Assembly: GCA_019448385.1 (NCBI GenBank)
Contig: JAGTXO010000014.1
Span: 886,558-950,557, forward strand
Origin: Diacronema lutheri
Taxonomy: Eukaryota; Haptophyta; Pavlovophyceae; Pavlovales; Pavlovaceae
DNA: 64,000 nt
Reading direction: 5' to 3'
Positions 1-64,000 of this stretch are shown here, one piece after another. A model generated the notes under the pieces. It had not been told where the DNA came from, made no database searches, and saw only the letters and a list, made by a program, of their open reading frames with translations. The position numbers and the translations under genes were made by a program. How positions within the stretch are numbered: position 1 is the stretch's first letter; every line of letters starts with the position of its first letter.

Positions 1-2
1 CA

Positions 3-731
3 TCGTCGCAGGCCTGCCAGAATCGCATGACGCCCATCTCCGTCACGTTCAACAATCCAAGCTGCCAGGTCGGCGTGCCTGAGCCCAACGTCGGGCGCGT
101 GACGACGTGCGAGAACAACGTCGCCATGTACCAGACGCTCGAAGTCGTCGACGGAGAGTGTAACTCCAATCAGCTGTCCGCAGCCAACGAGACGCTGCAG
201 ACGTGCGACGACTCGTACGGGGATGTCATCACGCGCACGTGCGGCGACGACGCGCTCGTGGACCAGTACAACCCGTGGGTGTTTCCCGAGCGCGTGCACA
301 GCGTCGAGATTGTCTTCGAGTCGAACACCCTGTGCCAAGGCGAGCCCACACAGCTCAGCTTCATCTCGGCCGGCGTGTGCGTTCCCGCGCCGCCAGATTC
401 CTCCGGCGTGTCAGCCTATACAGGCGCGCGTGGCACGTACCAGCTTTTCGACGTCCCCGACTGCGCCGGCTCGCAAGCGACGAGCGGTGTGCGCCCAGTG
501 GAGAAGTGCGTCGTGAACTCGGAGGACAACACGAGCTCCATCGTGGTAAACGTCTGGACCTGCCCGGACGGCTGCGTGCACGACTTTGCGACGATTGGGA
601 TCGAGAATTACCACCATTCTCGGCGCTCCATGCGCCGTCGGCTGCTCTTCGGCAACTTCATGCCCAAGGACAGCGGCGACCGCATTCCCGTTGATTGCCC
701 GCAGCACTGCATGCCGATGGCGTCCGAGTGA
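3..731 (+). CDS. Cys-rich secreted-type protein, C-terminal part (5' partial)
   Basis: The reading frame is open from the left edge of the window, so the real start lies outside it; the first ATG inside is at 27. About fifteen cysteines are spread through some 240 residues, for instance in VWTCPDGCVHD and in DCPQHCMPM near the end, with several possible N-glycosylation sites. This suggests an extracellular or luminal disulphide-bonded protein. No family was recognised. A basic stretch (HHSRRSMRRRLLFG) lies about 30 residues before the stop. The gene converges on the pseudokinase gene with only 98 bp between the two stop codons. Function unknown; confident only that this is a real coding exon. 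Confidence 0.6.
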   Translation, partial: SSQACQNRMTPISVTFNNPSCQVGVPEPNVGRVTTCENNVAMYQTLEVVDGECNSNQLSAANETLQTCDDSYGDVITRTCGDDALVDQYNPWVFPERVHSVEIVFESNTLCQGEPTQLSFISAGVCVPAPPDSSGVSAYTGARGTYQLFDVPDCAGSQATSGVRPVEKCVVNSEDNTSSIVVNVWTCPDGCVHDFATIGIENYHHSRRSMRRRLLFGNFMPKDSGDRIPVDCPQHCMPMASE

Positions 732-829
732 GCCTGCCGTGTTGACCACAACTTTCAGGCACGACAAAATATCACCGCACAGTCATCGTGCACCAAATTG
801 GGCCAGGGACGAGCAGCTGGACACGAGGC

Positions 830-2353
830 TCAAGCCTCCGCCTTTGCCTTCGCCTCCATCTCAGCATCCGCCACCAGGTAGCGCTTTGCGAGCGCCGTCG
901 AGACGGACGACGCACCCGATTCGGAAGGCGACGCGGGCAGCGTCTTGTGCTGACGCTCGCCGAAAGTTGTGCGGAGCATCGCCTTGCTGAAGCCGCTCAG
1001 CTCGAGCACGCCGCGCCTCGATCCCTGCACAATCTGCGCGAGCACCGTGCTGCCCGCATCCGCGCGCCAGCCCGCCAGCGTCGCGAGGACGTGTGAACAC
1101 TCTGGCCGGCTCGACGGAGCGGCCGCCCACATGGACGTAAAGAGCGCCTTGACCGACTCGGGCCACACGGCCGGCAGCGTCGGTCGAAGAGCACGCGCGC
1201 TCGCCACGTGCTCGGCGATCTGCTCCTGCATCATGTACAGCTCCGTGTAGGCCGCATGCCTCTGCAGCAGCTCGAACGCGATCACGGCTGCGGCGGCCGA
1301 GCGCGCGCGGGCCAGGGGGCGCGGAGAGCACGGTGGCAACACGCGCGCGTAAAACGACCGGCCGCGGCGGCACGGCTGCCGCGCGCGCGCGCGCGCGCGC
1401 GCGCGCGCGCGCGCGCGCGCACGCACACACCGAATGAAAATGTATCCGCCGAGTGCGCAAACGGCTCTCCGCGGAAGACCTCGGGCGCCACGTACTGCAA
1501 AGCGCCCCTGCGGCCTGTCAGCCGCCCACGCAACGCGGGCGTGCGCGCGTCCGGCGTGGCGCTTGGCGCGGCCGGACGCCTCGCGTCATCGTTGTCGTCG
1601 TCGTCGAGGCTGAACGGCACGACCATGCCGACGCTCGCACACCGCCCAGCCGCGAACGTCGCGAGGCCAAAGTCGGCGAGCTTGGCGATGGCGGTTGGAC
1701 CGCAGAGGAGCACGTTTTCGGGCTTCACGTTGCGGTGAATCACCGGCGGCGTGCAACCGTGCAAAAAGGCGAGCGCCGAAGCGAGGTGCGACGCCCAGCG
1801 CAGGCCATCGGCCGTTGTGTACGGGCACTTGAGCTTGCTGCTCGTGCTGATGAGCGGTAGGAGCGAGCCATGTGCCGCGTGCTCGGTAACGAGCGCAAAG
1901 GTCCCGTCCTTGTACCCCACGCAGCCAATGAAGCGGACGACATGCACGCTCGCGCACGCCTTGAGCAGCACGAGCTCGGCCGCGAAGTTGGCAATGTCCC
2001 GCTCGCTCGCCGACGCGTCCGGGCGCAGCCTGAGCCGCTTTGCCGCCACAACGCCGTTCGCACCCTCGTCCAGCTTCTTTGGTCCCGAGTATTTGCACGC
2101 CCACACCTGCGGCGCGGGCGCGCGCACCGCGGGTGGTCGGAGGCGAGCGGCACGCACGCGCCCGCCCGTCGCCCCTTGCGCGCACCGAGCCGAAGGTGCC
2201 CTCGCCCAGCTTGCTGACGGGTTTGAGGTCAGCCTCGGGGATGAGCGATTCGGGTGCAAGGTAGGCGTTGCGCACGCGCACCGCGTCGAGGGCGCGCGCC
2301 CTCGACCCGCCGTTCACGAACCCGTCGAACACGCTCGACGGTTGCTCGTGCAT
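830..2353 (-). CDS. TKL-type protein kinase homologue with HRN instead of HRD (probable pseudokinase)
   Basis: Predicted exons on the minus strand are 2353-2186, 2106-1431 and 1287-830, giving 433 residues. The first junction is phase 0 and rebuilds the glycine loop GEGTFGS|VWACKY; the second rebuilds SF-AVIAFELL. Visible kinase landmarks are the glycine loop, the VAIK-type lysine (VVAAKRLRL), the alpha-C glutamate (AAELVLLK), IHRNVKPEN (residues 179-187), DFG at 201-203 and VAPE. The catalytic-loop aspartate is replaced by Asn182, while the loop lysine and asparagine are kept. In the family this aspartate is the catalytic base, so phosphotransfer is probably lost or very weak; a scaffolding or allosteric role is inferred. 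The C-terminal 60 residues after the domain are not recognised. The gene lies downstream of the TIR-lectin gene in the same orientation. The first ATG of the frame is at 2353; an upstream exon cannot be excluded. Confidence 0.8.
1381..1420. repeat. (CG)n dinucleotide run in a kinase-gene intron
   Basis: Forty bases of alternating C and G fill most of the intron between the second and third exons of the pseudokinase gene, just inside its GTGTGTGC donor. Alternating CG of this length can adopt Z-form DNA and is prone to slippage. No coding role. Confidence 0.9.
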
Positions 2354-2649
2354 CACGGGTACGGGGAAGGACTTGGCAGTTGTTGACGGTTCACGCAACA
2401 AGACTGAAGATTGAAGATTTCATAAATTAATGTTACTCAATCTTAGCCCGGGACCCCATCTCAATGGCCCTAGCTGCGCGGCGGGCGCGCCGCGCGCAAT
2501 CGCTCCGCCAGCCCCTGCTCCCCTTCCACGTTGGCCGCAGCATCGCCAGCGCGCGCGGGCCAGCGCGTGGCACGCCAGTTCGGCGCGACCCGCCCGCCGA
2601 TGCGCCAGCGGCCCAGCGCGCGCCGCACGCCATGAGCCACGCCACGCGC

Positions 2650-5262
2650 CTAGCCGCCTCCGCCCCCAAACTCGCACACATACGGCAGCGGTGCGCGGCA
2701 CGCACGGTCTGCTGCGCTCCAGCCCGCGCCGGCCGCGTGCGCGCACTGCCGCGCCTCGACCCATAGCCGCGGGCTCGTATGGTTGCGGACCCAATTGCTG
2801 TACACGCCGTCTGCCGGCGCGCCGGGCGCGGCGGCCACGCGCCCGCTCTCCCAGCGCCACGGCGCGCCGCGCGCGCCGGATGACAAGCCAATCCAAGTTG
2901 CGAGGTGCTTGCCCAGAAGGCAACGGACGTGAGCGTCCTCCGTCGCGTCGTCGATCTCGACGAGCGCGCCGCGCCGCGCCGCGCACGCCGCGCGCGCGCC
3001 ATCGAAGGACAAGGGCTTGTCGCTTACGACCATGTAGCGCGTCGCGCCGCGCGCGCCGCGCGGTGCGGTGGACGGCGATGAGCCGAAATCGGCGGCGCAG
3101 CGCGCGCACTCGGCGCGCGCGCGCGCGCCGCCCACGTGCGCGACCGCCGCGACCGCCGCGACCGCGACGGCCGCGAGCAACGCGACGCGCACGCCGGCAT
3201 GCGCGCGGGAAGAATTGTGCGATCCGGCGATGCCAAAGACGCCGCTGGAGCGCAGGCTGGACGCGAGCGAGGTGACGGTGATGCCACCGCTGCTCGCCGC
3301 GCCCGAGCTCGCCGTCGCGCTCACCGCGATCGGGGGCACAGAACACACGCCGTGCGCCGGCCGGCTCGCATGTACGGCGGCGCGGGCACGTGAGTCGACG
3401 CCGTCAAGCCCGTCGCCGCCGGCGCGGCCGACGCGCGTGCCAGCAAAGCCGACGCCGGCACGCAGCATGGCGGGCTCAAATTTGCCGCCGCGCAGCGTCG
3501 CCGGCGAGCGCTGCGCGCCAACCTGCGCGCGCGTGTGCGTGCTGGGCTTGAAAATCGGCGCGGGCGCCAGCGCGGGCGGTTGGGCCCGCGGCGACGGGCG
3601 TAGGGGCGGCGGTGGCGGCGGCGGCGGCGGTGTTGGCGGCGGTGGCGGCTGCTGCGCGTGACGTGGCGCGAGCGCGCCGCCGCCGCCACCGCCGCTACCG
3701 CCACCGCCATGGATTGAGGGCGGCACGGCGCCGACCGTGTGCAAAACGTGGTCGTAATGCGAGGGCAGGGGCTCGTCAATCTTGTGCGCGTTGGCAAGGA
3801 GCGCGCGCATGCGCGCGTTGAACTCGGCGCGATCGCCCGCCGCCGTCTCGATGCACGAGAGCAGCCAAACCCGGTCCTCGGGGAGGTGGCACTCCGCGTG
3901 CCACGCGTCAAACGAGGCGATGGCGGGGGCGTGCGCGCCGGGCAGGTGGACGAGCTCCAGGCGCGTGCCGCCCATGTGGTGGTGTACGAAGAGCTCCACA
4001 ACGCACCAGAGCCGCGAGAGCGCTGTCGTGCCAAAGAGCACCACCATTGACTGGCAGCTTGCGATCGTCACGGGAAGGTTCGCGAGGCCGACCCCGCGTA
4101 ACGAATGATCGAGGCAGCAACGGTCAAGCCAAATGAGTGGCTCGCGCCCGCGCGCGGCGACGAATTGCGCGCGCCACGACTGCAGCGCGGCCCACTTGAG
4201 CGCCGGCGGGTCGCGCGACGAGTGGCACACGAACGCGTCGATCCCGCACACGTGCGCCGGCTGTGAGAGGAGGTATGCCGCGTTTTGGCTCATTTGGCCC
4301 GAGAGCGCGGCAGGCGTGATCCGATCGGCGCGGACGCCGCGCAGCGACGCGACGGCCGAGGCGATCGCCGTGTCCACGTGCTTGAAGCGCGAGTCGAAGA
4401 GCATCGAGATCCCCGCTGCCGCCGACACCGACTCGCCGCGCACAATGAGCCAACGATGAGCCGATGCACGGAGCGACGGGCGCGCGCACACGGCCGCGAG
4501 GGCGAGCGAGACGACCACGTACGCGACGAGGCTGCTGATGTCGGCCGGACGGACGCGCAGGCGAGCGGGCGCGACGGCGTACGCGGCCGCGTGGCTCGCC
4601 GCGAGCACGAGCAGCCGCGCGCCGTTCAGGTCCCACAGGCGCTGTAACGTCTCTTCCGGCTGCGGGGCGCGCTCGCGCGGCGGCGCGTGCGCGCGCGCCG
4701 CGTCGCGCCAGCCGACGGCGACGAGGAGAGTGCGTCCGGCGGCAATGGCGACGGCGAGCAGCCCGGCGCTCTCGAGTGTCGCGCACGCAAAGTCGCGCGC
4801 GATCACGTACCGTGCGCCGCACGCCGGCCGGCCAAAGTGCCACACGGCCTCGACGATCTGGTCCGATGCGGCGTCCGCGACCGCCGCGAGGTTGACGAGG
4901 CAGAGGAGGGCGGTGGCAAGGGCAATCAGGCGCGCGTCGGTGGGCAGGATGGCGAAGAGCAGGACCACCGGTCCGACCACGAGCAAGAAGGCAGACGCGA
5001 GGAGCTCGGGCGCGTCGCCGTCCGCGTACGCGAAGAGGAGGACCGCGACGGCGACGCTCGCGAGCGCGACGAGCACGGGCGGGCCGGAGACGGCGAGGCG
5101 CCGGCGCTGGCCCTGGCGGCGCGCGTCCTCGAGGATCTGCAGGATCAGCGCGCGCCGCCGCAGCTCGTCGCTCAGAGGGAACTCGGCGTACTGCAGCTCG
5201 ACGTCGCCACCCTCGGCTGCCGCGTACCCGCCCGCGCCGGGCGCGACCGTCGCGACGGTCAT
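2650..5262 (-). CDS. Multi-pass membrane TIR-like and C-type lectin domain receptor
   Basis: One uninterrupted 870-residue frame. Residues 60-260 hold about six hydrophobic segments (for example PVLVALASVAVAVLLFAYA). Residues about 336-500 form a TIR-like domain of the kind common in algae and oomycetes: DAFVCHSSRD, KWAALQSW, IWLDRCCLDHS, WCVVELFVHHHMGG. A Gly/Pro-rich linker follows (around 505-560), then one more hydrophobic segment near residue 700 (VALLAAVAVAAVAAVAHV). Residues about 740-868 are a C-type lectin fold with the WIGL signature, WRWESG, YSNW and the paired cysteines ending in YVCEF. If the N-terminus is cytosolic, an even number of first segments puts TIR inside and the seventh puts the lectin outside, which is the topology of a pattern-recognition receptor (inference). 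It could alternatively sit in an internal membrane. Families are recognised from motifs only; the ligand is unknown. Confidence 0.75.
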   Translation of the reverse strand: MTVATVAPGAGGYAAAEGGDVELQYAEFPLSDELRRRALILQILEDARRQGQRRRLAVSGPPVLVALASVAVAVLLFAYADGDAPELLASAFLLVVGPVVLLFAILPTDARLIALATALLCLVNLAAVADAASDQIVEAVWHFGRPACGARYVIARDFACATLESAGLLAVAIAAGRTLLVAVGWRDAARAHAPPRERAPQPEETLQRLWDLNGARLLVLAASHAAAYAVAPARLRVRPADISSLVAYVVVSLALAAVCARPSLRASAHRWLIVRGESVSAAAGISMLFDSRFKHVDTAIASAVASLRGVRADRITPAALSGQMSQNAAYLLSQPAHVCGIDAFVCHSSRDPPALKWAALQSWRAQFVAARGREPLIWLDRCCLDHSLRGVGLANLPVTIASCQSMVVLFGTTALSRLWCVVELFVHHHMGGTRLELVHLPGAHAPAIASFDAWHAECHLPEDRVWLLSCIETAAGDRAEFNARMRALLANAHKIDEPLPSHYDHVLHTVGAVPPSIHGGGGSGGGGGGALAPRHAQQPPPPPTPPPPPPPPPLRPSPRAQPPALAPAPIFKPSTHTRAQVGAQRSPATLRGGKFEPAMLRAGVGFAGTRVGRAGGDGLDGVDSRARAAVHASRPAHGVCSVPPIAVSATASSGAASSGGITVTSLASSLRSSGVFGIAGSHNSSRAHAGVRVALLAAVAVAAVAAVAHVGGARARAECARCAADFGSSPSTAPRGARGATRYMVVSDKPLSFDGARAACAARRGALVEIDDATEDAHVRCLLGKHLATWIGLSSGARGAPWRWESGRVAAAPGAPADGVYSNWVRNHTSPRLWVEARQCAHAAGAGWSAADRACRAPLPYVCEFGGGGG

Positions 5263-5436
5263 CTGCGCGACCGCGTTGCGCCCCTGCGCGGGTGCAGCCG
5301 GCGGTTGGATGGTGCTGCCCGCTCTCGCTCACGCTGACGCCCGGGGCTCTCACAAAGGCGCCAGCTGCCCGCCCTCCCGGGTAGCCTTTTTGTTGCGTAT
5401 GACCGACCCCCTTTTGATCATGAGTAAATTGTTGAC
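5263..5436. promoter_or_regulatory. Upstream region of the TIR-lectin gene
   Basis: Short spacer with an unusually AT-rich stretch around 5390-5480 compared with the GC-rich surroundings. It presumably holds the promoter of the minus-strand receptor gene, and the left breakpoint of the Fanzor remnant lies in it. No specific sites recognised. Confidence 0.3.
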
Positions 5437-5619
5437 TTGACGCAGAAATGTGAATATGGGAAACCAATAATGGTAACGGGCGGCCGCGGCGCGTGGCGGG
5501 CGGCGCGGTGCGACACGTGCGGTACGCTCTACCACCGCGACTGGACGGCAGCGCGCAACATCTACCACGACGTGCTCGACATGGTCCGACATGGTCGCCG
5601 ACCACCTCGGCATGCGTGA
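5437..5619 (+). pseudogene. Fanzor (TnpB-like) nuclease remnant, C-terminal zinc ribbon and RuvC-III only
   Basis: About 60 codons survive. RCDTCGTLYHRDWTAARNIY matches the end of TnpB/Fanzor proteins: the second CxxC of the zinc ribbon followed by the RuvC-III aspartate in HRDWTAARN. Upstream of KCEYGKPIMV there is no nuclease body, so RuvC-I and RuvC-II and most of the protein are missing; the break coincides with AT-rich DNA. It is only distantly like the full Fanzor at 11725-15522 (DRDFNAARNIY there), so it is not a simple duplicate. It ends inside the start of the next decayed transposon-type gene on the same strand. Confidence 0.7.
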
Positions 5620-8600
5620 GCGCACCACGTCCGAGCGTGGCCGCTTCGAGCGCGTCAAGCAAGGCTGGGAGCGCGCGCTCCGCACCCACAAGGAGCACAA
5701 GGAGGACGAGGAGGGCGCCGACGAGGCCGGCACGGCACGCGACGGCGGCAGCGGCGGCGACGGGCACGGCGCGCGCGGCGGGCCCGGCGGGCGCGGCGGG
5801 CGCGGCGGGCGCAGCGGGCGCGGCGGGCGCAGCGGGCGCGGCGGTCGCGGCCGCGGCGCGCGCACGGCCGGCGGCGCAGCAGCCGCCGCTGCCGCCACCG
5901 CCGGCACAGCCGCGCCCAGCGCCGGCGCTGGTGCTGGCGGCTCACGGCGCGATGGCCGTGGCGCGCGCCGCCGTGGCGCCAGCCGCGGCGCTCCGGGCGG
6001 CGGCGCTAGCGGCTCGAGCTCGCCGACGCGCACGCCGACGGCCAAGCGCCTTCGTTGGGCCAGCGCCGCAGCCGCGAGTGTTGCAGCGCCCGGTCGGCCG
6101 GCTGCAGCCATACGGCGGGGCGGCTCGGCCAGCCCGAGCACGCGCGCCGCGCCGCCGGGCCCGAAGCGGGCCCGGCCGAGCCGCGGCCGCACGCATGACG
6201 CCGCCGCCGCCGCGCGCACCCGCGCGGACACGCCCACCGACGAGGCGGCGCCGCTCGGCCGCAGTGCGGCAGCCGCGCGTCCGATGCCCGCGCAGCGCGC
6301 GGCAAGCAGCGCGGCGGCGGTGGGCGCCAAGGAAAGAGGTTCCGGGTCCTGCAAGCCGATAAGCGGTGTGGCGGCTCGCCGGCGGCCGATACCTGCGCCG
6401 CCGACGCGAGTCGTCGAGCAGTCGAGTCTCACCGACGCGCAGCGCGTGCTCCCCGTGCAGAAGAGGGTCGCTGCGTTGCAGCGGCGGCAAGCGCACTTCG
6501 GCGGAAGGGTAGGCGGTCAAGTGGCGTCGCAGCCCGCGCAGCTGCCGGAGCAGCACTCGCAGTCGACCGGAGACGGGAGCGCCGCATGTACTGCCGAGCA
6601 CCACGCCGCCACGCGCGCGCCGCTTCCGCGCGTGACGCTCGCGCAGCCGGCTGCGCAGTCAGCCTCGCACGCGGCGAGCGGCTGCGGCTCGGCAATGCCG
6701 GCGCTCTCCCCGCCTGCGCTCGAATTGCCGCCACCCGCGCGCGCCGCAGCAACCGTGCCGGCGGGCTGCGCGCCGGCAGCGGACGCGGGTGGGACGTTCG
6801 CGGGCGTGCCGCCTGCCGCCTCTGCGGGCATGCCGCCCGCGCCGGCGAGCGCGCAGCCGGCGCTCGCTCCACCGAGGCGGCTCGCCGCCTGGCCGCTGAC
6901 GGCACCGCCCACCGCCGTCCCTCGCGCTGCCGACTCGACGCGCGAGCTTGACGCCAAGCGTCTGCTCTTCTCGCACGACGGAGAGCGGCAGCTGGCGAGC
7001 CTGGTGCTCGATACGCTCCGCCTCAAAGTCGGCGGCAAATTGCCATTCGTCGAGCTTCGCGGCTCCGCTGGCGTGCGGCGCGGAGAGCTTGTCCTCGAGC
7101 AGCGCGGCGGCAATCTGATTGGAGAGGCTGTGCGTGCCATGCTGGCGCAGACTATGCCCGAGCGCCCATTCTACACGCCGCCGGCGCCCGCCGTCACGGC
7201 GCTGCTGCGCAACCCGCCGGGCGGGTGGACAGCAGAGACGCGAGCTGAGGCGCGCGATGCGTTCGCCATGCCGCCGCACATGAGGTGCGTCATTGTCGCG
7301 CCGCACGTCTACTTCCGTGCCGAATGCGCCGCGGACCCGCGCTTCCGCGTCGATGGCGACCCGCAGCTGATCATCTGCCCGTGCCCCAAAGTGCATGAGC
7401 AACGAGTCGATCTGCCGCACGCCGATGACGGCCGCCCGCTTTGTCTACGACTTTGGCAGCACGATATGCGTGTTCAGCGAGGTGATCCACTGCAAGGCGT
7501 GCGGCGCGCAGGCAGCGCTGAGCTCGCTCCTCGACAAGCCCGACTACATGCCTCTTGCCGTCCGCCATAAGTACGCCGAGATCATGCTCATGCCCGTCGG
7601 CGCCGTCACGATGCGACTCGCACAACACTTTTTCATCTCGACATGTGCAATGTCGAAGCTTGCAGAGCAGCTGTCGGCGTCGATCCTCCTCAGCCGGCCT
7701 CTTGCGGAGAGCGAGTACCTGCGCTTTGTCGAGCAAGAGCAGCATGCCGAGCGCTCACGGCGCGCGCAGCATCGGCAGACGACGCTCCACGACTTTCTGC
7801 CGGGCTCGGTGCCGCTCGTAGCCGGGGCCGACCGCAGCGAGTGGCCTCCGTTCATGCGCGTCGATGCGCCCAACTCGCCCATCACACCGGACAACATCCG
7901 CACAGTTGTTATGCGCGCCGGAGGGAGAGCTTCTCGCCGCGCTCCTCCGGCTACGCGCGCGCTTCGAGCGCATGGGCACGTTGGCGGGCGTCACGGTGTG
8001 GTACCCAGACTTGTGCTGCCTTAGGTGCACGCAGGCGCAGCTGAGCCAGCACGTCCTGGTCGACCTCTTCGACAACGTCACGCGGCGCCCTTTGCTCCAC
8101 CCCTTCCACGCTTGCAAGCGCACCGGTGACACGCTCCACGTCGCCAACCAAGAGTACGCGACCGCCGTCAAGCGGGACCTCGCCGCCGCGCTATTCGAAG
8201 CGCAGATGCCGGACGTCGATGCCGTCGCGCAGCACGTGGCTCTGCAGGCGCGCAGCGACGTGGCAGCGGCGAAGGCGTCTGTGCTGTCCAACCTTTAAAA
8301 AAAAAGCAAGTACAGAAGGAATGGTGCGGTCCGGATGGCGACGCGTGCGCCGACTGAGGCTGCGGCGCGCTCGAGCTCAAGTGGACGATCTTCACGGAGG
8401 AGCAGCCCACTTTGTCGCCTGTGCGCCCCTCCAAGGGAAAGGGGTCTGGCCGTGTTCTCGACACCTTCGAGTCGCTTGCCTCTTTGAGGTCATGCGTCTC
8501 GCGCGGCTGCTTGCACGACCCGTTCCCGCCGCCCGAGATGTACACTCCCGTCGGGCGCGCGCACAAAGACGGCATGCTCGTAAGGTACATGGCCATGCGC

Positions 8601-9012
8601 GGCTCTGGGCTCGTCGAGGACCTCAACTCGTTCATGTGCCCGCTCGTCGAGGGCGCCAGCTTGGTCTGCTGCCTCGTACCGTACCTTTTCCCGCTTGGTG
8701 GCGCACGCTCGCGTCGCACGGCGGCGGTTCCGGCGGGGCGCGCAGGCGAACGGTCTGTCGCCCGAGTGGCATCCGCCCGCGGTCATGGCAATGGACGGCC
8801 TCGCGTACGCCTTCAATGAGCGTTGGGTGGCGTCTTTTGCCGATCCTGCGGGTGGCATTGGCGCGGACCACGCCGACTACGAGCCGATGGGCTGGAAGTA
8901 CGAGCCGGACAATCGTGCGGCGCGGCGCGAGTTTGACGAGCTCGTGGACGCGCGGGCGCACATGAGGCTTGCGGCGTTGCAGGCATCACCGCTCTCATCC
9001 GAATCGCCGTAG
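5591..9012 (+). pseudogene. Frameshifted transposon-type protein (zinc ribbon plus DCC/LDLF core)
   Basis: A 660-codon frame (5591-7570) starts with a long Gly/Arg/Ala-rich low-complexity region (to about 6900) and then becomes ordinary protein. Near 7435 the homology moves to a second frame (7395 onward), near 7925 to a third (to 8298), and after an A9 run at 8297 and an in-frame TGA at 8356 to further frames ending at 9012. Read across the shifts it shows CPCPK...CKACGAQ (ribbon-like), then WYPDLCC and VLVDLFDNVTRR...HPFHA. This resembles the D-CC/LD-[FI]-H arrangement I associate with DUF6729-type repetitive transposon proteins of algae and animals. The later part contains EDLNSFMCPLVEGA and EWHPPAVMAMDGLAYAFNER. 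At least four disruptions argue for a dead copy, unless several are assembly indels. Family placement is tentative. Confidence 0.5.
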
Positions 9013-10133
9013 CCGCCCTCGCAGCAGCAGAGCCCGTTCTCGCAGCAGTCGCCGCCGCCCTCGCAGCAGCCGCGCGCCAGCAAGCAGAGCCTGCAGGGCC
9101 ACCCTCTTCCAATTCAGTACCAACGCTGTCGAGCCGCGATATCCGTCGCGAGCGGAGCGCGCGCTTGCGGTGGAATGCCTGGCGACCGCAATCTACACCT
9201 GTGGATCGACGAACGAGGGCGCCGTGTTCAAGGCGGCGCAGGCGCACTACACCTCCGCGTTGTTGCAGCGTTACTCACAGCCCGCTGGCGCTGGCGTGCC
9301 GCCGGAAATCAGCATCCCGTCGGCCGGTGCCTTCCGCAGCATCTCGCGCGCGGCCTCGGAGCAGCATGCTGCTGCGTCCATCGACGCGGCCGTGACGGGC
9401 AGGTCATCACGCGAAGCGGCGCGGGCAGGTGCGGGCACACGCCGCTGCGAGCACTCCTGCCACACGCTGCTCACCAGCGCGCCCCCTCGCCTTGTGCTCC
9501 CGCGTTTGCCGTGTGCAGAATCAGAGGAGGGCGCGCCGGCCGCGGCCGGGCTCGCGTCGCTACTCGCGCTCGAGTTTCAGCGCCAGCACCTGACGCCTGT
9601 CCTCGCGCGCTCTGTGCGTCCTCCCACAGCAGGTACGCTCAAACGCCGTCGCTTCTCCAGTTCACGCGCGCCTTTTGCGCCTCGAGCGCGAGGGGGCCTT
9701 GCCCTGACCGCGCCGCCCCAATCCCCTCCCGTCGCGAAACGAGTGCAGGCTGCGCACACGCATGTGCCTTTGCGCAGCCGCCCTACTACGCTTCCGCGCC
9801 CCGGCTCTTTCCAGGAGCCATGCACGGCGCCTCCGCGCTGCCTACCGCTGCGGTGCCAGCTGCAGCAGCCCGCGCTCCCACCGTCAGCGCACGAACCGAC
9901 GAGCTGCTGCAGCTTGCGAAAGAGGGCGGAGCTGTGCATGTGCGGGGGCTCAATAAGGCAAACACGCGCAAGCTCGCGACCACGCTGTGCGTGCTCCAAA
10001 ACAACAGGTCGCTCGACCAGATCAAGGACGGTGTTGTCGCGGCGCTTGGCAGCGCGCGGCCGAGCGATGAGGAGCTCGGTGCGTCTCGACCGGAGAAGCG
10101 CGCGCGCAAGGAAGAGGGGGGGGGGGGCTGCAA

Positions 10134-10171
<38 letters not shown>

Positions 10172-10220
10172 GGCCCGCGGAATTCGTAAAGGCCGGGCGC
10201 TCGCCTGCTATGACGACGTA
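9013..10220 (+). other. Unresolved region with coding-like segments
   Basis: No gene model could be closed. Two stretches look like real protein: about 9100-9410 (FSTNAVEPRYPSRAERALA and following, to about EQHAAASIDAAVTG) and 9820-10130, which starts at an ATG after a TTCCAG acceptor-like site and encodes DELLQLAKEGGAVHVRGLNK, followed by an Arg/Lys-rich end (RPEKRARKEE). The second has the feel of a small helix-extension-helix module but I do not recognise it. They may be late exons of the decayed element to the left or of a separate gene. The region ends in a 38-nt G run (10133-10170). Confidence 0.35.
10133..10170. repeat. G38 homopolymer
   Basis: Uninterrupted run of 38 G following a shorter G11 run (10116-10126). 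Length is probably imprecise in any assembly. Confidence 0.9.
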
Positions 10221-11724
10221 AGCGGCCGGCGTGTGGTCGGTGCCGGGCGCTCAAATCGGAATCGGCGGCCGTGGAGGCGCACATCGACGCACTCGACGCG
10301 GAAGTTGCAGCACACGCGATGCGACCGCGCACATCGTGGGCCGCCGCGCCGGCGGGGCGCGCGCGAGGGCTCGCCATCGCGCTCGGCGATAGCAAGCCTT
10401 CGCGTGGCGAGTCAGCCGATAGCAAGCCCTCGCGTGATGCCGAAGGCGTCAACGCCGAGCCCTGCGATGCGGTTCAGCGGACGACGACCGGCTACGGCGT
10501 CGCGAAAGCTGCTCTTGTCCGTCGCGCCTGGCGAGGACCTACCCCAACCCACTCGCCGTGCGAGTGGCGGGATGGTGGCGTGCCAGCGACGCTGCCACGC
10601 CTGTGACGCACCGGGGCGCAAAGAGGGTCGAGCACACGTGCGCGAGCGGGTCAAAGTTCGCGTTCCAGCACGTTGCCACGTCAGCCGGCGGCAACCGTGC
10701 CGACTTCTCATGCCGTACAGCTGCCTGCCGTAATTTGACGAGAGCATGAGCTTGCCGATGTGCGCGCGCACCATGTGGATCCGCTTGCGACCCTCGGCGT
10801 TGAGGTGCGCGTTCCTCGTCTGCTTTCTCGCCGTCAATCTGCGCCTGCGTTCAGGAGCTGATGTTTCTGGGCGGGAAAGGCCACGAGGATGGCGGCCGCC
10901 GGCGCCGGAGGCCAAGACGACGCGGGGCATGAAGTGCGGGCGTACGCGCTGCGACACCGTGGCACGCTTGAGGGCGTGCCGCCTCCTCAACGTCTACACA
11001 CCGCCGAGCAGGGAGGACGGTGGTGGGGTCGGGATGGCGCTGGCCGATCCGGCCACGTTCCGTGTAGTTCCGCCGAGGTCCCGAGCTTGCACAGCGTCGC
11101 GTGCGGCCTCAGCCCGAAGCATTGCCAGCTCAGCACGGCGACCATCCAGGCCATGCACGTCCAGCTCTATGCCTTTGCCACGGCGAACATCGGAAAGGCC
11201 GTGCGGTGAAGCTCATCAAGCTGGGCGTCTCGCTCTTCACCGGCAGGCACACCAATGGGCGCGTCGCAAAGCACATACACCGGTGCCCACGAGTTCGGCC
11301 TGCGTCTGGGCCCGGACATTGCCCCGTCCACGACCGACTCGGGGGAGGGGCTCGCGCTCCGCCAAGGACGGCCGGGCCCAGACGCAGGCCGGACATTGCC
11401 CCGTCCACGGCCGTCCGGCTAACGTACGACTCGGGCGCGGCCGCACACTCGTACGAGAGTGCGTCCACGCCCGAGTCGGTAGGCAGCACTGAGACCATGC
11501 CCGGGCGCTCGGCGCGCGTGCGCGGTCGACCGCATCGTGAGTATCACCGCGCGGACGCGCTTTCGGCAAGCGGGGCAGCGGCACGCTCCACTGTTCCGAC
11601 TCGACGCACACTCGAACCGGCCTCGTACATTCGCCGGACGCACACTCAAACCGTCCGGACTTGCGGCGCGCTGTGTGTTCGACCCGCCGCCGCCGCCATC
11701 CACCCAGTTCGGCGGCGCTCGACC
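10221..11724. other. No gene recognised; sequence upstream of the Fanzor frame
   Basis: Small frames on both strands do not look like conserved protein. One (10271-10606, plus) carries a duplicated DSKPSR segment. The main structure is a pair of repeats at 11297-11409, listed separately. The region may contain 5' untranslated sequence or the left end of the Fanzor element; no terminal inverted repeat was matched to the right flank by eye. Confidence 0.4.
11297..11409. repeat. Inverted repeat overlapping a direct repeat, upstream of Fanzor
   Basis: A 19-bp perfect inverted repeat pairs 11297-11315 (GGCCTGCGTCTGGGCCCGG) with 11372-11390. A 21-bp perfect direct repeat (core GGACATTGCCCCGTCCACG) occurs at 11312-11332 and again at 11389-11409, each copy overlapping one arm of the inverted repeat. 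This compound structure is not explained by coding sequence. Confidence 0.85.
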
Positions 11725-14700
11725 ATGACGGCGCGGCTCGTGCCCATCACGCTCGCCATCGCCGCCTGCTTTGGCGCGGCGCGCGGCACAGGGCTGCTCG
11801 AGACCGCGCCGCTCGCCCTCTCCGCGTCTTCGTCTTCGGCCTCGCCTCTCGCCGACGCCGTCTCAGTCGTCGCGCCGCGGCCCGCCGACATGCTCACCGG
11901 CGGCACCGTCGTTCCGAGCCTGCGCAACGTCGGCGGCATCGTGGCGCGCTCCGCATCCTCCGCTCTGCTCGCCGACGCCAAGGACGGCCGCACGTACGCG
12001 CCGCCCGACGGCGGCGCGCGCCGCACGGCGCAGGCGTCGCGGCCGCCGCCGTCGCCGTTCGCGTCGATCGTGCACGAGCGCCGACGCAGCCGGCGGGAGC
12101 GCCGGCAGGAGGCGCTCGCAGCGCGGCGGCGGGCGAGGCGGCTCTGCCGCCGCCGGCTCTGCACGAGCGCGCGCGTGCCGCCGCGCGCGCGAGCGGCGCG
12201 CGGCGCGCGCGCCGCTGCGCTCGCGCTGTGCTGCGCAGGGCTGGCGTGCTCAGCCGCGTGCATGGCCGGCCGCTGCGCGACCGTCGCGCTCCCGCCCATC
12301 GCCGCCGAGCTCGCCTTGGTTGCCAAGCTGAGCGCGCGCGCCGCGTGCGAGTGGGCGCTCGCTGGAGGCGTTACACGCGACGGCGCGATCGCGGCTGCCA
12401 GCGCGTTGGCGCAGGTGTGGGCGACGACGCGGCTGCACACCGCCGCCCTCGCGATGCTCGGCGGCGGCCGCCGCCGCCACGAGCCTGCGCGCGGCGCGGA
12501 CGCTTGCGCGCGAGCGAGCGACGAGGCGTCCGCGCCCGCGCCCGAGCCGTGCGCGCAGTACGGCGCGTGCGAGCCTCGACACGCCGCCGGCGGACGCGGG
12601 TCGCGCTGCGATTCGCGCTCGCGCGTGCCGCCGCGCGAGCAACCGCCGCGCGTTTGGCCGCCGTTCCTCCTCTCCGAGCCGCGATGCGACTTTCGGCGCT
12701 ACCTCTACCAAGGCGGGATCGAGCGGCTGGAGCATTACGTCGGCGCGCACAGGACCGACATGGTGATGGCCCACCTCGCCGAGCAGGACAAGTTGTACGC
12801 CAAGAACTGCGACGAGATGGGCCAGCCACGCATGCGCACTGCCGTGCAGCTCGCGGCGGCGGCGGCTGCGCGCGCTTCCGACGCTGCGCGCAGCGCCGCC
12901 GCCGCGCTGCCCGCGCCCGCCGCGCCGCTGCCGGCCGCCGCGCCGCCTGCCGCCGAGCCCGCGCCGCACGCCGAGGCCGAAGTGTGTGGCGAGTGCGAGC
13001 CGGGCGCGCCACGAGCGTGCGCCGATGGCGGCGAGGCGGAGGCGCGCGCCGGCGCGGCTCGCGCCGACCGCTCGCCGCTGCCGCCCGCCGCTGCTGCCGA
13101 CGCACGCGCAACGGCGGGCGCGCGTGCGCCGCGCATGCCGTCGCGCCGCGCGTGCGGTGCGCGCTGCGCGCACGGCTGCGCTGCCACGGGCGGCGATGAG
13201 CGCGCGAGCCGTGCAGCCACCGGTGCGACCAGCTGCGCTGACGCCTCCTCTGACGCCTCCTCCTCGGGCGAATCCCTCTACGCGGGCTCGGACTCTGACT
13301 CCGACAGCGGCGACGGCGGTGGCGGGCGCGGCGGCGGGTGCGGCGGCGGGCGCGGCGGCGGGCGCGGCGGCGGGCGCGGCGGCGGGCGCGGCGGCGGGCG
13401 CGGCGGGCGTGGCGGACGCGGCGGACGCGGCGGACGCGGCGCCGGTGGCGGCGGTGGCGGCGCCGGCGGCGGCGGTGGCGGGCGTGGTGGCGGGCCACCG
13501 CGGAAGCGGCGGCGGCACGTGCGCGCCACGCAGCGGACGAACGCGCTCGACGACGCGGACCGCGCCCAGTCCATCAAGCTGCAGCTGAAGACCATCGTGC
13601 GCCCCGCCTACCTACAGCGCATGCAGGACTTTGCGGTCAAATTTGACCGCATCGCCGCGCTCGCGATCGAGGTCGGCGTCGACTTTGCCGAGCGCGCGCT
13701 GCGCTCCGGCGAGGAGCTGCCCGCCGTGTGGACGGAGTCCTACTGGAGGGCGGTCATCTGGGCCGTGACGCGGAGGGCAAACGCGACAGGCGCGCCTCCG
13801 CAGCACGGGCAGCTCGGCGCTGACCTCGCGGACTTTGCCGGCGCGCACCACGCCGTGCTCGCGGCGGGCGGGCCGATCGAGGTCGCGTACATGAAACCGC
13901 CGCTTAACTTCCTCGCCGCGCAGCTCACGACCAACTACGTGAACCACGTGCGCACGTCGGGCCTGTACGGCGCGCTCGAGGCGCTCGTCAAGGTGCACCT
14001 CGCGAGGGCCACGCGCGCCGAGCAGGTTGCTGCGGCTGGGCTCGCCGCGCCGCCGGCCGGCAACGGCGCGCTGTCCGCACAGACGATGCGGCACGCGCGC
14101 CGCCGCTGCACGCGGCTCATCTGGCGCGGCCAGATCGACGACGCGTCGCTGCCCGCGGCGCTGCGCGACGACGACGACCTGCTGCGCGAAGTGCTGCCCG
14201 CTTGGGAGCTCTTTGACGCCGACTACGATGGCGACCACAACATGGGTTGGTACCTCAATCGCCCGCCGGGCGAGAGCAACAACGTGGGCGACGGGTACAG
14301 GGCGATGCTCCGCGTGCTCGACGCCGCGCGGCAGGCCAACGGCGACAAGCCGATCGGCCCGAAGCGCCTTCCGGGCAAGAAGAGCCTCATCGTCGGCCAC
14401 TTCCTCCGCATCGACGCCGAATTCCTCCAGCATTGGCTGCGCTGCACCGAGGACTTTGTGCGGGCGTTTGGCAGAGGCTGCGACGCGGGGCGGCCGATCA
14501 CCGCAGGCAGCAACCGCACGCGCATCTTCAACGTGGTGTTCAAGATGGACGTGTCGCGCGCGCTCCGGCGCGCCAACCGCGCGGGTGGCCACGTCTCGTC
14601 GATCCAGACGGACGGCAAGGCCGCGTCCGTCCTGCGCACGTGCGACGCGCCGCTCGCGAGTTGCCTTGGCGGGCGCGACGAGCTCGGGCGCACCGACTAC

Positions 14701-15522
14701 CTCGACCGCGAGACGCTGCGCCGCTACACGCCCGAGCAGATCGTCGTGTTCGACCCGGGCAAGAACAAGCTCTTCTTCGCGTGGGCGTGCGCGCTGTTCG
14801 GCGCGACGCGTCCGCGCACGCTCAGCTGGTCGGCGGCGCGGCACCGGCGGCTCGCCGGCGAGCGCCGCGCGACGGAGCGGATGCTGCGGCGCAAGAAGAT
14901 GACGGTCGTGCGCGGCGACCCGCAGCGCCGCTCGATCGCGCAGCTCGAGGAGGCGCTCGCGGGCCGCGACGGCCACGGCGCGCCGCTGCTCAACGAGGAC
15001 GAGCGCCGCGAGGCGCGCGAGCTGCTGCGAGGCGCGTACGGGCACGAGTGGTTCCGCACGCACCGCATGCACGCCTACTCCAACCACCAGCGCGCGCACA
15101 GCAGGATGGTCGACGCGTTCGCGGCGACGTACGGCGGGCCGAGCGAGGTCGTGATCGCGGTCGGCGACTGGAGTCTGCAGCTGCACTACCCCAAGTTTGG
15201 CAAGTGGCACGAGCGCGGCAAGATGCCGTCGCAGACGATGGGCATCGTCGACGCCTTCCGCGCGCGCGGCTACACGATCGGCTTCATCGACGAGAGCTAC
15301 ACGTCGCAGGACTGCAGCAAGTGCGACGGCAAGAGCTGCTGCGACTTCTTCACCAAGACGCGCCGGCAGGTCCGCGTGCGCAAGCACGACCCGTCGAGCC
15401 CGATGACCAACCGCGTCGTCAAGACGCTCGTGCGCTGCGCGTGGTGCCGAACCATCTTTGACCGTGACTTCAACGCCGCGCGCAACATCTACAAGAAGGC
15501 GCTCGAGCTGCGCGGGCCGTGA
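11725..15522 (+). CDS. Fanzor RNA-guided nuclease (eukaryotic TnpB-like), with N-terminal extension and RGG box
   Basis: Open for 1265 residues from the ATG at 11725; the frame is open further upstream, so the start is uncertain. The nuclease body is about residues 610-1265. RuvC-I is VVFDPGKNKLFFAW (Asp1010). The usual RuvC-II position reads VIAVGDWS (Asp1148, no glutamate), and a glutamate 42 residues later (Glu1190, FIDESYTSQDCSKC) fits the relocated acidic residue reported for Fanzors. The zinc ribbon is CSKC (1197-1200) and CAWC (1238-1241), followed by RuvC-III DRDFNAARNIY (Asp1248). Before the body lie a Ser/Asp acidic patch, an RGG/RG-rich stretch (about 531-592) and a basic RKRRRHVR that could be a nuclear signal. 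The first 530 residues are Ala/Arg-rich with a signal-like start and may include unspliced sequence. In TnpB/Fanzor systems the protein cuts DNA guided by an RNA from the element's 3' side. No frameshift is seen in the conserved part. Confidence 0.85.
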   Translation: MTARLVPITLAIAACFGAARGTGLLETAPLALSASSSSASPLADAVSVVAPRPADMLTGGTVVPSLRNVGGIVARSASSALLADAKDGRTYAPPDGGARRTAQASRPPPSPFASIVHERRRSRRERRQEALAARRRARRLCRRRLCTSARVPPRARAARGARAAALALCCAGLACSAACMAGRCATVALPPIAAELALVAKLSARAACEWALAGGVTRDGAIAAASALAQVWATTRLHTAALAMLGGGRRRHEPARGADACARASDEASAPAPEPCAQYGACEPRHAAGGRGSRCDSRSRVPPREQPPRVWPPFLLSEPRCDFRRYLYQGGIERLEHYVGAHRTDMVMAHLAEQDKLYAKNCDEMGQPRMRTAVQLAAAAAARASDAARSAAAALPAPAAPLPAAAPPAAEPAPHAEAEVCGECEPGAPRACADGGEAEARAGAARADRSPLPPAAAADARATAGARAPRMPSRRACGARCAHGCAATGGDERASRAATGATSCADASSDASSSGESLYAGSDSDSDSGDGGGGRGGGCGGGRGGGRGGGRGGGRGGGRGGRGGRGGRGGRGAGGGGGGAGGGGGGRGGGPPRKRRRHVRATQRTNALDDADRAQSIKLQLKTIVRPAYLQRMQDFAVKFDRIAALAIEVGVDFAERALRSGEELPAVWTESYWRAVIWAVTRRANATGAPPQHGQLGADLADFAGAHHAVLAAGGPIEVAYMKPPLNFLAAQLTTNYVNHVRTSGLYGALEALVKVHLARATRAEQVAAAGLAAPPAGNGALSAQTMRHARRRCTRLIWRGQIDDASLPAALRDDDDLLREVLPAWELFDADYDGDHNMGWYLNRPPGESNNVGDGYRAMLRVLDAARQANGDKPIGPKRLPGKKSLIVGHFLRIDAEFLQHWLRCTEDFVRAFGRGCDAGRPITAGSNRTRIFNVVFKMDVSRALRRANRAGGHVSSIQTDGKAASVLRTCDAPLASCLGGRDELGRTDYLDRETLRRYTPEQIVVFDPGKNKLFFAWACALFGATRPRTLSWSAARHRRLAGERRATERMLRRKKMTVVRGDPQRRSIAQLEEALAGRDGHGAPLLNEDERREARELLRGAYGHEWFRTHRMHAYSNHQRAHSRMVDAFAATYGGPSEVVIAVGDWSLQLHYPKFGKWHERGKMPSQTMGIVDAFRARGYTIGFIDESYTSQDCSKCDGKSCCDFFTKTRRQVRVRKHDPSSPMTNRVVKTLVRCAWCRTIFDRDFNAARNIYKKALELRGP

Positions 15523-16170
15523 GCGACGGGGCTGCCGCCGGACACGAGCGCGCGCGCGCGCGCACCGCGCGCTCGTGTCCGGCGGCGCAGCCCCCTCGCC
15601 GCTCGCTCGCGCCCGAGCTGACGCGCGCGGCCGCGCGCGTGGCGAGCTCCTCCGCTCGCCACGCACCGCGGTTGCCGACGCGCGCTCGCGCAAGCACCAC
15701 CACCACGCCGCAAGGCGCACAGACCTGCACGCTCCGTACGGCGGCGCTGCTGTCGGAGGCAAGTTGCTTGCCTCCAGCAGCAGGCCGTCGGGCCGATCCG
15801 CCCCGTGCATGTGCACGGGGCGGTCGGGCACTTGGGTTACCGCGTCCGCGGATCGCGCGCGCACAGGCGCGCGCGGCTGCGTTCGCGCACAGGCCGCTAC
15901 TAGGTGTGCGGTCCCCTCTGCTCGGAGTTTGCGCCGATGGCACAGGCCGCCGGCGTCACGCAAACGAGGTCACATCGTCTGCCGCAGTTTGGGCTCGCCC
16001 AGTTTGGGCGAGCCCAGCTGTGGGCCCCCGACCGAGCTGGTCGGGGGAGCGTTGCTTTCTGGATGCGGCGGCCCCAGAGAGCGCGCCCCTGCCCCTGCGG
16101 TCGGCGCGCGTGCGCGCGCCGACCGCAGGGGCCAGGGTTGCGATCATGTATGGGGCGCACAGGCGCCCTA
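15523..16170 (+). ncRNA. Serial-hairpin region 3' of Fanzor, candidate guide (fRNA/omega-RNA) locus
   Basis: Starting a few bases after the Fanzor stop there are at least nine strong hairpins with little between them. Arms: 15528-15554 with 15566-15594 (about 27 bp, one 2-nt bulge); a perfect 20-bp palindrome at 15621-15640; 15641-15646 with 15655-15660; 15755-15763 with 15767-15775; 15798-15809 with 15812-15823; 15854-15862 with 15867-15875; 15990-16001 with 16005-16016; 16025-16033 with 16039-16047; 16091-16110 with 16113-16132 (20 bp); 16153-16158 with 16163-16168. Two of them share an ACAG loop. Fanzor guide RNAs are known to come from the 3' end or flank of the gene, so the location fits. 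The same DNA would also lie in the 3' flank of the convergent TPR gene, so a 3'-end or terminator role is the alternative. No guide boundary can be fixed from sequence alone. Confidence 0.4.
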
Positions 16171-16382
16171 TATATGGCAGGCGGCTCACTCTTCGGCGGC
16201 GGCGGGCGGCGGGCGGTGTGGTGGTGCGGCCGGCGGCGCGGCCCCCGTCTGCGTATTCGCGGCGCGCGGCGGCTAGGCGCGAGGGGGCCGTTGGGCCTGC
16301 TCCGCCGGTCGCCTCGCTGCACGCACGTCGACGACGGCATTTATACTTCGCCCCCCTCTCCCCCCGGGGGAGGCCGCGGCTG
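16171..16382. other. GC-rich spacer downstream of the TPR gene
   Basis: No coding sequence recognised. A further small C/G palindrome lies around 16352-16372 just downstream of the TPR stop. Probably 3' untranslated sequence of the minus-strand gene. Confidence 0.4.
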
Positions 16383-17773
16383 CTAGCGCTCGGCGCCCCC
16401 GCCCTGACCGTTGGGCGCAGCGCGCGCGACGAGCGATTGCAAGAACTCGTCGAAGCCGGCGTTGCCCTTCGCGACGCCGATCGAGCAGCGCGCAGAGTTG
16501 GATACAAGCTCGTCGGCCTCCGCCTGCGCGAGCTGCATCGCCTGCTGAAAGTAGTGCACCGCTTCGCCGTGCGCGCCCTGCAGATTGGAGAGGACGCCGA
16601 GTTGTCGGTACGCATCACCCTTGCCGCGCGTATCGTTGAGCGTGCGCGCGAGCTGCAACTGTCGCTCTGCGCACGCTTTGGCCGTTGGTATGTCCTCAAC
16701 GCTCGCAATCATCCCCAAGTTGCCGCACGCGAGCGACTCGCCGGCAAGCGAGCACATGCGGATGGCGTAGCGCAACGCGTGCTGGTGGTTGGCGACGGCC
16801 TCGTCGGGCATCTTGAGCGCCGCGTAGCACAGCCCCAAGTTGACGTGCGCGATGTACTTGCCCGGTACGTCCGCAACCTCGAGGTGCTTCGTGTGGTATT
16901 GCACCGCCTGGCGCGCGTGGCTGTCGCCCATGATCTGGTAGTCAACGCCGATGCTGTTACACGCGAGCGCCTCACCCACCGCGTCGCCGCTCTCCAGGCA
17001 CGATTCGAGGAAGTGCTTGTAGCACTTGATCGCCTGCAGCGCGACGGCGGCGCGCCATTCGAGTTGTGTTGTATGCGCATGGCGCTGCCCTCCCTTCCCC
17101 TTGCCTCCTCCCCTCCCCTCGGCTCTCCGGGTGCGCGCTCGGCTGGGCGCGCTGGGCCCGCGCGCTTCGCACGGGCTCGCGCGCGCACCTGCGCGTAGTC
17201 GGCGACGTTATCAAAGAGCACGCCCTGCTTGAAGGCCTGCACGCCCGCGGTGCTCGGCTGGCCGGCGCGGCGCGCGGAGTGGGCGAGGAGGGCGTAGTCG
17301 CGCATGCGCTCGGCAGAGGCCTTGTCGCTGCTCAGCGCGTTGTGCCGCGGCGCCTTCTTCGCGACGCGTGCCGACAGCTCGGCGATCTGGTGGAGGGACG
17401 AGAGGTGCTCATCGTCGGCGCTCATCTTGAGGTCGATGCGCGCCGGGCAGTTGTACTCCTGCGGCGGCTCGACGCGGAGAGGCTGCTTGACGCGCGGCAT
17501 TATCGGCTGCTGCGCGCCCGCGCCCGCGTGCGCCGCGCCGCCGCCGCCGATCGGCGCGAGGAACGGGTCGTCGTACGCGGCTTCGTACTCGGCCTCGAGC
17601 CGTTCGTTCACCTCGGGCGGCGGCGAGCGCGCGCGCATCTTCGAATCGGACATCCAGCGAGCGGGCGCGCGTGCGCGAGAGCTGTCCGCCGTCATGCCCG
17701 ACGACGACATCAGCCGGTTGATCGTGTCCAGCGGCGGCCCCTCGTCTGCGCGCGCCGCGAACAGGGACGACAT
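16383..17773 (-). CDS. TPR-repeat protein (possibly TTC29-like, axonemal)
   Basis: Two exons, 17773-17189 and 17033-16383, joined in phase 0 as NVADYAQ|AIKCYKHF, give 411 residues. The donor is GTGCGCGC and the acceptor CTGCAG. The N-terminal third is low complexity with acidic and Ser/Arg parts. From about residue 170 there are five or more tetratricopeptide units with the usual small-residue pattern, e.g. NLGLCYAALKMPDEAVANHQ, NLGMIASVEDIPTAKAC, QLGVLSNLQGAHGEAVHYFQ. The layout and a C-terminal SARCSIGVAKGNAGFDEFL segment loosely recall TTC29 of cilia, but TPRs are too generic to be sure. Its start codon is 38 bp from that of a Nicolin-1 gene on the other strand. A shared promoter and a common flagellar role are inferred. 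Confidence 0.75.
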
Positions 17774-17811
17774 GCTGCTGCCCCCCGCCCGTAGCGTAAC
17801 TGTCGCGCACG
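17774..17811. promoter_or_regulatory. 38-bp divergent promoter, TPR gene and NICN1
   Basis: Only 38 bp separate the two start codons, so both genes must be driven from one very short bidirectional region, or transcription initiates inside the opposing gene. It contains a C6 run and no obvious TATA box. Confidence 0.6.
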
Positions 17812-18576
17812 ATGGGCGGCGGTTTGGTGGAAGTTGCGTTCACGCTCGGCGCGCCGCAGCGCGTGGACGAGCTTGGCGCGAACCGACGGTCGTCGCGGCT
17901 GACACAGGAGCTCTACTTTAGCCCGCCCGCGCGGCTCCGCGCCATTACTTTCCAAAACTACTACTCAGCCGCCGTCGCCGTGCACGTGCGCGGCCGCGCG
18001 CTGCCGCCGGCCACCGACTTGTCCGGCGCGAGCGCGTCGACATGGCACGTGGCGCTCGAGACTACGCAGCTGATGGACGACCCGCACTTTGAGGACGATG
18101 CGCAGCGCTTCCACTCCTTCGACCTTACTTCGCCGCAGCTCGCGCCGGTTGACGTGCTCGACAGCGCGCACGCGCTGCGCCTCACCTACTTCCAGCCGTC
18201 CCCCGCGTGGGCGGACTTTGGCGCGCGCCGGCTGGCGTGCTTCACGCGCGAAGACAGCGCCGCCGCTGGCGCGCTTGCCGCCGACGTGCACGCCGTCTAC
18301 TCGCCGCACGGCTCCGCCGTCGACGCCCTCCGCCCCGCGTGGCGCAGCGAGCACGGCGCGCTGCTCGCGCAGATGGGCAACGTGCTCGCGGCCGCCGCTC
18401 GCGCGGCCGAGCTTGTCGACGAGCTCGCTGCTCAGTCGGCGCAGCCCGGGGCGGAGGGGCAAGGGGCCGGGTGCGGCGCGCCGCTGGCCGCGCCGCCGCC
18501 GGGCGAGTGGCGCGGCGCGCCGGTCCGCGCGCTCGAGGCGGGCACGCCGTACGGGCCACGGCACGCGGCGAGATAA
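17812..18576 (+). CDS. NICN1: Nicolin-1, tubulin polyglutamylase complex subunit
   Basis: Single-exon frame of 254 residues starting at the first ATG. It matches animal Nicolin-1 over its length: LRAITFQNYYSAAVAVHVR corresponds to the conserved ITFKNYY segment, LMDDPHFEDDAQ to LMPDPHSEEGAQ, and LRLTYFQPSPAWADF to the LRQPSPLW segment. The last 50 residues are Gly/Ala/Pro-rich and not conserved. In animals Nicolin-1 belongs to the TTLL1 polyglutamylase complex, which adds glutamate side chains to axonemal tubulin. Its presence supports a flagellated organism. Divergently paired with the TPR gene and followed within 9 bp by a hairpin. Confidence 0.8.
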   Translation: MGGGLVEVAFTLGAPQRVDELGANRRSSRLTQELYFSPPARLRAITFQNYYSAAVAVHVRGRALPPATDLSGASASTWHVALETTQLMDDPHFEDDAQRFHSFDLTSPQLAPVDVLDSAHALRLTYFQPSPAWADFGARRLACFTREDSAAAGALAADVHAVYSPHGSAVDALRPAWRSEHGALLAQMGNVLAAAARAAELVDELAAQSAQPGAEGQGAGCGAPLAAPPPGEWRGAPVRALEAGTPYGPRHAAR

Positions 18577-18584
18577 AATGAAAC

Positions 18585-18617
18585 GCCGAAACGCGGCGAG
18601 ATAAACCGCGTTTCGGC
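18585..18617 (+). other. Hairpin just downstream of NICN1
   Basis: Perfect 12-bp stem GCCGAAACGCGG (18585-18596) and its complement (18606-18617) around a 9-nt loop. The sequence ACGCGGCGAGATAA containing the NICN1 stop is repeated 29 bp downstream, partly in this hairpin. It may mark the NICN1 3' end or the start of the channel gene's 5' flank. Confidence 0.6.
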
Positions 18618-18678
18618 TCGAAACCATTCCGGTCTGTATTCGCAGTCGCCGGTGTTGGCCGCGGCGAAACGCAGCTTC

Positions 18679-21600
18679 ATGGGGCACGGGCAAGGGCAAG
18701 GGCTTGCGGCCGCCCTCGAGGCCTCCCCGCTGGGGCGGCGGCTGGGCTTGCGCGCCGGGGGTCCGGAGAGCGCGGTCAAGGCGCGCAGCATCCTACGCCG
18801 CGGCGATGTGCGCCGGCAGCCGGGCGGCGCGGCGCATCGCAAGGTGCAGTGGCGCGGCGTGCTCGTCGGCGTCGACGAGGAGGACGCGGACGCGGTGCGC
18901 GCGCAGATGCACGCGCGCGCGCAGTTCGAGGCGCGGATTGCGCGCTACTACAAGCTCCTTCGCTTGCCGACGCTCACCTACGAGGAATTCGCCATCCCGC
19001 TCCGGTGCGCGTTCCCCGTCGGCTTCGCGCGGCTCGCGCTGCCGATCGTGCTCGACGCGGCGGTCGATCTGTTCGAGCTGGCGTGCATCGCGCACGCGGT
19101 GCGGCGCGAATTCCGCGAACACGCGGCACAGCGCGTAATGCGTGCCACGGCTGCCGCAAGCGTGCCGAACGCGCCGCGCACGGCTGACGCCGGCGATGGC
19201 GAGAGCGCGCCGTACACGCTCGAACGGCTCATCGTCGACCTCGTGACCGTCTTTGCGCTCGCGGCGGGGCGGACGACGCAAGCGCGAACAGGCTTGCTGT
19301 GGCCGTGGTACGGCGCGCAGGTCTTCCGCTGCATCCGCCTCCGCGACCTCAGCGATTACATGGCGCATCTGAACGCCGACCTCACGACCAACGTGACGGT
19401 CTTCGCCATCTTCAAATTCACGCTCGTCCTGATGAGCGTGCCGCACTGGGTGGGATGCATGTGGTGGGCGCTCTCGGCGTCGCCCGACCGGAACGGGCTG
19501 CAGCTCCCGTCGTGGACCGCGCAGTACGAGATGCTCGTCGGCGTGCCCGGCCTCTTTGAGCCGACCCAGACGAGCGGCGTCCGTGCGTACATGATGGCGC
19601 AGTACATGGCGTGGTCGGGCGTCGCGTCGATGGGGTACGGGAGCATCACACTCGTGATGCAGTCGGAGATCTGGTTCGGCTCGTCGATGATCATCGTGCA
19701 GATCGTCTTTTACGCCTGTGCGCCGCAGCGCCACACCGCGCCGCCATTTGCGCGCCGCTCCACAGTTTCACGCTACGCTCGCGCGCGCGACAATGACGCG
19801 CCCGCGCCCGCCCCTTTCCGCGCGACTCGCCGGCGCGTCCTGCTTCAGACGTGCTCGGCACGCTCTTCCACTACCTCGTGCGCACGGACGAGCGAACCGT
19901 CCGCTTCAACGAGCTCATCAAGGCCGTCGAGGAGTACGCGACGCGCCGCAGGCTGCCGCCAGCGGTTGGGCGCAAGATGATCGCGCACTTCGAGTTCCAG
20001 CACCGCAAGCAGTCAAGCGGGACAGAGGCGGTCTTCCAGCAGCTGCCGCTCTCGCTCCGCCTGCGCGTCGCGGGCGCGCGCTACCATGACCGCGTGTCGC
20101 GCGCGTGGGTGCTGTACGGCAGCTCGCCCCAGTTCCTCGGCCAGCTCGTCATGGTTCTGACCGAGCGGTACGCCATGCCCCTCGAGATGCTCTTCGACCG
20201 CGGCGACGGAAGCCGCGAGCTCCTCTGGTGCACGTCGGGCACGCTGCACGTGCGCAAGGGCGACGCGCACATTGCGACGGTCCGCTCCGACCTGGGCGAG
20301 ACGCCGATCGTCGGCGAGATCGCCTTCATCCTCGGCATCGTCCAGCCGTACACCGTGACGACCACCGGCGCGTCCGAGGCGACGCTGCTCGTGCTCGCAT
20401 CGTCCGACTTTGACGAGGTGATCGCCGTCTTCCCCGAGCAGGCCGACGTAATCGTGCAGAACTTGCTCCGCCGTTTCGCGCTTTCTCGCGATGGCTCGGA
20501 CCTCGGCCGCGGCCTCGAGCTTGACGCAACGCTCAGCGACGAGGAGCGCGAGGAGTTCGAAGAGCTGCGCGAGCTCGTGCGGCAGGCGCTGCACGACCGC
20601 AACGACGACGCGCTCACGCAGATGACCTACGCCGCGTCCGAGGGCGACGTCGACCGCGTGCGCTCGCTCGCCGCGCGCGGGCTCAACCTCAACGCGGGCG
20701 ACTATGATCTCAGGACGACGCTGCACCTCGCGTGCTCCGAGGGCAACGCGCGCGTCGTCGCGCTGCTCTGCCAGCTCGGCGCCGATCCAAACGTGCGCGA
20801 CCGCTGGGGTAGCGCGCCGATCAAGGACGCGATCGAGGGGAAGCACGAGGCCGTGCTCGACGTGCTGCGCCAAGCCGGCGTTGCGCTCGAAGTCGTCGAC
20901 CCGGCCCGACTCCTCTGCGACGCGGCCGCGAGCGGCGACCTCGACCGTTTGAACAGGCTGCTCGAACACGGCATCGCCGCCAATTCGGGCGACTATGACG
21001 GTCGCACGCCGCTCCACCTCGCCGCCGCGTCGGGCAACATGCGCGTCGTCGAGTTCCTCGTCTCGAAGCTCGCAGACGTCTCGGCGCAGTGCCGAGAGGG
21101 CGCGACGCCCGCCGACGACGCCGTTGCGTCCGAACGGCCGCTCGTCACGCAGGTGCGTGCGCGCGTCTCGCCGCGTTACGCGCGCCGCGCCAAGCGGCGC
21201 CGCGCCGCGCCGCGCCGCACCGCGCTGTGCGCGCGCGTCACGCCGGCTGCGCGCCAAGGAGCGGGTCAGCATCATGCGCAGGTCGGGGCAGGCGAACGCA
21301 GCGCACGCGCGCGCTCACGATCGCGCGCCGGCGTGCTCGCCACCACGCGCGCGCGCGCCCCTCCCCCACCCCCCCCCCCCTCCCCCCCCCCCCCCCCCCC
21401 CCCCCCCCCGCAGCTGCTCGTGCGCGCGGGCGCACGGCCGAGCCCACTCAAAATGGCACAATCGCTATGCGAGGCGTCCGCGGCAGGCGACATTGGCCTT
21501 GTGCGCTTCTTCGTTGAGACTGGCGTTTTGGTCGATGCCGCTGACTACGATGGCCGCACGGCGCTGCACCTCGCGTGCGCGGCGGGCTCGATCTCGACGA

Positions 21601-24600
21601 CGCATTACCTGCTCGGCGCGATGGCCGACGTGGAGGTGCGCGACCGGTGGGGCAAGCCGCCGCTCATTGACGCGTTGTGGACGTCCAACGAGTGCGCGGC
21701 ACTCCTCGTGCAGCAGTGCAACGCAAAGCTGCCGCTCGAGCGCGCGGCGGACCCCGAGCTGTGCGCGCTGTATGAGGCAGCGGCCGCGCGCGACATGTAC
21801 GCGACGAACCGCAGGCTCAACGCGCGCGCCGGGCGGCGCAAGCAGCTCGAGCTGCTCAAGCGCCACCGCTCGCGTGAGCTCGGCGTCGCGCTGCGCGAGC
21901 TCGTCGACGACGTTGGCAAGCTCTACCGCGCCGCGCGCCCGCTCTACTCGCTGCTGCTCAAGCACGCGGAGCGCTGGATTGAGAGCTACGGGCAGATGGG
22001 CGCCGAGTCGGACGACAACTCGCAGGCGTCGTGCTCCGAGGAGGACTGGGCGTCAGACTACGACTCGGACGACCAGGTGCCCGACGGCGCGCGCGGCAGC
22101 ACGGGTGGGGTGTCGGACGGGCACGGCAGGGACACGCCCGAGGCTGGCGCGCACTCGCGCGTCGAGACGCCTGCCGTCGATGCCGCGGCGACCGCCAAGA
22201 CCTTCATCCGGCTCGTGCTCCGGCTGCCTCGCGCCGAGAAGGCCCTCGGTGCTCTTTCGGCCATCTTTAGCGCGCGACTCTCATCAAGCTCCTTCGCGCC
22301 CTTCGACAAGGCCGAGCGTCTCGAAAACGAGCACGCGGCGATGATTGACATGCTCGTTGACGCGTTCGGACTCGAGGCGCGGCTCGCCGAGACGGTCTGC
22401 GACGAGATCTACGCCGAGCTCGCGCAGCTGCTCGGCGCGAGCGCGCCGCACAGGCCGAGGCAGCGCGCCGTGGCCGCGCCGCACCTCGGCGCGAGCGGCG
22501 ACGACGGCGTCGGCTGCGCGCGCGATGACGTGAGCAGCGCGGCCGGCTCGTACGACAAGGCGGGCGACGCCGAGCGTGACGACGCTCGGCCGTGTGTCTT
22601 CCTGTCGCAGGTCGGGTACGTCGCCGCCTTCTGCTCGAAGTCGCTCACCGCGCTGCTCGTGCAAGATGGGCACGGCGAGGGTGGCGCGGGAGGCGCCGAT
22701 TCGCCCACCACGTCGGGCACGCCCAAGCGCTTTGCGCGGCGGCTTAACGGCGCGCCCGCGAGCGACATGCACAGCGCGCCATCGCGCTGGCTTTCAAATG
22801 TGCCAATGGCGGCAGTGCGCCTCTCGCGCATCTCCAACGGCTCCGCGTACGCGCCGAGCGAGCCGCTTGCCGCGCCGCGCGGGCGCGGCGCGGCGGCTGC
22901 CGGCGGAGTTCGCAGCTCAAACGAGCACTCCGACCTGGCTACCGTTACTTTGCCCGTGCCCGTTCGGCCAGGCATGCGCAAGACGGGCGGTTGGGGCAAG
23001 TTTGCGCGGCGTGTCGTCGCGCTGCGCGCGTTCGGCAGCCTGACCACACGGCGCTCCACCGCCTCCGTCGCGCGACCGACGGGCAGCGCGGGAGGCGAGC
23101 CGCGCAGCATCCGAGTGTCGAGACGCGGCGCGCCGACGGCGGAAAGCCGCAGCCTGCCCACGCTGCCGAGCGGCGGCGCGTCCGCCGATATCAAAGCCGC
23201 AATTGCGCCGGCGGCCGAGCTGATGGCGGGCCTCTTCGCCATCTTTGACCCGAACAACCGCGGCATCATTAAGGTGCGCCATCTGCGCTCGCTGCAGGGC
23301 TCGCTCGGCGAGATGGGCGGTGATGAGATCAAATCGCTCATCACGCACCTCTCCGAGGCGTCGTCGGGCCTGTACGGCGACTCTCTTGTCGACGTGATGA
23401 GCGCGGGCGAGCACAAGCCGCGCCAGCTGACAAAGGTCCAGTTCTTCGCGGGCGCTGCCTCGTGGATCCTTGCGCAGGGCGAGGACGACGACGTCGACAG
23501 CGCAGGCTTGCCGGCCTCCCGTGGCGGTAGCGACCAGCGCGGCGTGCGCGGCGGTGGCAACAAGGCCGTGCCAGCGCTCAAGCTCAGGCTCGGCGCCGTG
23601 TCGGGCGGAGCTGGCGCCAAGCCGCCCGGCGCGGCGCGGGGGCCGGACAGCGCGCGCGACAGCGACGATGGCGACGGCGCGGCGCCGGAGGCAACGGCGG
23701 CCGAGCGCACGCTGCGCGCGCAGCTCGCCTCGGCGCCGCTACTCGCCGCGCTCGCCGACGCGGTGCAGCTGCGCATTGACGTCGGCAGGCTGCGGCGCGA
23801 TCAGCCAGTCGAGGCGGAAGCGCTCATTCCACTCATTTTAAACTCGGTCGCTGTCAACCCGAAGCTCGTGCGCAAGGCGGATGTGGAGGCGTGGGTGTTC
23901 GATGCGCTCGGCCTTGAGATCTCCGACCGCGCCATCGAGCAGCGCAATCCGGCCGAGCGGCATGCGTCCGTCGAGTCGGCGCTCGGTGCGGCCGCGACGG
24001 CTCTTGAGCAGAGCAGCGCGGCCGGCGGCGGCCGGCGCGCGTCAGCCATCGGAAAGGATGGTGAGGCCGAAGGGCGGCGGAACAGCGGCCTCGGGTCGCG
24101 TCGCGACTCTGCGGAAGCCGGCGCGGCCAAGCCGCACGCCGCGACGTCCGCGGCGCTCGGCGCCAACGCCGAAGGCGCGCCGCGCGTGCAAGCGCGCTGG
24201 CGTGAGCTGGTGACCGCGCTGCGCGCCACGAGCGCGCAGCTGCGACAAACGGCCAAGGAATCTGGCGCGGCGGATGCCGCGCTCGCCTCGATGATCGCGC
24301 CGCTCGCGGCGGGCTGGACCGATCGCCTGCGTGCGCGCTTTGGCCTCAAGCCGCCCGACGCGCGCGCTGGAGCGGCCGGCGCGGCCGCGGCCGCCGATCT
24401 GGCCGCAGCGGACGATGCCGACGCGGGCAGCGAGGCCGGTGGCGTTGGCGGCGCCACGGCCGCAATGCTCGCCTCGATCGAGAGCCAGGGCCGGCACGCG
24501 GTCGCCAAGCCGTGGTACGTGATCTCGCACGTGAGCGCGACGCACCGCGCGCTGACGCGCTTCTACCTCGCGCTCTTCGCGTGGGAGGTGATCGCGCAGC

Positions 24601-27600
24601 CCGCAACGCTCTGCTTCTGGGAGAACGCGAAGACGCTCGAGTGGCTCTTCTTCTCGTCGTACATGATCGACGCGCTCTACATTGCGCGCATCGCAATCCG
24701 GCTGCACACCTCCTTTGTGAACGCAAAGTCGGCCATCATCTACGATGCCGCCGAGATCCGCACGCACTACCTCACGACCGAGTTCGCCTTCGACGTCTTC
24801 ATGACGTGGCCGCACAACGCGTTCGCGATCGCGCTCTCGGCACCGCCACAGGTGGCGTACGCGCTGCGCCTCTTCCGCCTCGGGCTCGCGCGCTACGCAT
24901 GGCGCGCGTACGCCGAGTGGGGCAAGCGCCAGGTCGACAACGACCTCGTGACCGGCATCCTGCGCTTCCTCTCAATCCTCGTCGTCGTCGGCCACTTCTG
25001 CGCGTGCATGTGGAACCTGCTCGGCTTCCAGTTTGATGGCGTCGCCACGTTCACGCTGCAGAATTGGAGGCCCGCCGACCCAACGTTTGTGCGCACGTGG
25101 CCCGCGCAGTACAACGGCCTGTTCCACGAGGGGGGTGCAACCGATGAGAATGACTTCCTCTCGGCCGACTTTTCGAACGCGTGGATTGGCGTCCGGCGGT
25201 ACTCGATCGCGCTGTACATGTCGCTGTCGATGCTCTCCGGCCTCGGCATCAACCACCTGCCAACAAACTACGTCGAGATCGCCGCGTACGTTGGGATGCT
25301 CATCCTGTCGATGACAGTGTACGCGTGGACTGTCGGCCAGATCAGTACGCTCGTGATGAAGCAGGACGACGAGATCGTGAGCAAGCGAAGCCAGCTCGAG
25401 CTCGTCCATGCGTACCTCACGCACATCGACGTGCCCGCCGAGCTCAAGGCGCACGTCGAGGGCTTCTTCCACGCGCGGCTGCGCGACGCGTCCTTCTCGT
25501 CGGTGCGCGACGAGGACATCGCGGGCATGATGCCGATCGCGCTGCAAATTGAAGTGAGCCGGCACACGAACCGGCACCTCGTCGGCGAGGCCAAGCTGCT
25601 CCGCGGCTGTTCCGACGCCTTCGCCGACCGCCTCTCGTCCCTTTTGCGCGAGCGCACGCTTGAGCCCGAGACGATGCTCTTTCGCGAGGGCGAGGCGTGC
25701 AAGGAGCTGCTCCTCGTCGAGTCGGGCTCCGTTGAGCTGTGGCACGGCTCGGACACGCCTGGCGGCAGCGGCGGTGCCGACGACGACGACGACGACGATG
25801 ACCTGCAGCTTGCAGTGGCGGGCGACACGGTGGGCGACCTCGCCTTCGTGTTTGGCATCCGCCACTTCAACAGCGGCCGCACCGCCTCCGACGTGGAGAC
25901 GCGCGTCTTCGTCCTCTCCAATGAGAGCTACCGCATCCTCCTCAAGACCTTCCCCATGCAGGAGGACAAGGTGATGGACAACGCGATGCTGCAGTACGAC
26001 GGTATGCGCACGCCACCGCGGGCGCACTCGACGCGCGCACCCGTTCCACAACGCCGCGCAGCGCGAGACCCGCTCACGCGCGCACGCCCCTCCGATCGCG
26101 CCACCTTTCACGCGCGCGTGGCCGTGCAGGGATGCTCACGAGCCGCTCGGGCAAATCCAAATCGTCGAGCAAATCGTCCGCGCTCGGCTCGACGCTGACG
26201 GACACGGAGTCGCAGTATGCCGCATCGGCCGTGGGCTCGGCCGTCGGCACGCAGGCCAACGCTGCGCCGCTGACCGAGGAGGAGACGATCCAAAAGGTCC
26301 GCGCGCGGCGCCGCGCCGCGCCGCGCCGCGTCGCATAGCCTGCCATCGACGGGCGCCCTGAGCGCTTACGCGAGTGCTTGGCCGTACCGGCACCCTTCCC
26401 CCTTGATGCGCAGGTGATTATGACGGCGAAGAAGCGGCGCGAAAACATGCATGTCGTGCGGCTGTGCGAGGCTGCGGCGAAGGGCGACATTGAGAAGATT
26501 CAGCGCATCCTCTCCAACAACCGGATCGACGTGAACGGTGGCGACTACGACAAGCGACGACCGCTGCACCTCGCGGCGTGCGAGGGCCAGCTCAAGGTGA
26601 TCGAGCTCCTCATCGCCGCGCAGGCGGACGTGAACGTCAAGGACCGCTTCGAGGGCACGCCGCTCGCCGACGCGATCCGCCACCGCAAGCTCGCCGCCGC
26701 TGAGCTCCTCCACCGACACGGCGCGTTCCGCGACACGACGGGCCTGTCGGAGCAGCTGTGCTACTGCGCGGCCGACTCAGGCCGCCTCGAGGAGCTCGAA
26801 TTCCACATGCGCTTCAAGGCCGATTTCACCGTCGACAATTACGAGGCGCGCACCGCACTGCACGTCGCAGCGGGCGTCGGCAACGTGCTCGCCGTCCAGC
26901 TACTGGTCGACGCGAAAGCGGACGTGAACGCGCGCGATCGGCGCGGCCGCACGCCGCTCTACGACTCCTACCGGCAGCAGCACGACGCATGCTCGCAGAT
27001 CCTGATCGCGCACGGCGCGCACATGGGCACGTTCGACGCGGCGCTGCACATGTGCTACGCGGCGGCCGCCGACGACCTGGACACGCTCAACCGCCTGATC
27101 AGGCACAGGGTGTCCGTGAACGTGGCCGACTACGACAAGCGCACGCCGCTCCACCTCGCAGCGTCCAACGCGCGCGTCGCGGCGTGCACGCTGCTCCTCG
27201 AGCAGGATGGCATCAACACGGCGGCGGAGGACCTCTTCGGCAACACGGCGCTCGACGACGCCGAGCGCGAGAACGGGTCCGACCAGCCCATCGTGCGCGC
27301 GCTGCTCCGCACGCGCGGCGTGCCGACCGGCTCGCACGAGATGACGATGGCCGCCACGCTCACGCACGCTGAGGAGCTCAAGGCCGACATCGAGGCCAAG
27401 CAGACGGATGTGCAGCGCGACGTTACCGACCAGGCGAGCCGTTACAGCGCGTGGGTCAAGGAGCAGTGCGCCGCGGCGAGCGCATTGTGTGCGGCCGTCG
27501 AGGCCGCGCTGCGCCTTGAGAACGACCAGGGCGAGGTGCTCTCGGACGCGACGCCCAAGTTTTGGCGCGTGTTGCAGGACTACGCCGACGCGCACCCGGC

Positions 27601-28058
27601 GCGGCTGCGGATGGTGAGCGTCGACATGAAGGAGAGCCTCGCGTCGTGGATGGCGCTCGGCATATCCAACCGTTTCGAGATCCCCATGTTTACAGACACT
27701 GAGCGCAGGGTGCGCGCCGCGCGCCGAGCAACGCGCGGCGCGCGCCCGCACGGCTCGCGCACGGCCCGCGCCTCACGCTCATCGCGCCGCGCGCGCGCCG
27801 CGATGTCTGCCCGCACAGCTGGCGCACATGAACGAGTTGACGGCCGGCGTGGCCAAGCACCTCGAGCGGCTCGCGCAAGCGGAGTTCGCGGCGCGCGCGG
27901 CGAGCGCGGAGGCAGGGCGCAACGCGGCGACCAACGCGCGTACGGCACCACGCGATAGTGCGAGCGGCGGCTCGCAGCGACAGGCACCTCAGATCGCTCT
28001 CCGGCGCGCGTCCGTCGGCGCAGACAATGCGGCAAGCAGGACGAGCGTGGACGACTGA
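18679..28058 (+). CDS. Fused double cation channel (two pore cassettes, each with cyclic-nucleotide-binding and ankyrin domains)
   Basis: Six predicted exons: 18679-19717, 19849-21152, 21414-26001, 26130-26296, 26414-27709, 27819-28058; phases agree and total 2877 residues. Cassette A: hydrophobic segments to about residue 345 with pore SMGYGS (Gly319-Tyr320-Gly321), a cyclic-nucleotide-binding fold near 455-545, then ankyrin repeats about 604-880 (DGRTPLHLAAASGNMRVVEF). A long linker holds acidic and basic low-complexity parts and a degenerate EF-hand-like DPNNRGIIKV near 1385. Cassette B: membrane segments about 1816-2105, pore SGLGINHLP where GYG is replaced by GLG, a second nucleotide-binding fold about 2183-2300 (MLFREGEACKELLL), and ankyrins about 2380-2670. 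This is the plant AKT/KAT and HCN architecture written twice. Exon 3 (4588 bp, open) carries the end of A, the linker and all of B's pore, so fusion is not an annotation artefact. Voltage sensing is uncertain (few S4 arginines). Confidence 0.8.
21382..21409 (+). repeat. C28 run acting as polypyrimidine tract of channel intron 2
   Basis: The intron 21153-21413 ends in a C run that leads directly into the GCAG acceptor before LLVRAGARP. Similar C runs precede acceptors in the flippase gene. Confidence 0.85.
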
Positions 28059-28098
28059 CCCATGCCCAATTCTTGGCGTTATAGCTGGCAACACGGGC

Positions 28099-31068
28099 TC
28101 ACACAAACCCCCACAGCTCCGCCTTGACGATGCGAAACTCGCACGCACTCGCCACGCACTCATTTTTGAATGTGTCGCTCGTCCCGCTCGAGCCGAATTC
28201 AAACGAGCTGTCCACGCGCAGCCCAAAGGCGGGGCCCGAGCCGAACGCAAAAAAGTCGTGCCCGCCGAGCACGAAGAGTTCGTTGGCGTGCGACCAGCGG
28301 TACACGCGCACCTGCGGCTTTGCACTGAAAAGGCACGTCTCGCCCGTGCCATGATACTGCCCGTCCGGCCGCGGCGACGTCGAGCAGTAGGCGCCAAAGA
28401 CGTGGCCGCATGTATCGAGGAGCAGGAGGACGCACGGCTCTGCGCCGGTGCATTCGGCGAGCCGCGTATACGCCGTCTGCAGCGAGCAACCATGCTGCTC
28501 CGTCGAAAACACCAGCCGCCAATCCTTAATGCCGTACCTGCGTGGCAGCACCTGCTGACAGACCGCGCGGAGCAACTCGCCGGAGACGAGGGCGGGCGGG
28601 TCGGAGGTCGAGTCGAGTAGGCGTGGGGTCCACACCTCGGACACAAGCCGCGAGAGTGCGGGCATCGACAGGTTGCGCAGGGTCTGCGGCGAATCCCACA
28701 CGCCGTCCCGCCCGGCCGGCAAACGGCCGGGCGTTTGACGTCGCTTCACGGACATCTCGAGCTGCGCGTTCCCGCCACTGCCGTTCGCGCCCGCGCCTCC
28801 GCGCGCCATTGCCGAGCTCGCCGCGCCTCCGCCCAACTTGCTGCCGCGCATGCGCGCGAACGCGCGCGCGCGTGCAACGAAGGCGTGCGCAATGCGCCAG
28901 ACGCGGGTCGGCCGTTTGGCGCGCGGCGTGGCGTGAGCGACGAGCGGCAGGTACGAACCGTCGTCGGATGATTCCAGAGAGTCGCGCGCAGCATCCCAAA
29001 GCTCCGACGCCTGGTTGTGCCAGCCGCACGTGCCGCGCCAGCCGATGACGCGGGATGCGCACATGAGCGCGAACACGCACAGCACGAGCCTCAAGGTAGC
29101 CATCGCCCAGCTCGACGGGGCCGCGCGTGCCGCGAACGTGTGATCTCCGCTGGGCGCGAGCAGCGCAGAAGCGGCGGGCAGCGCGCCGCTCGCCGCCGCG
29201 TCGCTGTCTGTCGTGTCGACGTCGCCTTCGCCCGCGGAATTGGCCGCGGCATCGATCGGGAGAAAAAAGGGCTCGGCAAAGGGCTCGGCGATGGGCTGCG
29301 CGGAGGCCTCCGCGGAGGGCCCGGCGGAGGGCTGGGCGGAGGGCTCCGCGAATGCCTCGCCGGAGGGTTCGGCGTAGAGTTCGGTGGAGGGCTCGGTCGA
29401 TGGCGCGAGCTGTGCGTGAATCGCCGAGGCCGCATGCCGCGCCTTGGCGGGACGCTGGGCGAGCACGCTTGCCGACCCTGGCTCAGTATCGAAAGGCCCA
29501 GCAGAATCGGGCGCAAGGCCAGGCGCGCGCGGTGCGTCGGCATGCGCGGCCGCGGGCATGCGGCGCACATCAGGCGGCGCGGCGGTCGTAGGTTGTGCTC
29601 CGGACTCTGCGGGAACGTGCCCGGACTCTGCGGGAACATGCCCGGACTCTGCGGGAACATGCCCGGACTCTGCGGGGGGATGCGCGCCCGTGCTGCCGTG
29701 CGGATGGGCGGGCTCGCTTCCCGCGCCACTGAGAGTGTCGCCGGTTGCATCGTCGTGAAGCGAAGCAGCCGCCGCCTCGTCGCCCGCACCGCCGACTGGG
29801 CCGCCGCCGGCCCTGCCAACGGCCACCGCAGCACCAGTGCCCCGCGGCTGTGCCAACACCGTCACGAGGTGCGCGCTTGCAGGAACCGGCGCAGTCAGCA
29901 GCGCAACGGCTGCCGGCTGCGCCTCGGGCGCGCCAATGCCAACCCGGGCGTCCGCCGCCTGCTCCGGTGCGTGCGCCGCCGCGCCGTCTGCAAATGCCGC
30001 GAACGCCTGCCCTTCGCTTGCGCCACATCCATTCCTGGCATCGCCCTTGCTCGCAGTGTCGGCGCCATTACTGGCGCCGCTGACGCCGCCGCCGCTGCCA
30101 CCGCCGCCTCTGACGCTGCCGCTCGCACCGCCGCTCGGCTCGAGCTGCAAAGGGTCGCCATGCGCCTGTCCAGTGGGGACAGGACCCGACGCGGACGCGG
30201 ACGCATATTGTGCGTGCGCGCCGCCCTCACCTCGCGCGCCGTTCGCAGCGCCCGCGCCGCCGCCCGTCGCGCTGGCCAGAGCCGCGTGCACGGCGCCGTG
30301 CGCCAGCGCGTCGTCCGGCACCGCGCCCGACGCCGCCTCGCGCTGAAGCGCCGCGCCGCCGTGTGCGGCCGCCGACATTTGAAATGCGCCATCGCCTGTG
30401 TGTACGGTCGCGTCGGCGGCCGACAACGGATCGCCGTTCGCGCCGGCGGCGGAAACGGCCGGGCCGGGAGATGCGAGCTGCGGAGAACCGTGCGCAGGCC
30501 GCGGGAACACAGCCGCCGGCTCAGCGGCAAAGTCCGCCTCCCGCCCCGGGAACGCAGGCGAGGGCTGTTGGGCCGCAGCAGATGGCCGTTGGGCCGGGGA
30601 CACGCGCCGCTCGCTCGTGGGTGCGAGCGCGGCGGTGGATGTGGCGGCGCTCGGCGCGGCTGCGGCGGCAACGACGACAGGTTGCGTCGCGGCTGATCCA
30701 GCCGGCGCGCCCACGCTGCCGACCGCGGTGTGCTCGCCTGCGGGCTCAGCCGACGCGCGCGTGTGCGCGCGCGGAAGCTGCGCGCGCGCCGTGCCGTTCG
30801 CGGGCACACGCGCCGCGCCCGGCGCATCGGCCTGGACGAGCGGCGCGGCAGGAGGGCGAAGCTCGGAGACGGCGGCAAGGGCAGCGGCCGCCACGCCAGC
30901 GGCCGGCAGCGCGACGTCTGGCTTGCCGCCTGAAGGCGGCGTCCCGCCCGGCGTGCGCTCCGGACTCGGTGCGGGGGAGGACGACGCCGGTTGAAGCTCG
31001 AACGCTGCTTGATGCGTCATCGGTACGCGTGCGAGCGCGAGCAGCAGCGCGAGCGCGACCCGTCGCAT
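28099..31068 (-). CDS. Type I membrane protein with C-terminal TLDc domain
   Basis: Single frame of 989 residues from the ATG at 31068, which gives a clear signal peptide (MRRVALALLLALARVPMTHQ). Residues about 25-650 are a disordered Ala/Pro/Gly/Ser-rich region with short repeats such as PAESGHV four times in a row and AEPS/AEPF units. A single membrane segment follows (about 655-675, MATLRLVLCVFALMCASRV). The cytosolic side ends in a TLDc domain (about 830-989): LLRAVCQQVLPRRYGIKDW, VLLLLDTCGHVFGAYCS, GTGETCLFSAKPQVRVYRW and a final FRIVKAELWGFV. TLDc proteins are linked to oxidative-stress protection and V-ATPase binding; a secretory-pathway membrane-anchored form is unusual. Its stop is 40 bp from the stop of the convergent channel gene. 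The long upstream frame beyond 31068 is a shadow of the flippase gene. Confidence 0.8.
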   Translation of the reverse strand: MRRVALALLLALARVPMTHQAAFELQPASSSPAPSPERTPGGTPPSGGKPDVALPAAGVAAAALAAVSELRPPAAPLVQADAPGAARVPANGTARAQLPRAHTRASAEPAGEHTAVGSVGAPAGSAATQPVVVAAAAAPSAATSTAALAPTSERRVSPAQRPSAAAQQPSPAFPGREADFAAEPAAVFPRPAHGSPQLASPGPAVSAAGANGDPLSAADATVHTGDGAFQMSAAAHGGAALQREAASGAVPDDALAHGAVHAALASATGGGAGAANGARGEGGAHAQYASASASGPVPTGQAHGDPLQLEPSGGASGSVRGGGGSGGGVSGASNGADTASKGDARNGCGASEGQAFAAFADGAAAHAPEQAADARVGIGAPEAQPAAVALLTAPVPASAHLVTVLAQPRGTGAAVAVGRAGGGPVGGAGDEAAAASLHDDATGDTLSGAGSEPAHPHGSTGAHPPAESGHVPAESGHVPAESGHVPAESGAQPTTAAPPDVRRMPAAAHADAPRAPGLAPDSAGPFDTEPGSASVLAQRPAKARHAASAIHAQLAPSTEPSTELYAEPSGEAFAEPSAQPSAGPSAEASAQPIAEPFAEPFFLPIDAAANSAGEGDVDTTDSDAAASGALPAASALLAPSGDHTFAARAAPSSWAMATLRLVLCVFALMCASRVIGWRGTCGWHNQASELWDAARDSLESSDDGSYLPLVAHATPRAKRPTRVWRIAHAFVARARAFARMRGSKLGGGAASSAMARGGAGANGSGGNAQLEMSVKRRQTPGRLPAGRDGVWDSPQTLRNLSMPALSRLVSEVWTPRLLDSTSDPPALVSGELLRAVCQQVLPRRYGIKDWRLVFSTEQHGCSLQTAYTRLAECTGAEPCVLLLLDTCGHVFGAYCSTSPRPDGQYHGTGETCLFSAKPQVRVYRWSHANELFVLGGHDFFAFGSGPAFGLRVDSSFEFGSSGTSDTFKNECVASACEFRIVKAELWGFV

Positions 31069-31428
31069 CGCCGTTCTCTGCTCCCCCGTCGTCACGCGTC
31101 GTTGAAATTGCCCATCCCGCTCCGGAGAAAGGCGGCGGCCGCCATCATTACGTACTTGAGGACTTGGTTCGGCGGCGGCGGAGGCCCCGCTCGTCCTCTG
31201 GTCGAGCAGGGTGCGGTCGGGCAGCGCATGACCTTGCCGTGGACCCGGCTCAACGCGTCCACGTCTACGGCCACGGCCACGCGGGCGGGACCGGCGGAGG
31301 AGGGCGAGGGGCTTCGGTGCGCGCCTCGCGCTCGGCTCGACGCGCCACGCCGCGCGCGCGCACCCACGAGCCCGCGCGCGCCGTCCGCACCGCCGCGCCG
31401 CGCCGCGCCGCGCAGCTGCGCCACGGAG
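31069..31428. promoter_or_regulatory. Divergent promoter region, TLDc gene and flippase gene
   Basis: 360 bp between the start codons of two head-to-head genes. The right half is GC-rich with repeated CGCCGCG near 31390. A short more AT-rich part (31120-31160) contains CATCATTACGTACTTGAGG. No defined box recognised. Confidence 0.4.
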
Positions 31429-34400
31429 ATGTCGCACAATTACGTGCGGTACGAGGAGCTTGCGGCGGCGCAGTCCGCCTCCGACGGCTTGCCGCCGCGC
31501 CGCTGCTGCGGCGGCGTGCGCCGCGCGCTCGGCTGGGTGTTTGGCAACGGGCTGCACGAGCACCGCGTGATCCGGCTCAACGCCAAGCGGCCGACGACGC
31601 GGCGGCACTGCCGCAACGTGATCAACAACCAAAAGTTCTCGCTGCTCACCTTCTTCCCCAAGGTGCTCTACGAGCAGTTCAAATTCTTCTTCAACCTCTA
31701 CTTCCTCGTCGTCGCCATCTCGCAATTCTTCCCGCCGCTCAAGGTTGGCTTTCTCTTCACCTACATCGCGCCGCTCGCGTTCGTGCTGGTGATCACGATG
31801 GTGAAGGAGGCGCACGACGACCTCAAGCGCTGGCTCTCCGACCGCAAGCTCAACGGCGAGACATACGAGCGGCTGTGCGCCGGCGGACGAGTCGAGCGCG
31901 TCCCGTCATCCCAGATCCGGGTCGGGGACCTGATCGCGGTTCAGACCAACCAGCGCGTGCCCGCCGACCTCGTGCTGCTGCGCACGACGGAGCAGTCGGG
32001 CACGGTCTTCCTCCGCACCGATCAGCTCGACGGCGAAACGGACTGGAAACTTCGCGTCGCCGTGCCCTCGTGCCAACGCCTTGACACCAACCACGCATTG
32101 CAGAGCCTCGCGGCGACGCTCTACGCGGCCGCGCCGACCAAGGACATCTACGAGTTCATCGGCGAGCTGTCCACGCCGGCGGACGGCGCCACCGCCGCCG
32201 CGGTCGCGGCCGGCGCGCACGCGCAAGCGTCGCCTGGCGGTGCGGGCGGGGGAGGCGGCGGCGGCATGGCCGCACCCCTCGCTGAGCCGCTCGGGCTAGA
32301 GAACACGATGTGGTGCAACACGGTGCTCGCGTCGGGCACGGCGATCGGCGCGGTGGTCTACACGGGCGACGAGGTGCGCGCGGCATCGCGCGGCATGGCG
32401 CGCGTGCCTTGCTCGGCTGCAGGTAGACGCCCGAGCCCAGCACCGCCCCTCTGTGCACACACAGCCCAGCTCGCCCCTGATCCCTGCACCCCCGCACGCC
32501 TCCTGTATCCTTGACCCCCCCCCCCCCCCCCCCCCCCCCCTCCCCCCCCTCTTTCCCCCTTCCCCCTCCCAAAGACCCGTTGTATGATGAACGCCTCAGC
32601 GACCCCGACCAAGGTGGCGGGGCTCGACCTGCAGATTAATTTCCTCGCAAAGATTCTCTTCTGCTTCACCGTGTCGCTCGCCGCGCTCATGGTCCTGCTG
32701 CCCCCCGGACACTCGCCCTCTCTCGTGCTCAAGGCCCTCGCCTTCTCGCGCTTTGTTCTCCTCTTCTCCTCCATCGTGCCAATTTCACTACGCGTCTCAC
32801 TCGAGATGGCCAAAGTCACCTACGCGCTGCACATGTTTCAGGACGAGGGGATGAAGGGCGCGATCGTGCGCTCGTCCTCCATCTCCGAGGAGCTCGGTGG
32901 CATCGAATACCTCCTCACCGACAAGACGGGCACGCTCACTCGCAATGAGATGGTCTTCCGGAAACTTCACCTCGGAAATCACTGCCTGACGTCGAGTGGG
33001 CTTGACGAAGTCAGCGGTCTGCTCCGCGATGCGTGGCTTGCCGAGGCGGCGGGCGAGGCGCCGCCGCCGCTCGCCGCGCAGGCGCGCGACGCCCTCCTCG
33101 CCATCGCCCTCTGTCACAACGTCTCGCCAGTGGCGGGAGGCCATTCGTACCAGGGCGCCTCGCCCGACGAGCTGGCGCTCGTCATGTTTGCAGCCTCGTG
33201 CGGCCTGCTGCTCATCGCACGCGACCTACGGCACATTGTGCTGCGCCGCGTGTCCGACGGCGCCGAGCTCGCGTACGAGATTTTGCAGGAGGTGCGCACA
33301 CGCTGCCGCAGCGCGCGCGGTGCGTGGCTTGGCCGCACGGCCGCGACGCTCTGCGCGCGCGCGCGTGCCTGCGCGAATGTGCTGTCTCGCCTTTTGGCTG
33401 TTGGGATCATGGCTACGGCGCGCTTTTGTCCGCGCGTACGCGTCCCAAACCCGCCACACCCAGCGCCCGCTCCTGACCCAGCACGCGCCACGATGTGCTC
33501 CTCGAACCTAGCGCCCCCTTACCCCCCCCCCCCCCCCCCCCCCAAACCCCCTTCCCACCTCCCCAGTTCCCGTTTAGCTCTGAGAGCAAGCGCATGGGCA
33601 TCGTGCTGCGCTCGCGGCAGACGGGCGAGCTCAGCTTCTACGCCAAGGGCGCGGACGTGGTGATGGCGGAGAAGGTCGCTCGCTCCTACTGGCTGGAGGA
33701 GGAGGTGGGCAACTTGGCGCGTGAGGGACTTCGCACCCTCGTCGTCGCGCGCAGGCGCATCTCGGAACCCGCCTACCGCCAGTTCGAGGCTGAGCTGCAG
33801 GCGGCGCGGCTGGCAAAGTCGGCGGCGCTGCGCGACCAGGGCGTGCGTGGCTGCGTGGAGCGACTTGAGGTCGAGATGGAGCTCCTTTGTCTGACTGCAG
33901 TCGAGGACCTCTTGCAGCCGCACGTGCAGCAGACACTGGAGAAGCTGCGCAATGCAAACGTGCGCACGTGGATGCTCACGGGCGACAAGCTCGAGACGGC
34001 GATGGTAATTGCGCAGAACGCGTCGCTCGTGCCGCGCGGCGGCGCCTTCTACCCGCTCGTCGCGCGCACGGCGCTCGAGGCCTTGCAAAAGTTGCGTGGC
34101 TACCCACAGGGAGTAATGCATGCGCCTTGCCTACTCGTCGATGGCACCTCGCTCGAGTTGTGCCTTGCGAACCACCAGGTGCTCTTCCTCGAGGTGGCGT
34201 GCGCCGCGCCCGCCGTCGTCTGCTGCCGCTGCTCGCCCACGCAGAAGGGCCAGATCGTCCGGCTGATCCGGACGCACACGGGCAAATGCACGGCGGCGAT
34301 AGGCGACGGCGGCAACGACATCCCGATGATCCGCGAGGCGCACGTCGGCATTGGCATCGAGGGCAAGGAGGGCAAGCAGGCGAGCATGGCCGCCGACTTC

Positions 34401-35308
34401 TCGTTGCTCGAATTCTCGCACCTGCAGCGCCTCGTACTGTGGCACGGACGCAACGCCTATTTGCGCTCGTCACTTCTCGCACAGTTCGTCATCCACCGCG
34501 GCCTCATCATCGCGATGATCCAGGCCGTCTTCTCGTCGCTCTTCTTCTTCGCGTCGATTGCCGTGTACAATGGCTTCCTTACCGTTGGGTACGCCACCAT
34601 CTTCACCACCGGCCCCGTCTTCTCGCTCGTGCTCGACGAGGTGCGCTGCGCGCGCGCGCGCGCGCCCATGCGGCCGCCCGCAGCGGAGGTGTGTCGCTCA
34701 CACGGCGCGCCCGCGCGCCGTGTGGCCGTGCGCGCAGGATATCTCGCAAGAGAACGCGCTCAAGTACCCCGAGCTCTACAAGGAGCTGCAGAAGCGGCGG
34801 CATCTCTCGCTCAAGACCTTTCTCATCTGGACATGGAAGGCGATCTACCAGGGCGGTGTGATCATGCTCGGCGCGATCTTCCTCTTTGACAAGCGGCTCG
34901 TGCACGTCGTCGGCATCAGCTTCACGTCGCTCATTCTCACGGAGCTCGTCATGGTCGCCGTCGAGGTGAAGCGGTGGCATACGATCATGATCGCGTGCGA
35001 GGTGCGCGCGTTGGCAGGCGTGCCAGGGGCACCCCGAGGCTCGGCGCGCGCCGCGCGCGCTGACGGCAGGCGTGCGCGCGCGTCGCATCCGCCGGCAGGT
35101 GCTCACGCTCCTCGTCTACGCCGGCTCGATCTTCGCGCTCTCGTCGCCGACGCTGCTCGGCACGAGCACATTTGATCTGCCCTTCATGCTCTCCGTCGAG
35201 TTCCTGTGGAAAGTGTCCGCCATCACTGCTGTCTCGTGCGTGCCCGTGTGGGTGGGCAAAGTGTTCTCGCAGCGGCTCGCGCCCGAGAAGGCAACAAAGA
35301 TTCGGTAG
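31429..35308 (+). CDS. P4-type phospholipid flippase, ATP9/Neo1 class
   Basis: Five exons: 31429-32373, 32575-33291, 33567-34640, 34738-35001, 35099-35308, all phase 0, giving 1069 residues. Junctions restore known family text: YTGDE|TRCMMNAS, ILQE|FPFSSESKRMG, LVLDE|DISQENALKYPELYK. Motifs: VLYEQFKFFFNLYFL, the actuator DGETDWK, PISLRV in M4, the phosphorylated DKTGTLT, KGADVVM in the nucleotide-binding domain and GDGGNDIPMI at the hinge. PISLRV and the general sequence place it with ATP9A/B and yeast Neo1 rather than CDC50-dependent flippases; these work in Golgi and endosome membranes. Two introns contain pure C runs before the acceptor. The gene converges on the zinc-finger gene with 34 bp between the stop codons. 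It looks complete and functional. Confidence 0.9.
32515..32540 (+). repeat. C26 run in flippase intron 1
   Basis: C run in the intron 32374-32574, interrupted once by T and followed by further C/T runs up to the AAAG acceptor. A second one (C22, 33522-33543) lies in intron 2 of the same gene. Confidence 0.85.
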
Positions 35309-35342
35309 GTCGGTGGCGGGCACAGAAACGAGACTTTCTTGT

Positions 35343-38300
35343 CTAGCGCGCAGTATGCTTGCGGCGGACATGCGCCTGCGACGGCGGCGGGCGGAGGTGT
35401 TGACGAAGTGGGCACGCGGCGGGCGGGCGCGAGAGGCGTGTGGTCGGCGACGAGGGCAGGCGCCCCGTGCGCTGCAGTGCAAAGCCGCCTCGCGCGCCGG
35501 CCCTGCTGCGGCGCACCGTCAGGTGGCTCGATGTGGCAAAGGCCTGGCCGCAGCCCGCAACGGTGCACGCGAACGGTTTCTCGCCCGTGTGCGTGCGGAT
35601 GTGCGTCTGCGGCGCACCGCACGAGGCCGTGAACGCGCGATGCGGTTGGGCGCAAAGGGCGGAGGTCGGTCGAGCAAGAGCGGTCAGCGTCCCCACGCGC
35701 CGCAGCGGGCGCTCTCGGTGTGCCGCGCCGAGAAGGCGGACGACAGGTCGCGCATCCCCTTTGGCGCGCTCGCGCGCGCGCGCGTGCGTCGTCCGCCGGC
35801 TCATTACGCGCGCGCGCCCGCGTTGCACGGTGTGGGCACGCGGCGGGCGGGCGCGAGAGGCGTGTGGTCGGCGACGAGGGCAGGCGCCCCGTGCGCTGCA
35901 GTGCATAGCCGCCTCGCGCGCCGGCCCTGCTGCGGCGCACCGTCAGGTGGCTCGATGTGGCAAAGGCCTGGCCGCAGCCCGCAACGGTGCACGCGAACGG
36001 TTTCTCGCGCGTGTGCGTGCGGATGTGCTTCTGCGGCGCACCGCACGAGGCCGTGGGCGCGCGATGCGGTTGGGCGCAAAGGGCGGAGGTCGGTCGAGCA
36101 AGAGCGGTCAGCGTCCCCACGCGCCGCAGCGGGCGCTCTCGGTGTGCCGCGCCGAGAAGGCGGACGGCTGGTCGCGCATCCCCTTTGGCGCGCGCGCGCG
36201 CGCGCGCGTGCGTCGTCCGCCGGCTCATTACGCGCGCGCGCCCGCGTTGCACGTTGTGGGCACGCGGCGGGCGGGCGCGAGAGGCGTGTGGTCGGCGACG
36301 AGGGCAGGCGCCCCGTGCGCTGCAGTGCATAGCCGCCTCGCGCGCCGGCCCTGCTGCGGCGCACCGTCAGGTGGCTCGATTGGGCAAAGGCCTGGCCGCA
36401 GCCCGCAACGGTGCACGCGAACGGTTTCTCGCCCGTGTGCGTGCGGATGTGCTTCTGCGGCGCACCGCACGAGGCCGTGAACGCGCGATGCGGTTGGGCG
36501 CAAAGGGCGGAGGTCGGTCGAGCAAGAGCGGTCAGCGTCCCCACGCGCCGCAGCGGGCGCTCTCGGTGTGCCGCGCCGAGAAGGCGGACGACAGGTCGCG
36601 CATCCCCTTTGGCGCGCTCGCGCGCGCGCGCGTGCGTCGTCCGCCGGCTCATTACGCGCGCGCGCCCGCGTTGCACGGTGTGGGCACGCGGCGGGCGGGC
36701 GCGAGAGGCGTGTGGTCGGCGACGAGGGCAGGCGCCCCGTGCGCTGCAGTGCATAGCCGCCTCGCGCGCCGGCCCTGCTGCGGCGCACCGTCAGGTCACC
36801 CGATTTGGCAAAGGCCTGGCCACAGCCCGCAACGGTGCACGCGAACGGTTTCTCGCCCGTGTGCGTGCGGATGTGCTCCTGCGGCGCACCGCACGAGGCC
36901 GTGAACGCGCGACGCGGTTGGGCGCAAAGGGCGGAGGTCGGTCGAGCAAGAGCGGTCAGCGTCCCCACGCGCCGCAGCGGGCGCTCTCGGTGTGCCGCGC
37001 CGAGAAGGCGGACGGCTGGTCGCGCATCCCCTTTGGCGCGCTCGCGCGCGCGCGCGTGCGTCGTCCGCCGGCTCATTACGCGCGCGCGCCCGCGTTGCAC
37101 GTTGTGGGCACGCGGCGGGCGGGCGCGAGAGGCGTGTGGTCGGCGACGAGGGCAGGCGCCCCGTGCGCTGCAGTGCATAGCCGCCTCGCGCGCCGGCCCT
37201 GCTGCGGCGCACCGTCAGGTGGCTCGATGTGGCAAAGGCCTGGCCGCAGCCCGCAACGGTGCACGCGAACGGTTTCTCGCCCGTGTGCGTGCGGATGTGC
37301 GTCTGCGGCGCACCGCACGAGGCCGTGAACGCGCGATGCGGTTGGGCGCAAAGGGCGGAGGTCGGTCGAGCAAGAGCGGTCAGCGTCCCCACGCGCCGCA
37401 GCGGGCGCTCTCGGTGTGCCGCGCCGAGAAGGCGGACGACAGGTCGCGCATCCCCTTTGGCGCGCTCGCGCGCGCGCGCGTGCGTCGTCCGCCGGCTCAT
37501 TACGCGCGCGCGCCCGCGTTGCACGGTGTGGGCACGCGGCGGGCGGGCGCGAGAGGCGTGTGGTCGGCGACGAGGGCAGGCGCCCCGTGCGCTGCAGTGC
37601 ATAGCCGCCTCGCGCGCCGGCCCTGCTGCGGCGCACCGTCAGGTCACCCGATTTGGCAAAGGCCTGGCCACAGCCCGCAACGGTGCACGCGAACGGTTTC
37701 TCGCCCGTGTGCGTGCGGATGTGCTCCTGCGGCGCACCGCACGAGGCCGTGAACGCGCGACGCGGTTGGGCGCAAAGGGCGGAGGTCGGTCGAGCAACAG
37801 AGGTCAGCGTCCCCACGCGCCGCAGCGGGCGCTCTCGGTGTGCCGCGCCGAGAAGGCGGACGACAGGTCGCGCATCCCCTTTGGCGCGCTCGCGCGCGCG
37901 CGCGTGCGACGTCAGTCGGCTCATTGCGCGCGCGCGCGCGCGCAGGCGCGCACCTCGAGAACGTGCTTGATATCAAAGGTCCACGCGCAGCCGGGATGCG
38001 GGCACTGCAGTGCTCGGCCGAGCACCGGCTTGCGCTCCGAGCCGCCGCCGCGCGCGCGCGCGCCGCCGCCCGCCGCCGCCGCGGCGGCGCGCGCCGCCGA
38101 GGACGTCGCGCAGGCGGCCGCACCGCGCTTGCGCGCCGACGCGCCGCCGATGCGCGTGGCGCGCGCGCCGCGGCGCGGCTGCGCCGCGCTGTCATCCGAA
38201 CCTTCGCTCGAGTCGTCGTCTGATTCGCCGTCGCTCGAGCTGCTCGTCCCATCGCCGTCGCTCGAGCTGCGCGTGCCGCGCCGCCGCGCGGCCGCCTCCG

Positions 38301-40082
38301 AGCCGTCGCCGCCCTCCGAGTCGGACTCGCTTGAGCCGTTGCCGTCAGAGTCGTCCGACGGCGCAGCGGCACGGCTTGGGAACACGCTTGGCGTGTACTT
38401 GACCGGCTTGCCCGTCGGCCGCCCGCTGCGGCGCAGCTCGGTGAAAAGCTCACGCGCCGCATTGCGCGCCTCCGCCGCTGTGCGCCGCTCGCCAGTGTGC
38501 AGCTGCGCTCGGGTGCGCTTGGCGTTGACGGGCTGGCCGACGAGGAGTGAGCCACCCGGCTCGGCTGGTGAGACGAGGCCGAGCTGCACCATCTTGAGCC
38601 GATTCGCCTTGATCTGCGCCGCGCGCGCCACCTCATACGGCGTCAGCCCGTCCACGCCGGCCGCGGCCATCACGAGGTCGAGCTCGGCAAAGAGCGAGCT
38701 GCCGCCGCCGCCGCCGCCGCCGCCTGTGGCCGCGCCGTCGGCCGCGCCAGCTGGCGCCGCCTCAGCAGAACCGCAAGCCACGCGGCCCTCGGCGCCGACG
38801 GCCGCATCGGCGCCAGCGCCGGCCGTGTCGTCGTTCGCGCCGCCGGCCGCGCTGTCGTGGTCCTCGTCGTGCTGTGCGCCGAGCGGCCGCCGCGCGCGCT
38901 GCTCATCGGTGAGTGCGATGGGTTCGCCGAGCGCCATCTGCACGAGCTGCTCGCGCGCAGGCTGCCACTTGAGGTGCGCGACGGCAAGGTCTTGCATCGT
39001 CACCCGCTGCCGGTCGGCGCAGTGCGCGTGCTGGCGCTGGTGCGCGACCGCCCGGTGCAGCGCGGCGGGCATGCGTGCGAGCTCGAGGGCGGCGTCGACC
39101 TTCCGCTCGGCGTCATAGCGCGCGTCGTAGCGCTGGCGGATGCTGCGCAACCTCGGGTCGTGCATCAACGCCTCGATCGTACCGTCCGCGAGCGCGCGCT
39201 GCACCTGCGCCGTCCGCTCGGCGTCCGCCTTGTCGTGCGCGTCACACTCGGCTTCGAGCTCAGCCTCCCATGCGCGCACATGCTCCGCCTGCACCTCATC
39301 CATCCGGTGCGTCGGCATGAGGTTTGCAACGCCCTCCGCCTTGGCCTTGGCCATGTCCTCGAACGCGCGCTGCACTTTGACGAGATAGGCCTGCGCCTCG
39401 GGAAGGCTGCGTGGCGGTCGAGGCAAACGCGCAGCGCACGATCGACAACGGTCCGCAGTGTGGCGGAGAGGCAGCGGTCGCAGCAAGCGCGCGGCGATCG
39501 ATTCACGGCGGCCCACGTTGCGGCGAAAAGGCAGCGGGCATGAAGGAATACATACGCAGGTTGGGCAGGCGGCCGGCGCGAACGCACGATTCAGAGCGCG
39601 CACACGCGACCCTCGCGCGCGCGCGCGCGTCGCGCGCGCGTTGCACGCGCAGCTTGGTACGCGCGCGGCCGGTTGCCGTCCGGCGCCGCACGTCGCCTGC
39701 ATGCACTGCACTGCGAAGATCAGGCTGGATCGGCGCGGTGCAAGCGGCATGCGCAGGAGGGCACAAGAGTCAAGGCGCGCGCGCGCGACGCGTACAAGCG
39801 CCACCCAATGATCGGGCGGATCGCCCACACGACATTGCCATCCTGGAAGACGTCGTCCCACGTGAGCGCGCCGCGCGCGATCAGCTCTGCGACGGAAAGC
39901 TTGAGGTCGCGCGGTATGCAACGGCGCCACATCACGATCTGCGTGAGGTTGGCGTGGCCGCGCGGAGGCTCGGTGTTCATGCGCACGGCCATGTTATGCA
40001 TGCGCCGCGCGCGCGCCTCCTCCTCCGTCTCGGCCTGCACGAAGGGGCGTGGCCTCCCGGCGTCGAGTGTGTCCACGGTCAT
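35343..40082 (-). CDS. Seven-finger C2H2 zinc-finger protein with one exon per finger boundary
   Basis: Predicted exons (minus): 40082-39796, 39406-37954, then six exons of exactly 90 bp (37726-37637, 37302-37213, 36878-36789, 36454-36365, 36030-35941, 35606-35517) and a last one 35375-35343; total 770 residues. Each 90-bp exon codes the pattern [19 protein letters not shown] to HLT, i.e. the second half of one finger and the first half of the next. Joined in phase 0 they give seven CX4CX12HX3-4H fingers; the first is [23 protein letters not shown] and the last ends [10 protein letters not shown]-stop. The N-terminal 550 residues include a coiled-coil-like region, a [22 protein letters not shown]-type motif (shown here without extension) and an acidic Ser/Asp tract. 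Likely a nuclear sequence-specific DNA-binding protein. Helix contact residues vary between fingers (TSSHLT, QSSHLT, KSGDLT). Confidence 0.85.
35409..37930 (-). repeat. 424-bp tandem repeat, six units, each one zinc-finger exon plus intron
   Basis: Exon starts on the plus strand are at 35517, 35941, 36365, 36789, 37213 and 37637, exactly 424 bp apart. Units are nearly identical in both exon (90 bp) and intron (334 bp). Variants alternate: the spacer reads TTGCACGGTGTGG or TTGCACGTTGTGG in turn, and the finger helix alternates between TSSHLT-type and KSGDLT-type in the units furthest right. This suggests part of the array spread as 848-bp pairs. Confidence 0.95.
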
Positions 40083-40212
40083 CTCGACCGAATTCGACTG
40101 CGTTTGAACTTTCTGAGCCTGGAGCCTTAGTTTTCGCGCGCTTTTTCAGCTGAGTCACGGCTGTGCTCGAGACTGACAAGCCCAATCACCGTGTCGGCCG
40201 TCTCACGCACTT
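40083..40212. promoter_or_regulatory. Spacer between INO80-like stop and zinc-finger start
   Basis: 130 bp separate two genes on the same strand. It must contain the end of the INO80-like transcript and the promoter of the zinc-finger gene. It is less GC-rich than its surroundings; no element recognised. Confidence 0.3.
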
Positions 40213-43200
40213 TCAAACGCCGAGCTCTTCGGCAACGAGCGCGGCGAGCTGCTCGGCGCGCTGCGCCAACGATCTGCTCTCGCCGATCTCGAGCCCGCCC
40301 TGAGGCCGGATCGCGCCGCGCGCGCCGGGAGCGGACACGGCGCTGTCGTTTGCAAGGTACTCGCCGAGCCTCTCGTCGAGCGTGCCCGCCAGCTCGAGCT
40401 GGTAGAGCAGCACCTGAGGGCGGACACGCATCGGAGATGCGGGCACGGACAGGCACGGCGCAGGACGCGCCCCTTGCTGTGAGTGCAATGCCAAAAGGCC
40501 GCGGCGGCAGCTGTGATGAGACGCGGCGCAACGTGCGCCGTGCCGCTGTGCCGCAGCGCGCCGCGCCAGCGCCGCGCACCGGCGGCCGCCCCTTGCTCGG
40601 GCCGAGCAGCGCGTCGAGCCACGCGGCGCGCGCGCAGTCGTCGGCTGCGGGCCTCAGCTCGAAGAAGATGAGCGCGTCGACCGAGCGCAGGCGCGGCGGC
40701 ATCCCCGAGCCGTGCGGCGCGAGGAGGACGCAGGCGCACGGCAGATCGATCGCGCTGCGCGGGCAGGCGCGGGCGCGGCAAAGCGCAGGGCGAGGACGGT
40801 GCATGTGCGCGCGCGCCGGTGCGTGAGTGTGAGGGCATACTCTGCAGCAGGGATGGTAATGCGCGGCGAGTCACGCGGGGCTGGCGTGCCCATCGAGCCG
40901 CTTGAAACGGAATGGGGAGAGGCGAACGGCATGAGCTGAGATGGGCGTGCAGGCAGTGCATGCAGGCAGCGCCATGCCGTGAGTGCATGCAGGCAGCGCC
41001 ATGCGTGAGTGCATGCAGGCAGCGCCATGCGTGAGTGCATGCAGGCAGCGCCATGCGTGAGTGCATGCAGGCAGCGCCATGCGTGAGTGCGTGCAGGCAG
41101 CGCCATGCGTGAGTGCATGCAGGCAGCGCCATGCGTGAGTGCATGCAGGCAGCGCCATGCGTGAGGCAGCGCCATGCACAGCGCCATGCAGACAGTCAGC
41201 TGCGGGTGAAGGGCAGCAGCACAGCGCTCTCACCTGGCGGCTTCAAACGCAGCCGCCGTCTCGGCCGCGCTCTCCGCCGGCACGTGCGCGAAAGCGGCGT
41301 CGGCCGCAAATCCGCGCGCTGTGCCACTCGCGGCCACCTCAGCCGCCGCCCGCGCTGCGGTGGCGGAGGCGGCCTCGGCCGCCGCAGCCGCCGCCTGCAC
41401 GGCCGCGGCGACTGCGGCGGCCTTGCCCTTGCTCGAGCCCTTGGCCACGCCAGCCTTGCCGACGGGCGGCTGCGGCTCGGCGCCGCGCGGCGCGAGGTGC
41501 ATCGTGCAGTGCGGCAGCGCGCGGTGCAACAGCAGCGCGCACACGGCCGCGGCGCACTCCGCGGTTCTCACGCAGATGACGACGTGCGCGCGCGTCGGCT
41601 GCGCGCACGGCGCGCGGCGCGGAGCGACGCGCGCATGCGAAGGAAAGGAGAGGGCAGGGCAAGGGCGCGCGCCGCGAGTAGACGGACTGCTCGTGAGCAC
41701 GAGCTGTCGGCACGGTCAACGCGCGCCGCGCGGCGACGGCGCGCGCGGCTACGGCGCGGGGCGGGCCTCGCGCGCGCGCGCAGCGTACGAGAAGCCTCTG
41801 CGCGAGAAGAGCGTCGAGGCCGCGCAGCTTGGCCGCGCCCGAGAGCAGCGCGCCGAGCGGCGGGATCCACAGCCGGGCGGCGTGCGAGTCGGGCGGCAGC
41901 GCGCGGCTGAGCGCGATGCGCAACGCGGCGGGCACGCGCGCGAGCGCGCCGCTCGACGCGGGCCGGTGCGCGCGCGCGCGATACGGCGCCATGGACCACG
42001 CGCTGTGCGGCGCGACGCGGCTCGCAGCCGGGCAGTGCGCGCGTGCGTGCGCGAGCACGGCGGCGCGTGCCGAAGGCCAAAGGCCGCCGCGCCGGCCGAA
42101 AAGCCGCGGCGCCGCCGAGACGGCGGGTGCGATCGGCGCGGCGACGACGCGCGGCGCGGGCCAGCCGTCCGATCCGCCCATGCCGAGCGCGGCCGCGGCG
42201 GCCGCCGCGACTGCGGCCGCGCCCTCCGCTGCGCCGGCGCCGCCCGCCGTCGGGAGAAGCTCACTCCACGTCGTGCGCCGTCCGGCAAGGAGGCATGGTT
42301 GCGCGCCGCAGAGCTGCAGCGCGAGCGCCGGCGCGCGCGGCGGCGCGTGCGCGCGGCAGACGCGCAGCGCGCAGCGCAGCCACGCGCGCGCCTCTGACTG
42401 GGCCGCCGCGTCCGCAGCGGCCGCGGCGGCCGCGGCGGCGGCCGTGCTCGCCGCGCCCGCCGGCCGCGCGCCCTGCCTCGCCGGCACGCCGGCACGCTGC
42501 GCGCCGGCGCCCGCGGCCGAAGGACCCGCGCCATCCGCGGTCGCGCCCGCGCCAGCCGTGACCGCGACCGCGGGCGCGCGCGCGGCAAGCGGGTCCATCT
42601 CGCGCGGTCGGACGAGCGGGAGGCACCCCTCGTCGAGCATGGCGACAAGCGCGCCGAGCGCGCGCGACGCGCGCGCGCGCGCCGCCACGTCAGACGCACC
42701 AAGCCCGCAGAATGGGAGCCAAGAGAAGGCGCCGCGGTCATGCGTGAGCTCGCCACGCCGCCCGTGCGCGAGCGCGACACGATCGGCGGACGCGGCGACC
42801 GGCTCGGCGACCGGCGCGCCGTCGGCTACGACCGCCGACGCGGCGACTGCGTGCGCCGAGACGCGCGCGCGCGGCTCGTCGGGCGGCCGCGGCGTGCCCG
42901 CGACCGATGCGACGATGTGCCGTGTCGTCCAAATGTTGGGCACCCATGGCGGTATCGCGCTCACGCCCTCGTCCAGCTCGACCGCGCGCGCCGCGCCGCT
43001 GTACGGTGCGCCGGCCGGCAGCAGCGCGCGCTCGCCCGCGCTGCCGACATGCTCAAGCGAGGCGCGCGGCGCGGCGCGGCCGTAGCGGACGAGGGGGCTC
43101 TCGCACATGCGCAGCACGAGCGCGATCGTCGCTGTACTTGGCGGCGGTCTGCGCGCCGAGCGCGTCTCGCACGCAACGCGCGCCTCGCTGCCGGCGGGCG

Positions 43201-46200
43201 CGGGCTCGACGCCGGACACGAGCGCGCCGCCTGCCTCTGCGTGCTGCGAGGCGCCCTCCGCCCACGCATCAAGCCACGACTGCTGCATCGGCGCGCCGAC
43301 GGACTGGTCGACGGCGACGCCAATCGCGCCCGACGCGACGGCGCGCGCGAGCCACTCGGGCGCGCCGCCCGCGCCGCCCGCGCCGCCGAGCGCGCGTGCG
43401 CGCGGCGCGCGCACGAGCGCAAGCGCGCCGGCGAAGCCCGCGTCGGCCGCGCGCTCGGCGCGCAGCCGCGCGCCAAGCAGAAAGGGCGCGCCGAGGCGCG
43501 GATGCACGCACGCGCGCTGCAGCGCGGCCTGCGCCGCCGCGCCGAGCGCCGCGTCCGGCGCGCGCGCCGCGCGCCGCGCGTCGCGCACCGCGCGCGCGTA
43601 CGCCTCCGCCTGCGCCGCGCACGGCACGCAGCGCACGCGTACAATCGACGGCAGCTGCAGCTCGACGGCGAGGTCGGCGGTGGAGCGCGCGAGGACGAGC
43701 GGGCTGAGAGCGCGCACAAGGCGCAGCCGCTCGCCCTCCGAGAGGAGGGCGGCAGCCGACGGCCCGCCGCCGTCCGTGAGCGCCGCCATGCTCTGCGCGA
43801 ACGCGACGAGCCGTGCGGCCGGCGCTCTCAACGGCGCGCGCCGCGCGACAAGCACGCGCCGCGCGGTGCGTAAGCGGAGGACGGGCGCGCGATGCGCGGA
43901 GGTCTGCACGTGCAGCTCGTCGCACACCGCGACGGACCACGGCACGGCAGCGAGCGCGGCCTCGTCCTCCGCGAGCGCTGCGTACGGGGCGAGGACGCAG
44001 TGCACCGGCGGCGCGTCGCCGATCAGGGCGCACATGGCCGCGAGCTGCGCGCCGCCCAGCGCACCCGCCGAGCAGTGCGCGGCGCCGAAGAGGCGCGCGC
44101 GCAGCGCGGCGCGCGCGCTCGCGTCGCCACAGTATGGCAGCACGCGCAGCGCTGGGCAGAGCTGGCGCAGCTGATGCAACCACGCGCGGCAGTCGGCCAG
44201 CGGCGCGACGAGCAGCGCGGGGCCCGACGGGCCGACGGCGCCGCCGCGCGCGCCGAGGCGCAGCGCGCAGAGGAACGCGGCGATCTGCTCGACGACCCCG
44301 ACTTCATCCGCGACGGCGCACGGCACGGCCGCGTCCCACAGGTGCAGCAACCAGCGCACGCCCGCATGTTCAAACGGACGCAGCGAACCGGAGAAATGCT
44401 CCGCGATCGCTGCCTCCGCGTCCGGACCGCCCGGCTGCGCGTCCGGACCGCCCGGCTGCGCGTCCGGACCGCCCGGCTGCGCGTCCGGCGAGACGTCGGC
44501 CGCGCCGCCGGCGGGCGCGGCCGCACGCCACGCTGTCCGAAGTGCAGCCACGTCGTAACCCTTCGCCGAGCTGAGCGCGCGCTCGACCGCCGCGATCGCC
44601 GCCGCGTCGAGCGGCGGCGAGCGCGACGGCGCGGCGCCCGCGCCCGCACGCGCGCTCAGCCCGCCAGCCGAGGCGATCTCGGCTAGCCGAGCCTCGTACG
44701 CGGCGCGCGCGCGGAGGGGCGCGAGGGCGCTGAGCTTCGCCATGCGCGCCACGTCGCCCGCAAGCTCGCGCCCGTTCTCGTCGCCCGCGCCGCCCAGCTG
44801 CAGCAGCTGGCGCGCCACAGAGGCCGCGTTGGAGCCGAGCGCGCTCGCCGCGAGCGCCGTCGGCGTGAGCGCGGGCACGGCCGTGGGCGCGGGCGTACCC
44901 GCTGCTTCCGCCGCTCCGCCGCCGCCAGCAGGCGCGGCCACGCCGACGGCGCGCGCGCCGACGCCGACGCCGGCGCCGCGCCACGGCCGGGCGGTCGTGG
45001 CGCTGGCGCGCGCGAGAGCGAGATGCGAGCCGAGTTCGAGCGCGAGCAGCTGAGCGCCGAGGAAGGCGTGCAGCCTCGACCGATCCGCGCCCTCGTCGTC
45101 GCCGCGCTTGCGCTCTTGCGAGAAGAAGAAGAGCGGCTCGAAGGGGCACACGTCGCGCGGCGGAGCGGGCGCGCGCTTGGCCGGCACCGCCGACTTCGGC
45201 GCCGGCGCGCCGAGGAGGACGTCGCGCGCGATACGCTTGGCGCGCGCGGCTGCCTGCAGGGCGCGGCGCGCGCACTCGCGCACGCGCGCCCGGACTCGGC
45301 CCTGGCACGCCTGCGCGACGCGCCGGCTGTTGTGCAGCCGGTCGCGCGACGCCTGTTGCTGCTGGCGCGAGACGCGCGGCACGTCACGCCGTGCGAGCGC
45401 CTGCCACAGCCGCCGGCGCTGCAGTTCCACCTCCTGCCCCGGATCGTGCGCGCCGGCCATGCCGCCATCGTACGGACCAACGCCGACGGCCGTGCCGCCC
45501 GCGTCCGCGAGCGCAAGCGCCGCATCTCGCGCGAGACCGAGCGGCGAGACCCCCGAGGCGGCGCCGTCGGCGGGCGGCGCGGGCGGCGCGGGCGGGATCA
45601 CGCGCCCGGCCAGGTCGAGCTCAACCTCCGAGCCCGGTCCGGTGAGGGGAATCGCGTGCTGCAGGCGCTGCTTCGCCTCGCGAGCCTTGCGCGCGCGCAG
45701 CTCCAACTTGCCCATCACAGCTGGCTGGGCAAAGTCGAGGTCGGCCCATTTCGGAGGCACGAGCATCGGGACGCCAAAAATGCTCAGCATGGCGGAGCCA
45801 GCGGAGCCTGGGCCAAGCAGGGAGAGCACGCGATTCGTCGCGCACGCGCCACCACCGCCGCCGCCGTCGCCCCCGCCGCCTGCGCCGCTTGCGCCGCCCG
45901 CGCCGGCCACACAGCCGCCGCCTCCCGCGCAGCACACGCCGCCATACGCCGGCGCGCATCCGCCGGCGCAGGCGGCACCCATCGGCGCAGTCGTCGGCCC
46001 CGGCGCGCATGCGCCCATCATCGTCATCCCGCCACCGCGCGCCTTCTTGACGGCACGCCCGTCGCCGCCCGATCCACCGCCGCCGCGCCCACGCCCTCGC
46101 CCGCGCGCGTCGAGGCCAGCGGCGGCAATGGCCGAGCTGTCCGTCCCCTCCTCGTATGGGCGCTTCCACGCGAAGAGCGGGGCGGCGCTTGCGCCGACGG

Positions 46201-48142
46201 CGAGAGGCTGCGCACCGACCGCGCAGCTGCAGCCGCCGGCTGCCGCGCTCGCGCCGGACGCCGCGGCCGCCAGAGCGCGCTGCTGCTGATGCTGCTGCGC
46301 GGCGAGCTCGGCATGCGAGCTGTGAACGGCGTGCAACGGCGGCTGCACGAGGTGGTACTGCACGGCGTGTCCCTGCGCATGGTATGGAGACTGTGCGCGG
46401 CCAGCATACGCGAGGCCTGCCGCAGGTGAGGCACCGCTCGTATGCGGAGCTACAGCGTCGTTGCCCTGGCAGCCACCGACGGCGTCCGCGCTGGCCGCCG
46501 CCGCGCTCGCCGCCACGGAGCATCCGCCGCCATTCGCCGCTGCCTGATCGCACCAGCCGTGCGCCGCCTGCTGCTGCTGCATCGCCTGCTGCTGCTGTGC
46601 CGCTTGTATGCGCTGTAACATTGCCTGGGCCGTCGCATACGTGCACCCAGCACCGGCACCGACAGATGCTCCGCCCGGCGGCGCGCCGCCGAGCGCGCAC
46701 GCGCCGGCTGCCATCGCGTGCTGCATCGGCGACTGCTGCGCTGCTTGGCGCTGCGCGGCGAATTGCGCAAAGTCGCCGCCCGGCGCGGCCGGCGCGCCGC
46801 CCGCCGCGCCACAGCTACCGTTCGCCGCGTTCACGTGTGCGTGCGCCAACGGCGCGCTCGCGCCCGTTCGCTCGTGCGCAGTCGCAGAGAGCGGCTTTGC
46901 CGCGCCGAACGAAACTGCCGGACACGCGACCTGCTCGTAATGACAGTCAAAACTCTGGCGCGGCTGCTGCGGCTGCGGTTGCGCGCCGTCGACGGCTGCC
47001 GCGGCGACGGCATGCGCGCTCTGCTGTGCCGCAAGCTGCGCACGGTGCGCGGCGGCGGCGGCTTGCATTTGCGCCTGCAGCTTAGCCGCCGCTTGCGCCA
47101 TCTGCATCTGCGTGTAGTCACATGCGCCCCTGCCCGCTTGTTCGGCCAGGCCGGGCGCAGCCGTTACCGTCGGCGATGGCTGCGCGCCGGCGGCGTGCGT
47201 GGCGTGAGCGAGCATCTGGCTGTGGGTGTGCAGGGCTTGCGCGTGCTGCGCCTGCTGCTGCGCCTGCTGCTGCGCCTGCTGCTGCGCCTGCTGCTGCGCC
47301 TGCGCCTGCAACCGCGCCCGCTGCTGCGCCTGCGCCTGCAGCTGCGCCTGCAGCTGCGCCCGCTGCTGCGCCTGCTGCTGCGCCTGCTGCTGCGCCTGCG
47401 CCTGCGCCTGCGCCTGCTGCTGCGCCTGCGCCTGCGCCTGCGCCTGCGCCTGCGCCTGCTGCTGCGCCTGCGCCTGCGCCTGCGCCTGCGCAAACGCCTG
47501 CGCCACCCCGTACTGCTGCGCGCACGCCGCGGCGGCAGTCGCCGACGGCAATTGCGCGTGGCCGGAATGTGTCAACGCGGCCGGCGGCACGCCCCCTGTA
47601 GCATCTGATGGGATCGGCTGGGCGAGCTGTTGGAGCAGGGCCCGAGATATGGCTGATGGTTGTGACGGCACGTGACCTCCTGCGCGCGCGAGGAGCGTGT
47701 GCGAGGCGCGGTGCGAGATGTGCGGCGGACGGCGCGGCGCGTGCGCGAAGACCGCGTTCAATACGCACGGCGCGGGTGCGCGGCTAAGTGACGCACGTCG
47801 CGCGGGGCGCAGCGGCGGAGAGCAGGCGCACGGGCGCGGAGGAGCGAAAGCGGAGGCTCAATCTGCGCGTGCGCTCGCACGCGCCCCACGCGCGATGGGA
47901 GCAACATCCAGCAGGCAGCCAGGCCGACATGCGCGGGCGCGGCGCAGCAGGCGTAGGCCGTGGCCGTCGCACGGCCCTGCGCGCCAGCATGCAGCCCTCT
48001 GCCTCGGGCGAGGAAGTCGAGGCGTTGACAAACTGGAGCGCAAACTGCGCGGAGGCTGCATGCGCTGGCGTGCGGACGCGCCTTGCGATGGGCAGGCAGC
48101 TCCCTCACCTGCCGCGTGGTCTGGCGCACGGTCGTCCGCCAT
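40213..48142 (-). CDS. INO80-like SNF2-family protein with degenerate ATPase motifs
   Basis: Exons (minus): 48142-48109 (MADDRAPDHAA|), 47679-41789, 41598-41234, 40754-40580, 40413-40213; phases agree and give 2221 residues. The N-terminus is Gln/Ala-rich with long QAQ runs (47226-47500). A DBINO-like segment near residue 770 (LWQALARRDVPRV, RVRARVRECARRAL, AKRIARDVLL) points to the INO80 branch. The SNF2 lobe (about 1107-1420) has LRPFEHAGVRWLLHL, then VADEVGVVEQ where active enzymes have ADEMGLGKT, CDELH for DEAH, ALSPLVLARS and ACVHPRLG (usual CNHP). The second lobe is split by introns: AAKLRGLDALL, HVVICVRTAE, CACVLLAPHGSG, LIFFELRP and LLYQLELAGTLDERL; its QxxRxxRxGQ motif is lost. Loss of the Walker lysine and arginine finger suggests no ATP hydrolysis; a structural role is inferred. 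An active INO80 may exist elsewhere. Confidence 0.75.
40979..41166. repeat. 26-bp minisatellite in an INO80-like intron
   Basis: Seven near-identical 26-bp units (core GTGAGTGCATGCAGGCAGCG) begin at about 40979, 41005, 41031, 41057, 41083, 41109 and 41135, followed by a broken copy. They lie in the intron 40755-41233. One unit has GTGCGTGC in place of GTGCATGC. Confidence 0.9.
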
Positions 48143-48807
48143 CTCCGACGTGCGGTATGCGATTCGGCTATCGCGGTCTTGTGGACTGGAGCGCACGAAG
48201 CTGCGGCGCCCGCGCTATCCGCAGACCCACGCTTCGCGCGGTAAGAGCGGTGCGCGCCGCTGTGTCGCCTCCTCCGCCGAACGTCCCCCGCAAAGAGGAC
48301 CCGGGAAAGCGCTTTTCACACTGCGCGACGCCGCGACGCCATTCTGCGCCAGAGTCCGGGTGATCGGGCACGCGGGTCCGGGCCTCAGGGGAGAACCGTA
48401 CGGTCCGGGGCGAGAGCCGACAGGAGCAATGAGTCGATACGATCAGACTGGTTCAGACGGGGCCCTGCCGAGTGTGTATGTGAGCCCACTCCCAGCCGAG
48501 CAAACGGACACGCCCAGCCACCGAGCGCCCCACCGCGAAGGGGCGCGTCGCCGTCGACCCCTGCTGGCAGCGCGGCAGTGGCGGACTGCGGCCATCCCGC
48601 GTGCCCGCTGCACGTGAGCCACGGCGTCGGAGCGCCGTCCCCCACAAGAGCACTTCGAGTGGGGACGGCACCCGCTTTGGCGCGATGGCGTCCTGCCGCT
48701 CCCGGGTGCGGGCACAACTGGCGCACACCACGCAGGCACGCACGCGCCCGACGTGCGCACCAGCTCGCCCACGGCTCGCGGCGGGTGCGGGCGACGAGGC
48801 GGCGAGC
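48143..48807. other. No gene recognised; upstream of INO80-like gene
   Basis: 665 bp between the INO80-like start and the stop of eL22 (both minus strand). Frames on both strands are Arg/Ala-rich and look non-coding. A small palindrome CCGTACGG occurs near 48400. It presumably holds the INO80-like promoter and 5' leader. Confidence 0.4.
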
Positions 48808-49465
48808 CTACTCGTCATCCTCCTCCTGCTCGGTATCGTGAATGTTGTAGTAGCGCAGCTCGTACGACTGCTTCGTGTTCGCCACCACGTGCAGCCAATC
48901 CCTGAGCTGCTGCTTCTTGAGGTACTTCTTCGAGAGGTACTTCAAGTAGCGCTTCGAGAGCGGGATCTCAGCGGAGATGGTCAGCTTGGTCTTCTCGCGG
49001 CTGATGGAGACGTTTGAGCCCATGTTGCCCGTCTTGCCGTCGACCTTGATCTTGTCCATCAAGAACTTCTCCTGCGCGGCGGCAGGCCGGGCCGGGTGCA
49101 GCCAGGTGAGCAAAGCCCGGCAGCGCGCAGGCGCGATGAGGCAGCGCATGAACGGCTATGGGGCCCTTTACAAAGGCTCCCTCGGTGCGACGACACGAGC
49201 GCGCACGCACGAGCGCCGCGCGTACAAACGAGGCCGCATCCATGATTCCATCGTCGACGGGTGCAGTGCAGTCGATCGTGAACTTGAGCGTCTTCGCCTT
49301 GCCGGCCGCCGCCTTGGCGGACGACTTTGCCGCCTTCTTCGCGACCTGCGCGGGCCGCGCGCACGTCGCAGCACGCGCGCCACGGCGTAGCTCCCCGTGA
49401 GCGCCAAAATCGCATAGCGCAGCGGCCGACGCAAAGCCCCCGTGGGCCAACGCTGCCCTCACCAT
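48808..49465 (-). CDS. RPL22: Ribosomal protein eL22
   Basis: Exons 49465-49463 (the ATG alone), 49345-49226 and 49071-48808 give 128 residues, the normal eL22 length. The text is diagnostic: [37 protein letters not shown], then [40 protein letters not shown] and an acidic tail EQEEDDE. The first intron splits the start codon from the rest, with a good GTGAGG donor directly after ATG and a GCGCAG acceptor, giving [12 protein letters not shown]. eL22 is a component of the cytosolic large ribosomal subunit. Divergent from the OvoA-like gene with 123 bp between starts. Confidence 0.92.
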
Positions 49466-49588
49466 CTTGGACCACGCGCCACGGGCCTTGCCGTCCGGAC
49501 GCCCACTCAACCGGACTGCTCGCATTCTCGACACGAACTTCAAGGACGTCCCCTCCGCGGGAGCGCCGGCGATCCTTCTCGCGCGAGC
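49466..49588. promoter_or_regulatory. Divergent promoter, eL22 and OvoA-like gene
   Basis: 123 bp between the two start codons. It links a constitutive ribosomal-protein gene with an antioxidant-thiol gene. No boxes recognised. Confidence 0.5.
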
Positions 49589-51154
49589 ATGTCCGTTCGA
49601 GCCGCCGCTGCCGCCGCGCTTCGCCCATCGCTGCGCCACCTGCGCGGCGAATCGTGGCTCTCGGGCCCGCGCGACGCACGCTGGTGGACCGCCCGCAAAC
49701 CCGTCGCCGGTGCGCCCGGATTCGGCGATGACGGTCGCGTGCGCGCGCTGCCGGCCCTGGACGTGTCCAAGCTGACGCGCGAATCGGTGCAGCGCTACAT
49801 GGACAATGCGTGGCTCGCCGATGACACGCTCTTCGCCGCGCTCGACGGCGAAGAGGCATTCCTCGCGCCACCGTGGCATGACCTGCGCCGGCCGCAAGTG
49901 TTCTACTATGGCCACTCGGCGGCGTTCTACGTCAACGTGCTCGTGCGCGGCGGCGTGCTCGCCGATGCGGACCGCGTCGACCCGTCCTTCGAGCGCATCT
50001 TTGAGGCGGGCGTCGACGAGCAGCCCGGCGACGACATGTCGATCAACCGCTCGCTATGGCCAGCCGTCGCCGACGTGCTCGCGTACCGGCGGGAGGTGCA
50101 CGCGCTCGTCTCGCGCGTGATCGAGCGCGAGGTCGGCCCGCTGCAGGGCGCGCGCGTGCCGCCCGTCGATAGCGCGCATCCGCTTTGGGCGCTGCTGATG
50201 ACCATCGAGCACCAGCGCGTGCACACCGAGACGTCATCCGTTCTCTTCCGCGAGATGCCCACCCACCTATTGCAGCCATCGCTGCATTTTGCGCCGGTGC
50301 ACCCGTCGGCGCAGCGGCCGTGCGCGTCGCCGACGCCGCGCGAGGGCGTCGACTTCCGCCCAGCGCAGCTCTTGCCCAACCGCGGCGGGCACGTCGAGCT
50401 TGGCCGGCGCGGCGAGCCTGAATTTGGTTGGGACCTGGAGTATGGCCGCAGGGTGGTCGACGTGCCGCCGTTCGAGATCTGCAATAGCCTCGTGAGTAAC
50501 GGCGAGTTCCACCGGTTTGTCGCGGAGGGCGGGTACGCGCGCGAGCGCTACTGGCCCGCGGAGGGCTGGGCATGGCGCGAGGCCGTCGGCGCGAGCGCTC
50601 CGCAGTTTTGGGCGGCGGGCGGCGGGTTGCGCCTGCTGCTGAGCAAGGCACCGATGCAATGGGACTGGCCTGTGGTCGTGAATCGGCACGAGGCGATGGC
50701 GTACTGCGCGTGGCGCTCGGAGGTGGAGGACCTCGCGCCGCCCGTCGCGTACCGCCCGCCCACTGAGGCCGAGCTCGCGCTGCTGCGTGCGCAGAACGCA
50801 GCCCAGGCCGCGGCGGCCGGCGCGGCGGACGACGGGCTCGGCGACGCCAACGGCGGTCTGCGCTGGTCGAGCGAGGCACCGGTGGACGCGATGCGCGCGG
50901 CGCGCACCGGCCACCATGACCTGCTCGGCAACGTGTGGCAGCACTGCACCGACGAGGCCGCCCCGCTCGACGGGTTTGAACCGCACCGCCTCTACCCAGC
51001 TTACTCAGAGCCCATGTTTGACGGGCGTCACTTCATCCTCACGGGCGGCTCGTTCGCGACAGGCGGCGCCTTCTGCTCGGCGCGCACGCGCAACTACTTC
51101 CGCCCGCACTTCTTCCAGCATGCCGGCTTCCGGCTGGCGCGCACGCTGCGTTGA
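49589..51154 (+). CDS. OvoA-type 5-histidylcysteine sulfoxide synthase, methyltransferase domain absent
   Basis: Single-exon frame of 521 residues. The N-terminal DinB-like part contains VFYYGHSAAFYVNVL (His109) and IEHQRVHTETSSVLFREMP with the iron-binding HX3HXE (His208, His212, Glu214); GVDEQPGDDMSIN matches the GVDEMSWDD segment of OvoA. The C-terminal half is the formylglycine-generating-enzyme fold (FEICNSLVSNGEFHRFV, YCAWRSEVEDLAPPVAYRPP, GNVWQHCTDE, LTGGSFATGG, HAGFRLARTL). OvoA joins cysteine sulphur to histidine with oxygen in ovothiol synthesis; the class is named on GVDE and ETSS text. Most OvoA proteins continue with a methyltransferase, which is missing: the stop is followed directly by a G run. 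Either the methyltransferase is a separate gene or the product is unmethylated. An EgtB-like role is a weaker alternative. Confidence 0.8.
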   Translation: MSVRAAAAAALRPSLRHLRGESWLSGPRDARWWTARKPVAGAPGFGDDGRVRALPALDVSKLTRESVQRYMDNAWLADDTLFAALDGEEAFLAPPWHDLRRPQVFYYGHSAAFYVNVLVRGGVLADADRVDPSFERIFEAGVDEQPGDDMSINRSLWPAVADVLAYRREVHALVSRVIEREVGPLQGARVPPVDSAHPLWALLMTIEHQRVHTETSSVLFREMPTHLLQPSLHFAPVHPSAQRPCASPTPREGVDFRPAQLLPNRGGHVELGRRGEPEFGWDLEYGRRVVDVPPFEICNSLVSNGEFHRFVAEGGYARERYWPAEGWAWREAVGASAPQFWAAGGGLRLLLSKAPMQWDWPVVVNRHEAMAYCAWRSEVEDLAPPVAYRPPTEAELALLRAQNAAQAAAAGAADDGLGDANGGLRWSSEAPVDAMRAARTGHHDLLGNVWQHCTDEAAPLDGFEPHRLYPAYSEPMFDGRHFILTGGSFATGGAFCSARTRNYFRPHFFQHAGFRLARTLR

Positions 51155-51200
51155 CGAGGTCCGGTGAGCGGTTCAATGAGTACGCCCGCACCTTCTTTTT

Positions 51201-51202
<2 letters not shown>

Positions 51203-51236
<34 letters not shown>
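51203..51236. repeat. G34 homopolymer between direct repeats
   Basis: G34 run between the convergent OvoA-like and uS3m genes. It is bracketed by an 11-bp direct repeat GGTTCAATGAG (51170-51180 and 51238-51248). Confidence 0.9.
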
Positions 51237-51237
<1 letters not shown>

Positions 51238-51295
51238 GGTTCAATGAGAGCCCTTCTCAGTGCGCCGGCGCACGCACGTCGCGCATGCGCCGGGG

Positions 51296-52204
51296 TCAAG
51301 CCGTTTCGCTCACGTCCATCATCGGCACGCCGTCGTTCACGACCCACACCTTGATGCCCACCATGCCCGAGCGCGTTTGCGCGCGCCGCGTCGCGTAGTC
51401 CACGTCCGCGTCGATCGTCGAAAGCGGCAGCGTCCCCTCGGTCGCGCCCGCGTCGCTTGCGCGCTCCTGCCCCAACCGCCCGCTGATGAGAAGGCGGACG
51501 CCCTTGACATAGCGGCGGCGGCCGGTGTGCGGGCCGTAGGCATCGTAGATCTCCTTGGTAAGCGCCGAGACGCCGCGCATGCTCCCGAGCTCGCGCAGCT
51601 TGCCCCCCTCAATCTGCTCGCTGATGTAATTCGCGATGAGCGACGCTGGCGGCGTGTTCGGGCGCGCGGCGCTTGTGATGCAGTCCTTCGCGTCGAGGGA
51701 GAGCGGGACAAGGTTGACGCGGAAACGAATGTTCTCGCGCGGCACGCCGGCGAAGCGCCCGATCGTCGTCTTCATCTCGGAGATCATCTCTTTGAAGTCG
51801 GCGACGGGCCAGCTGCTCTCCACCGACCCCGACGCCTTCTTGTCGCGGTCAGTGTGCGCGATCGGTACGCGCAGCGTGTCGGGCTCGAAGGCTGGCGGGC
51901 GCGCATCCGGCGACGACTGCAGCTTCGTGGCCCGGCTCGCCTTCCCTACCCGCGTGCTCGCCTCGCCCACGCGCATCCCACGCGCCGCGTCCGCTGCGCC
52001 GTCGACGGCGCGCGGCTCGGGCTTTTGCGGCCGCCTGAGGTGGTTGGCGACGATCTTGGAGACGAGGTACTCCTGCGCAGGCACGATGGCCGGTGGCACA
52101 GGCGCCACGCCGGCCGGCGGCGCCGGTGGCGCGAGGCGAGCCGTGCGGCTCGCCGCGCTCGCCGCCGTGCTCGACAGCGAGCGCGCCAACGCGAGCACGC
52201 GCAT
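51296..52204 (-). CDS. Mitochondrial ribosomal protein uS3
   Basis: 302 residues from the first ATG at 52204. The N-terminus is Arg/Ala/Ser-rich without acids (MRVLALARSLSSTAASAASR), typical of a mitochondrial presequence. The C-terminal half is the uS3 C-terminal domain: RYVKGVRLLISGRLGQERAS, GTLPLSTIDADVDYATRRAQ, SGMVGIKVWV. The middle (VSKIVANHLRR and following) is divergent and the KH region is not obvious. It would act in the small mitochondrial ribosomal subunit. In many algae uS3 is still encoded in the mitochondrial genome; here it is nuclear, inferred from the presequence. Plastid targeting is less likely but not excluded. Divergent from the SGNH hydrolase with 65 bp between starts. 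Confidence 0.8.
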   Translation of the reverse strand: MRVLALARSLSSTAASAASRTARLAPPAPPAGVAPVPPAIVPAQEYLVSKIVANHLRRPQKPEPRAVDGAADAARGMRVGEASTRVGKASRATKLQSSPDARPPAFEPDTLRVPIAHTDRDKKASGSVESSWPVADFKEMISEMKTTIGRFAGVPRENIRFRVNLVPLSLDAKDCITSAARPNTPPASLIANYISEQIEGGKLRELGSMRGVSALTKEIYDAYGPHTGRRRYVKGVRLLISGRLGQERASDAGATEGTLPLSTIDADVDYATRRAQTRSGMVGIKVWVVNDGVPMMDVSETA

Positions 52205-52269
52205 AGCCAAGGTGAACTGGAAAGCTTTGTGCTTTCGCGATGGCACCCGGTCCCGCGTTATAATCGACG
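52205..52269. promoter_or_regulatory. 65-bp divergent promoter, uS3m and SGNH hydrolase
   Basis: 65 bp between the two start codons. It contains CGTTATAATCGACG just before the hydrolase ATG, with a TATAAT-like core. Confidence 0.45.
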
Positions 52270-52920
52270 ATGCGTGCGCTCGCGTTTGGAGACAGCCTCA
52301 CGGCGGGTTACCTGCAGGGCGGCCACACGTTCCGCCCGTACGCGCAGCGCCTGCAGCTGCTTGCGGGCGAGCGCTGGCGCGTCGAGCACGTCGGCCTCTC
52401 GGGCTTCACCGCTTGCCGGATGGCTGAGATCATCGACACGCACGCCCCGATCGAGGACGTGTGCGGCCGCTCGTGGCGCGGTGGGCTGCGCGCGCACCTA
52501 CGCGATGCGGCCAGTGCGGGCGCGCCGTTTGCGCTTGTGCTGATCCTTGCGGGAACCAACGACCTCGCCGAGGTCATGGCGCGCCGATCGCGGCCGCAGG
52601 ATGTCGTCGCGGCTCTGCGCGCGCTGCATGCGTCGGCGCGCGGGTGCGGCTGCCTGACGGTCGCGCTCACCGTGCCCGAGCACCCCGCTGAGGGCGCGGC
52701 CGGCGGCGCGGGCGTGCGCCACGCGCGCGAGGCGATCAATGCGGGCCTGCGCGCGCTTGCCGTGCAGGGCGACGTCGACGCGCTCGCCGACATCGCGGCC
52801 GCGCTGCCTCACTCAGATCCCTCCTTGTGGGACGACGGCCTTCATTTGAGCGGCAGAGGGTACGATCGGCTTGCCGAGCTCGCGTACGAGCACGCGCGCG
52901 GGACGTTTGACCGCGTATAG
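52270..52920 (+). CDS. SGNH/GDSL-family esterase
   Basis: 216 residues, one exon. Block I is FGDSLTAG with nucleophile Ser9; block II Gly lies in HVGLSGFTA; block III is AGTNDL (Asn97); block V is DDGLHLS with Asp189 and His192. All four catalytic blocks are present in the expected order, so an active hydrolase is likely. The close similarity to small lysophospholipase/arylesterase forms suggests an ester substrate, but none can be named. There is no signal peptide, so cytosolic location is inferred. Confidence 0.88.
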   Translation: MRALAFGDSLTAGYLQGGHTFRPYAQRLQLLAGERWRVEHVGLSGFTACRMAEIIDTHAPIEDVCGRSWRGGLRAHLRDAASAGAPFALVLILAGTNDLAEVMARRSRPQDVVAALRALHASARGCGCLTVALTVPEHPAEGAAGGAGVRHAREAINAGLRALAVQGDVDALADIAAALPHSDPSLWDDGLHLSGRGYDRLAELAYEHARGTFDRV

Positions 52921-52952
52921 AGCAGGCCCTCTGGTGGGGAGAGGGAAGGGGG

Positions 52953-52954
<2 letters not shown>

Positions 52955-53039
<85 letters not shown>
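52955..53039. repeat. G85 homopolymer
   Basis: Uninterrupted run of 85 G, then A and nine more G. Lies between the SGNH hydrolase and the next gene. Confidence 0.9.
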
Positions 53040-53040
<1 letters not shown>

Positions 53041-53189
53041 GGGGGGGGATGGGAAGGGATCGGACACGGTCGGCCATGTGCACTGCACATGCGTCTACAT
53101 GGCGAGGTTCGAGAACCCAAACGGCGCGGCGCGTCCGCGAGCACCTCAGCTCAGCTGCAATCTGCTCGACGCGACGGGCACGAGACAAG

Positions 53190-54095
53190 ATGGCGGCTTC
53201 GCTGGTGCCGATGCTTGGGATGGGGATGGTGTCAGCTTCCTCAACCTCAACGCTGAGCTACGTCTCCATTGCAGGTGGCTCGCTCATGGCGGAGAAGCTG
53301 CCGCTGTCGTATTGCCAGTCGTGGCCCCTCTGGTGCACGTCAGCCGTCGGCGACGGGCGACTCGCGATGCGACGCGTCAACCCGTCAGCCGACGGCGACG
53401 ATGAGCGCGGATCGTGGGTCGACCCGCTCACGTTTGAGGACATGTGGCTGCCGGAGGACCTGCCTTTCCCAAGCTTCCACCTCGCACTCACGTTGGTCCT
53501 CAAGGACGGGACCCCACGGTACGTCGCGCCCGGGCTCGACTCGACCGTAGCATCGGCCGGGCGCGAGTGGCGCAACCGCGGGCTCTGCTCGGTGCCGATG
53601 GCGAAGACGTGGCTGCCGTGGCGGCACACACCCATCGCGCAGATGCGCCTCTCCGCGTACGTCCAGCCGCCGACGCCGCCGGACGCGCCCGCGGACGGAT
53701 CGGACGGCGCACGCTGCCAGCCGCTCGCAGTCCTCGTGCCCGTCGAGAAGGCTTTTGAGATGGCAGCCGAGGTGCTCGCGGACGCGCCGTCCGAGCTGGC
53801 GAATGGGTTCTCATACCTCACCGTGCGACTGCCCCTCGATGACGAGTCGCTGCTCGCGAGCGCCGCGCTCGTGCCAGGCGCGCGGCTTCGTGTCTTCCTC
53901 TCAGACGCCGAGTCGTTCCCGACGGCTCTGGGCTCGTCGGACGACAGCTGGGCGTGGGAGCGAGGCGAGTGCGACGTGCGGCTCATGCAGGTGAGCCCGG
54001 GCGGCACGTCCGCCTACCTGCCCGACGTGTACAGGCCGCTTTTTGAAAACCAGAAGCTATATACGGCGCGGTCCGGGCTGGTCCGGCCAGTGTAA
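53190..54095 (+). CDS. Conserved-looking hypothetical protein
   Basis: 302 residues from the ATG at 53190 (the frame is open back to 53049, but that part is Arg-rich and looks untranslated). Composition and pattern are those of a globular protein: WVDPLTFEDMWLPEDLPFPS, FHLALTLVLKDGTPRYVAPG, GFSYLTVRLPLDDESLLAS, YLPDVYRPLFENQKLYTARS. The first 30 residues are Met/Ser-rich and mildly hydrophobic and could be a targeting peptide. No family recognised and no membrane segment. It stands alone downstream of a long G run. Confidence 0.65.
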   Translation: MAASLVPMLGMGMVSASSTSTLSYVSIAGGSLMAEKLPLSYCQSWPLWCTSAVGDGRLAMRRVNPSADGDDERGSWVDPLTFEDMWLPEDLPFPSFHLALTLVLKDGTPRYVAPGLDSTVASAGREWRNRGLCSVPMAKTWLPWRHTPIAQMRLSAYVQPPTPPDAPADGSDGARCQPLAVLVPVEKAFEMAAEVLADAPSELANGFSYLTVRLPLDDESLLASAALVPGARLRVFLSDAESFPTALGSSDDSWAWERGECDVRLMQVSPGGTSAYLPDVYRPLFENQKLYTARSGLVRPV

Positions 54096-54730
54096 GGCTG
54101 AGAGTACGACCCGGGTCGTACAATCAAGGGTTAAAAGCCAGCCAATGAGCGCTCGAGGGGTCGGGGCGAGGCTTATGACGAGCCTAGGACCGAGACACCC
54201 TCCTGACCGGCCGATTTGGAGTAGAATTCGGGGTCGAGCGGGCGCGGCGGACGGAGGGCCCGAGCCGGGCCGACGGAGGGTCCGACCCCGGAATGCGGGC
54301 GACCGGAAGGGCTTGGGTGATTTACGCCTAGTAGAATAGAATGGCGGATTCCGGGGGGGCTCGCAACTGGCATCGCGCAAGCTGAGGCCCCCTGACTGAC
54401 CGGACCGCGCCGAGTGCGCGTGCACCCCGTGGAGGGCGCGGCCAGTCGGACACTCTTCGCGACTGAGCTCGCCGCGGCATACCGTGCGCTGCGCCGGCGC
54501 GCTACTTGCCGTTGGCCGAGCTGCGGGTGTTGCGCACCGCCGTGTTGCGCAGCCAGCGGCTGGATGCGCCGGTGGCCGGAACCTTGGCGCGCTTTGGCTA
54601 AGCGACCTCGGCCTGCACAGACTCGAACGCGTGCGTAAACTCGAGGCGTTGCAGGTGGCGAGCACGTGAGTTCGCGTAGGAGGTCTTGTACTCGGTGGCC
54701 TGACTGTCGACCGACGAGAGCTTGGGCGAG
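54096..54730. other. No gene recognised
   Basis: Frames on both strands are low complexity. 54235-54300 holds imperfect repeats of GGACGGAGGG and its surroundings. It could be the decayed end of the minus-strand coding region that follows. Confidence 0.35.
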
Positions 54731-54775
54731 TTCGGCGGCACGTTGGCTCACTTGGGCTCGGTGCGCGGCTCTGCC

Positions 54776-54808
<33 letters not shown>

Positions 54809-55746
54809 CTTCGGACTCGCTGCCCGGCTCTGCCTGTGCGGGCGCGATGCACTCGGACTCGATGCCCGGCTCTGCCTTCGTGGGCGCGGTCGCGGGCACG
54901 GGCGCGCCCTCGACCCCGTCGCGGTTGAAGACATCGAACTCGACGCACACGCCGTGGTCCTTGAAGTCGGTGGCCTCGCTGTCGTTCGCGTAAGCCTCGG
55001 GCGAACTCGCAACGAGCGACGACATCTCGGCGTGGAGCCAGCACATCTCATGCTGCACCGCGTGTTCAGGTTCTCGAGCGCTCCGTTGAAAGAGTCACTC
55101 TCACCGAGGCGCTCGCTGCACCACACCAGATAGCCATCGAGCTTGTGAGCGTGCTCGTGCGCCCGTGCGAGGTCCTTGGAGAGCGCGTCGGCGCGCGCGC
55201 ACATGCCGTCGCATGACTTGGCCGGTGTCATGCTGTGCTTCCAAGGCCTGGTGCTCGGCGTTGAGCGTGTCGTGATCCTCGCGAACGAGCTGCAACCAGC
55301 TGCAGCAGCCGCGCGACGCCGCTGTCGCCGACGATGCGCTGGAGCATGTGGCCCATGAGGTGTGCGCGGCACGTGGCGAGCGCCACATTTTTGCGCAGCA
55401 GCGCGAGGATCCGGGCGCCGCGGACGAGCCGGCCCATGCACTTGAGCGCGTAGATTCGGCCGCACATGCACGCGCCGACGACCGAGTCGGCGGGCCCGCC
55501 GTCGAGCCAAAAGTTGGCCTCGGCCGCATCGCGGCGGCGGGCGACGCGCTGAAGGATGCGCACGCGGTAGTGCCGGTCGACGAGCAGCTCGTCGCCGAAG
55601 ATCTCGTCGGGCAGCAGCTCGGAGACGTTCTGGGGGTACATGCTGTGCGAGCGTGCACGCGACGAGATCTCGTCGGGCGTGCCGTCCGTTCGTTCAGAGC
55701 AGAGCGCGTCGGACCGGCAGACAGACGATGCAGCGCGCGAAGGCAC
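54731..55746 (-). pseudogene. Frameshifted coding region, family unknown
   Basis: Read on the minus strand, protein-like text moves through several frames: MYPQNVSELLPDEIFGDELL to MLQRIVGDSGVARLLQLV (55640-55290), then REDHDTLNAEHQALEAQHD (about 55290-55230), then CARADALSKDLARAHEHAHK to SFNGALENLNT (55210-55060), then SSLVASSPEAYANDSEATDF and VCVEFDVFNRDGVEGAPVPA (to about 54890), ending in Pro/Glu repeats. The second part is coiled-coil-like. Two or three frame changes without convincing intron signals suggest a broken gene. It lies beside the long palindrome. No function assigned. Confidence 0.45.
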
Positions 55747-56058
55747 CTGCGGCGCGCGGCGTGGCCTCGCGTGCCGTCACGAAGCCGCCTGCGCGCACTG
55801 CGGAGGCGGCGAGCGCGACGAGGGCGGGCGCGGACGAGGTGCTGAGCGGCGTCACGTACGCGCCCTCGCTCGCCGAGCTCGACGCCGCGGCGCTGACGAT
55901 GCGCGCGGCGTACCACACCGACCGCCCCTGAGACGATGCGCGGCGCCCGCGGAGGACTGGTCCGTTGGCGCGCAAACCGTGGGCGAAAGGGCGCGAAGCC
56001 AACGGCCGTCCGCGCACGTTCAAACGCGCGCATACGGGTGGCATCCTCCCACCTTCGG
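55747..56058. other. No gene recognised
   Basis: Short frames only. The sequence runs up to the left end of the palindromic repeat element. Confidence 0.35.
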
Positions 56059-56372
56059 CGCCGCTTTCTAAAAGGGTGTAGGGTGTAGGGTGTAGGATGC
56101 AAAACAAGCCCTCCCCACATTTGGGCCCGACGTCATTCCTTCTTCGAAGCCGTGACGTTACTCACATACGAGTACCTTTACTTAGTGTAGGATGTATCTA
56201 TTCTCTAGGTATTTGCATAGTGTAGGGTGTAGGATAAGTACGGTTATGAAAGTCCCATAGGGGGGAGAAGGAATGACGCTGTGACGAAAGAAGGAATGAC
56301 GTCGGGCCCAAATGTGGGGAGGGCTTGTTTTGCATCCTACACCCTACACCCTACACCCTTTTAGAAAGCGGC
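56059..56372 (+). mobile_element. Non-coding terminal-inverted-repeat element, copy 1
   Basis: 314 bp. About 85-bp perfect terminal inverted repeats (56059-56143 and 56288-56372) start GCCGCTTTCTAAAAGGG and contain three TGTAGGG heptamers. Far more AT-rich than the surroundings. The inner part holds more GTGTAGGATGT-like units and no coding sequence. CGGCGCC flanks both ends and may be a target duplication. Confidence 0.8.
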
Positions 56373-56610
56373 GGCGCCTCGGAGCATGGCGGCTCGACAG
56401 CATGGCGCCTCGACAGCATGGCGTCGTCCAGCGTGGCGTCCAGGATGGCGACTGCGCCCGGGCCGTGACGCCGCGACGTCGTTCGGCTGCGTCACGGAGG
56501 AGCGCCATCCGTGCGCCACGGAGGAGCGGCAGGACCACGACGCGGCGTGACGCTGGACGACGCCATGCTGTATAGGCGCCATGCTGTCGAGCCGCCATGC
56601 TCTGAGGCGC
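56373..56610. repeat. Spacer between the two element copies, itself inverted-repeat
   Basis: GGCGCCTCGGAGCATGGCGG and following at the left is matched in inverse orientation at the right end (up to TCTGAGGCGCC). The centre around 56495 is the axis of the whole palindrome. GCATGGCG-type motifs are repeated. No coding sequence. Confidence 0.75.
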
Positions 56611-56922
56611 CGCCGCTTTTCAAAAGGGTGTAGGGTGTAGGGTGTAGGATGCAAAACAAGCCCTCCCCACATCTGGGCCCGACGTCATTCCTTCTTTCGT
56701 CACAGCGTCATTCCTTCACTCCCTGTAGGACTTTCGTAACCGTACTTATCCTACACCCTACACTATGCAAATACTTAGAGAATAGATACATCCTACACTA
56801 AGTAAAAGTACTCGTATGTGAGTAACGTCACGGCTTCGAAGAAGGAATGACGTCGGGCCCAAATGTGGGGAGGGCTTGTTTTGCATCCTACACCCTACAC
56901 CCTACACCCTTTTAGAAAGCGG
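56611..56922 (-). mobile_element. Non-coding terminal-inverted-repeat element, copy 2, inverted
   Basis: 312 bp, the same element as copy 1 in opposite orientation, with scattered substitutions (for example ACTCCCTGTAGG where copy 1 reads CTCCCCCCCTATGGG on that strand). The two copies with their spacer form a palindrome of about 860 bp. Confidence 0.8.
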
Positions 56923-57023
56923 CGGCGCCTCAGAGCATGGCGCCCGCCCGCTCGAGCCGGACCTCCGCGCAGCCGGACTCGCCCCGCCCCGGGCTGCTCT
57001 GGCTGGGCGACGTCGTGCGCGCC

Positions 57024-57331
57024 TCAGAACGCCGCGCTCGCCACGCGCACGTAGCCCTCGTCCGGGTCCGGCTCGGGCGCCGCGTCGCGCACCGAGCGCG
57101 ACGCGGCCTCGACGCCCGGCGTTTCGGCACGCGAGGCGACGGATGCCTCGTCCGGCCGGCCCCACGGCAGCTGCAGCTCGAGCTGGCGCTGGATGATGCG
57201 CGGCGTCGCCACGCGCCCGTGCTGCACCTCGCGACGTCGCGCGCGCACGTAGAGCACGATCGCCACCGAGCCGCTGAGGCCCATCATCGCGCCGAGCAGC
57301 ACCGAGATTGTGGTCTCATTGTCTGCTTGGG
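57024..57331 (-). CDS. Single-pass membrane protein, C-terminal exon (5' part missing or overwritten)
   Basis: The clear part follows a CCCAAGCAG acceptor: NETTISVLLGAMMGLSGS then VAIVLYVRARRREVQ, a glycosylation-type Asn, a membrane segment and a basic stop-transfer patch, then a 70-residue cytosolic tail ending EGYVRVASAAF. The frame is open upstream to 57602, but that part overlaps the start of the plus-strand helicase element, so the original 5' exons may have been displaced by its insertion. No family recognised. Confidence 0.45.
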
Positions 57332-57498
57332 CGCGAACGGAAAACGCGCGAAGGGTGGCGACGAAGATCGTTGGGTTGGGTTGGGCCACCGGCTCCCGAG
57401 GATTGCTTGTGGCGCTCGACTGACCGTTGGCCCAGCTTTTTTTTTTCTCGAACCTACTGTGGAGCCGCCTGCAGCGTGATCTCCCGCGCACAACGACC

Positions 57499-59960
57499 AT
57501 GGCCGCCATCGACCTGCGCGCCTTCGACGCGGCGCTCGTCAACTGCGAGATCGTGAGCACGCGGCCGGTCAAGCCGAGCGAGCAGGCGCGCACGGTCGAC
57601 AAGCTGAGCTACGGGCCGTCGCGCCGCGCGCTCGCCTTCGTCTCGCCGCCCTGCGTCGTCGACTGGCCCGAGCTCACGGGCGACGGCAACTTTGGCACCA
57701 TGTACGGGCCGACGGACGTCGACAAGGCGGCGTACACGGCCGGCGTGACCGACAAGGAGCTGCCGATTGAAGGCGCGCCGCTCGCGCAGATGGACGCCTA
57801 CTTTGGCGCCCTGCGCGCCATCGACGATCAGCGCGTCGAGACGGTGCACGCGCGCCAGAAGGAGCTGCTCAACACGCGCGGCCTCTCGAAGGAGGAGGTG
57901 CGCGGCAAGCTCTCGCCCGCCGTCAAGCCCAAGTACGAGGACGACACGCTCGCGCACACGCGGCTGAACATGTCGACGCGCACGTTCACGTGGGCGGGCT
58001 CCGAGCGCGTCGTGCCGCTCGTCGACGCGCGGCGCGAACCGGTCGACGAGATCCGGCACGAGGACGTCTGCGCCATCGCCACGCAGCTCGACCGCGTCTA
58101 CACGGGGCTCACGGGCTCGATGTTTGGCACCAAGTGGAACGTGTGCGGGGTCATGCTCCTGAAGCGCGCCGAGCAGCGGCCGCAGCCCGGCTCGGACGCC
58201 TTCGCCTCGTACGGCGTGCCCGCCTGGGCCGACACGTTCGACTCCACGGGGCTGTACGTGCCCGACGAGCGCGAGCGCGCGGCGGCGCTCGCGGCGGTGG
58301 CCGGTCTGCGCACGGCGCGCGCGCCGGCCGGGCCGGGCGGGCGCGAGCTCGCGCGCGCGCAGGGCTACCATCGCGCCGAGCGGGCTGCGAGCGCGGCGGC
58401 GGCGCGCGCGGCGATGGCCGAGGGCGGCCAGCAGTGCGCGCTCCACGGCGCGGTCGTCAAATCGGCGCTGCGCGGCGTGGGCAACCGGCTGCATCTTTGC
58501 GACGCGCCGGGCGGAACGGGCAAGACGTTCGTCGAGCGCGCCATTATCGCCGCCGTGCGCGCGGATGGGCACGCGGTCGTCGTGGGCGCGTCCTCGGGCG
58601 TCGCCGCCACGCTGCTGCCCGACGGCCGCACCTTCCACTCGACCTTCAAGGTGCCCGGCGGTGCCGACTCCGACGGGCAAGCCGTTCAATGGCGTGCCGC
58701 GCTCCGAGCGCGGGCGCTCCCTGGCCGCCGCGGCGGCTGGTCGTGTGGGACGAGGCGCCGATGCAGACGCGGTGCCACCTCGACTCGCCTGATCGGTGTT
58801 TGCGCGACGTGACGGGCGTCGACGAGCGCTTCGGCGGCGAGACGCTGCTGCTCGCCGGCGACTTTCGCCAGTGCTTGCCGGTGGTGCGGCGCGGCTCGCG
58901 CGCGCAGATCGTGCGCTCCTGCCTCAAGTACTCGGCGCCGTGGCAGCACGATCGGCAGCACGCCTTGGTCGAGAACGTTCGCGCCTCGAGCGCGGCGCGC
59001 GACACGGGCGACGCGCTCGGCGCGGGCGAGTGGGCGGAGCTGCTGCGCAGCCCCGGCGACGGCGCCGTTCCCGCGGCGGTGCCGGCGGCCGGGGCCATGC
59101 CCGGCGCATTCCCGCTCGATCCCGTGCAGCTGCCCGAGGCCGTCGGCGGCGTCCCCATCCGCGTGGGCTCGGCCTACCCGACGGAGCTCGTGACGACTTT
59201 GTCCACGGCGCGACGTGTTGGACCGACGACGGCTCGCTGTGCGACCGCGCGGTGCTCTGCGCCAAGCAGACGGACGTGGCGCGGATCAACTGGCTGGTGA
59301 TCGGCCGCTTCCCGGGCGCGGCGGCGAGGTGCGCGTCGGCGGACGAGCTGGCGCGACGACGGGGCGGGCAAGCAGATTGCGCGGGCGTCGGTCGAATTCC
59401 TCGACTCGCTCGAGCACGCGCAGATGCCGCACCGCGTCCTCGACCTGAAGCCCGGGATGGTGGTGATGCTGCCGCGCAACCTCTCGCCCGGCGAGGGGCT
59501 GTGCGGCGGCACGCGGCTGATCGTGCGCGGCGTGCGCGCCGGCGGCCGGCTGCTCGAGTGCGCACGCCCCGGCGCGGCCGCCGGGCGCGACAGCACCGTG
59601 CTCGTCGCGCGTGTCGACCACCACTCGCCCGACGACGGCACGTTCGCGCTTGTGCGGATGCGCCGCCAGTTCCCCGGTGCGGCCGGCGTAACGAGGCGCA
59701 GGGGCAAGCGCTCGGGTGCGCGGGCGTGTGGCTCGCCGAGCCGTGCTTCACGCACGGCCAGCTCCACGTGGCCGCTTCGCGCGTCGGGCACACGTCGCGC
59801 GTCCGCTTTGCGCTCGGCGCGGACCTCGTGACGCGCAGCGTCGTCTTCAAAGAGGTGCTCCGCGCGGTCAGCGGTGGCGAGGCGGCGGCGGCGGCGCTCG
59901 CCGCGGCCGCCGTCGCCGCCGCGCGCGAATGCGCGGCGGCGGCGCGCGGTGGCGGCGGGC
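57499..59960 (+). pseudogene. Virus-type ssDNA-binding domain fused to Pif1/Helitron-type helicase, frameshifted
   Basis: The first 250 residues after the ATG (57499) include VDKLSYGPSRRALAFVSPP, DGNFGTMYGP and YFGALRAIDDQRVETVHARQ, which resembles the single-stranded-DNA-binding proteins of large DNA viruses of algae (tentative). Then comes a Pif1-type helicase: Walker A DAPGGTGKTF, VVVGASSGVAATLL, WDEAPMQ, LLLAGDFRQCLP, LKPGMVVMLPRN...GLCGGTRLIV, and EAQGQALGCAGVWLAEPCFT followed by HGQLHVAASRV. These are typical of Helitron and Pif1 helicases. The motifs lie in different frames, with shifts near 58690, 59195, 59365 and 59690, so the copy appears dead unless the shifts are assembly errors. 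No Rep nuclease domain was seen. Part of a mobile element of unknown limits. Confidence 0.65.
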
Positions 59961-60129
59961 GCGGACGGCGCGCGCGGCGCCGGCGGCGGGCGGCGCGCTG
60001 GCGGCGGGCGCGCCGCCGGCGCGCGGTGCTGGCCAGCACCCGCCGGCGCGACGCCCGCCGCGCCGCTCGCGCCGACGCGCAGCCGTCGGGTGCTCGCCAG
60101 CACCGCGCGCCGCGCGACCGGCCCGCGTA

Positions 60130-60156
60130 CCTGCGCGCCCTTCTAGGGCGCGCAGG
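60130..60156 (+). other. 11-bp perfect hairpin with CTA-containing loop after the helicase
   Basis: CCTGCGCGCCC (60130-60140), loop TTCTA, GGGCGCGCAGG (60146-60156). Helitron 3' ends carry a short GC hairpin near a CTRR end, so this may be the element's right terminus, but no host junction could be confirmed. Confidence 0.4.
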
Positions 60157-61403
60157 GCGGCGCCAATGCGGCCGGCGCGCAGGGGCCTCACGCTGGCGCG
60201 CTGCCCGCCGCCGCGTGGGTCGCCGCTGCGCGCGTGCCGTCGGCGCTGCCGCCGCCCGGCGTCGCGCTCGCGCCGCAGCCGCAGCCGCCGCCGCCGCCGT
60301 CGCCGCCGCCTGCCGCCTGCCGGCAAGCTGGGCAAGTGCGCAGCGGCGGCGACGGCGGTGCGCGACCCGGCGAGCAGGCGGCGCGCCGCCGAGCCGGGGG
60401 CGGGCTCCGTGGGCGACGAGGCTCGCCCGCCACTCGCACTACTCGCGCGCCAAGTGCGCACAACGCGCCCCCCCCCCCCCCCCCCCCACCCCACCCCCCG
60501 ATGAATTTAATGCTCATACCATGGCGTCGCGCCACGGCAGTACGCCCGTGGCCCCGGCGGCCAGCCTCGCGCCGCTACGCCGTGTCGTCGCGGCCGGCGC
60601 ACACAGCGAACTGTGTTTCCGCGGCACATGCCCGGCTGCTCGCGCGCTGCAAGCTTGCCGAACTGCTCGCGCTGGAATGGCGCGTTGCGGGCGTGCCCGC
60701 GCACCGCGCGTGTGCCATGCGCGTTCCGGGAGCGCCGCGCCGCGCGCCAAAGCGGCGCGCGGCGGACGTGCGGCCTCGGGCCGAAGAGGGGCCGGCGCGA
60801 CCGGCCGCGAGGCGGGCGCAGACGCTCGGCGTGCCGGTCGATGCGTCGTCCAAATCCGCGTCGGGCGGATGCGCGCCTGGGCCGGCGCTGCGTGCAGTCG
60901 GCGGGGCCCGGCCACGCGCTCGGGCGTAACGTTCGCGCCTGTTCGGCCGAGGCGCACTCGCCGTCCCCTCGCGCCGGCAACGTGCGTGCGGGCCAGCACG
61001 CAGGCAGCGTACGATGCCACGGCAGCGGCGAGCGCGTCCCCGCCGGTGTGCCGCTCGGCGCCCCGTCACGCGCAACGTGCGCGCCGCCCGCTGCATGCGC
61101 ACGCATACGCGCGCTGGCAGCGTGCGCAAAATTGCCCGGGCAAGATCGTCCCGCGCTCGCGCCGCCGACGCATCATTCCATGTGTCCGTTTCGGCATCTG
61201 CCACCATCCACCAGCCCTCGAAAGCCGGCTTGCGCGTGGGCGCCCGTCCGGTGCGAGAAGCGGCTCGCGTCCTCGCGCGGGGCGCCTCCGCGCCAGGCGC
61301 CCGGCGCGCGCTCGTCTTGCCGCGCCACCACGCTGATCTGCGCCCAACCCTCGCTCGCCAATTCCCCCGTCGTCCCTGCTGCGCAGCCCGCAACAGCGCG
61401 CGC
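60157..61403. other. No gene recognised
   Basis: 1.2 kb of Arg/Ala/Pro-rich frames on both strands without conserved motifs. It includes a C20 run (60468-60487) followed by a less GC-rich patch (ATGAATTTAATGC, about 60500). It may contain the tail of the helicase element and the promoter or unrecognised early exons of the USP gene. Confidence 0.4.
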
Positions 61404-62827
61404 ATGGCGCGTGCACGGCGCGGCGCCTTGAGCAAGTTTTACGTCGTCGGTCGGCAGCCTGTGGAAGACGCGTTTGACGGCCCGATGTGGCCGGTGAGAG
61501 TGCCCGGCGTGCCGCGTGGTGAGCGCCTGCACGGCTTGCCGGGCTCGGCGCGCGCCCAGCCAGCCTCCCTCCATCCCGCCGCAAACCGTGCGTGCGCACC
61601 CCGCACACCCGGCGCTGCGCGGCGCGGCGCAGGCGCGAAAAACGAGGGCAGCGCGTGCTACACGACCGTCCTTATGCAATCGCTCTTCGCCCTGAACATG
61701 CTCCGTGCGATGCTTCGCTCCGCTTCGCGCCGTGCCAACAGCGTCGAGAGGGCGCGTTTTCGGGACTTTGGCACGCTGATCGAGGACACCAGGGCGCCGA
61801 CACGGCTGTGTCTTGTGTCCGTCATCGACGTCATCTCGGGCCGTGGCGCGCGAAGGACGCCGCAGGATGCCGCTGAGTTCTTCCGGTTGCTGCTCGGCCG
61901 AGTGCCCGGGCTCGCTGCGGCCTTTGAAGCCGACACACGCGTCGGGCCAGTGCTCGAGCAGATCGCCGTGCCTTCAGAGGCCGGCGAGGGCATCGCCGTA
62001 CTCGTCAGCGTCGGCGGCGATGCGGCGCGCGCGCTTGCACACGCTCTGGGGGGCGCCGCTGGGCCGCCGCGGGATCGCCACACGAACGCGGGCCACTCGG
62101 GCGTGCTCACGCCAGCCAGCATTGCTGTCGAGGCGCCGCGCACGACGCGCGGCAATGGCTCGCAGTGCAAGAACAACCGCGCGCTCGTGTGCGCGCCGCG
62201 GCTGCTGCTCGGCGGGCGCGACCACCTCCCCGTCGCCGGCGTGGTGCACGTGGGCGAGGGGCCGATGAGCGGGCACCTTGTCGCCATCGTGCTCCGCAAC
62301 GAGGCTTGGTTTCCGTGCGACGACTACAACGTGCGGCGGCGCGCACGGTCGCTCGGTGCCGCGACCGGCGGTCGAGCGCAGCCGCGACCGCCCCGTCCTC
62401 CCGCGCGGCACGCGCGCGTGGCCTGAAAGCTCGCGCGCGCGCCTGCCGCACGCACGCGCGTTGCCCGCGCAGATCTACAACGTGCCTGAGTCCGACGCGC
62501 TGGCGTGGGCAAGTGGTGCGAGCATGCTCGTTCACAGCCGGCTGGACGTGGAGCCGTTGGACCCGGCGCTGGGCTCAGCGTCACCGCCGTCGGCCGCATC
62601 GCCTGCGTGGCCGAGCTCGGAGCCCGACGCGCCGACCTTGCCGGCAGCCTGGCCGCGGGTGCGGCAGATGGCAGCGGTGCCAACAGATGCGACGATCGGC
62701 ATCGCGGAGACGGCTGCAGACATCTCTACGGCGGCGATCGGCCCAGCTGCGTGCGAGGCCCGCCAAGTTGTCTCCGTGACGCGCGCATTGCCAACAGCGA
62801 TGAGTGCGTCCTCGTCTCCGGCGGCCG

Positions 62828-62862
<35 letters not shown>

Positions 62863-63078
62863 CACACACACACAACTCTCCCTACCTTCTTCCTCCTTTC
62901 GCACCTCGCACGCGCACGCCGTCCGCTGTCCGCTGTCCGCGGCCCAAATTGCCTTGCGGAAGCCGAGCAGGCAGAGCCCTGCTTGGATGGCTCCAGCGCG
63001 CATCTTGTGGATGGCGACGCTGTGGGCGAGCACGGACGCTCAAATGTGACCAGTGGCGCGCACGTGCACGTGCGCTAA
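61404..63078 (+). CDS. Ubiquitin-specific protease (USP/C19 family)
   Basis: Exons 61404-62330 and 62473-about 62810, with a possible third (about 62975-63078); the frame can also be read through. Cys box KNEGSACYTTVLMQSLFAL (catalytic Cys85), QDAAEFFRLLLGRVPGL, His box GVVHVGEGPMSGHLVAIVLR (His291) and EAWFPCDDYN (Asp306/307), followed after the intron by IYNVPESDALAWASGASMLV, which matches the end of the USP fold. All three catalytic positions are kept. It is short for a USP (fold insertions missing) and the substrate is unknown. The start at 61404 is the first ATG giving plausible sequence (FYVVGRQPVEDAFDGPMWP); a GTGAGAGT donor at 61491 hints at an intron before the Cys box. A C29 run at 62833 lies in the likely last intron. 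Confidence 0.7.
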
Positions 63079-63390
63079 CTGGACGTCGAGCGTGTGCGCC
63101 TTGTCCGCACGTGTGCACTCACGTGCGTCTGCGGCGATCTGCCCGGCGTAGTAGTCCGCGCGCGCGGGAGCCGCGTCGGCAGTAGGAGCAGGATAACGTA
63201 CTTGCGCCTGACGAGGACGGCGAGAAGTGCGGCTTTTCGCTCGGGGTCTACCATGCCGCCGAGGTTGGCGCTGGCGCGCGTGAGGCAGTCGGAGCGCGCT
63301 GGGCCCGGGTTGAAGGCCTCACCCCGGGGGACGGGAGGATTCAAGGCGCCGAGCCGCTGCGGGTGCGGCGGGAGGCCCCGGGCGGGTGTG
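63079..63390. other. Mostly non-coding; possible small minus-strand exon
   Basis: A minus-strand ATG at 63254 opens MVDPERKAALLAVLVRRK followed by a GTACGT donor-like site, but no partner exon was convincing. Otherwise no gene. Confidence 0.25.
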
Positions 63391-63830
63391 CTAATGCGGC
63401 TCGATGGCCGCCTGCCGGGGGGGGGGGGGGGGGGGAGGGGGGGGGGGGGGGGGGGGGGGGCGTTGGGCCGCCCGCGGAAACGGAGGTGAGCGTGTGGGAG
63501 CGGCGCGCGTCGGCGCGCGCGGCTGGCGTGCAGCACGGATAAGTCTTGTGTGGACTTCGCGGGGCGGATCCCGGTGCAGGGATTGCCGACGTAGGCCGCG
63601 AGCGCGAGCAGGGCGGGGATGAAGACGGATGATGGGGTTGGGGCCAAGGCCGCCGCACCCGCAGCTATCACGGTGGCAGCGACCGCCACGGTCAGTGCGA
63701 GGCTCGCGTGGCCGCTGCGCGGGCAGCTCGCCCGCCAGGTCCAGGAGGGCCGGCCTGCGGCCTCAGTGCCCAGCGTTGGGCATGTCAGCGTCTGCGTCTG
63801 CGGGCCCGCCACTGCGATGGCGCATTGAGC
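63391..63830 (-). CDS. Two-segment membrane protein, 3' exons (runs off the right edge)
   Basis: Predicted exons 63830-63537 and 63411-63391, phase 0, ending TQDLS|AAIEPH-stop. The first follows a GCGCCAG acceptor and a poly-C tract (the G run at the window end read on this strand), so more exons lie outside. Two hydrophobic segments are visible (ASLALTVAVAATVIAAGAAA and VFIPALLALAAYV) followed by GNPCTGIRPAKS. The small intron between the two exons also carries poly-C. No family recognised. Confidence 0.5.
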
Positions 63831-63862
63831 CTGGCGCACCAAAACGCAATCGGTCCGCCGAT

Positions 63863-63863
<1 letters not shown>

Positions 63864-63949
<86 letters not shown>

Positions 63950-63969
63950 GGGGGGGGGGGGGGGGGGGT

Positions 63970-64000
<31 letters not shown>
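63864..64000. repeat. Poly-G to the end of the window
   Basis: 137 bases of G with single T at 63949 and 63969. On the minus strand it is poly-C upstream of an exon acceptor, like other introns here, though an assembly end in an unresolvable homopolymer is equally possible. Confidence 0.85.

Follow-up and report, generated by a model that had tools for sequence, protein, structure and literature searches.

A chain of hairpins behind a Fanzor gene of Diacronema lutheri as the fixed 3′ end of an apparently one-ended mobile element

In a 64,000-nucleotide stretch of the genome of the haptophyte Diacronema lutheri (contig JAGTXO010000014.1, positions 886,558 to 950,557; hereafter the window), a Fanzor gene is directly followed by a chain of hairpins. 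Judging from a comparison of its genomic copies, this chain is the fixed 3′ end of a Fanzor element that appears to be one-ended and 5′-truncating, because the 3′ ends of the copies stop at 16168-16185 in 19 of 20 cases while their 5′ ends are scattered. The reading that we favour, with a probability of roughly 0.6, is that such an element would take the guide RNA of its Fanzor from its own 3′ end and that the longest stem of the chain was perfected by template switching. The element and its gene are laid out in the window as follows.

6377..16176, plus strand: the portion of the Fanzor mobile element that the window contains; copies lie elsewhere in the genome, and this one is 5′ truncated
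11101..15522, plus strand: open frame holding the Fanzor gene; the first mechanical start is at 11101, and an in-frame ATG was read from the sequence at 11725
15262..15489, plus strand: Cas12f1-like TNB match with zinc ribbon and the motif TS-xx-C4-x5-RD (PF07282 and Fanzor motif)

The gene preceding the chain can be assigned to the Fanzor group on sequence grounds, in line with the original prediction. The frame at 11101-15522 matches PF07282 (Cas12f1-like TNB) with 39.6 bits at a cut-off of 26.3 (E 5.7e-10), and it contains the Fanzor motif, given in the excerpted text of PMC3627910 as D-x(125,275)-[TS][TS]xx-C4 zinc finger-x(5,50)-RD, in the form D, 182 residues, TS-QD-C4-RTIFD-RD. Compared by sequence, SpuFz1 and the window Fanzor gave only E 0.38, and the predicted structure of the window Fanzor, with a pLDDT of 41, gives no backing to a nuclease domain. 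A 440-aa Fanzor query produced 78 matches in the genome, 14 of which cover the full query, 12 of these without a stop. No related Fanzor was confirmed in viral contigs.

The hairpin chain is a real and well-defined feature, and its parts to which the following text refers are listed here.

15521..16176, plus strand: hairpin chain of 656 nt, z −15.5; its local fold has 243 pairs in 23 helices
15521..15604, plus strand: first hairpin, with a perfect core at 15534-15586 (21 bp)
15982..16023, plus strand: hairpin whose 5′ arm core occurs in two forms across copies (helix 19)
16025..16047, plus strand: 9-bp stem in which one pair shows a G-C / G-U / A-U series (helix 20)
16087..16137, plus strand: longest stem, with a perfect core at 16091-16132 (helix 22); perfect in a young group of copies and imperfect in older ones
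16145..16176, plus strand: terminal hairpin with an ACAG loop, its last base being the 3′ end of the element according to the fold and the genome matches

The chain spans from the Fanzor stop (15520-15522) to 16176, and its first arm, with about 27 bp paired and a 2-nt bulge, begins 5 nt past the stop, exactly where the original prediction had put the start. The minimum free energy of 15521-16176 is −471.5 kcal/mol, compared to a mean of −363.6 in 20 dinucleotide shuffles (z = −15.5); 13 further 650-nt segments of the window, each compared with 12 shuffles, gave z values of −2.5 to +2.8. About ten hairpins can be counted by eye, and the 23 helices of the local fold include G-U pairs and small bulges. 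The earlier description of about ten perfect hairpins is therefore sound as to the chain and too strong as to perfection, because five stems are strictly perfect over at least 11 bp (21, 20, 12, 12, and 11 bp) and the others are interrupted. The block had been correctly located at 15523-16170, except for its end: the chain continues to 16176 and closes with the terminal hairpin, in which 14 positions are paired, two of them as G-U, around the ACAG loop. This loop had been noticed in two hairpins and is found in three in the fold, at 15863, 15942, and 16159.

Under strict settings (loop 2-12, mismatch −3, no low-complexity arms), a scan detected six stems scoring 9 or more in the 656 nt of the chain, corresponding to 9.15 per kb, as against 0.15-0.26 per kb in four other scanned parts of the window. 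Before the low-complexity filter, five stems scoring 14 or more were present in the 64 kb, two of them in the chain, and five first-order Markov resamplings gave a mean of 0.0 such stems. Chance as the origin of the hairpins is ruled out by these stem counts, the resamplings, and the shuffle z-scores. Hairpins are also not a common trait of the flanking sequences, since 0-2 stems were found in each of 15 right flanks (of 20 copies). In Rfam, no family matched the chain at its gathering score. Five sub-threshold matches were obtained, of which four concern microRNA families, a common outcome for long hairpins; the five could be taken to mean that the hairpins are small-RNA precursors or silencing triggers; with scores of 20.7-24.9 bits for all five against gathering scores of 74-124, we regard such a function as very improbable. 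A tRNA search of the window with the bacterial code found none.

The nature of the chain becomes clearer from its distribution in the genome (43.49 Mb, 103 contigs). The query 15523-16170 found at least 17 near-full-length copies at 95% or more, the window included, alongside three others at 87-90%, a single copy with 97% identity over 542 of the 648 bases, and at least 19 further partial or diverged places; these copy counts are lower bounds, 40 candidates having been scored. Flanks were examined for 20 copies, along with 19 smaller places. The common 3′ limit of the 19 copies falls beside the last hairpin, beyond which the flank is unrelated, and in the exceptional copy (L025) the homology ends at 16064. 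Nine of the 19 smaller places also reach the 3′ end (L034, L037-L042, L047, L049), and ten stop short of it (L035, L036, L043-L046, L048, L050-L052), some being weak matches; pieces without the 3′ end are found on C40 and C47, at C53:60.9-63.3 kb and at C1:126 kb, with small ones on C36, C71, and C93. With up to three mismatches, the last 25 bases matched the genome 29 times, and the reversed control did so 0 times. The diverged ends of L024, L027, L040, and L041 escape this pattern, and it detects four additional short places (L055-L058); the recognised 3′ ends thus total 33, of which two belong to a single duplicated place (L038/L039) and two are weak, L056 and L057 matching over 24 and 31 bp at reduced identity. 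A short TA-rich tail is seen at the fixed 3′ end, and no poly-A at the junctions displayed.

These alignments show that the chain forms the 3′ terminus of a mobile element that carries a Fanzor, is young and multi-copy, and ends at the last hairpin. The alternative that the hairpins are inverted-repeat insertions, which had been left open initially, is unsupported because the chain forms one block in at least 17 near-full-length copies at 95% or more and in the three at 87-90%; independent insertions are ruled out by its being a single block in all near-full copies. The chain is thus not absent beside other members of the family, an outcome that had been named as decisive at the outset, with the exception of copies carrying deletions in the chain (L034, L045). 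At L045 (C53:160803), the Fanzor match has no stops, yet the homology skips from 15543 to 15946.

The left ends of the copies show a quite different distribution. The window copy is cut at 6377, where its homology to other long copies starts, and the longest copies extend more than 2 kb to the left of that position. Other left ends correspond to window positions 15464 (L012), 15285 (L028), 15115 (L026), 14979 (L021), 14449 (L027), 14200 (L024), and 13281 (L017), and, at smaller places, to 15885 (L037), 15905 (L038/L039), 15962 (L040), 15976 (L041), 16033 (L042), 16086 (L047), and 16131 (L049). The shortest clear copy, L055, consists of the last 39 bp only, all identical. Matching places become fewer toward the 5′ end, in searches that scored the best candidates only. 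An internal deletion is found in L009. A left limit near 7975 is common to L020 and L022, and therefore a truncated copy may have been recopied or a region duplicated. Two copies are still alike up to the end of the compared stretch, within which no 5′ terminus occurs.

This combination suggests that new copies would be anchored at the 3′ end, with the terminal hairpin kept, and that copying would start there and halt at varied upstream points. A rolling-circle, one-ended DNA mode, as proposed for the Fanzor1 elements of Chlamydomonas, would seem to fit better than reverse transcription. A LINE-like, target-primed reverse transcription, in which the 3′ hairpin would be the RNA site for a reverse transcriptase supplied in trans and 5′ truncation would reflect incomplete cDNA, could also account for the scattered 5′ ends and for a 3′ end that is fixed and carries a short TA-rich tail. 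It is an unlikely alternative, if the least unlikely of those considered here, in view of the lack of a reverse transcriptase domain in the frames scanned, of target site duplications (TSDs) in the searches, and of poly-A at the displayed junctions. In 16 copies, the summed best match between flanks was 59, compared to 58.7 with re-paired flanks (P 0.49), and a wider search in 18 copies gave matches of 7-10 nt in eight, all more than 100 nt from the junction. The TSD candidates are a 7-bp one at L042 and an imperfect one at L058.

A mobility enzyme was likewise sought in the neighbouring frames. Neither a Rep/helicase nor a reverse transcriptase or transposase domain was detected in the open frames scanned by Pfam; with introns disregarded, the other open frames returned nothing at E <= 1 (seven of eight, the eighth being the Fanzor; three of three; six of six). 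Helitron_like_N was matched once in the genome. Upstream of the Fanzor, L031 and L054 (the C69 copy) contain orphan protein frames with a Cys-rich stretch and no Pfam match at E <= 1, which are a possible place for such an enzyme.

One copy offered a potential empty site. The right flank of L034 (C27) is 99.8% identical over 498 bases to L024 682-1179 (minus strand), which lies within a few kb of another element copy, on C11. The left flank of L034 does not continue at the L024 place, which is therefore not a clean empty site. This flank is similar to a different repeated family, which indicates that a rearrangement accompanied or followed the insertion.

The one-ended reading has a precedent in the Fanzor1-carrying elements CRe-1, CRe-2, and CRe-3 of Chlamydomonas reinhardtii, whose frequent 5′ truncation, internal deletions, and mostly intact 3′ ends are explained by one-ended transposition in the text available from PMC3627910. 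The window family resembles these elements in its Fanzor1 gene, 3′ terminal hairpin, 5′ truncation, and internal deletions (Bao & Jurka 2013, PMC3627910, as far as excerpted). In the same excerpts, TSDs accompany about 70% of CRe-1, 57% of CRe-2, and 10% of CRe-3 loci, whereas none is regular here; the CRe elements have ends common to Helitrons, and the window family has no Helitron ends shown. The 656-nt chain has no counterpart in the portion of the CRe description that was available (PMC3627910). Among Helitron2/CRe-type features, a 3′ terminal hairpin and 5′ truncation with mostly intact 3′ ends are both present, and TSDs of the type expected in most truncated copies (about 7-19 bp) were not found in the 16-18 copies. 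By analogy, the window family probably works like the CRe elements; it is left outside Helitron2 because the TSDs of the CRe families are missing.

Several features of the surroundings are recorded here. The GC content of the window is 64-80% in 2-kb steps. To the left of the element, at 5477-6326, lies a 5′-truncated fragment of another Fanzor family with many repeats in the genome, in which a zinc-finger end and an RG-rich tail can be read from the sequence. At 58626-59075, the window contains a PIF1-type helicase frame; 150 places of 414 candidates were scored for it, many with the same score, and about 17 of the scored places sit 24-27 kb from a contig start, a placement that might point to a subtelomeric Helitron-like element. 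Telomere-like repeats (CCCTCACCC/CCCTTACCC) adjoin the 5′ junction of a truncated copy, to the left of 1233 in L026 (C17:1-7000). The long copy L030 joins sequence resembling the helicase element at about 1611, in a poly-C run carried by both; from the sequence, the joint looks like recombination at this run. A long poly-G run lies within the element at about 10115-10171 of the window, and poly-C/G runs recur in copies and at junctions.

The persistence of pairing among copies was assessed by imposing the window fold on an alignment of 19 copies (243 pairs, 4196 cells). Standard pairs occupy 96.1% of the 4196 cells, compared to 95.6% in shuffles. Changes on both sides occurred at 18 pairs, against 4.7 ± 1.7 in shuffles (0 of 500 reaching this number) and 1-6 in six slid versions of the fold; these 18 pairs comprise 21 cells, 16 of the pairs are each supported by a single sequence, and several of these belong to the most diverged copies, for which the alignment is least certain. 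Further pair types numbered 74, against 70.4 ± 2.0 in shuffles (25 of 500). These figures are not probabilities, because the imposed fold was computed from the window sequence itself, giving it an advantage in the count of paired cells, and because the copies are related. RNAalifold kept 198 pairs, 12 with double changes, at an unfavourable covariation term of +5.55. In six older copies compared with the window (L023-L028), 135 of 2755 stem sites (4.9%) and 69 of 979 loop sites (7.1%) differ, and the Fanzor codon positions differ by 2.8%, 1.6%, and 2.6% (pooled coding 2.3%). The chain diverges more than the Fanzor coding part in five of the six, the reverse being the case in L026, in a comparison in which the coding stretch was cut where identity fell, lowering its divergence figure. 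Overall, pairing is largely kept in the aligned copies, and the stems are kept better than the loops.

Whether other Fanzors of the genome carry such structures was addressed with nine 3′ regions of other families or relatives, taken from the 78 matches, for which their own stop was mostly undetermined. Three of them (L059, L060, L061) form one sister family with 47-53% aa identity to the query and are structured in their first 650 nt, more weakly than the window chain (z −3.5, −7.6, and −5.9, respectively). The six others (L062-L067), at z values of −2.1 to +2.8, lack such structure there, and over the following 650 nt L062 reaches −3.7 and L067 −4.6. The chain as a general trait of the genome's Fanzors is not supported on this basis, six of the nine other 3′ regions lacking it in their first 650 nt. 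L059 and L060 remain similar as far as a comparable terminal hairpin, which ends in CCGTAT(A/G)TA, and diverge beyond it, and the sister-family end pattern occurs in the genome at one place only, that of L060 itself. In L061 (C28), a perfect 16-bp hairpin, partial in L059 and L060, is found at about 460-493, where the family sequence ends; its perfect extension is what a snap-back would leave, as far as the sequence tells.

Among the stems of the chain, the longest one (16087-16137) is particularly informative. Its perfect arm, TGCGGTCGG, is present in 12 of 19 readable near-full copies, and seven (L020, L021, L022, L023, L024, L027, L028) have internal mismatches in the arm, a further variant, TAAGGAGAG, being found in L020 and L022; the arm is unreadable in L025 and L026. 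Six of ten partial copies (L037, L040, L041, L042, L044, L047) have the imperfect TGTGGAGAG or a near variant, L038/L039 have a different sequence at the arm, and L045 and L048 give no complete reading. The two most diverged readable near-full copies (L027, L028) have the imperfect arm. The perfect arm is most simply explained as derived because it occurs in no readable diverged copy, and the perfection of the stem accordingly looks like a recent state. As the copy tree has one strongly supported fork among 14 inner branches, this polarity rests on divergence and not on the tree.

The change itself consists of four clustered substitutions in one arm, all to the complement of the opposite arm, which convert one G-U to a C-G pair and three mismatches to pairs. 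Clustered changes of this kind are the pattern of template switching, and one-step hairpin repair is a mechanism proposed for RNA genes in general in the text available from PMC8794818. From this clustered and polarised change, we infer that one arm of the longest stem may have been recopied from the other. In the stem at 15982-16023, the core reads GA in 13 and TC in 8 of the 21 copies read, with the diverged L026 in the TC set. The two forms fit repeated arm conversion or inversion, or recombination; arm homogenisation and spacer inversion are both named in the part of PMC8604942 that was available. The coding stretch on which the tree is based is identical in L019 and L023, yet the two differ in this stem, which shows that copies do recombine.

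The clustered arm conversion and the two core forms could also indicate that the hairpins have no RNA role at all and are by-products of single-stranded or snap-back DNA replication, perfected by template switching, and the snap-back-like hairpin at the point where L061 leaves its family sequence would agree with this. Such a purely replicative origin is nevertheless improbable to us, since scattered changes on both sides also keep pairing, including the G-C / G-U / A-U series at one pair, and loops change more than stems.

The remaining question is how the chain relates to the guide RNA of the Fanzor. The original prediction had placed the chain on the guide-RNA side of the gene, and this position is supported because 16176 is the last base of the element, and a Fanzor guide would begin in the unrelated flank that comes next. 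A multi-stem guide or several processed RNAs, as suggested in that prediction, would be candidate forms of an RNA from the chain. Considering position only, a plus-strand transcript of the 3′ end running into the flank would most likely supply the guide RNA, and the last hairpin or hairpins would adjoin the guide. This arrangement resembles that of SpuFz1 of Spizellomyces punctatus, in which the region after the Fanzor gene extends to where the element terminates (Saito et al. 2023, PMC10432273, in the excerpt available) and the RNA consists of a 75-nt scaffold and runs 14-15 nt into the variable flank (PMC10432273, same excerpt). According to that text, SpuFz1 loci have 30-nt inverted repeats at both ends in addition to this short scaffold, in contrast to the 656 nt of hairpins in the window family (PMC10432273). 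In the omega RNAs of GtFz1, SpuFz1, and PpFz1, stem loops also precede the guide, one to three of them between SL1 and the guide, compared to about ten hairpins on the candidate guide side here (PMC11423790, as excerpted).

It could be argued that all 656 nt of the chain serve as one exceptionally long omega RNA scaffold with many stems, bound as a unit by the Fanzor, because the chain occupies the interval from 5 nt past the stop to the last base of the element and keeps its pairing across copies. This is doubtful: in the passages available from PMC11423790, Fanzor1 scaffolds have only the one to three stem loops mentioned and the region past SL1 is described as not critical, the SpuFz1 scaffold is 75 nt long (PMC10432273, in part), and L045, with its Fanzor match without stops, lacks much of the chain. 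By analogy, only the last part of the chain probably serves as the guide scaffold, because known scaffolds are far shorter than the chain. A ten-hairpin guide RNA is a strong claim beyond present support, and the chain fits as a candidate by position.

Among the titles and abstract beginnings listed from an open-access library, none dealt with hairpins chained next to a Fanzor or with the Fanzors of Diacronema lutheri. A one-ended Fanzor element is of a known kind, and the hairpin chain is an unusual addition to it. The role of Fanzor cleavage and its link to element movement are described as an open question in the excerpt of PMC10432273. The 33 3′ ends of differing age, together with chain deletions and open Fanzor frames, constitute a natural test set, which addresses whether transposon end and guide scaffold are one structure. 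A stem passing from imperfect to perfect within one family would exemplify one-step hairpin repair. It is conceivable, at rather long odds, that the terminal hairpin is both the start of one-ended copying and the guide-side stem, and that the chain grows and is perfected by template switching in the same copying; if this were true, guide scaffolds would be born from the replication errors of the transposon itself.
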